Source: an uncultured Flavobacteriaceae bacterium (GTDB taxonomy: Bacteria > Bacteroidota > Bacteroidia > Flavobacteriales > Flavobacteriaceae). Taken from it: a stretch of 37,008 nt of DNA. Of the stretch, positions 1 through 37,008 are shown one piece after another (the first letter of the stretch is position 1; each line of letters begins with the position of its first letter). Below the pieces are notes generated by a model. The model ran no database searches and was not told the origin of the DNA. It was given only the letters and a program-made list of their open reading frames with translations. The translations under genes and the position numbers were made by a program. The stretch is from the NCBI GenBank assembly GCA_938084555.1, contig CALKFR010000067.1:1-37008 (forward strand), in the 5' to 3' direction.

Positions 1-1380
1 GGTGCAGCAGATCCAGACAAGTATGTTGGAGCTGAACCTCATGGTGCATCCATTGAAGAAATGAGTACAGGTTGGAAAAATTCATATCAGAGTGGTGTAC
101 TTGATGATACTATTACAAGTGGTTTAGAAGGTGCATGGACACCAAACCCTACACAATGGGATGATCAATATTTTGATGTTTTACTAAATTATGATTGGGA
201 ATTAACAAAAAGTCCTGCTGGAGCTCATCAATGGACTCCAACTGCGGCATCTAATGCCGAAAGAGCTCCAAAAGCTGGTGATGCAAACGGAACTCAAGCT
301 TTAATGATGTCTACAGCTGATATGGCTCTTAAAACAGATCCTGCATATCTAGAAATATCTAAACGTTTTCATAAAGATCATAAAGCTTTTGAAGACGCTT
401 TTGCAAGAGCATGGTTCAAACTAACTCATAGAGATATGGGACCTATTCACAGATATTTAGGGCCTGAAGTACCAAAAGAAGAATTAGTTTGGCAAGATCC
501 TATTCCAACACCTGATCACAAATTAACTGATCAAGATATTTCTGATTTAAAAGCTTTAATTCTTAATACTGATTTAACAATATCACAATTGGTTACAACA
601 GCTTGGGCATCTGCTTCAACTTACAGAGATTCCGATAAAAGAGGAGGTGCAAATGGAAGTAGAATTCGATTAGAACCTCAAAAAAGCTGGGCAGTAAATA
701 ATCCATATCAACTTAATAAAGTATTGTCTGTATACGAAGGAATTCAGAAAAACTTCAAAGGTGAAATTTCAATTGCTGATCTAATCGTACTTGGAGGTAA
801 TGTTGGAATAGAAGAAGCAGCTAAAGCAGCTGGAAATGATGTTTCAATTCAATTTACTCAAGGAAGAGGAGATGCATCTCAAGAACAAACAGACATAACA
901 TCCTTTGGATATCTCGAGCCCTTAGCAGATGGATTTAGAAATTACATGAAATCTGGTTTAAATGTTGCTGCTGAAGATTTATTGATTGATAAAGCAAATC
1001 TACTTTCTCTATCTATTCCAGAAATGACAGCTTTAGTTGGAGGTCTAAGAGTATTAGGCACTAATTACGATGGATCTAATCATGGTGTATTTACTCATAA
1101 TATTGGAAGCTTAACAAATGACTTCTTTAAAAACGTTTTAGACCTAGAAACAACATGGAGCGCAACTTCAGATGATCAAAATTTATTTGAAGGACGTGAT
1201 CGTAAAACTGGTGTTATTAAATTCACTGGTACGCGTGCAGATTTAATTTTTGGATCTAATACAGAATTAAGAGCTGTTTGCGAGGTCTATGGTGCGGATG
1301 ATGGTAATGAAAAATTTATAAATGATTTTATTTCAGCTTGGACTAAAGTGATGAATTTAGATCGTTTTGATTTAATTTAA
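1..1380 (+). CDS. katG: Catalase-peroxidase KatG, C-terminal part (5' end truncated by the window)
   Basis: Frame 1 is open from base 1 ([77 protein letters not shown]), typical KatG; C-terminus [42 protein letters not shown] is the KatG end. Confidence 0.95.
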
Positions 1381-1390
1381 AATTGATTTT

Positions 1391-1429
1391 AAAAGCTCTC
1401 TTAAATAATAATTTTTGAGGGCTTTTTTT
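1391..1429. terminator. Hairpin terminator between convergent katG and the molybdopterin oxidoreductase
   Basis: AAAAGCTCTC...GAGGGCTTTTTTT inverted repeat (one G-T pair) followed by a T run, located between convergent stops. Confidence 0.7.
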
Positions 1430-3533
1430 ATTTACTTACTTGAACTCTAGTTCCACTAAAATTCGCATTACCAGTTAGTTGATCAATTTTTAAATCATCA
1501 GTTAAATCATTAATGCTTTCTCCAGAGTTCTTTTCAGCCAATTTAATTTTAGTTCCTAGCCTATTATGACCAAAACCATGTGGAATACTTAATACACCTT
1601 CCTTCATTTCATCACTAATTTCAACCGGTAATTCTATACTACCCACATTAGATGTTATTTTTATTTTTTGATTATCTGAAATAGAAAGATTAATAGCGTC
1701 CTTGGAACTCATCAATACAGTACATCTATTTTTACCTTTCATTAGGAGTTTAGAGTTATGCATCCAAGAGTTATTATTTCTTAAATGTCTTCTACCTATT
1801 AAAGCAAATGGATATATATATTTTTCTTCAGTATCAACTTTAATCAACTCTTTATCTAGTCTTTTTAAATCATCTATAAATATTTTTGGTGAAATATTAA
1901 TTTTTTTATCTAGAGTAAAAATTCTTTTTGTTAATAGTGGTTGTAAAGCTCCTAAATCTATCCCATGGGGGTTATCTTTTAGTTTTTTTACAGATAAATT
2001 TGCTTCTTTATATGGAGAAAATTTAAACATATGATCTAACATCATTTCTGGTGTTAACGTGTTCTTTTTACCTGTTATTCTTTCTGTTAGTTCATTTAAT
2101 ATTTGCCAGTCGTGCCTTTGATTTTCATTTTTATCAAATAAAATTTCAGAGAGTTTTGCAGTATTTCTGATGGCTAACTGATGAAAAACTAAGTCATAAT
2201 GAAATGTTTCTAATCCATTAGTACTTGGTAAGATGATATTTGCATACTTACTGGTTTCGTTTAAATAAATATCTATGGAAACCATAAATTCAAGTTTTTC
2301 TAAAGCTTTTTCTAATTTTTTACCATTTGGTGTAGATAAAACTGGATTTCCTGCTGTACAAATGAACATTTTTATTTGCCCCTCACCTTCTGTGATCATT
2401 TCGTCTGCTAATGTAGCAACTGGTAATTCTCCTGAATATTCTGGTAAATCAAGAACTCTACTTCGATATCTATCAAAATTACCAACCTTACCTTGCATAC
2501 CTGTCATAAAAACCAAATCAATGGCTGGCTTAGTAAACATTGCTCCACCAACTTTATCCATATTATTGGTAACAATATTCAAAACGTTTATTAACCATTG
2601 ACATATGCCTCCATATTCTTGCGTAGAAACTCCCATTCTTCCATAACAAACCGCAGTTTTAGAGTTCATAAAATCTATTCCAATTTTTTGAATCTCTAGG
2701 TTGTTTATACCAATTAAGTGAGCAATTTTTTGTGGGGAATATTCTTTAACAATTTCTTTAATTTCTTCTAATCCCTTCAAGTGATCTGAAAGGTGTGTTC
2801 TTTTCTTTATACCGTGCTCAAAAATCACATGTAACAAAGACAATAAAAAAAGTGCATCTTTTCCAGGATTTATGTAAAAATGCTGGCTAGAAATCCTAGA
2901 AGTCTCCGTAAATCTTGGATCAATATTAATAACTTTACCTCCTCTTTTTTGAATATTTTTGATTTTTTGAGAGAATCCTGGTGCAGTTAGTAAGCTCCCA
3001 TTTGACGCCCCTGGATTAGCTCCTAAAATCAATAAATAATCTGTTCTTTCAATATCTGGAATTGGAATTAACATTTGATGTCCAAACATCTTTAAAGAAG
3101 CAATATGATGAGGTAATTGATCTACTGATGTAGCAGAATACTTTTGCTTAGTCTTCAAACTTTTTAAAAATGGGCCTCCATATAATATTGATCCAAGATT
3201 ATGAACATTAGGATTTCCTTGGTAAGTAGCTATTGCATTGTTGCCATGTTTTTCTTGAATTTTTTTTATTTGAATTTCAATCTCATCAAAAGCTTCTGTC
3301 CAAGAAATTTCTTCCCATCCATTTTCAGTTCTCTTAATAGGTGTTTTTAACCTATCTGGGTCTTCATACAAATCTTTTAAAGCTAGAGACTTAGGACAGA
3401 TATAACCTTTACTTAAAGGATCTTTTTTGTCTCCAACAATAGAAATTATCTCCTTTTCTTTGTATGTGATCTCCAAACCACACATCGCTTCACATAAATT
3501 ACAGGTTCTGTAATGAACTTTATTATTTAACAT
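1428..3533 (-). CDS. Molybdopterin-dependent oxidoreductase with N-terminal [4Fe-4S] motif
   Basis: N-terminal CNLCEAMCG...GYICPK cluster motif, YLLILGANPGASNGS and C-terminal molydopterin dinucleotide-binding-like region (ISDEMKEGVLSIPHGFGHNRLG). Confidence 0.88.
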   Translation of the reverse strand: MLNNKVHYRTCNLCEAMCGLEITYKEKEIISIVGDKKDPLSKGYICPKSLALKDLYEDPDRLKTPIKRTENGWEEISWTEAFDEIEIQIKKIQEKHGNNAIATYQGNPNVHNLGSILYGGPFLKSLKTKQKYSATSVDQLPHHIASLKMFGHQMLIPIPDIERTDYLLILGANPGASNGSLLTAPGFSQKIKNIQKRGGKVINIDPRFTETSRISSQHFYINPGKDALFLLSLLHVIFEHGIKKRTHLSDHLKGLEEIKEIVKEYSPQKIAHLIGINNLEIQKIGIDFMNSKTAVCYGRMGVSTQEYGGICQWLINVLNIVTNNMDKVGGAMFTKPAIDLVFMTGMQGKVGNFDRYRSRVLDLPEYSGELPVATLADEMITEGEGQIKMFICTAGNPVLSTPNGKKLEKALEKLEFMVSIDIYLNETSKYANIILPSTNGLETFHYDLVFHQLAIRNTAKLSEILFDKNENQRHDWQILNELTERITGKKNTLTPEMMLDHMFKFSPYKEANLSVKKLKDNPHGIDLGALQPLLTKRIFTLDKKINISPKIFIDDLKRLDKELIKVDTEEKYIYPFALIGRRHLRNNNSWMHNSKLLMKGKNRCTVLMSSKDAINLSISDNQKIKITSNVGSIELPVEISDEMKEGVLSIPHGFGHNRLGTKIKLAEKNSGESINDLTDDLKIDQLTGNANFSGTRVQVSK

Positions 3534-3614
3534 AAAAAAAATTAATCAGTAATACAAGTTAATGAAAATATTATGACTCAATGTTTACAAAAGTCTTTAG
3601 TATATAAATTGGAA

Positions 3615-4778
3615 CTACTTACTTGCAAATAAATTAACATCAGCCACAGAAATTTCTTGTTCTCCAAGTATTATTAATCTTTCTACTACATTTCTCAACT
3701 CTCTAATATTACCTGTCCAATCATAATCTTGCAATAAAGCTATTGCTTGTGAAGAAAATTCTTTTTTAGGCACACCTTGCTCTGCGGCAATTTTTTTGGT
3801 GAAATATTCTATTAGTAATGGAATATCGTCTCTTCTATTGTTTAAAGCTGGCACATTAATTAAAATTACAGCTAATCTGTGATATAAATCTTCTCTAAAT
3901 CTTCCTTCTTTAATTTCTTTTTTTAAATCTTTATTTGTTGCAGCTATGATCCTCACGTTTACCTTAATATCTCGATCACTCCCTACTCTTTGAATTTTAT
4001 TTTCTTGTAACGCCCTTAAGACTTTAGCTTGAGCAGATAAGCTCATATCACCTATTTCATCTAAAAAAATAGTTCCATTATTTGCTGCTTCAAATTTCCC
4101 TGCTCTGTCTTTATTAGCTCCAGTAAAACTTCCCTTAACATGACCAAACAACTCACTTTCAATTAATTCGGAAGGTATTGCAGCACAATTAACTTCAATT
4201 AAAGATAATTTTGATCGATCAGATTTTTCATGTAACCAATGAGCTACCAACTCTTTTCCAGTTCCATTTGGGCCAGTAATTAAAACACGAGCATCTGTTG
4301 TGGCTACTTTTTCAATTAAATGTTTAATATGAATAATGGCATCACTCTCACCTATCATCTCATAATTTTTACTAACCTTCTTTTTTAAACGTTTATTTTC
4401 TACAACCAAAACTTTCCTGTCTAGAGCATTTCTTACGGTATTTAACAACCTGTTTAAATCTGGTGGTTTTGATATGTAATCAAAAGCTCCAAGACGCATA
4501 GTATTTACTGCAGTATCTAGATCACCATGTCCAGAAATCATTACAAAAGGAATCTCTGGCTTCACTATTTTTGCTTTTTCTAACACCTCTACTCCATCCA
4601 TTTTAGGCATTTTTATATCACATAAAACCAAATCATAGTCATGATCTTTAATTTTTTCCAGACCATCCAATCCATTATCAGCCTCTTCAACTTTATAAGC
4701 TTCATTTTCTTCAGAGATTATTTTTATTAATACTCTCCGAATAGCTGCTTCATCCTCAATAACTAAAATTTTACTCAT
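3615..4778 (-). CDS. Sigma-54-type (NtrC-family) response regulator: receiver + AAA+ domain, no recognisable C-terminal Fis-type HTH
   Basis: Receiver domain (KILVIEDEAAIRRVL...LVLCDIKMPKMDGVEVL), Walker A GPNGTGKE, GSFTGA loop, Walker B GTIFLDEIGDM; protein ends at EISVADVNLFASK shortly after the AAA+ lid. Confidence 0.92.
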   Translation of the reverse strand: MSKILVIEDEAAIRRVLIKIISEENEAYKVEEADNGLDGLEKIKDHDYDLVLCDIKMPKMDGVEVLEKAKIVKPEIPFVMISGHGDLDTAVNTMRLGAFDYISKPPDLNRLLNTVRNALDRKVLVVENKRLKKKVSKNYEMIGESDAIIHIKHLIEKVATTDARVLITGPNGTGKELVAHWLHEKSDRSKLSLIEVNCAAIPSELIESELFGHVKGSFTGANKDRAGKFEAANNGTIFLDEIGDMSLSAQAKVLRALQENKIQRVGSDRDIKVNVRIIAATNKDLKKEIKEGRFREDLYHRLAVILINVPALNNRRDDIPLLIEYFTKKIAAEQGVPKKEFSSQAIALLQDYDWTGNIRELRNVVERLIILGEQEISVADVNLFASK

Positions 4779-4974
4779 GATACTAATACATTTAATATGA
4801 TTATAATTTGTGTGTAATATACATTTTACAAAACAAACTTTTTTATTTTATCAGATTTAAACAAATTTAATTTTTTTACAGTAACTCGCGGTTTTTATCT
4901 AAATTATAACGAGTTGTGAAACAAATTTTAATCTAAATTTATATCCTTCATCAATATATTTTCACTTAAAATAC

Positions 4975-5015
4975 TATGCATGCATAATTTTTGTGAATTT
5001 GCTATGCATGCATAG
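4975..5015. promoter_or_regulatory. Two copies of the perfect palindrome TATGCATGCATA (4975-4986 and 5003-5014); candidate MarR operator
   Basis: Direct reading: TATGCATGCATA at 4975-4986; CTATGCATGCATAG at 5002-5015; 28 bp start-to-start, directly upstream of the marR gene. Confidence 0.7.
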
Positions 5016-5025
5016 TAAATTTTTA

Positions 5026-5033
5026 TATCTTTG
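5026..5033 (+). promoter_or_regulatory. Bacteroidetes -7 element TATCTTTG (consensus TAnnTTTG) for the marR operon
   Basis: TATCTTTG ends 5 bp before the ATG at 5039, so the mRNA would be leaderless or nearly so; no good -33 TTTG at the usual spacing was seen. Confidence 0.5.
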
Positions 5034-5038
5034 ACCAT

Positions 5039-5500
5039 ATGGACAAAAACAAATCTATAGATCATCAATTAAGGGCAACTTGGCAAGCTGTTGCAAAACT
5101 TTATAACGAAAGAGCTGCAAAACATGACAGTACTATGGCAACTGCTTTCGTTCTTTTGAATATTGATTATGAAAAAGGAACACCTTCAACCGCTTTAGGT
5201 CCGTTAATGGGAATGGAACCAACTAGTCTTTCACGAATTTTAAAAACAATGGAAGATAAAGGAGCCATATCTCGAGAAAAAAACCCAAGTGATGGGAGAG
5301 GTGTTATTATCAAACTCACTGATTTTGGAAAGGAAATGAGAGAAATCTCTAAAGAGTCAGTAATTATTTTTAATAATATCATAAAGCAACATGTAAGCCC
5401 TGAAGAATTGGAAGCTTTCTTTAAAGTAACCTCAACCATAAACAAATTAATAACAGATAAGTTAATTTATAAAGAAGATAACATTAACAAAGTTGTATAA
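5039..5500 (+). CDS. MarR-family transcriptional regulator
   Basis: Winged-helix signature GTPSTALGPLMGMEPTSLSRILKTMEDKGAISREKNPSDGRGVIIKLTDFGKE. Confidence 0.92.
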   Translation: MDKNKSIDHQLRATWQAVAKLYNERAAKHDSTMATAFVLLNIDYEKGTPSTALGPLMGMEPTSLSRILKTMEDKGAISREKNPSDGRGVIIKLTDFGKEMREISKESVIIFNNIIKQHVSPEELEAFFKVTSTINKLITDKLIYKEDNINKVV

Positions 5501-5517
5501 ACAAATTAAAATATCAA

Positions 5518-7923
5518 ATGACTAGAAGAATTAAAAAAGTAGCAATCATAGGTTCCGGAATAATGGGAAGTGGTATTGCATGTCACTTTGCTAATATTGG
5601 AGTAGAAGTCCTATTATTAGACATTGTTCCCAGAGAACTTAACGAAAAAGAAAAAGCTAAAGGACTTTCATTAAATGACAGTTTAGTTCGTAACAGATTA
5701 GTAAATGAGGCGCTAAAGACTTCTTTGGCATCAAAACCATCTCCTATTTATTCTCAAAAATTCGCTGATAGGATAAAAACAGGAAATATTGAAGACGACT
5801 TACATAAAATCAAAGATGTAGATTGGATCATGGAGGTTGTGGTTGAAAGACTGGATATAAAACAACAAGTTTTTGAAAAAATTGAAAAGTATAGAACTTC
5901 AGGTACATTAATAACATCCAATACTTCGGGGATACCTATAAAATTTATGAATGAGGGAAGAAGTGAAGATTTTCAAGAACACTTCGCGGTAACTCATTTT
6001 TTCAACCCTCCCAGATACTTAAAGTTGTTTGAGGTTGTTCCTGGTCCTAAGTGCAAACAAGAAGTAACTGACTTTCTAATGATGTATGGAGACAAGTTTT
6101 TAGGAAAAACTTCTGTACTAGCAAAAGACACACCTGCTTTTATTGGAAATAGAATTGGAATCTTTGGAATTATGAGCCTTTTTCATGTTGTTAAAGAGAT
6201 GGGACTCACTATTGAAGAAGTTGATAAATTAACTGGTCCAGTAATTGGTCGCCCTAAATCTGCAACCTTCAGAACAATTGATGTTGTAGGTTTAGACACT
6301 TTAGTCCATACGGCTAATGGGGTTAAAGATAACTGCCCCAACGATGAAATGAGAGATCAATTTGTGATTCCAGACTATGTTAATACCATGATGGAAAACA
6401 AATGGTTGGGAAGTAAAACCAAACAAGGATTTTACAAAATGACAAAAAATGCGAATGGCAAGAGAGAAATTTTATCATTAGACTTAAACACTCTAGAATA
6501 TAGAACAAAAAAATCTGCAAAATTTGAAACCTTAGAGCTAACAAAATCTATAGATAATGTAGCTGATCGTTTTAAAGTATTGGTTTCAGGAAAGGACAAA
6601 GCAGGTGAATTCTACAGAAAAAGTTTTGCTGCAATGTTTGCTTATGTTCAAAATAGAATTCCAGAAATTTCTGACGAACTCTACAGAATTGATGATGGTT
6701 TAAGAGCTGGCTTTGGTTGGGAACACGGCCCTTTTCAAATATGGGATGCCGTTGGAGTTGCTAAGGGAGTTGAGATAATGAGAGCAGAAGAAAAAGAACC
6801 TGCTGCATGGGTAACAGAAATGTTAGAAAAAGGAGAAACTTCTTTTTATTCTGTAAAGGAAGGAGCTACTTTTTACTATGATATCCCTGCGAAATCACAT
6901 CTTAAAAAACCAGGACAAGATTCATTCATTATTTTAGATAACATAAGAAAAACTAACGAAGTTTGGAAAAATTCTGGTGCAGTTATTGAAGATATTGGCG
7001 ATGGAATTTTAAATTTAGAATTCCAATCTAAAATGAATACTATTGGAGCTGATGTTTTAGCGGCTATCAATAAGGCTATAGATTTAGCTGAAACGAATTA
7101 TCAAGGATTAGTTGTTGGAAATCAAGCAGCAAACTTTTCAGTTGGAGCCAATATAGGAATGATTTTTATGATGGCTGTTGAACAAGAATACGACGAATTA
7201 AACTATGCTATCAAATACTTTCAAGATACCATGATGCGTATGCGTTATTCTTCAATTCCTACGATCGCTGCTCCTCATGGAATGGCTTTAGGTGGTGGAT
7301 GTGAAATCTCATTACACGCAGATAAAGTAGTTGCAGCAGCAGAAACATACATGGGCTTAGTAGAATTTGGTGTTGGTGTTATTCCTGGTGGTGGAGGTTC
7401 TAAAGAGATGGCTCTTAGAGCATCAGATTTATTCCACAAAGGAGATGTTCAATTAAATGTTTTACAAGAACACTTCTTAACTATAGGAATGGCAAAAGTA
7501 GCTACCTCAGCATATGAAGCTTTTGATATAGGATTACTACAAAAAGGAAAAGATGTTGTCGTTGTAAACAAAGAAAGACAGATTGCTCAAGCTAAAAAAC
7601 ATGCTCTTCTAATGGCAGAGTCTGGATATACGCAACCAGCTGCCCGTAAAGATGTTCTTGTATTAGGTAAACAAGCTTTGGGAATGTTTTTAGTAGGAAC
7701 AGATTCTATGGAAGCTAGTCATTACATTTCAGAACATGATAAAAAAATTGCAAACAAACTTGCCTATGTGATGGCTGGAGGAGATTTATCAGAACCCACT
7801 AAGGTCACAGAACAATATCTTTTAGATATTGAACGTGAAGCGTTTTTAAGTTTAACAACAGAACGAAAAACTTTAGAACGCATCCAACACATGTTAAAAA
7901 CGGGTAAACCATTAAGAAACTAA
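5518..7923 (+). CDS. fadN: 3-hydroxyacyl-CoA dehydrogenase / enoyl-CoA hydratase bifunctional protein, HAD domain first (FadN-like)
   Basis: N-terminal Rossmann VAIIGSGIMGSGIACHFANIGVEVLLLDI; C-terminal crotonase region IPTIAAPHGMALGGGCEISLHADKVVAAAETYMGLVEFGVGVIPGGGG. Confidence 0.88.
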   Translation: MTRRIKKVAIIGSGIMGSGIACHFANIGVEVLLLDIVPRELNEKEKAKGLSLNDSLVRNRLVNEALKTSLASKPSPIYSQKFADRIKTGNIEDDLHKIKDVDWIMEVVVERLDIKQQVFEKIEKYRTSGTLITSNTSGIPIKFMNEGRSEDFQEHFAVTHFFNPPRYLKLFEVVPGPKCKQEVTDFLMMYGDKFLGKTSVLAKDTPAFIGNRIGIFGIMSLFHVVKEMGLTIEEVDKLTGPVIGRPKSATFRTIDVVGLDTLVHTANGVKDNCPNDEMRDQFVIPDYVNTMMENKWLGSKTKQGFYKMTKNANGKREILSLDLNTLEYRTKKSAKFETLELTKSIDNVADRFKVLVSGKDKAGEFYRKSFAAMFAYVQNRIPEISDELYRIDDGLRAGFGWEHGPFQIWDAVGVAKGVEIMRAEEKEPAAWVTEMLEKGETSFYSVKEGATFYYDIPAKSHLKKPGQDSFIILDNIRKTNEVWKNSGAVIEDIGDGILNLEFQSKMNTIGADVLAAINKAIDLAETNYQGLVVGNQAANFSVGANIGMIFMMAVEQEYDELNYAIKYFQDTMMRMRYSSIPTIAAPHGMALGGGCEISLHADKVVAAAETYMGLVEFGVGVIPGGGGSKEMALRASDLFHKGDVQLNVLQEHFLTIGMAKVATSAYEAFDIGLLQKGKDVVVVNKERQIAQAKKHALLMAESGYTQPAARKDVLVLGKQALGMFLVGTDSMEASHYISEHDKKIANKLAYVMAGGDLSEPTKVTEQYLLDIEREAFLSLTTERKTLERIQHMLKTGKPLRN

Positions 7924-7927
7924 ACAA

Positions 7928-9118
7928 ATGAAAACAGCATATATAGTAAAAGGATATAGAACAGCCGTTGGGAAAGCACCTAAAGGTTTGTTCAGATTTA
8001 AAAGAACAGATGAATTAGCAGCTGAAACTATTCAGCACATGATGAAGGAACTTCCACAATTAGATGTTAAACGCATAGATGATGTAATTGTAGGAAATGC
8101 GATGCCAGAAGGATCTCAAGGACTTAATATGGCACGTTTAATTTCTCTTATGGGATTAAATAGTGTAGATGTTCCAGGAGTAACTGTTAATAGATTTTGC
8201 TCATCTGGTGTTGAAACAATTGCAATGGCTACAGCTAAAATACAAGCTGGAATGGCAGATTGCATCATAGCTGGTGGAGCAGAAAGTATGAGTGCAGTTC
8301 CAATGACTGGTTATAAACCCGAATTAAATTATAATACAGTAAAGGAGGGTCATGAAGATTATTATTGGGGAATGGGAAATACAGCTGAAGCCGTTGCAAA
8401 CCAATTTAAAGTTTCCAGACAAGACCAAGATGAATTTGCGTATCATTCTCACATGAAAGCATTGAAAGCTCAAGCTGAAAATCGTTTTCAAGAACAAATT
8501 GCTCCTATTACTGTAGACCAAATTTATTTAGATGCTAGTGGTAAGAAAGCAACTAGGACCTATACAGTTACAAAAGACGAAGGACCTAGAGCAGGAACTA
8601 GCAAAGAAGCTTTAGCCAAATTACGTGCAGTATTTGCTGCTGGAGGTAGTGTAACAGCAGGGAATTCATCTCAAATGAGTGATGGCGCAGCTTTTGTTAT
8701 GGTAATGAGTGAAGACATGGTGAAAGAATTAAATATAGAACCTATAGCTAGAATGGTAAATTATGCTGCAGCTGGTGTAGAACCAAGAATCATGGGAATT
8801 GGACCCGTAGCTGCGATACCTAAAGCACTTAAACAAGCTGGTTTACAACAAAATGATATTGACTTAATAGAATTAAACGAAGCATTTGCTTCTCAATCAT
8901 TGGCGGTGATTAGAGAATTAGATTTAAATAAAGAAATTATCAATGTAAATGGTGGAGCTATAGCCCTAGGACACCCGTTAGGTTGTACTGGAGCAAAACT
9001 TTCTGTTCAACTATTTGACGAAATGAGAAAAAGAAATATGAAAAACAAATATGGAATGGTAACCATGTGCGTTGGAACAGGACAAGGTGCAGCAGGTATT
9101 TTTGAATTTTTAAATTAA
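7928..9118 (+). CDS. fadA: Acetyl-CoA C-acyltransferase (thiolase)
   Basis: [16 protein letters not shown] (nucleophile Cys), [34 protein letters not shown]. Confidence 0.94.
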
Positions 9119-9130
9119 AAAAAATATAAT

Positions 9131-10939
9131 ATGGAAACTTTAGAAAAAGAAATTTTAAGAGGAGGACAATTTTTGGTCAAAGAATCTAAATGTGAGGACG
9201 TATTTACTCCAGAAGATTTTACTGAAGAACAAATAATGATGAGAGATGCAGTTAGAGAATTTAACGATCGAGAAATTGTAGCTCACAGAGAACGTTTTGA
9301 AGCCAAAGATTACAAGCTAACAGAGGAGGTGATGAAAAAGGCTGGAGAACTTGGTTTTTTAGGAGTTGCTGTCCCTGAAGAATATGGAGGTTTAGGGATG
9401 GGTTTTGTTTCAACTATGATTACTTGTGAGTATATCTCTAGTGGAAATGGATCATTAAGTACTGCTTTTGGTGCTCATACAGGAATTGGTACAATGCCTA
9501 TTACACTGTACGGTACTGAAGAACAAAAACAAAAATATGTTCCAAAACTAGCCAGTGGAGAATGGATGGGTGCTTATTGCTTAACTGAACCTGGTGCAGG
9601 TTCTGATGCCAACTCAGGTAAAACAACTGCTACGCTTACTGAAGATGGAAAATCTTACAAAATCAATGGTCAAAAAATGTGGATCTCAAATGCGGGTTTT
9701 TGTAATTTGATGATTGTTTTTGCTAGAATTGAAGATGACAAGAATATTACAGGATTTATAGTAGAATATGATTCATCAGATTCTAACGGAATCGTTCTGG
9801 GTGAAGAAGAGCATAAATTAGGTATTAGAGCGAGTTCTACTCGTCAAGTATTTTTTAATGATACCCTTGTTCCTACAGAAAATATGCTATCTGTTAGAGG
9901 AGGTGGATTTAAAATTGCAGTAAACGCATTAAATGTTGGTAGAATTAAATTAGCAGCAGCTTGTATAGATTCACAAAGAAGAATTACAGAAACTGCACTC
10001 AAATATGCCACCGAAAGAAAACAATTTAAAACTTCAATATCAAATTTTGGAGCCATCAAATCCAAGTTAGCCGAAATGGCTACCAATACTTATGCTGGTG
10101 AAGCTGCAAGTTACAGAGCTTCAAAAGATATAGAAGACAGGATTAATGCTAGATTAGCTAATGGAAATTCTCATAGTGAAGCAGAATTAAAAGGTGTAGA
10201 AGAATATGCTATCGAATGTTCTATTTTGAAAGTAACCGTATCTGAGGATGTTCAAGCCTGTGCAGATGAAGGTATTCAAATTTTTGGAGGTATGGGGTTT
10301 TCAGAGGAGACTCCAATGGAAGCAGCTTGGAGGGATGCTCGTATCTCTAGAATTTATGAGGGGACTAATGAAATTAACAGAATGCTTTCTGTAGGTATGC
10401 TTATCAAAAAAGCAATGAAAGGTCATGTAGATTTATTAGGTCCAGCTACAGCTGTTGCAGAGGAATTAATGGGTATCCCATCATTTGATACTCCTGACTA
10501 TTCAGTTCTTTTTGCAGAAGAAAAAGAAATGATTGCAAATTTGAAAAAAGTATTCTTAATGGTGGCAGGATCTGCAATTCAAAAATTTGGGCCTGACTTA
10601 GAAGAACATCAACAATTATTAATGGCAGCTGCAAATATTTTAAATGAAATTTACATGGCTGAATCTACTCTTTTGAGAGCTGAAAAAAATGCTAAAAGAT
10701 TTGGAGAAGAGGCTCAAGACGTTCAAATAGCTATGGCAAAACTTTATTTATACAATGCTGTTGAAATAATCATTAAAAATGGAAAAGAAGGAATCATATC
10801 ATTTGCTGAGGGGGATGAGCAACGCATGATGTTGATGGGACTAAAACGTTTTACAAAGTATACCAATTACCCTAACGTAGTAGCTCTAAGAAATAAAATA
10901 GCGGATAAACTGAATTCTGAAAATAAATACTGTTTCTAA
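9131..10939 (+). CDS. fadE: Acyl-CoA dehydrogenase (long form, 602 aa)
   Basis: AYCLTEPGAGSDANSGKTTA, QKMWISNAGF, GGMGFSEETPMEAAWRDARISRIYEGTNEI; operon position after thiolase. Confidence 0.92.
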   Translation: METLEKEILRGGQFLVKESKCEDVFTPEDFTEEQIMMRDAVREFNDREIVAHRERFEAKDYKLTEEVMKKAGELGFLGVAVPEEYGGLGMGFVSTMITCEYISSGNGSLSTAFGAHTGIGTMPITLYGTEEQKQKYVPKLASGEWMGAYCLTEPGAGSDANSGKTTATLTEDGKSYKINGQKMWISNAGFCNLMIVFARIEDDKNITGFIVEYDSSDSNGIVLGEEEHKLGIRASSTRQVFFNDTLVPTENMLSVRGGGFKIAVNALNVGRIKLAAACIDSQRRITETALKYATERKQFKTSISNFGAIKSKLAEMATNTYAGEAASYRASKDIEDRINARLANGNSHSEAELKGVEEYAIECSILKVTVSEDVQACADEGIQIFGGMGFSEETPMEAAWRDARISRIYEGTNEINRMLSVGMLIKKAMKGHVDLLGPATAVAEELMGIPSFDTPDYSVLFAEEKEMIANLKKVFLMVAGSAIQKFGPDLEEHQQLLMAAANILNEIYMAESTLLRAEKNAKRFGEEAQDVQIAMAKLYLYNAVEIIIKNGKEGIISFAEGDEQRMMLMGLKRFTKYTNYPNVVALRNKIADKLNSENKYCF

Positions 10940-10990
10940 CAATCATTTATTTTTAATTCAATAATTCTAGTATGTAGTTTTTTGTTTTAT

Positions 10991-11020
10991 AAAGACCATC
11001 AATTATTTGATGGTCTTTTT
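10991..11020. terminator. Terminator hairpin at the end of the fad operon (convergent with the arylsulfotransferase gene)
   Basis: Perfect 12-bp stem AAAGACCATCAA-TTAT-TTGATGGTCTTT followed by a T run. Confidence 0.9.
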
Positions 11021-11022
11021 TT

Positions 11023-12573
11023 TTAATTTTTCAACTCCATTCTTTCAGATCTATACAAAATATCTGTTTGCCCCCAACCTGATTTGCTTCCCTTATTGGT
11101 ACTTTTAAAAAATACAGTCGCCTCAAAAACCTCTAAATTGTCTTTAGGAGAAACTTCAACAATTTTAGCTCGATGAATATTCTTTGGGCTTACAAAACCT
11201 GAAGTCATCAATATATTTTTTGTTTTTGGTAAGTAATCTACATCACTAACAATACTAGAAAATAATTCAACCCCTCTTTCTTTACCGTATTGCCATACCT
11301 GCTTAAAAGTTTTTTCAGATTCATTTATCTCATATTCAACAGCCCTCGAATAATTATTCTCATTATTGTAATTTCTAAAAGGGCCATTATCAAAAACAAT
11401 TATATTGCCATTAGGTAATAGATAGGGTGCATGAGGACCCCAAGGAAAATCAAAATCATCTGTACTTTTGTGTCCTGTTTGCACGTTCTTATCATAAGGG
11501 ATTCCATTATTATTAACAGCAGTTAGTAAATAGGGTTTCGTTTCATATCCTTTACCTTTTCTTCCGGAAGTACCCCAATTTTGTTTAGGTGACATAATCC
11601 ATTTTAATTTGTCATCCCATGATACTTTTAACAATCCTTGATTTCTTCCTGAAACTATGATTGTACTATCCCTGGGGTCAAACTCTAATGCATTCATATG
11701 GAGCCAATCACCACCTCTGAAGAAGTTTAAATCATCTCTACTAACATCCAAATGGTCTGCTAAATCCCATTTTTTTACAACTTTAGACTGTTTTCTATCA
11801 TAATGAATCATAAAATCACTATCAGATAAAATAGTTTTACCATCTACTTCAATATAGGCATCTCTTGTTCCAACACAAAGGAGCAAGTCTCCGTTTGGTA
11901 ATTCTAATACATCATGATGTATTCCAAAATTGTTATCAATTAAAGTTTTGTCGATTTGCTTTCCCATCATATCAAATTCATAGATGGTTCTCCTTCCTGC
12001 AACTAAAATATTACCATTTTTAATTTTTTGAAACGGCCCAACCATAGCTCCGTGAAAACTTAAATCTAAATACCATCTAATATTTCCTAAATCATCAAAA
12101 ATTATTGGAGCAGATCTAAATTTTCCAAAATTGGCAAAATGAATATCCATAGCATGCATACCAGGTTCCATTTTGTCTTTTTCTAATTTATTTACTCTTA
12201 TCGAAGGAAAATATGCTGGAATATCTTCTGTTTGAATTTCAATAATATCCACCTGTTGTCCTCCATCAAAATCTAAAGTCACCTCTACTTTATTTAATTT
12301 GTTTGGGTATAATCCCAAAACAGATATAGTTGTATCAGTTTTATAATCTTCAATTGATTGTTCAACTGGAATATCTCCCAAAACTTTTATATGTACACTA
12401 CAAGGCTTGTCTATATTTATCTTTAGGGTTGCAGTTAATGGTGAAATTTTATTTGGATTTAAAGAAGTTTCAATGCTATAGTTTAAACCAGAATTATTAC
12501 AACCTATAAAAAATAATGAAAGAAAAATAAAAGAAAAAATTGATGTTTTGAATAAAGGTGTTTTAGTCCACAT
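11023..12573 (-). CDS. Arylsulfotransferase (ASST)-like lipoprotein
   Basis: Lipobox-like FIFLSLFFIGC; ASST-like HHDVLELPNGDLLL, DWLHMNALEFDPRDSTIIVSGRNQ, WGPHAPYLLPNGNIIVFDNG. Confidence 0.8.
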   Translation of the reverse strand: MWTKTPLFKTSIFSFIFLSLFFIGCNNSGLNYSIETSLNPNKISPLTATLKINIDKPCSVHIKVLGDIPVEQSIEDYKTDTTISVLGLYPNKLNKVEVTLDFDGGQQVDIIEIQTEDIPAYFPSIRVNKLEKDKMEPGMHAMDIHFANFGKFRSAPIIFDDLGNIRWYLDLSFHGAMVGPFQKIKNGNILVAGRRTIYEFDMMGKQIDKTLIDNNFGIHHDVLELPNGDLLLCVGTRDAYIEVDGKTILSDSDFMIHYDRKQSKVVKKWDLADHLDVSRDDLNFFRGGDWLHMNALEFDPRDSTIIVSGRNQGLLKVSWDDKLKWIMSPKQNWGTSGRKGKGYETKPYLLTAVNNNGIPYDKNVQTGHKSTDDFDFPWGPHAPYLLPNGNIIVFDNGPFRNYNNENNYSRAVEYEINESEKTFKQVWQYGKERGVELFSSIVSDVDYLPKTKNILMTSGFVSPKNIHRAKIVEVSPKDNLEVFEATVFFKSTNKGSKSGWGQTDILYRSERMELKN

Positions 12574-12675
12574 AGTTAAAATTTTGTGATAATTTATATA
12601 TTATTGTAAGTAACAATGTACATTTAATTAATTTCAAATTACTAAAATAAGAGGGTTTTAGTATTTTTTAGGAAA

Positions 12676-13623
12676 TTAAGCTAAAGCTCCTAAATATCTT
12701 TCTGCATCCAGGGCTGCCATACAACCTGTTCCAGCGGCAGTTACAGCTTGTCTATACTCCTTATCTTGAACATCACCTGCAGCAAAAACTCCAGGGATGT
12801 TTGTTTTAGTTGTTTTCCCTTCAGTTATCAAATAACCTGTTTCATCCATATTTAATACACCTTTGAATAAGTCGGTATTTGGCTTGTGACCAATAGCAAT
12901 GAATATACCCATTACGGTAATCTCTTTTTTATCACCTGAAATATTATTAACTATTCTAACTCCCTCTACTACATTTTCTCCTAATACCTCATCTAATTCA
13001 GTATTGTATAAAACCTCTATGTTTTCGGTCTTATTTACCCTATGTTGCATAGCTTTTGATGCTCTCATATAGTCTTTACGAACCAAAACAGTAACCTTTT
13101 TACAAATATTAGCCAAATATGTTGCTTCTTCGGCAGCCGTATCTCCAGCTCCAACAACAATCACATCTTGTCCTTTGTAGAAAAAACCGTCACAGGTTGC
13201 ACAAGCTGAAACACCACCACCAATTAATCGTTGCTCACTATCTAATCCTAAATATTTTGCAGAAGCTCCTGTAGAAATAATAACTGTGTTTGCGTCTATA
13301 ATTTTGGAACCATCAACAACTACACGATGTATACCTCCTATTTCCTTACTCAAAACCACTTCAGTAACCATACCAAAACGAACTTCTGTTCCAAATCGTT
13401 CTGCTTGGTTTTTTAAATCCTCCATCATAGCAGTTCCATCAGTGCCATTTGCATAACCTGGAAAATTATCAACCTCTGTAGTTGTGGTTAACTGCCCACC
13501 CATTTGAAGACCAGTATACATCACAGGCCTCATATCTGCTCTTGCTGCATAAATAGCTGCAGTATAACCTGCTGGACCAGAACCAATAATTAGACATTTT
13601 ATTTTTTCAATATTTTCAGACAT
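12676..13623 (-). CDS. trxB: Thioredoxin-disulfide reductase
   Basis: GSGPAGYTAAIYAARA, redox motif CATCDGFF, GAGDTAAEEATYL, GVFAAGDVQDKEYRQAVTAAGTGCMAALDAERYL. Confidence 0.97.
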   Translation of the reverse strand: MSENIEKIKCLIIGSGPAGYTAAIYAARADMRPVMYTGLQMGGQLTTTTEVDNFPGYANGTDGTAMMEDLKNQAERFGTEVRFGMVTEVVLSKEIGGIHRVVVDGSKIIDANTVIISTGASAKYLGLDSEQRLIGGGVSACATCDGFFYKGQDVIVVGAGDTAAEEATYLANICKKVTVLVRKDYMRASKAMQHRVNKTENIEVLYNTELDEVLGENVVEGVRIVNNISGDKKEITVMGIFIAIGHKPNTDLFKGVLNMDETGYLITEGKTTKTNIPGVFAAGDVQDKEYRQAVTAAGTGCMAALDAERYLGALA

Positions 13624-13819
13624 TATTAAAACTATTTTTTTCTTTACAAATGTAATTTTTTTTGATTTCCCAAAAGATGGATTTTAATTAATTTTTTTAA
13701 TTAATTATTAACGAATTTCATTCACCTATGGATAAATATTTTTCAAAATTAAATGGTTAATAGGTATAATAATTTTAGTGTATAGAAATAATATATTAAG
13801 TTTGCGCTCTTAATTGTTT

Positions 13820-13894
13820 CGGGGTGTAGCGTAGCCCGGTCATCGCGCCTCGTTTGGGACGAGGAGGTCGCAGGTTCGAATCCTGCCACCCCGA
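13820..13894 (+). tRNA. tRNA-Pro (anticodon TGG)
   Basis: Acceptor CGGGGTG/CACCCCG, anticodon arm CCTCG-TTTGGGA-CGAGG, T arm GCAGG-TTCGAAT-CCTGC. Confidence 0.95.
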
Positions 13895-13900
13895 CACTAT

Positions 13901-13927
13901 AAGCCTTGTTTAACAAGGCTTTTTTTT
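13901..13927 (+). terminator. Terminator after tRNA-Pro(TGG)
   Basis: AAGCCTTGTT-T-AACAAGGCTT followed by TTTTTT. Confidence 0.85.
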
Positions 13928-14026
13928 GTTTATAACATTACACTTAAAAAATAATTTTAAAGAGAATGTGATGTTTTTAATCATACCTATTTTTAGAAGT
14001 AAAAATTATAAAAATAGAAAACTTAA

Positions 14027-14043
14027 ACAGTTACACAAACTGT
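14027..14043. promoter_or_regulatory. Inverted repeat ACAGTT-ACACA-AACTGT upstream of the TetR-like gene; candidate operator
   Basis: Perfect 6-bp half-sites with 5-bp spacer, about 100 bp upstream of the first gene of the photolyase cluster. Confidence 0.35.
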
Positions 14044-14094
14044 ACTTTATTATATATTTTATAAATTTTAACAAATCATTTTGTTTAATACTTT

Positions 14095-14110
14095 GTTTAA
14101 AAAGTTAAAC
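14095..14110. promoter_or_regulatory. Inverted repeat GTTTAA-AAAG-TTAAAC just upstream of the TetR-like gene; candidate operator
   Basis: Perfect 6-bp half-sites with 4-bp spacer, 31 bp before the start codon; sequence is AT-rich so chance occurrence is possible. Confidence 0.35.
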
Positions 14111-14141
14111 ATGTTGTACTTTTATAGTGTAAATTATAGTC

Positions 14142-14798
14142 ATGGCAAAAAAGAAAAAAATTACTCAAAATGACATTACTACATGGTATATGGAGTATGT
14201 CCTAAATCACAACAAAAAACCATCATCTGTTTATAGTTTTGCAAAAGAAAATAATTTTGATGAAAGTTTATTTTATAACTATTATGCATCATTCGAAGCT
14301 ATTGAAAAAGGTGTATTTAAATCCTTTTTCAATGCTACTGTTACATTGTTAGAAAAGAGTGAAGACTACACAGATTATGATCCTCGAAACAAGTTGTTAA
14401 GTTTTTATTATACTTTTTTTGAAAATTTAACTGCAAATAGAAGTTATGTTGTTTATGCATTAGCAGGAAATAAAAATCAACTCAAATCTTTAGCTGCTTT
14501 AACAGAACTAAAAAAATCATTCTCTGAATATATTGAAATTTTAAATATTAAAACCATAGATTTTAAAGAGGAACGTATAGAAAAGCTTCAGCTAAGATCG
14601 TTGAAAGAAACTGCATGGCTGCAATTATTGGTAACCATGAAATTTTGGTTAGAAGACACCTCTTCTTCATTTGAAAAAACTGATATTTTTATTGAAAAAT
14701 CTGTAAAAGCAAGTTTTGATCTCATAGACACCACTCCACTCAAAAGCATTATTGATTTTGGTAAGTTTTTATTTAAAGAAAAAATTCACAACAAATAG
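14142..14798 (+). CDS. TetR-like transcriptional regulator
   Basis: N-terminal HTH-like SVYSFAKENNFDESLFYNYYASFEAIEKGVFKSFF followed by a helical TetR-type C-terminal region; 218 aa. Confidence 0.7.
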   Translation: MAKKKKITQNDITTWYMEYVLNHNKKPSSVYSFAKENNFDESLFYNYYASFEAIEKGVFKSFFNATVTLLEKSEDYTDYDPRNKLLSFYYTFFENLTANRSYVVYALAGNKNQLKSLAALTELKKSFSEYIEILNIKTIDFKEERIEKLQLRSLKETAWLQLLVTMKFWLEDTSSSFEKTDIFIEKSVKASFDLIDTTPLKSIIDFGKFLFKEKIHNK

Positions 14799-14803
14799 GC
14801 TAA

Positions 14804-16114
14804 ATGAAAACCATAGACACTATCCCTACATCAAAAATTCAAAGAGCAACAAGAATGGTGCAGACAGGCGCTAAAGTTGGAGTAAATTATATAAAGTATT
14901 ATAGTGATAAAATTACAAAAACTGAGCGAGAGGCAAAACAGCGTTTAAATGAAAATAATGCGGAAGATATATATGACGGATTAAAGAAATTGAAAGGAAG
15001 TGCATTAAAAGTTGCTCAAATGTTGAGTATGGAAAAAAGTATTCTTCCTCAAGCCTATGTTGAAAAATTTTCATTGGCACAATTTTCTGTTCCGCCATTA
15101 TCGCCTGCACTAGTGATTAAAACATTTAAAAAATATTTTGGTAAACATCCTAATCAAATTTTTGATAAATTCAACTCAACTTCGGTTAATGCGGCGAGTA
15201 TCGGCCAGGTTCATGCAGCTGAAAAATATGGTAAAAAACTAGCTGTAAAAATTCAATACCCAGGAGTAGCAGATAGTATTTCATCAGATTTATCACTTGT
15301 AAAACCAATTGCTATAAAAATGTTCAATATTAGAGGAAAAGATTCTGATAAATACTTTAAGGAAGTGGAAGATAAATTGGTAGAGGAAACCAATTATTTA
15401 CTTGAATTAGATCAAAGCAAAGAAATCGTTGAAAAATGTAAACATATTCCAAACTTAAAGTTTCCAAACTACTATCCAGAAATTTCATCAGATAGAATAA
15501 TAACTATGGATTGGATGAAAGGAGAGCACTTATCAGAATTTACTGCATACAATAGCAATTTAGTTATATCAAATAAACTTGGTCAGGCATTATGGGATTT
15601 TTATATGCATCAGCTTCATAATTTAAAAAAAGTACATGCAGATCCACATCCAGGAAATTTTCTTGTATCTAAAGAAGGTGATTTGATAGCTCTAGATTTT
15701 GGCTGTATGAAATCTATTCCCATTGAATTCTACATTCCTTATTTTGAATTAGCAATAGAAAAAAACATAAATAATCCTGAATTTTTCTTAAAAAAATTAT
15801 ATGAATTAGAAATTTTAAGAGAAGATGACTCACCAGAAGAAATTGTTTTTTTCAAAGATCTTTTTTATGAGTTACTTAGTTTATTTACCAAACCATTTAA
15901 TCAAGAAGTATTTGATTTTTCTGACCCTGATTTCTTTAACAAAATTACAGAACTTGGAGAAAGATATAGTAAGAGTACTGAGTTGAGAAAAATGAATGGT
16001 AATAGAGGTTCTAAACATTTTATATATATTAATAGAACTTTCTTTGGCCTCTATAATCTAATGTTTGATTTAAAGGCTAATGAAATTAAGATCAACAATT
16101 ACAAAAAACTATAG
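14804..16114 (+). CDS. ABC1/AarF/UbiB-family atypical kinase
   Basis: KLKGSALKVAQMLSMEKSILP, NAASIGQVHAAEKYGKKLAVKIQYPGV, KVHADPHPGNFLVSKEGDLIALDFGCMK. Confidence 0.93.
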   Translation: MKTIDTIPTSKIQRATRMVQTGAKVGVNYIKYYSDKITKTEREAKQRLNENNAEDIYDGLKKLKGSALKVAQMLSMEKSILPQAYVEKFSLAQFSVPPLSPALVIKTFKKYFGKHPNQIFDKFNSTSVNAASIGQVHAAEKYGKKLAVKIQYPGVADSISSDLSLVKPIAIKMFNIRGKDSDKYFKEVEDKLVEETNYLLELDQSKEIVEKCKHIPNLKFPNYYPEISSDRIITMDWMKGEHLSEFTAYNSNLVISNKLGQALWDFYMHQLHNLKKVHADPHPGNFLVSKEGDLIALDFGCMKSIPIEFYIPYFELAIEKNINNPEFFLKKLYELEILREDDSPEEIVFFKDLFYELLSLFTKPFNQEVFDFSDPDFFNKITELGERYSKSTELRKMNGNRGSKHFIYINRTFFGLYNLMFDLKANEIKINNYKKL

Positions 16115-16744
16115 ATGCATTATACTAGAGATCAAATAAATGACCTTGAAAAGATTAAAAAAATTAACTTAATTAATTCATGTTCAGGCTATAAATCTGC
16201 TAATCTAATAGGAAGTATTTCTAAAGAGGGTATAACTAATGTAGCTGTTTTTAGCTCTGTAACTCATTTAGGCTCTAACCCTCCTACTTTAGGTTTTATT
16301 TTAAGACCAACAACAGTTCCAAGAGATACTTACAAAAATATTCTTGAATCTGGTGTATTTACAATTAATCATATCTTCGAAGATATTATAGAAGACGCTC
16401 ATCACACTTCTGCGAAATATAAGGAAGAAATTTCAGAATTTGATATTACAGCGTTAGAAGATGAATACCACAATAACTGCATTGCTCCTTTTGTTAAGGG
16501 ATCTCCAGTTCAAATGGAAATGAAATTTATAGAAGAGTATCATATAAAATCAAATAATGTTATTCACATCATTGCAGAAATAAAAAATTTGTATGTTAAG
16601 GATGATATTTTAAATCAAGATGGATTTTTAGACTTAGCTAAAGGAAAAGTAGCAGCTATTAATGGATTAGATGCTTATGCTATAGCCAATGCCAATACTA
16701 GATTTAACTATCAAAGACCTAAGAAATTTAATTCGATGAAGTAG
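16115..16744 (+). CDS. Flavin reductase-like / FMN-binding split-barrel protein
   Basis: NLIGSISKEGITNVAVFSSVTHLGSNPPTLGFILRPTTVPRDTYKNILESGVFTINHI is typical of the flavin-reductase-like domain. Confidence 0.85.
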   Translation: MHYTRDQINDLEKIKKINLINSCSGYKSANLIGSISKEGITNVAVFSSVTHLGSNPPTLGFILRPTTVPRDTYKNILESGVFTINHIFEDIIEDAHHTSAKYKEEISEFDITALEDEYHNNCIAPFVKGSPVQMEMKFIEEYHIKSNNVIHIIAEIKNLYVKDDILNQDGFLDLAKGKVAAINGLDAYAIANANTRFNYQRPKKFNSMK

Positions 16745-16745
16745 T

Positions 16746-18167
16746 ATGAAAATTCTCATTACAGGAGCAACTGGTTATATAGGAAAACGTTTAATACCAA
16801 TATTGTTAAACGAAGGACATCACTTGATATGCACTGTAAGAGACGTCGCTAGAATTGAAAATATTTATACTAAAGAAGAAAATATAGAATTTGTTGAAAT
16901 TGATTTTTTGAAAGTAAATTCATTAAATCTAATTCCATCAGAATTTGACATTGCTTTTTATCTCATTCATTCCATGTCTAACTCTGCAAAAGAGTTTCAT
17001 ATTCTTGAAGAACGTTGTGCTTTTAATTTTAAACGAGCTCTAGAAAAAACAACAGTAAAGCAAGTTATTTATCTCAGTGGTATAACAAATGACACCAAGC
17101 TGTCTAAACATTTACTTTCTAGAAAAAATGTTGAAAACACACTTCAATCTTCACATTATGCTTTAACTACTTTTAAAGCTGGAATTATTGTTGGATCTGG
17201 AAGCTCCTCTTTTGAGATAATTAGAGATTTAGTTGAAAAACTTCCCCTTATGATTGCTCCAAAATGGCTGAATACGAAAACACAACCTATTGGAGTTAGA
17301 GATGTTTTATCTTTTTTAACCAAAGCAATTGGTAAAGATGATTTGTATGATAAATCTTTTGACATATATGGCCCACAGATATTAACTTATAAAGAAATGC
17401 TTTTGCAGTTCGCAAAGTTTCGGGGACTAAAAAGAACTATAATAACAGTTCCAATAATGACACCAAAACTGTCTTCTTATTGGTTATATTTTGTTACATC
17501 AACCTCTTATAAATTAGCGTCCTCTCTAGTGAATAGTATGGGGATAGAGATTATAGGTGAAAAATCTCCTATCAATTCACTATTGGGAATTCAACCAATG
17601 AATTACAAAAAAGCTGTAGAACTAGCTTTTATTAAAATTGAACAAAACAGTATTGTATCTAGTTGGAAAGATTCTTATATAAGTAGTGGAAAACTCCAAA
17701 ATATTCACAAATATATCAACGTACCGAGTTATGGGTGTTTTAAAGACTTTAAGCAAAGAAACGTTATTAATACAGAAAAAACTATTCATAAAATTTGGTC
17801 TATTGGTGGAGATAACGGATGGTATTATGGAACATTTTTATGGAAAATTAGAGGGTATATAGATCAGTTTTATGGAGGTACAGGCTTAAGAAGAGGAAGA
17901 AGAAGCCCTACAGAATTACTAGATGGAGATGCATTAGATTTCTGGAGAGTAATTTACGCTGATAAGAAACAAAAAAAGTTATTGCTTTACGCAGAAATGA
18001 AATTACCCGGTGAAGCTTGGCTGGAATTTAAAATTGAAAACGATATTTTGTATCAAACAGCAACATTTAGACCAAAAGGGGTTGCAGGTAGGTTGTATTG
18101 GTTCTTAGTTACACCACTTCATTGGTTTGTTTTTAATGGAATGATTAATAGAATAATTAAACCCTAA
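16746..18167 (+). CDS. SDR-family NAD(P)-binding protein with C-terminal DUF2867-like region
   Basis: MKILITGATGYIGKRLIPILLNEGH Rossmann start; C-terminus YYGTFLWKIRGYIDQFYGGTGLRRGRRSPTELLDGDALDFWRV...LPGEAWLEFKI. Confidence 0.85.
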   Translation: MKILITGATGYIGKRLIPILLNEGHHLICTVRDVARIENIYTKEENIEFVEIDFLKVNSLNLIPSEFDIAFYLIHSMSNSAKEFHILEERCAFNFKRALEKTTVKQVIYLSGITNDTKLSKHLLSRKNVENTLQSSHYALTTFKAGIIVGSGSSSFEIIRDLVEKLPLMIAPKWLNTKTQPIGVRDVLSFLTKAIGKDDLYDKSFDIYGPQILTYKEMLLQFAKFRGLKRTIITVPIMTPKLSSYWLYFVTSTSYKLASSLVNSMGIEIIGEKSPINSLLGIQPMNYKKAVELAFIKIEQNSIVSSWKDSYISSGKLQNIHKYINVPSYGCFKDFKQRNVINTEKTIHKIWSIGGDNGWYYGTFLWKIRGYIDQFYGGTGLRRGRRSPTELLDGDALDFWRVIYADKKQKKLLLYAEMKLPGEAWLEFKIENDILYQTATFRPKGVAGRLYWFLVTPLHWFVFNGMINRIIKP

Positions 18168-18170
18168 GAT

Positions 18171-18299
18171 TTGAAAAAACAGCATCTGCCAGTAAAATAT
18201 TGTACAGTTTGTGAAAAACCATTTAAATGGAGAAAAAAATGGAAGATAAACTGGGAACAAGTTAAATATTGTAGTGAAAGATGCAGGAGAAACAAATAA
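18171..18299 (+). CDS. DUF2256-type small Cys4 protein (42 aa, TTG start; not in the supplied ORF track)
   Basis: TTG-initiated frame 3 nt after the SDR stop: (M)[41 protein letters not shown], with CxxC...CxxxC as in DUF2256. Confidence 0.8.
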
Positions 18300-19632
18300 A
18301 AATAAGTTAACGTTGACTGATAAAACAGAAATAAAAAATACAACAGGGCTAGTTTGGTTTGGAAACGACCTTAGAATTCATGATAATGATGTATTATCTC
18401 TTGCTATAAAAAATCATTCTAAAGTCATAGGTACATACATCATAGATCCCTTATTCTTCAAAGAAAATGAATTTGGATTTAAAAAAATGGATGTGTTTAG
18501 AACTCAATTTCTTTTAGAATCTTTAAATGATCTTCAACATCAATTATTAACAAAAAATATTTCCTTACTTGTTTTTACAGACAATCCAGAAATTAGACTT
18601 AAGGTTATTTGTGACAGTTATAAAATTGATTCTATCTACAAACAGAAAGAGTGGACGAATGAAGAAAATATTTCTAAAATAAAAGTTCAAAAAAATTTAA
18701 ACAAAAATATCAAAATCACAGAGGTCTACAATCAGTTTTTATATCACCCTGAAGATATTAATATTAATATCGATAGTATTCCTCAAGTATTTTCTAATTT
18801 AAGAAAGAAATTAGAAAAATATGTAGCCATTAGACCTAAAACTGAGATTCCAAAATTAAATCCAAATAATGTTATTAATACCACAACTACTATTCCTTCA
18901 TTAAGTGATCTTGGTTTTAATATTTTCGAAAAAGATAAAAAAACTGCTTTCCCATTTAGTGGTGGTGAAAATGAAGCACTCAAAAGGTTAACTAATTATT
19001 TTTTTGAAACAAAAAATTTAGGAATTTATAAAAAAACAAGAAATGGATTAATAGGTACAGACTATAGCTCTAAATTTTCTCCTTGGTTAGCCAATGGTTC
19101 TATTTCTGCTAGAACAATTTACTGGAGTGTTAAAAATTTTGAAGAGAGAGAAGTAAAAAATCAGTCTACATATTGGCTTATTTTTGAGTTGATTTGGAGA
19201 GATTATTTCAAATATATATCAATAAAATACGGTAACAATATTTTTAAGATTGGAGGAATTTTAAATAAAAACTACACATGGTCATCCAATAAAAAAATGA
19301 TACAAAATTGGATTAATGGAGAGACTAAAGATGACTTCGTTAATGCCAACATGATTGAATTAAGAAACACTGGTTGGATGAGTAATAGAGGAAGACAAAA
19401 TGTTGCCTCTTATTTTGCAAAAGAGCTAAAATTAGATTGGAGAATTGGCGCAGCTTATTTTGAATCTATACTACTAGACTATGATGTTCACAGCAATTAT
19501 GGAAACTGGATGTATGTATCCGGTGTTGGTAATGACCCAAGAGATCGAAAATTTAATACTCAACTTCAAGCAGAGCGATATGACCCCTCACATTTATTCA
19601 GAAAGCGCTGGCTTCAACAAACATTATTTTGA
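18274..19632 (+). CDS. Cryptochrome DASH-family protein (start uncertain: GTG 18274 or TTG 18313)
   Basis: [102 protein letters not shown] are CRY-DASH hallmarks. Confidence 0.93.
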
Positions 19633-19635
19633 CAA

Positions 19636-21111
19636 ATGAAAAAAGTTGCATTAGTATTTCCAAACCAGCTCTTTGAGGTTACACCTTTTCAAGATTTAAA
19701 ATGTGAGTTGTATTTAGTAGAAGAGTTTTTATTTTTTAATCATTACAAGTTTCACAAACAAAAAATTGCTTTTCACAGAGCCACTATGAAAAGTTATTCA
19801 AGTTACCTTACGTCACTTGGTTTTAAAGTTACCTACATCAATGCAATATCTGAATTTTCTGATATTAGAAAATTAATTTCTAAACTCATTAAAAATGGTT
19901 TACAAGATATACATGTTATTGAACCCAATGACAATTGGCTAGAAAAACATATAAAAAATACTACTAAAAATATTTCAATAACATGGTACAATAACCCTTT
20001 ATTCATTAATACTAAAAATGAACTTGATCCATTTTTTAATTCGTCTAAAAAGAAATTTTTTCAGACCTCTTTTTATAAACAACAACGTATAAAAAGAAAT
20101 ATATTAATGTCTAATGGAGAACCAGTAGGGGGAAAATTAACCTATGATTCAGAAAATAGAAAAAAATATCCAAAAAATAAAAAGCCACCTACAATTAACT
20201 TTCCAGAGAAAACACCCTATCACCTCGAAGCTGAGCAGTATGTTAACAGTCATTTTGATGCCCACTACGGTCATTTAAGTAGCTCAATTATTTATCCCAT
20301 AGATTTTAAAACCTCACAAGCTTGGCTTGAAGAGTTTTTAGAAAAAAGATTTAAAGAGTTTGGTGATTATGAAGATGCAATTGTGCAAAAAGAAGTTTTT
20401 TTAAATCATAGTATTTTATCTCCATTAATTAATGTTGGATTATTAAATCCTTTGGAGGTTATTAAGCAAACTCTCAAATTTGCAGAAAAAAATAATATTC
20501 CAATCAACTCCACAGAAGGGTTTGTCAGACAAATAATTGGTTGGCGAGAATTTATTAGAGGAGTCTATAATGTTAAAGGTTCAGAGGAACGCACCAAAAA
20601 CTTTTGGGGGTTTTCAAGAAAAATACCTGCTTCTTTCTACACTGGATCTACAGGTATAGAACCTATAGATGATGCTATCAAGAAGGTTTTGAATACAGGA
20701 TATGCTCATCACATTGAACGACTTATGATTTTGGGTAATTTTATGGTTTTATGTGAGTTTGACCCAGACGATGTGTATCAGTGGTTTATGGAGTTATTTA
20801 TAGACTCATATGATTGGGTTATGGTTCCTAATGTATATGGAATGAGTTTATATGCAGATGGTGGCTTAATGTCTACCAAACCCTATATAAGTAGCAGTAA
20901 CTACATCATGAAAATGAGTAATTACAAAAAAGGAGATTGGCAGGTAACATGGGATGGATTATTTTGGTCTTTTATGGATAAGCATCGAAATTTCTTTTTA
21001 AAAAACCCAAGGTTAGGTATGCTTGTAAGAACTTTTGATAAAATGACTCAGGATAAAAAAGACACACATTTTAAAAATGCTGAAAAATTTATAAAACAAT
21101 TAGATGAATAA
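19636..21111 (+). CDS. FeS-BCP / prokaryotic (6-4) photolyase (PhrB)-like protein lacking the Fe-S cluster cysteines
   Basis: EGFVRQIIGWREFIRGVY, GYAHHIERLMILGNFMVL, WVMVPNVYGMSLYADGG, TKPYISSSNYIMKMSNY are PhrB/CryB family motifs; only Cys23 and Cys373 occur in the protein. Confidence 0.9.
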   Translation: MKKVALVFPNQLFEVTPFQDLKCELYLVEEFLFFNHYKFHKQKIAFHRATMKSYSSYLTSLGFKVTYINAISEFSDIRKLISKLIKNGLQDIHVIEPNDNWLEKHIKNTTKNISITWYNNPLFINTKNELDPFFNSSKKKFFQTSFYKQQRIKRNILMSNGEPVGGKLTYDSENRKKYPKNKKPPTINFPEKTPYHLEAEQYVNSHFDAHYGHLSSSIIYPIDFKTSQAWLEEFLEKRFKEFGDYEDAIVQKEVFLNHSILSPLINVGLLNPLEVIKQTLKFAEKNNIPINSTEGFVRQIIGWREFIRGVYNVKGSEERTKNFWGFSRKIPASFYTGSTGIEPIDDAIKKVLNTGYAHHIERLMILGNFMVLCEFDPDDVYQWFMELFIDSYDWVMVPNVYGMSLYADGGLMSTKPYISSSNYIMKMSNYKKGDWQVTWDGLFWSFMDKHRNFFLKNPRLGMLVRTFDKMTQDKKDTHFKNAEKFIKQLDE

Positions 21112-22597
21112 AGAAAAAATAAATCTAGTTTGGTTAAAAAGAGATTTAAGATTACATGACAATGAGGCCATAAGTAAAGCCATAAAAAATGGGAAAAGAT
21201 TTTTAATTTTTTATGCTTTTGAGAAAATTTTGATTCATGACCCCCATTATAATATTCGTCATTGGAATTTTATTAAAGAATCTCTAGTAGATATCAATAC
21301 AGAACTTAAAAAACATAAAACAAAAATATTGTCTGCAGCTTCAGATGTTATTGGATTGTGTAATCAAATTCAAAATTTCTACACAGTTCAAACCATCTAT
21401 TCACATCAAGAAACCGGAATTTTAACCACCTATACTAGGGATAAAGAATTTAAGAGGTACTGCAGAAATAATAATATTAATTGGATAGAAAATGTTAATA
21501 ATGGAGTTCAAAGAGGAATTCAACACCGAGAAAATTGGTATGATGAATGGGAAAAGTATATGAATGAGAAATTAGAGGTATTTAATCCTTTAGATGATCA
21601 ATTAATAAATATAGAGGATATTAAAAAAATAGAAAATATTTCAAATCCTGCATCATTAGAAACCTCATCTAATATAAAATTTCAAAAAGGAGGTAGAAGT
21701 TTAGGATATAGATATTTAAATAGTTTTTTTAAAGAAAGACACAAAGACTATATGTATAATATATCTAAACCTACACAGTCAAGAACTAGTTGTAGTAGAC
21801 TATCTCCATACTTAGCCTGGGGTAATCTATCAGTAAGAGAAGTATTTCAGATTGGAAGAAAAGAAAAAAACAAAAAAAATGCCAAACATATAGGGGCATT
21901 TTTATCTAGACTTCGATGGCAAGCACATTTCATACAAAAATTTGAAATGGAACATGTAATGGAAAAAGCAAGCGTGAATAAAGGATATCATAAGCTTAAA
22001 AAATCCATTTCAAAAAAATATCAAGATGCATGGATCAATGGAAAAACAGGTTTTCCTTTAGTAGATGCATGTATGCGATGCCTTAAAGAAACTGGGTATT
22101 TAAATTTTAGAATGCGTGCATTAACTGTTTCCTTTTTCACACATATCCTTTGGCAACCTTGGCAAGATGCTACAACACACCTCTCACAAATGTTTTTAGA
22201 TTTTGAACCAGGAATACATTTTCCTCAACTTCAGATGCAAGCTGGAGAAACAGGAATAAACAATCTTAGAATTTACAATCCCATAAAAAATGGGAAAGAG
22301 CATGATGAAGATGCTGTTTTTATAAAAAAATGGGTTCCAGAACTGAAAAATTTAGATACTCATTTTGCTCACGAACCCTATTTAATGACTCCTCTTGAGC
22401 AACAGATGTATAACTTTACGCTAGGAAAAGATTACCCAAACCCAATTGTTGATTTAAGAAAAACGAGAAAAAAAGCATCAGATATCCTCTGGAATTTGAA
22501 GAAAAACTCTGAGGTTAGAAAAGAAAACAAAAGAATACTTCTTAAACATACATTATCCAATAGGGATATATTACTTTCAGATAATGTAAAAGTTTAA
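21104..22597 (+). CDS. Cryptochrome/photolyase-family protein, divergent FAD-binding motif
   Basis: NLVWLKRDLRLHDNEAISKA photolyase N-terminus; SRLSPYLAWGNLSVREVFQ, GFPLVDACMRCLKETGYLNFRMRALTVSFF, DFEPGIHFPQLQMQAGETGINNLRIYNP; 8-bp overlap with the preceding gene. Confidence 0.92.
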   Translation: MNKEKINLVWLKRDLRLHDNEAISKAIKNGKRFLIFYAFEKILIHDPHYNIRHWNFIKESLVDINTELKKHKTKILSAASDVIGLCNQIQNFYTVQTIYSHQETGILTTYTRDKEFKRYCRNNNINWIENVNNGVQRGIQHRENWYDEWEKYMNEKLEVFNPLDDQLINIEDIKKIENISNPASLETSSNIKFQKGGRSLGYRYLNSFFKERHKDYMYNISKPTQSRTSCSRLSPYLAWGNLSVREVFQIGRKEKNKKNAKHIGAFLSRLRWQAHFIQKFEMEHVMEKASVNKGYHKLKKSISKKYQDAWINGKTGFPLVDACMRCLKETGYLNFRMRALTVSFFTHILWQPWQDATTHLSQMFLDFEPGIHFPQLQMQAGETGINNLRIYNPIKNGKEHDEDAVFIKKWVPELKNLDTHFAHEPYLMTPLEQQMYNFTLGKDYPNPIVDLRKTRKKASDILWNLKKNSEVRKENKRILLKHTLSNRDILLSDNVKV

Positions 22598-22674
22598 CTC
22601 CCTAAAAAGGTGAATTTTAAAAAAATAATGTAGAAAAGTCATACCCTAATTATTTGTTAATTTTTGTCTAACTA

Positions 22675-22706
22675 TTTGATAAAGTCATTAAACAAAATTA
22701 CATTTG
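22675..22706 (+). promoter_or_regulatory. Bacteroidetes-type promoter TTTG-N20-TACATTTG
   Basis: TTTG at 22675-22678, 20-bp spacer, TACATTTG at 22699-22706 (consensus TTTG-N19..21-TAnnTTTG), 5 bp before the ATG at 22712. Confidence 0.65.
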
Positions 22707-22711
22707 GATGA

Positions 22712-23143
22712 ATGATATTCTCTACAACATATACCAACAAGGAAGCAAGAGATCTGACTAACGATTTAATAGGATTGCCTTTTTCATTCCTTCAATCATT
22801 AAAAATGGGAGGTATAGGCTCTAAAAGGATGATTATTGAAGAAACGAGCCAAAACTTTTATCAATATATCAATAATACATCTGATATAAGCTACGCAAAT
22901 ATAGAGCTTCGACCTAAGGGAATAATTATTCTAATAAATAAAGGTCTTAACAATTTTAATTGGGTAATACCCTATAGACAATTGGTTATTTATAAAACTG
23001 ATAGATTTAGTATTCATGCTCAAGGAAAATACGTCTGTTTTAAGAATAATATTCTTTATAAAGAAAACAAAAAATTCATTTCAAAAATGATAATCCTGAA
23101 AACACTTTACCAAGAAAAGTATTTAAACCATGCTTATGAATAA
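22712..23143 (+). CDS. Uncharacterised protein (143 aa) within the photolyase cluster
   Basis: Intact ORF immediately after a consensus promoter; overlaps the DUF2805 gene by 14 nt; no family recognised. Confidence 0.7.
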   Translation: MIFSTTYTNKEARDLTNDLIGLPFSFLQSLKMGGIGSKRMIIEETSQNFYQYINNTSDISYANIELRPKGIIILINKGLNNFNWVIPYRQLVIYKTDRFSIHAQGKYVCFKNNILYKENKKFISKMIILKTLYQEKYLNHAYE

Positions 23144-23411
23144 ATTATCAATTACTGATATAGATAGAATCATTGAAATGGCATGGGAAGACAGAACAAC
23201 ATTTGAAGCCATAAAGTTTCAGTTTGGTCTTGGTGAACAAGAAGTTATTAGTTTGATGAGAAATGAAATGAAATTGAAAAGTTTTAAATTATGGAGAAAG
23301 AGAGTTCAAGGAAGAAAAACCAAACATAGTAAACTAAGAGATTTTGAAAGTGGAAGGTTTAAGTGCACCAGACAAAGACAAATATCTAATAACTCTATTT
23401 CAAAAAGATAA
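23130..23411 (+). CDS. DUF2805 / TIGR03643-family protein
   Basis: ITDIDRIIEMAWEDRTTFEAIKFQFGLGEQEVISLMRNEMKLKSFKLWRKRVQGRKTKHSKLR matches the family as remembered. Confidence 0.88.
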   Translation: MLMNKLSITDIDRIIEMAWEDRTTFEAIKFQFGLGEQEVISLMRNEMKLKSFKLWRKRVQGRKTKHSKLRDFESGRFKCTRQRQISNNSISKR

Positions 23412-23471
23412 ACCAGTGCTTTGTTTTAAGTCTAGAGTACTTAAAAACAGCACAAAAAAAGATGAAAAAAT

Positions 23472-24170
23472 ATGAATACGAATAGATTAATAAAAGAACT
23501 AACAAAAGTGAGTAAGCTTAATGGTTTTTCATTCGATGATATTGGCGATGATCATTTATATACAGGATTAGAAACTCCAATGAAGCCAGACGCTTTTTTG
23601 ATATCTGATGAAGAAAAAAAAGAAAAAATTGCAATTTTATTCAAAGAAATTATGGACGTAATGGGTTTAGATCTCACAGATGATTCTCTTAAGGGTACTC
23701 CAAAAAGAGTAGCTAAAATGTACATAGATGAAATATTTTCTGGATTAAATCCTAATAATAAGCCAAAAATTGCTTTATTTGACAATAAATATCAATATAA
23801 TCAGATGTTGGTTGAGAAGAATATTACTTTCTACTCAAATTGTGAACATCATTTTGTACCAATTATAGGTAAGGCACATATTGCATACATATCATCTGGA
23901 AAAGTAATAGGACTCTCCAAATTGAATCGAATTGTTCAATATTATGCCAAGAGACCTCAAGTACAAGAAAGGTTAACAAATCAAATTGCAGAAGAATTAA
24001 AAACTTCTTTGCAAACAGAAAATGTAGCTGTTATTATTGATGCTAAACATTTATGCGTATCATCTAGAGGTATTAAAGATGATACTTCCGCAACAGTTAC
24101 CTCATATTATGGAGGAGAATTTAATACTCCAGAAAAAATTAACGAATTATTGAACTATTTAAAAGGTTAA
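23472..24170 (+). CDS. folE: GTP cyclohydrolase I
   Basis: TPKRVAKMYIDEIFSGL, NITFYSNCEHHFVPIIGKAHIAYI, VIGLSKLNRIVQYYAKRPQVQERLTNQIAEEL, HLCVSSRGIKDDTSATVTSYYGG. Confidence 0.96.
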   Translation: MNTNRLIKELTKVSKLNGFSFDDIGDDHLYTGLETPMKPDAFLISDEEKKEKIAILFKEIMDVMGLDLTDDSLKGTPKRVAKMYIDEIFSGLNPNNKPKIALFDNKYQYNQMLVEKNITFYSNCEHHFVPIIGKAHIAYISSGKVIGLSKLNRIVQYYAKRPQVQERLTNQIAEELKTSLQTENVAVIIDAKHLCVSSRGIKDDTSATVTSYYGGEFNTPEKINELLNYLKG

Positions 24171-24173
24171 ACA

Positions 24174-24401
24174 ATGGACATCATAGAAAGAGCTTCAGAA
24201 TTTGAGCACAGAAAACATAAATTCATTACCACAAGTGATCGAATAATAGCTTCAAGAGAAGTTAAAGGATTAATCTTAGAAATTAATGACATCTACAAGG
24301 AAAATAAAGATCCTGAATTAATGGACTTAATGAAAAGATTAACGGTAATTAAGCAGAAAATCGAAAAAAGACTCAAGGGTAGACCTCTAACATCTAGTTA
24401 A
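24174..24401 (+). CDS. Small uncharacterised charged protein (75 aa)
   Basis: ORF 3 nt after the folE stop and 3 nt before the SDR start; no family recognised. Confidence 0.6.
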   Translation: MDIIERASEFEHRKHKFITTSDRIIASREVKGLILEINDIYKENKDPELMDLMKRLTVIKQKIEKRLKGRPLTSS

Positions 24402-24404
24402 ATA

Positions 24405-25088
24405 ATGCGAAAAATTATAATTGTTGGAGGTAGTCGAGGAATCGGAAACTCCCTTCTTACCTCGCTAGTTGAAAATAACAAAGTTATCAATATTAGTAGG
24501 GTCCAACCTACCCTATCACATACTAATTTAACTCATTACACTTGTGATATTTTAATTGATGAACTCCCTGATTTAATGGAAGCTGATTCAATTATATATT
24601 GTCCTGGAAGTATCAACTTAAAACCAATATCACGATTAAAGCTAGATGATTTTAGAAATGATTTTGAAATTAATGTAGTTGGTGCTGTAAAGACCATACA
24701 AAAATATCTTACCATTTTAAAAAAAGGTAATTGTCCATCGGTTGTTCTTTTTAGTACTGTAGCAACAGAACTTGGAATGCCTTATCATGCTAGTGTAGCT
24801 GCTGCAAAATCTGCAGTTGAAGGATTGGTAAAATCATTAGGTGCAGAGTTAGCGCCTACAATCAGAATAAATGCTATTGCCCCTACCGTCACAGATACAG
24901 ATTTAGCATCTAAGTTCTTTAGAAATGAAAAAATGATTGATATGATTATAGAACGTCATCCACTTAAAAAGTTTCTTGATCCTAAAGAAGTCGCAGATAT
25001 GGCAGAATTCTTACTCTCTCCAAAAGCATCATCGATCTCAGGTCAAGTTTTTAAAATGGATTGTGGAATTGTTAGTTTTAAAATCTAA
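24405..25088 (+). CDS. SDR-family protein with atypical catalytic motif
   Basis: IIIVGGSRGIGNSL, SIIYCPGSINLKP, MPYHASVAAAKSAVEGLVKSLGAELAPTIRINAIAPTVTDTDLA; the usual YxxxK tyrosine position is Val. Confidence 0.87.
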   Translation: MRKIIIVGGSRGIGNSLLTSLVENNKVINISRVQPTLSHTNLTHYTCDILIDELPDLMEADSIIYCPGSINLKPISRLKLDDFRNDFEINVVGAVKTIQKYLTILKKGNCPSVVLFSTVATELGMPYHASVAAAKSAVEGLVKSLGAELAPTIRINAIAPTVTDTDLASKFFRNEKMIDMIIERHPLKKFLDPKEVADMAEFLLSPKASSISGQVFKMDCGIVSFKI

Positions 25089-25089
25089 T

Positions 25090-25629
25090 ATGAATCCGTT
25101 TGCAGTTTTCATTAAAACATTGTCTAAAACCAATAAACCTATAAAAATGTCAGCATCAAAATCGTTGTATGATATCAAGATTGATTCACTACAAGGGAAA
25201 TCAATTGATTTTTCATCCTTTAAAGGAAAAAAAATATTGTTTGTAAATGTGGCTTCAAAGTGTGGATTCACCCCCCAATATAAAGACCTTCAAAAGTTAT
25301 ATAATCAATACCAAGACAAATTAGTTGTTATTGGTGTTCCTTGCAATCAATTTGGGAAACAAGAACCAGGTAAGGCTGATGAAATTGAAGAATTCTGCCA
25401 GGTAAACTATGGTGTATCATTCTTAATTACTGAAAAAATTGATGTAAAAGGTAATCAACAACACCCCCTATACACATGGTTAACATCAAAAACTGAAAAT
25501 GGAAGAAAAAATTCTTCTGTAAAATGGAATTTTCAAAAATATTTGATCGATGAAAATGGTGAATTAATTGATTATTATTATTCAATAACCTCTCCAACTA
25601 GTTCTAAAATAAAAAAACACCTGAAATAA
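25090..25629 (+). CDS. Glutathione peroxidase (track ORF 24976..25629 starts too early; likely start 25090, possibly 25147)
   Basis: FVNVASKCGFTPQYKDLQKLY, VIGVPCNQFGKQEPG, VKWNFQKYLID; 24976-25088 overlaps the upstream SDR gene in another frame. Confidence 0.92.
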   Translation: MNPFAVFIKTLSKTNKPIKMSASKSLYDIKIDSLQGKSIDFSSFKGKKILFVNVASKCGFTPQYKDLQKLYNQYQDKLVVIGVPCNQFGKQEPGKADEIEEFCQVNYGVSFLITEKIDVKGNQQHPLYTWLTSKTENGRKNSSVKWNFQKYLIDENGELIDYYYSITSPTSSKIKKHLK

Positions 25630-25631
25630 AA

Positions 25632-25802
25632 ATGTTTGGACTCTTTAAAAAAAAATCAGAGATAGAAAAATTAGAACATCTTTACAAAAAAAAGATGAAA
25701 GAAGGATATGATCTTCAATCTATTGATAGAAGTGCTAGTGACCAAAAGTATGTTGAGGCAGACCAAATATTAAAGAAAATTGAATCCTTAGAAAAAAAGT
25801 GA
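25632..25802 (+). CDS. Small Lacal_2735-like protein (56 aa; not in the supplied ORF track)
   Basis: MFGLFKKKSEIEKLEHLYKKKMKEGYDLQSIDRSASDQKYVEADQILKKIESLEKK*, resembling the flavobacterial Lacal_2735 family; stop overlaps the GTG of the next gene. Confidence 0.75.
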   Translation: MFGLFKKKSEIEKLEHLYKKKMKEGYDLQSIDRSASDQKYVEADQILKKIESLEKK

Positions 25803-26266
25803 TTATCAAAAATTTTAAATACTTAATTTTATTTCTAATCATCAATTTTGGTGGATTAGCATTAGGGAGTTTGCTCATGAATAATGGCCCAAATACAGAT
25901 TGGTATTTTAGTTTAGCAAAAGCCCCTTGGTCACCACCAGGATGGGTTTTTGGAGCCGCCTGGACAAGTATTATGATTTGTTTTTCTATCTATTTAGTTT
26001 TTCTTTTCACGAAGCATTATAGCCAAAAGAAACTAATTTTATTTATTATTCAATTTTTCTTGAATGTTAGTTGGAACTATATTTTTTTTAATAAGCATCA
26101 AGTTTTTACAGCACTCATTTCTATAATTTTGTTAACTGCATTAATTTTCTTTTTTTTCTTTCACTTTAATAAGGAAATAAAAAAAGCTAGTTATTTACTT
26201 CTCCCCTATATGATTTGGCTTTGTATCGCCACTTCATTAAACCTTTATATTTTGATACATAATTAG
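25799..26266 (+). CDS. tspO: TspO/MBR-family membrane protein (GTG start)
   Basis: LAKAPWSPPGWVFGAAWTSIMICFSIYL, NVSWNYIFFNKHQ, LLPYMIWLCIATSLNLYI. Confidence 0.92.
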   Translation: MIIKNFKYLILFLIINFGGLALGSLLMNNGPNTDWYFSLAKAPWSPPGWVFGAAWTSIMICFSIYLVFLFTKHYSQKKLILFIIQFFLNVSWNYIFFNKHQVFTALISIILLTALIFFFFFHFNKEIKKASYLLLPYMIWLCIATSLNLYILIHN

Positions 26267-26268
26267 AG

Positions 26269-26736
26269 ATGAAAATATATACACTTCACAAAACTCAAAA
26301 ATTACCAATATCCATCAATGAAGCTTGGGAGTTTTTATCTAACCCTAAAAATTTATCAGAATTAACACCAAAAGAAATGAATTTTAAAATCATTTCAAAT
26401 GACCAAAAGAAAATGTACGCTGGTCAAATCATTCAATACAGCGTAACTCCAATTGCTAATATTAAAACAAAATGGATAAGTGAAATTACACATTTAAAAG
26501 AAGGAAAATATTTTGTAGACCTTCAACTCTATGGTCCGTATGCTTTTTGGCATCATAAACATTTTATTCATGAAATTGAAGGTGGAGTTGAAATGGAGGA
26601 TATTATTGATTATAAAGTTCCTTTTGGAATGCTCGGACGTATGATTCATCCATTTGCAGTAAAACCTAAACTAGAGAAAATTTTCAACTACAGGCAACAA
26701 AAATTAGTAGAACGCTTCGGAAAATATAATAAATAA
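26269..26736 (+). CDS. SRPBCC-family protein
   Basis: INEAWEFLSNPKNLSELTPKEMNFKI... VEMEDIIDYKVPFGMLGRMIHPFAVKPKLEKIFNYRQQKL is typical of SRPBCC proteins adjacent to photolyases. Confidence 0.88.
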   Translation: MKIYTLHKTQKLPISINEAWEFLSNPKNLSELTPKEMNFKIISNDQKKMYAGQIIQYSVTPIANIKTKWISEITHLKEGKYFVDLQLYGPYAFWHHKHFIHEIEGGVEMEDIIDYKVPFGMLGRMIHPFAVKPKLEKIFNYRQQKLVERFGKYNK

Positions 26737-28034
26737 TGGATAAGATTTCAATTTTTTGGTTTCGAAGAGATTTAAGGCTTCACGATAATAAAGGCTTTTT
26801 CCGTGCACTTCAATCTGAGGAAAAGATACTGCCAATTTTTATTTTTGATACTGAAATACTTAAAAAAATACCTAAAGACGATGCCCGTATTTCATTCATT
26901 TTCTCTGAATTAAAGGCTATGAATACTCATTTGGAATCATTTGAAACTGAGATAAAAATGTTTCATGGAAACCCAAAAGATATTTTTAAATCATTATTGA
27001 ATAAATTTAAAATAGTAAAGGTGTATACAAACCATGACTATGAACCCTATGCGATAAAAAGAGATTTAGTCATCAAAGAATTATTAGCTAAAAATAAAAT
27101 TGACTTTCAGACCTACAAAGACCAAGTAATTTTTGAAAGAAATGAAATTACAAAAAAAGATGGCAAACCCTATGTAGTTTATACTCCATATTCAAAAAAA
27201 TGGTTGGAAAAATACCAAACAAGTAAACCCGAATATTATCCCTCAGAGGATTATTTAATTAGACTTTATAAAAAAACAATATCAAAAATCATAACATTAA
27301 GTGATCTTGGGTTTATTGAAACTAATATCCCTATAAAAAACTACATTTTTAATTCTAGAATTATTAATGAATATGAAGAAACGCGTAATTTTCCGGCACT
27401 AGACAATACATCTAAACTTGGTCCTCACCTTCGTTTTGGTACTGTTAGTATTCGTCAAATGGTTTCCAGAGCAGATGAGCAAGAAAATAAAATTTTTCTT
27501 AAAGAATTAATTTGGAGAGAATTTTTTATGCAAATATTATGGCATTTTCCACATACACACAAAAATTCTTTCAAATCTAAATACGATAGAATTATTTGGA
27601 GAAATAATGAAGAAGAATTTAAAAAATGGTGTGATGGGAACACTGGATATCCAATGGTAGATGCCGGAATGAGACAATTAAACAAAACTGGCTTTATGCA
27701 TAATAGAGTTCGAATGCTTGTAGGAAGTTTTTTATGCAAACATTTACTTATTGATTGGCGTTGGGGCGAAGCATATTTCGCTGAAAAATTACATGACTAT
27801 GAGATGTCTAGTAATGTTGGAAACTGGCAATGGGTAGCTGGTACTGGTGTTGATGCATCACCTTATTTTAGAATTTTTAATCCTACTAGTCAAATTCAAA
27901 AGTTTGATAAAGAATTAAAATATATTAAAAAATGGGTTCCAGATTTTCAGGAACTAACCTATCCAAGTCCTATGGTAGAGCATAAATTTGCAAGAGAACG
28001 TTGCCTTAAAACTTACAAAGATGCTCTTGCCTAA
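26736..28034 (+). CDS. phr: Deoxyribodipyrimidine photolyase (class I CPD-type)
   Basis: ISIFWFRRDLRLHDNKGFFRAL, GYPMVDAGMRQLNKTGFMHNRVRMLVGSFLCKHLLIDWRWGEAYFAEKLHDYEMSSNVGNWQWVAGTGVDASPYFRIFNP. Confidence 0.95.
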   Translation: MDKISIFWFRRDLRLHDNKGFFRALQSEEKILPIFIFDTEILKKIPKDDARISFIFSELKAMNTHLESFETEIKMFHGNPKDIFKSLLNKFKIVKVYTNHDYEPYAIKRDLVIKELLAKNKIDFQTYKDQVIFERNEITKKDGKPYVVYTPYSKKWLEKYQTSKPEYYPSEDYLIRLYKKTISKIITLSDLGFIETNIPIKNYIFNSRIINEYEETRNFPALDNTSKLGPHLRFGTVSIRQMVSRADEQENKIFLKELIWREFFMQILWHFPHTHKNSFKSKYDRIIWRNNEEEFKKWCDGNTGYPMVDAGMRQLNKTGFMHNRVRMLVGSFLCKHLLIDWRWGEAYFAEKLHDYEMSSNVGNWQWVAGTGVDASPYFRIFNPTSQIQKFDKELKYIKKWVPDFQELTYPSPMVEHKFARERCLKTYKDALA

Positions 28035-28076
28035 TAATATAATATATAGTTATTAATTTTATATTTGTTGAAAATA

Positions 28077-28151
28077 CGGGATGTAGCTTAGTCCGGTTAA
28101 AGTGCTGGTCTGGGGGACCAGAGATCGGAGGTTCGAATCCTCTCATCCCGA
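28077..28151 (+). tRNA. tRNA-Pro (anticodon GGG)
   Basis: Acceptor CGGGATG/CATCCCG, anticodon arm CTGGT-CTGGGGG-ACCAG, T arm GGAGG-TTCGAAT-CCTCT. Confidence 0.93.
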
Positions 28152-28164
28152 CAAACTAAAGTAG

Positions 28165-28204
28165 AAAATTTCCTTGAAAGTTTACTTTCTTAAGGAAATT
28201 TTTT
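28165..28204 (+). terminator. Terminator after tRNA-Pro(GGG)
   Basis: AAATTTCCTT-GAAAG-TTTA-CTTTC-TT-AAGGAAATTT hairpin followed by Ts. Confidence 0.7.
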
Positions 28205-28270
28205 AGTTCAATTAAATAACTAAGATAAAGTTGAAAGAATAATTTTTCTGTATAGTCATGTATATTTTGT

Positions 28271-28278
28271 TAAATTTG
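28271..28278 (+). promoter_or_regulatory. Candidate -7 element TAAATTTG upstream of udk
   Basis: Matches TAnnTTTG 27 bp before the udk ATG; -33 region is weak. Confidence 0.4.
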
Positions 28279-28305
28279 TTTTACATCATAATTTAAAATA
28301 AAAAT

Positions 28306-28911
28306 ATGCTTGTAATTGGAATTGCTGGAGGTACTGGAAGCGGTAAAACTACTGTTGTAAATCAAATTATTAATGAATTACCTGAAAATGAGGTTTGTGT
28401 TATTTCTCAAGACTCTTATTACAAGTCAACAGACTCGCTAACATACGACGAGCGAATAAAAATTAACTTTGATCATCCTAGAGCTATAGATTTTGACTTA
28501 TTAGAAAAACATATATCAGACCTTAAAAGTGGTGAAATTATTCAACAACCTGTTTATTCCTTTGTCACTCATAATAGAACAAAAGATCATATTGAAACCC
28601 ATCCTAGAAAAGTAGTAATTATTGAAGGAATACTTATTTTCAACAGTAAGAAATTACTTGATTTATTTGATATAAAAATATTTGTTCATGCTGATGCTGA
28701 TGAAAGATTAATAAGACGTGTTAGACGAGATATTAAAGAAAGAGGAAGAGATATTGATGAGGTCTTAGATCGCTATAAAAATACATTAAAACCAATGCAT
28801 CAACAATTTATAGAACCCACAAAAAGTTTTGCAGACATCATTATACCTAACGATCGTTACAATACCGTAGCAATTGATATTGTTAGAACAGTGATAAGTG
28901 AACGCTTATAA
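28306..28911 (+). CDS. udk: Uridine kinase
   Basis: IGIAGGTGSGKTTVVNQI, ISQDSYYKS, FDHPRAIDFDLL, RLIRRVRRDIKERGRDIDEVLDRY. Confidence 0.96.
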   Translation: MLVIGIAGGTGSGKTTVVNQIINELPENEVCVISQDSYYKSTDSLTYDERIKINFDHPRAIDFDLLEKHISDLKSGEIIQQPVYSFVTHNRTKDHIETHPRKVVIIEGILIFNSKKLLDLFDIKIFVHADADERLIRRVRRDIKERGRDIDEVLDRYKNTLKPMHQQFIEPTKSFADIIIPNDRYNTVAIDIVRTVISERL

Positions 28912-28912
28912 T

Positions 28913-29227
28913 ATGGTAGTAAAAAAAATAAAAGAGAGTAAATTATTTAAGTTTTTCACTAATAAATATATTATCATATTAAGTGCTTTTTTAATATGGA
29001 TGTTTTTCTTTGATGCTAATGTTCAACTTAATAAAGAATTTAAGAGAGAGATAAAAGAACTTAACACTACCATAAATTTTTATACTAAAGAAATTAAAAA
29101 AGATAAAAATACAATTACAGAATTACAAGATTCTCTTCAACTTGAAAAATTTGCTAGGGAAAAGTATTTAATGAAAAAAGATAACGAGGATATTTACATC
29201 ATAGAATTTGATACTTTAAAAAAATAA
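28913..29227 (+). CDS. Septum formation initiator (FtsB/DivIC)-like protein (start 28913 preferred over 28898)
   Basis: Single N-terminal TM helix then coiled coil EFKREIKELNTTINFYTKEIKKDKNTITEL and FAREKYLMKKDNEDIYII. Confidence 0.85.
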   Translation: MVVKKIKESKLFKFFTNKYIIILSAFLIWMFFFDANVQLNKEFKREIKELNTTINFYTKEIKKDKNTITELQDSLQLEKFAREKYLMKKDNEDIYIIEFDTLKK

Positions 29228-30577
29228 ATGGACAATTTTTTATTTGATGAATTTGACACTTTAACACCAGCTGCTTGGAAACAAAAAATTCAAGTAGACT
29301 TAAAAGGAGAAGATTATAATGAGTCCTTGATCTGGAAATCAAATGAAGGCATTCATGTAAGACCATTTTACTCCTCTGAAGATAGGCATTTTAATACTAT
29401 TCCCTTAGCTAAGAATGGGTATAAAATTTGTCAATCTATATTTATAGATGATGTAATCATAGCCAATAAATTGGCTATAGATAGTATTCATAGAGGTGCC
29501 TCTGCAATTCAATTTATAGCCACTACTTCTTTTGATTATAAAACCCTATTTAATAAAATCAACACCAAAGAAATATTTATTTATTTAAATTTTGAATTCC
29601 TTAATGCTGCATTTGTTCAAGAAATAGAGGGCTATTGTAAGAGTAACTACATTTATTTTCAGATTGATAGTATAGGAAACTTAGCCAAAACAGGAAATTG
29701 GTTTTCTAATTTAAATTCAGATCTTAAAGAAAAAAATAAATATATTCATGCTGTCAACAATTCAATTTGCGTAAATGCTTCATTGTATCAAAATGCAGGA
29801 GCTTCTATTATTCAAGAGTTAGCCTATGCACTTGCTCATACTAATGAATATATTGAGTTATTTGGAGAATCTATAGCAACTAAAATTCATTATATTTTTT
29901 CTGTAGGGAGCAATTACTTCTTTGAAATAGCAAAATTAAGAGCATTTCGTATACTAGTCGAAGCCCTTTTTAAAGAATATGGAATAAAAAATACACCCAT
30001 TCATATTTTCACAAAACCAAGTTTACGAAACAAAACAGTATATGATTACAATGTAAATATGTTGAGAACCACAACTGAATGTATGAGTGCAATTCTAGGA
30101 GGGTCAGATACAATTTCTAATATTTCTTACGATTCAATTTATCATAAATCAAATGAATTCGGAGAAAGAATTGCTAGAAATCAATTATTAATTTTAAAAG
30201 AAGAAGCCTATCTATCAGAAGCACATAAATTTGCAAATGGAGCTTATTATATTGAAAGTATTGAAAAACAATTTGCTGAAAAGGCACTTCAACTATTCAA
30301 ACAAATAGAAAAAAATGGAGGGTTTTTAAAGCAACTTAAAAAAGGAACTATCCAAAAGAAGATTAGTGATAATGCGAAAAAACAGCAAGCACAATTTGAT
30401 CAAAATAAAATCATATTATTAGGAACTAATAAGTTAACACGCGAGAATGATTGTATGAAAAATGAGCTTCAAATCTATCCATTTTTAAAGAAAACAAACA
30501 CAAGAACTTTGATTGTTCCAATTCTTCAAAGACGATTAGCTGATGAACTAGAGCAAAATAGGTTAAAATTGGAATAG
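29228..30577 (+). CDS. mutA: Methylmalonyl-CoA mutase small subunit
   Basis: TPAAWKQKIQVDLKGEDYNESLIWKSNEGIHVRPFY; VGSNYFFEIAKLRAFRILVEAL; followed by mutB. Confidence 0.92.
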   Translation: MDNFLFDEFDTLTPAAWKQKIQVDLKGEDYNESLIWKSNEGIHVRPFYSSEDRHFNTIPLAKNGYKICQSIFIDDVIIANKLAIDSIHRGASAIQFIATTSFDYKTLFNKINTKEIFIYLNFEFLNAAFVQEIEGYCKSNYIYFQIDSIGNLAKTGNWFSNLNSDLKEKNKYIHAVNNSICVNASLYQNAGASIIQELAYALAHTNEYIELFGESIATKIHYIFSVGSNYFFEIAKLRAFRILVEALFKEYGIKNTPIHIFTKPSLRNKTVYDYNVNMLRTTTECMSAILGGSDTISNISYDSIYHKSNEFGERIARNQLLILKEEAYLSEAHKFANGAYYIESIEKQFAEKALQLFKQIEKNGGFLKQLKKGTIQKKISDNAKKQQAQFDQNKIILLGTNKLTRENDCMKNELQIYPFLKKTNTRTLIVPILQRRLADELEQNRLKLE

Positions 30578-30628
30578 CCATAAAAATATTTTTAAAACAA
30601 CAAAATAGTAACAAAGTAACGTATATAA

Positions 30629-32719
30629 ATGACCCGAAAAAAGCTTCAAAACTTATCTCTGAATTTTGCTAAAAATACAGCTTTTAAAACTTTTAATCAT
30701 GAAGGTTTCGTTGCAGGTATCGCTCCAAATTTAAGAGGTCCTTATGCTACCATGTATGTTAAAAAACCTTGGACCATTAGACAATATGCAGGGTTTTCAA
30801 CTGCTGAAGAAAGTAATTCATTTTACAGAAGGAACTTAAAGGGTGGGCAAAAAGGATTATCTGTTGCTTTTGATCTTGCAACTCATAGAGGCTATGATTC
30901 AGATCATGAACGTGTAGAAGGAGATGTTGGAAAAGCTGGGGTTGCTATTGACTCTGTTGAAGATATGAAGATTTTATTCGAAGGCATTCCCTTAGATAAA
31001 ATGTCTGTTTCAATGACAATGAACGGAGCAGTTTTACCAATATTAGCGTTTTATATCGTAGCCGCAGAGGAGCAAGGAGTAAAAGCATCAGAACTTTCTG
31101 GAACCATACAAAATGATATCTTAAAAGAATTTATGGTTAGGAATACTTATATCTATCCACCTAATCCTTCTATGAAAATTATAGCAGATATTTTTGAATA
31201 TACTAGTAAATATATGCCCAAGTTTAATTCCATTTCAATTTCAGGATATCATATGCAAGAGGCAGGTGCTTCTCCAGAAATTGAAATGGCCTATACGCTA
31301 GCAAATGGATTAGAATATATAAAAAAAGGACTTGAAACAGGGATGAAAATAGATTCATTTGCACCAAGATTATCTTTTTTCTGGGGAATAGGAATGGATC
31401 ATTTTACAGAAATAGCAAAAATGAGAGCCGCAAGAATGTTATGGGCAAAACTTGTGAAACAATTTCATCCAAAAAATCCGAAGTCATTAGCATTAAGAAC
31501 ACATTGTCAAACAAGTGGATGGAGTTTAACAGAACAAGATCCATTTAATAATATCGCAAGAACAACCATTGAAGCAATGGCTGCAGCATTTGGAGGTACA
31601 CAAAGCCTACATACAAATGCACTTGATGAAGCCATTGCATTACCAACAGATTTTTCTGCACGAATAGCAAGAAATACTCAACTATATTTACAAGATGAAA
31701 CTCAGATCACAAAAACTGTTGATCCATGGGCTGGTAGTTATCAATTAGAACAACTTACAGAAGATATTGCAAATAAAGCATGGAGATTAATCAAAGAAGT
31801 TGAAGAATTGGGTGGAATGACTAGAGCTATAGAAAAAGGAATTCCTAAAATGAGAATTGAGGAAGCTGCTGCAAAAAAACAAGCAAAAATTGATAGTGGT
31901 CAGGATATTATTGTTGGCGTAAATAAATACCAATTAAATGAGGAAGACCCTTTGCAAATACTTGATGTAGACAATGAAGCTGTTCGAAAATCTCAAATAA
32001 AAAGATTAACCAAAATAAAAGCGAATAGAAATTCACAAAAAGTACAAAAATGGCTTAATGAAATTACTTCAGCTGCTAAATTAAGTTTAAAACCTAGTAC
32101 CTCAAAAAATATTAAACGCATAAATTTATTAGATTTAGCAATAAAAGCTGCCAAAGAAAGAGCTACCTTAGGAGAAATTTCTTCTGCTTTAGAAGTAGCA
32201 TATGGAAGACATAAAGCAGTTCATAAAACCATCTCAGGTGTGTATAGTAAAGAAATAAAAGATAATAGGCTATTTAAAGAGGCGTCTAAACTTACTGATA
32301 AGTTTGCTGAACTTGAGGGAAGACGTCCACGGATTATGATTGCAAAATTGGGACAAGATGGACATGACAGAGGTGCAAAAGTAGTTGCTACTGGATATGC
32401 AGATTTAGGATTTGATGTAGATATTGGTCCGTTGTTTCAAACCCCAAAAGAAGCCGTAAAACAAGCTGTAGAAAATGATGTACACATTTTAGGAATTTCA
32501 TCACTTGCTGCGGGTCATAAAACCCTTGTTCCTCAAGTTATCTCTGAATTAAAAAAATATGAGCGTGAAGATATCATGGTAATTGTTGGAGGTGTGATAC
32601 CTGCACAAGATTATCAATTTCTTTTTGACTGTGGAGCCGTTGGTGTTTTTGGACCAGGAACTAAAATAGCTCAAGCTGCCATAGATATGGTTACTATTTT
32701 AATGGATTCTACTAAATAA
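30629..32719 (+). CDS. mutB: Methylmalonyl-CoA mutase large subunit
   Basis: [57 protein letters not shown]12-binding [34 protein letters not shown]. Confidence 0.97.
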
Positions 32720-32760
32720 TAGAATCGTTTAATCCTATTAATTGTTTTTATTTAAAAATA

Positions 32761-32790
32761 AAAAAGGAGGCTTTTAAAAGCCTCCTTTTT
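32761..32790. terminator. Bidirectional terminator between convergent mutB and M16 peptidase
   Basis: Perfect 30-bp palindrome AAAAAGGAGGCTTTTAAAAGCCTCCTTTTT. Confidence 0.9.
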
Positions 32791-32795
32791 ACATA

Positions 32796-35543
32796 CTAAT
32801 TATTTATTTGATTAGTCTGTTTCTTGATTTCATTCTTAAAATCTCCAGCATTTACTACGGTCCATTTATCGTAGTTTTTAAAATATTTTTTAATAGATCT
32901 ATTAACGTCTTCAACAGTTAATTTTTTCATGTTTTCTTCCAAGTTTTTTTGGAAACTAATATCTCTATTATAGTATAAGTTATTGTTAATTAAACTAGAA
33001 ATTTCATTGTCTTTTGCTCTAGAAACGGTTTGTCCTTGTATCCATCCTTTTACTGCATTCTTTAATTCTTCTTCTGTTATACCATCTTTGATAAAACGTT
33101 CTATTTCTTCTTTAAAACCTTTTTGAACCTTAGAAGCATTAATGGGAGCATATATTGCGTAGATGAACATAGAAGAGTTTCTATCTTCTTTTTCTCCATC
33201 AATAGAAACGCTTGCTCCTGCACCATAACTAACCCCGTCTTTCTGACGTAATCTGTCTGCTATTCTGGAATTTAAGAAGCCACCTCCAAAAATATTTCCA
33301 GCTACAATTAATGCTGCATAATCATCATCGTATTGGCTCAATTCAAATCCTAAAGTCCCAATTGTGAAAGCATTTTTTTTATCTGGAGTTGTAATTTGTT
33401 CATTGGCAGGTTTAGATGCCTCAAACTTATTACTTACTGGAGTAAAAGGTAAATCTGATTTGAAATTCTCAAACTCCTTTTCAAAAAAATATTTTAACTT
33501 GTCTTCATCAATATTACCAATGGCAACCAAAGTAGCATTGTCTGAAATTCCATAAAAATCTTCGTAATATTTTTTTATATCTTTTACATTTACATTTTGA
33601 ATTGCTTGAATTTCTTCTTCAATAGACATGCTATATAAAGGATGACCTTTTTTATATTTTTGATTGATCTGTCCTATTTTCTTAGAAGCTAAGAAAGTTG
33701 GTTCTGTTTTACTTTGCTCTAGGTAAGCTAAAGCTTCCGTTTTCATCTTTTGAAGTTCTTCAGAATTGAAGCTAGGATTCTTCAACATATCAGACATTAA
33801 TTTCAAGGTTTCTTCTAAGTTCTCTTCTGTTGAGTTGATATTTACATAAGTTCTTCCATTTGAACCTCTAAAATTAATAGATGATTTTAAGGCACTCAAC
33901 TTATCTTGAATATCCTGTCTATTCAAGGTTTTTGTTCCTTTATCCAACATTCTTGCAGTATAACTAGCAGTCATTCCTTTATTCATTAAATCATTCACAT
34001 TTCCATTTCTAAAATTAAATGATACAATGACTGTTTTACCTCGATTATTTTTTTTGATGAATCCATATTCAATTCCGGAAGTGGACAAGTTACCTGAAAC
34101 CAATTGCTTTTGAATATTGTCATAGGAAACATCAAAAGATTCACCAGCTTCAAATCCTTTTTTTCCTTTGTAATTCTTTACCAATGCATTGATATCCATT
34201 GTATGAGAAATTTCAACTCTTACAGGGTCTTTTGTTGGAATAAAGTTTCCAACAGTTCGGTTAGTATTGATAAAATACTTTTTTAAAGCCGTGTTTACCT
34301 TCTCCAAAGTCATGGCTTCAATACGATCTCTGTGAATAAACGACAACCTCCAATCTCCAGCACCAATAAATTCACTCATATAGGTTCCTAAATAGGCTGA
34401 ATTCCTATTAATTTGATCCATTTGTTTCATCAAATTGGCTTTAGCTCTCTTCAATTCAGCTTCAGTAATTGGGTTGTCTGCGAGTTGATCAAAAATACCT
34501 AATAAAGTTTCTTCAGCCTCATTTAATGACTTGTTAGAAGGAACATCTATATTGAAATACATAAACGATGGTTCCTTTGTAAAAGGAGAAAAAGACCATA
34601 AACTAGAAGCTTTCTTTCCATCTACCAATGCTTTATACAATCTTCCAGAGGGCTGATTTGTTAATATATTTTCAACTATAGACAAGGCTGCGAAATCTTC
34701 ATCAGATCCAGCTGGTGTATGATATAATGCAGATAAAACTTGTAAGTCCCCTACTCTATTTAAAGTTACTTTCTTCTCGCCATCTTGAGGTGGCTCAATG
34801 GTTGGAATATCTCTCAACGGAAAATCTGGATTCTTAATTTCTGCAAACTTCTTTTCAATTAGCGCCAAGGTTTTGTCAGTATCAAACTTTCCTGTTACCA
34901 TTAAAACAGCATTATCTGGACGGTAAAACTTCTTATAAAAAGCTTTCAAATTTAGTATGGGAACACGTTCAATATCAGAACGATTTCCAATTGTTGATTT
35001 CCCATAATTATGCCATAGAAATGAGGCGCTAATTACTTTCTGCATCAATACACCTGATGGAGAATTTTCTCCAGATTCAAATTCATTTCTAACTACAGAA
35101 AATTCAGAATCCAAATCCTTTTTTGCTATGTAAGAATTTACCATACGATCCGCCTCCAAATCAAGAGCCCAATCTAAATTTTCGTCTGTAGCATTAAATG
35201 TTTCAAAATAGTTGGTGCGATCGTACCAAGTAGTTCCATTTGGTCTTGCACCATGAGAACTTAATTCTTTTGGAATGTCTGGGTGATTAGGAGTGCCTTT
35301 AAATACTAAATGCTCAAGTAAATGCGCCATTCCCTTTTCTCCATATCCCTCATGCCTGGACCCAACTTTGTAAGTAATATTTACAGTAATGGTCTGTGAT
35401 GAATTGTCTGGAAATAGTAAAACTTTTAATCCATTCTTTAGTTTGTATTCTGTAATTCCTTCAACAGAAGCAGTTTGAATTACTTGTGAATTTACGTACA
35501 TTCCTAGAAATGCGAAAAATAATAAACAGGTGATTTTTTTCAT
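32796..35543 (-). CDS. M16-family zinc metallopeptidase, secreted/periplasmic
   Basis: Signal peptide MKKITCLLFFAFLGMYVNSQ; HLLEHLVFKGTPNHP (HxxEH); duplicated M16 domains. Confidence 0.94.
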   Translation of the reverse strand: MKKITCLLFFAFLGMYVNSQVIQTASVEGITEYKLKNGLKVLLFPDNSSQTITVNITYKVGSRHEGYGEKGMAHLLEHLVFKGTPNHPDIPKELSSHGARPNGTTWYDRTNYFETFNATDENLDWALDLEADRMVNSYIAKKDLDSEFSVVRNEFESGENSPSGVLMQKVISASFLWHNYGKSTIGNRSDIERVPILNLKAFYKKFYRPDNAVLMVTGKFDTDKTLALIEKKFAEIKNPDFPLRDIPTIEPPQDGEKKVTLNRVGDLQVLSALYHTPAGSDEDFAALSIVENILTNQPSGRLYKALVDGKKASSLWSFSPFTKEPSFMYFNIDVPSNKSLNEAEETLLGIFDQLADNPITEAELKRAKANLMKQMDQINRNSAYLGTYMSEFIGAGDWRLSFIHRDRIEAMTLEKVNTALKKYFINTNRTVGNFIPTKDPVRVEISHTMDINALVKNYKGKKGFEAGESFDVSYDNIQKQLVSGNLSTSGIEYGFIKKNNRGKTVIVSFNFRNGNVNDLMNKGMTASYTARMLDKGTKTLNRQDIQDKLSALKSSINFRGSNGRTYVNINSTEENLEETLKLMSDMLKNPSFNSEELQKMKTEALAYLEQSKTEPTFLASKKIGQINQKYKKGHPLYSMSIEEEIQAIQNVNVKDIKKYYEDFYGISDNATLVAIGNIDEDKLKYFFEKEFENFKSDLPFTPVSNKFEASKPANEQITTPDKKNAFTIGTLGFELSQYDDDYAALIVAGNIFGGGFLNSRIADRLRQKDGVSYGAGASVSIDGEKEDRNSSMFIYAIYAPINASKVQKGFKEEIERFIKDGITEEELKNAVKGWIQGQTVSRAKDNEISSLINNNLYYNRDISFQKNLEENMKKLTVEDVNRSIKKYFKNYDKWTVVNAGDFKNEIKKQTNQINN

Positions 35544-35642
35544 AAAATTTTTTTTATTTAATTTTTTATTTTGGTATAAATATAATAGTTATTTACATAT
35601 ATTTATGTTAATCTTTAAATCTTAACTTTCAATACTTTTAAA

Positions 35643-37008
35643 ATGAAAAAATATTTATTTTTAGTTTTTATACTTCTTGTATCAACTAATTCTTCTGCTC
35701 AAAAGGGAATGTCAAAAAATAAAAAGGCATTAATTAACTCTATAGAACAACATAAAAATAAACTTATTGAAATCAGTGATAATATTTGGGAAGCCGCAGA
35801 GCCTGCACTTTTAGAGTTTAAATCTTCAAATTATTTATCAGACTATGCTGAAAAAAATGGATTTATTGTAAAAAAAGGTGTTGCGGGTATAGAAACCGCT
35901 TTTATTGCTGAATATGGCTCAGGTAAACCCATCATAGGAATTATGGGTGAATTTGATGCAAACCTTGGTATTTCACAAAAAAAACAACCTTTAAAAGATC
36001 CATTAGTAAAAGGGGCACCTGGTCATGGGTGTGGTCATAATCTCTTTGGCACTGCAAGTCTTGGAGCAGCAATAGCTATAAAAGAAATGATTGAATCTGG
36101 ACAAATAACAGGTACTGTTAGATTTTATGGAACCCCGGCTGAGGAAACAATATTTGGTAAGGTTTGGATGGTTAGAGAAGGATTATTTGACGATCTTGAC
36201 ATCTGTATGGACTGGCATCCTGCAGATGAAATAGAGGCAAGTACACAAAGTAGTAAAGCACTTGTTGATTTTAGATTGAAATTTTTTGGTGATGCTGCTC
36301 ATGCCTCTGGAGATCCTTGGAATGGGAATAGTGCAGTTGATGCCATGGAACTATATACTACTGCTCTAAACTATTACAGAGAACATATTAGACCAACAGC
36401 AAGAATACATTATGATATTGAAAAAGCAGGAGATGTTGTTAATGTAGTTCCTGACTATGCACAAATATGGACTAGAATTCGAGAAAATGACAAAGAGAAT
36501 GTGAACATTTTATATGAAAGAGCAAAAAAAATGGCTGAAGGGGCATCAATGATGGCTAATGTAGATTACGAATTGAGTTTGATTTCAGGTATCTATGAGA
36601 TTATACCCAATAGATTTGGTGCTGAAATCATACAGAAAAACTTTGAATTGTTAGGAGAAATAGAATATTCAAGTGATGAAATTACATATGCAAATACTAT
36701 TTTAAAAGAAACAGGAAAAGAACTTAAAGGAATCGACGGGAAAATAAAACCAATTAAACCAACACTTCCTGCGCAAGGAGGATCTACTGATGTAGGTGAT
36801 GTAAGTCAAATTGTTCCTGTGGTAAGATTAGGCGTTACTACGGCAGCTAAAGACGGACCCTGGCATTCCTGGGCTGTTGTTGCTTGCACAGGTATGTCAA
36901 TTGGTCATAAAGGGATGGTATACGCCTCAAAATCACTAGCGATGACAATGCTTGATTTTTATAAAAACCCCAAATTAATAGAAGGTGCTAAAAAAGAATT
37001 TTTAGAAA
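35643..37008 (+). CDS. M20-family amidohydrolase (AbgB-like), 3' end truncated by the window; not in the supplied ORF track
   Basis: Frame open from ATG 35643 to the end: signal peptide MKKYLFLVFILLVSTNSSAQ, then GIMGEFDAN, GHGCGHNLFGTASLGAA, GTPAEETIFGKVWMVREGLFDDLDICMDWHP, FFGDAAHASGDPWNGNSAVDA. Confidence 0.92.
   Translation, partial: MKKYLFLVFILLVSTNSSAQKGMSKNKKALINSIEQHKNKLIEISDNIWEAAEPALLEFKSSNYLSDYAEKNGFIVKKGVAGIETAFIAEYGSGKPIIGIMGEFDANLGISQKKQPLKDPLVKGAPGHGCGHNLFGTASLGAAIAIKEMIESGQITGTVRFYGTPAEETIFGKVWMVREGLFDDLDICMDWHPADEIEASTQSSKALVDFRLKFFGDAAHASGDPWNGNSAVDAMELYTTALNYYREHIRPTARIHYDIEKAGDVVNVVPDYAQIWTRIRENDKENVNILYERAKKMAEGASMMANVDYELSLISGIYEIIPNRFGAEIIQKNFELLGEIEYSSDEITYANTILKETGKELKGIDGKIKPIKPTLPAQGGSTDVGDVSQIVPVVRLGVTTAAKDGPWHSWAVVACTGMSIGHKGMVYASKSLAMTMLDFYKNPKLIEGAKKEFLE

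Follow-up and report, generated by a model that had tools for sequence, protein, structure and literature searches.

The gene at 19636..21111 of the window (the whole stretch of 37,008 nucleotides analysed here) most probably encodes a (6-4) photolyase whose catalytic core uses only FAD and which lacks a [4Fe-4S] cluster, being stabilised by the protein itself and exchanged in its operon slot with an Fe-S enzyme through recombination in the flanking genes, a reading to which we give a probability of roughly 0.8. As far as gene sequences go, the comparisons show that the cluster ligands are absent, that the active site is kept, that the carriers of this state form one clade, and that both enzyme types use the same slot, with repeated switches between them. 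Repair activity and the absence of metal would be the likely properties of the protein, and recombination the likely mechanism of the exchange. The gene and the parts of it on which the argument turns are:

19636..21111, + strand: cluster-less prokaryotic (6-4) photolyase (the 'slot' gene), 491 aa, identified by its ORF, Pfam, PDB relatives and AF2/Foldseek
20662..20664, + strand: codon of Pro343, site of the first cluster cysteine (PhrB C350), from the 193-protein alignment
20710..20712, + strand: codon of His359, equivalent to PhrB His366, invariant in 193/193
20926..20952, + strand: residues 431-439, KKGDWQVTW, in place of the cluster loop (C438, C441, C454), from alignment and model

Domains, sequence, predicted fold and active-site residues all place the slot protein among the prokaryotic (6-4) photolyases. 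The frame is intact, with an ATG start and 491 codons, and its G+C content of 29.9% is in line with the 28-31% of the neighbouring genes, so that base composition says nothing for or against a foreign origin. Pfam finds the DPRP domain (PF04244) over the cut-off (E 1.3e-49), and FAD_binding_7 (PF03441) at E 2.9e-5 with 24.0 bits, slightly under the curated cut-off of 27 bits. Every solved relative, at about 30% identity, is a prokaryotic (6-4) photolyase (Caulobacter 9hnk, Vibrio 7ykn/8a1h, Synechococcus 8ijy, CryB 3zxs and PhrB 4dja). A structure prediction, which the sequence-only reading had proposed as a check, points the same way: the AlphaFold (AF2) model (pLDDT 95.9, pTM 0.94) has prokaryotic (6-4) photolyases as its top 11 Foldseek matches (TM 0.88-0.93), with 0.92-0.93 against PhrB, CryB and the Caulobacter photolyase. 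Membership in another photolyase class, named in that reading as what would speak against it, is ruled out by Foldseek, where the other classes reach a TM of at most 0.60. The central claim made from the letters, a homologue of FeS-BCP/(6-4) photolyases without the four cluster cysteines, is therefore upheld by ligands, domains, fold and residues alike.

The translation of the ORF contains two cysteines in total, Cys23 and Cys373, as had been counted before, and none of the four FeS-BCP ligands (0/4). Judged by its residues, such a protein cannot ligate a [4Fe-4S] cluster in the known way. This is an all-or-nothing state: in an alignment of 193 proteins, from Bacteroidota and plasmid-borne outgroups, all four ligand cysteines are present in 74, none in 119, and there are no intermediates. 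The column of PhrB C350 is Pro in 118/119 cluster-less proteins and Cys in 74/74 Fe-S proteins, which bears out the earlier assignment of C350 to Pro343. The assignments of C438 to Lys431 and C441 to Asp434 stand as the ungapped way of reading a segment treated by MAFFT as a deletion, the two readings being equivalent, and the shortening of the C454 loop by about 10 residues is matched by 10 fewer residues from MSxY to LYW/LFW. The cluster loop is 10 residues shorter throughout the cluster-less clade, with a conserved KGxWQxxWDGLFW instead, whose W435 and W439 are near-invariant (116/119). In the model of the slot protein a helix (434-449) begins right after residues 429-433, whereas L086, an Fe-S homologue compared with it by secondary structure, keeps a loop of 20 residues.

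Whether cluster absence defines a clade was also among the checks proposed. It does: in a tree built without the trait's own columns the cluster-less proteins make up one side of a single branch (SH-aLRT 100). By this alignment, the cluster-less state is that of a large clade across Bacteroidota and no private loss of this genome. The description of the cluster as 'lost' therefore stands as to the absence of the ligands and falls as to a loss particular to this bacterium; it also assumes an ancestral cluster, and the midpoint-rooted tree, whose outgroup is too distant to root it, has a single long branch between the cluster-less and the Fe-S forms and carries no direction, be it loss or gain. 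Cluster-less homologues also occur on two IMG/VR viral contigs of 6 kb (L270) and 83 kb (L275), at 43% and 36% identity to the slot protein, respectively, and both group on the cluster-less side. A search of plasmid and phage collections for cyanobacterial cluster-less sequences found none.

Beyond the cluster, the slot protein conserves the residues of catalysis and of the lesion site. H366 and Y424 of PhrB are essential for (6-4) repair, as seen with mutants, and H366, L370, M410, Y424, Y430, D179 and D254 are all essential or important (PMC4619345); their equivalents are kept in essentially all members of both classes. The slot protein has H359, the lesion-contact Y417, and D171 and D247, which map to the Mg2+ site. 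Retention of the HH dyad and of the GWRE motif, noticed from the letters, is confirmed. This conservation is the basis for a putative assignment of its specificity, whether for (6-4) lesions, for CPDs or for signalling. In 19/119 cluster-less proteins (e.g., L027, L039, L040, L047), none of them in an operon slot, and in no Fe-S member, Asn takes the place of the pair's first His (the His358 equivalent), so function may vary within the cluster-less clade.

The electron-transfer chain, on the other hand, is by the aligned residues altered in the cluster-less clade at W342, Y391/Y395 and E403. Tyr replaces W342 in 106/119 proteins, Phe replaces Y391 in 119/119, Y395 in 99/119 and Y460 in 111/119, and Met replaces E403 in 119/119, W390 being kept in 118/119. 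If our interpretation is correct, blue light would excite FADH-, an electron would pass from it to the (6-4) lesion, and His359 (H366 in PhrB) would protonate the lesion, whilst photoreduction of the FAD would take a changed path along Tyr335, Trp383, Phe384, Phe388 and Met396. The stabilising role of the cluster would be taken over by the protein, with the loop cut by some 10 residues, the next helix lengthened, the C350 site fixed as Pro and the two tryptophans probably packing at the former cluster site.

The slot protein would be made from a photoprotection operon that also supplies a DASH cryptochrome, another photolyase-family protein, a flavin reductase and folE. The order is tetR-abc1-flavin reductase-SDR/DUF2867-DASH-[slot]-PHR-x-DUF2805-folE, and the order and spacing of these ten genes suggest that they are co-transcribed. 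Besides the slot gene, they are:

14142..14798, + strand: first gene of the operon, a TetR-type regulator (PF17931, 7.2e-45)
14804..16114, + strand: ABC1/UbiB-like kinase (PF03109, 1.7e-52)
16115..16744, + strand: flavin-reductase-like protein (PF01613, 9.3e-17)
16746..18167, + strand: SDR and DUF2867 protein (Pfam; conserved order)
18274..19632, + strand: DASH cryptochrome, immediately 5' of the slot (TIGR02765, 474.7 bits, cut-off 317)
21104..22597, + strand: PHR, second photolyase/cryptochrome-family gene, with an 8-base overlap with the slot gene (FAD_binding_7, 2.6e-61; PDB relatives 1np7, 2e0i and cryptochromes)
22712..23143, + strand: 143-aa protein (x) with no Pfam/NCBIfam match, conserved in the operon
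23130..23411, + strand: DUF2805/TIGR03643 protein (profile match)
23472..24170, + strand: GTP cyclohydrolase I, folE (PF01227, 6.5e-62)

The operon is part of a photoprotection island (14142-28034) that holds, further on, an SDR (24405-25088), a TspO-like protein (25799-26266) and a photolyase related to the class I CPD photolyases (26736-28034), so that some 10 kb of DNA hold four genes of the photolyase family.

Both types of the enzyme are common among close relatives of the carrier. The genome search covered the window's GTDB genus, which contains Polaribacter (including Polaribacter porphyrae), with 148 genomes sampled from a larger total; the Fe-S type had its four cysteines in every locus fetched, and the remaining genomes were typed by identity to the window protein. 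The family is present in 102/148 genomes, as the cluster-less type in 56, as the Fe-S type in 48 and as both in 2, a co-occurrence (2/148) with a Fisher p of 4e-10 that is uncorrected for phylogeny. Those two genomes are G409, with 5% contamination, and G553, whose cluster-less copy has stop codons and whose Fe-S gene is intact. Where the nearer flanks are complete (60 operons), the slot is cluster-less in 23 and Fe-S in 37, and no locus among the 60 has both types together in it. As an indirect look at the idea of iron limitation, genome sizes were compared: near-complete genomes with the cluster-less gene are larger, at a median of 3.9 Mb against 3.1 Mb, a difference uncontrolled for phylogeny and habitat that does not suggest streamlining. 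A third state of the slot also exists, since three operon versions are without the gene (L287 in G397, L284 in G448 and L285 in G460); L287 lacks both DASH and the slot gene and keeps PHR to folE. Decayed cluster-less copies lie outside the operon, one with two stops (L241, G553:C100) and one with a frameshift (L242, G530), and G553 has its intact Fe-S gene (L240) in the operon slot.

On a tree of the concatenated flank proteins there are 8 switches of slot type, or at least 7 when only strongly supported branches are counted. The window is cluster-less, as are the two relatives closest to it (L208 and L264), and the next relatives by their flanks (L204 and L239, 85%) are Fe-S. The clearest pair is that of the sisters L250 (cluster-less) and L236 (Fe-S), which are 94% identical in DASH, 98% in PHR and 99% in folE, and 31% in the slot, with nucleotide identity dropping just past the DASH stop codon and recovering at the PHR start. 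An insert of about 1.3 kb splits the PHR downstream of the slot in L250 (G444). The pair of L244 (cluster-less) and L201 (Fe-S) shares 96-98% identity upstream of the slot, 31% within it and 72% in PHR, and is by this pattern a mosaic with one breakpoint at the slot. Species of the genus carry either the cluster-less or the Fe-S enzyme, and the repeated swaps were probably brought about by recombination in the flanking genes.

The same distribution could in principle descend from an ancestral operon with genes of both types in tandem, of which lineages lost one or the other with no exchange at all, and the correlation of slot with flank distances inside each of the two types (r 0.92 and 0.97), as expected from vertical descent or from transfer in blocks, fits it, as does the existence of the decayed cluster-less copies. 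The latter, however, sit outside the operon, no operon of the 60 keeps both types in the slot, the L201/L244 mosaic has its breakpoint at the slot, and the two types would have had to co-exist for long and then be lost in parallel no fewer than 7 times within a single genus. We thus regard tandem loss as doubtful, and exchange by flank recombination is favoured over it. Another reading is that the protein no longer repairs DNA and serves as a cryptochrome-like receptor of light or as a regulator. This would agree with the altered electron-transfer chain, with the adjoining DASH cryptochrome and the TetR gene of the operon, and with the regulatory effects of RsCryB, of the same group (PMC9178010). 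Against it, every residue shown to be important for (6-4) repair is kept, PromaPL, itself cluster-less, has already been assigned to the (6-4) photolyases, and the gene alternates with the Fe-S enzyme in one slot, all of which makes this reading unlikely.

Further down the scale are two explanations that concern the missing cysteines themselves. Another metal centre, or a non-canonical cluster with different ligands, could be imagined from the near-invariance of C373 (114/119) in the cluster-less clade; yet this is the one conserved cysteine, and the cluster loop is gone, with a Trp-rich segment and a helix instead, so we consider it very improbable. As for a sequencing, assembly or binning artefact, the source MAG is indeed 62.8% complete and in 105 contigs, but the frame is intact and another 118 sequences share the state, isolates and complete single-contig genomes among them. 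A comparison with relatives had been proposed against sequencing error, and this is excluded by 80 Flavobacteriia relatives (59-90% identity, independent assemblies), all without the cluster ligands; together with the 119-protein cluster-less set, they rule out an artefact of a single MAG, and an origin of this kind is hardly credible.

Returning to the photolyase exchanged in its slot, repeated exchange in the same place would imply that the two enzymes are functionally interchangeable, probably as light-dependent (6-4) repair enzymes. A step further, we lean towards regarding the two types, some 32% identical within one genus, as alternative alleles of one slot, swapped many times by recombination. 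Exchange of this sort would mean that the [4Fe-4S] cluster is functionally dispensable, its presence being tuned by ecology (iron, oxygen, UV). The occurrence of cluster-less and Fe-S enzymes in the same slot, between neighbours up to 94-98% identical, amounts to a natural test of the role of the cluster, in which slot pairs could be compared for repair and photoreduction, for what they cost in iron and for survival under UV, and the conserved Trp-rich replacement reveals what evolution changed for doing without a structural cluster. The carrier is a marine flavobacterium. PromaPL goes back to Ma et al. 2019 (FEBS J, doi 10.1111/febs.14770), who reportedly assayed it and are said to have proposed marine iron limitation as the reason for the loss.

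The sequence-only reading had allowed that cluster-less relatives might already be described, and they are. Among 110 prokaryotic (6-4) photolyases in seven subgroups, four cysteines were reported in all except subgroup M, whose 20 sequences come from multiple lineages, include PromaPL of Prochlorococcus marinus and have an intact electron-transfer chain in no member (PMC9178010, NAR 2022). Phr2 of marine Synechococcus is of the PromaPL type without Fe-S (PMC9426592), and several orthologues miss the cluster cysteines, the function of the cluster being unknown (PMC12082625); Cys mutants of PhrB were insoluble or unexpressed and hence could not be studied (PMC4619345). The slot protein is therefore not the first of its kind. 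It resembles PromaPL and subgroup M in its group, in having none of the four cysteines and in lacking an intact electron-transfer chain, a likeness to PromaPL by description and not by tree, and its Met at E403 fits the subgroup pattern, Met being frequent there in subgroups other than A, B and G (PMC9178010). With PhrB (4DJA), CryB (3ZXS) and the enzymes of Vibrio (8A1H/7YKN), Caulobacter (9HNK) and Synechococcus (SePhrB, 8IJY) it shares the fold, the FAD domain and the equivalents of His366, Tyr424 and Asp179/Asp254, but differs from these FeS-BCPs, at about 30% identity, in its 0/4 cysteines, its loop 10 residues shorter and the replacement of W342, Y391, Y395 and E403. The Fe-S slot enzymes of sister species (e.g., L236, L201 and L204) have the identical operon position and neighbours, whilst being 31-33% identical to the cluster-less type and keeping all four cysteines. 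Cluster-less photolyases are thus already known, and it is the operon context, with the two types alternating in one slot, that appears to be new.
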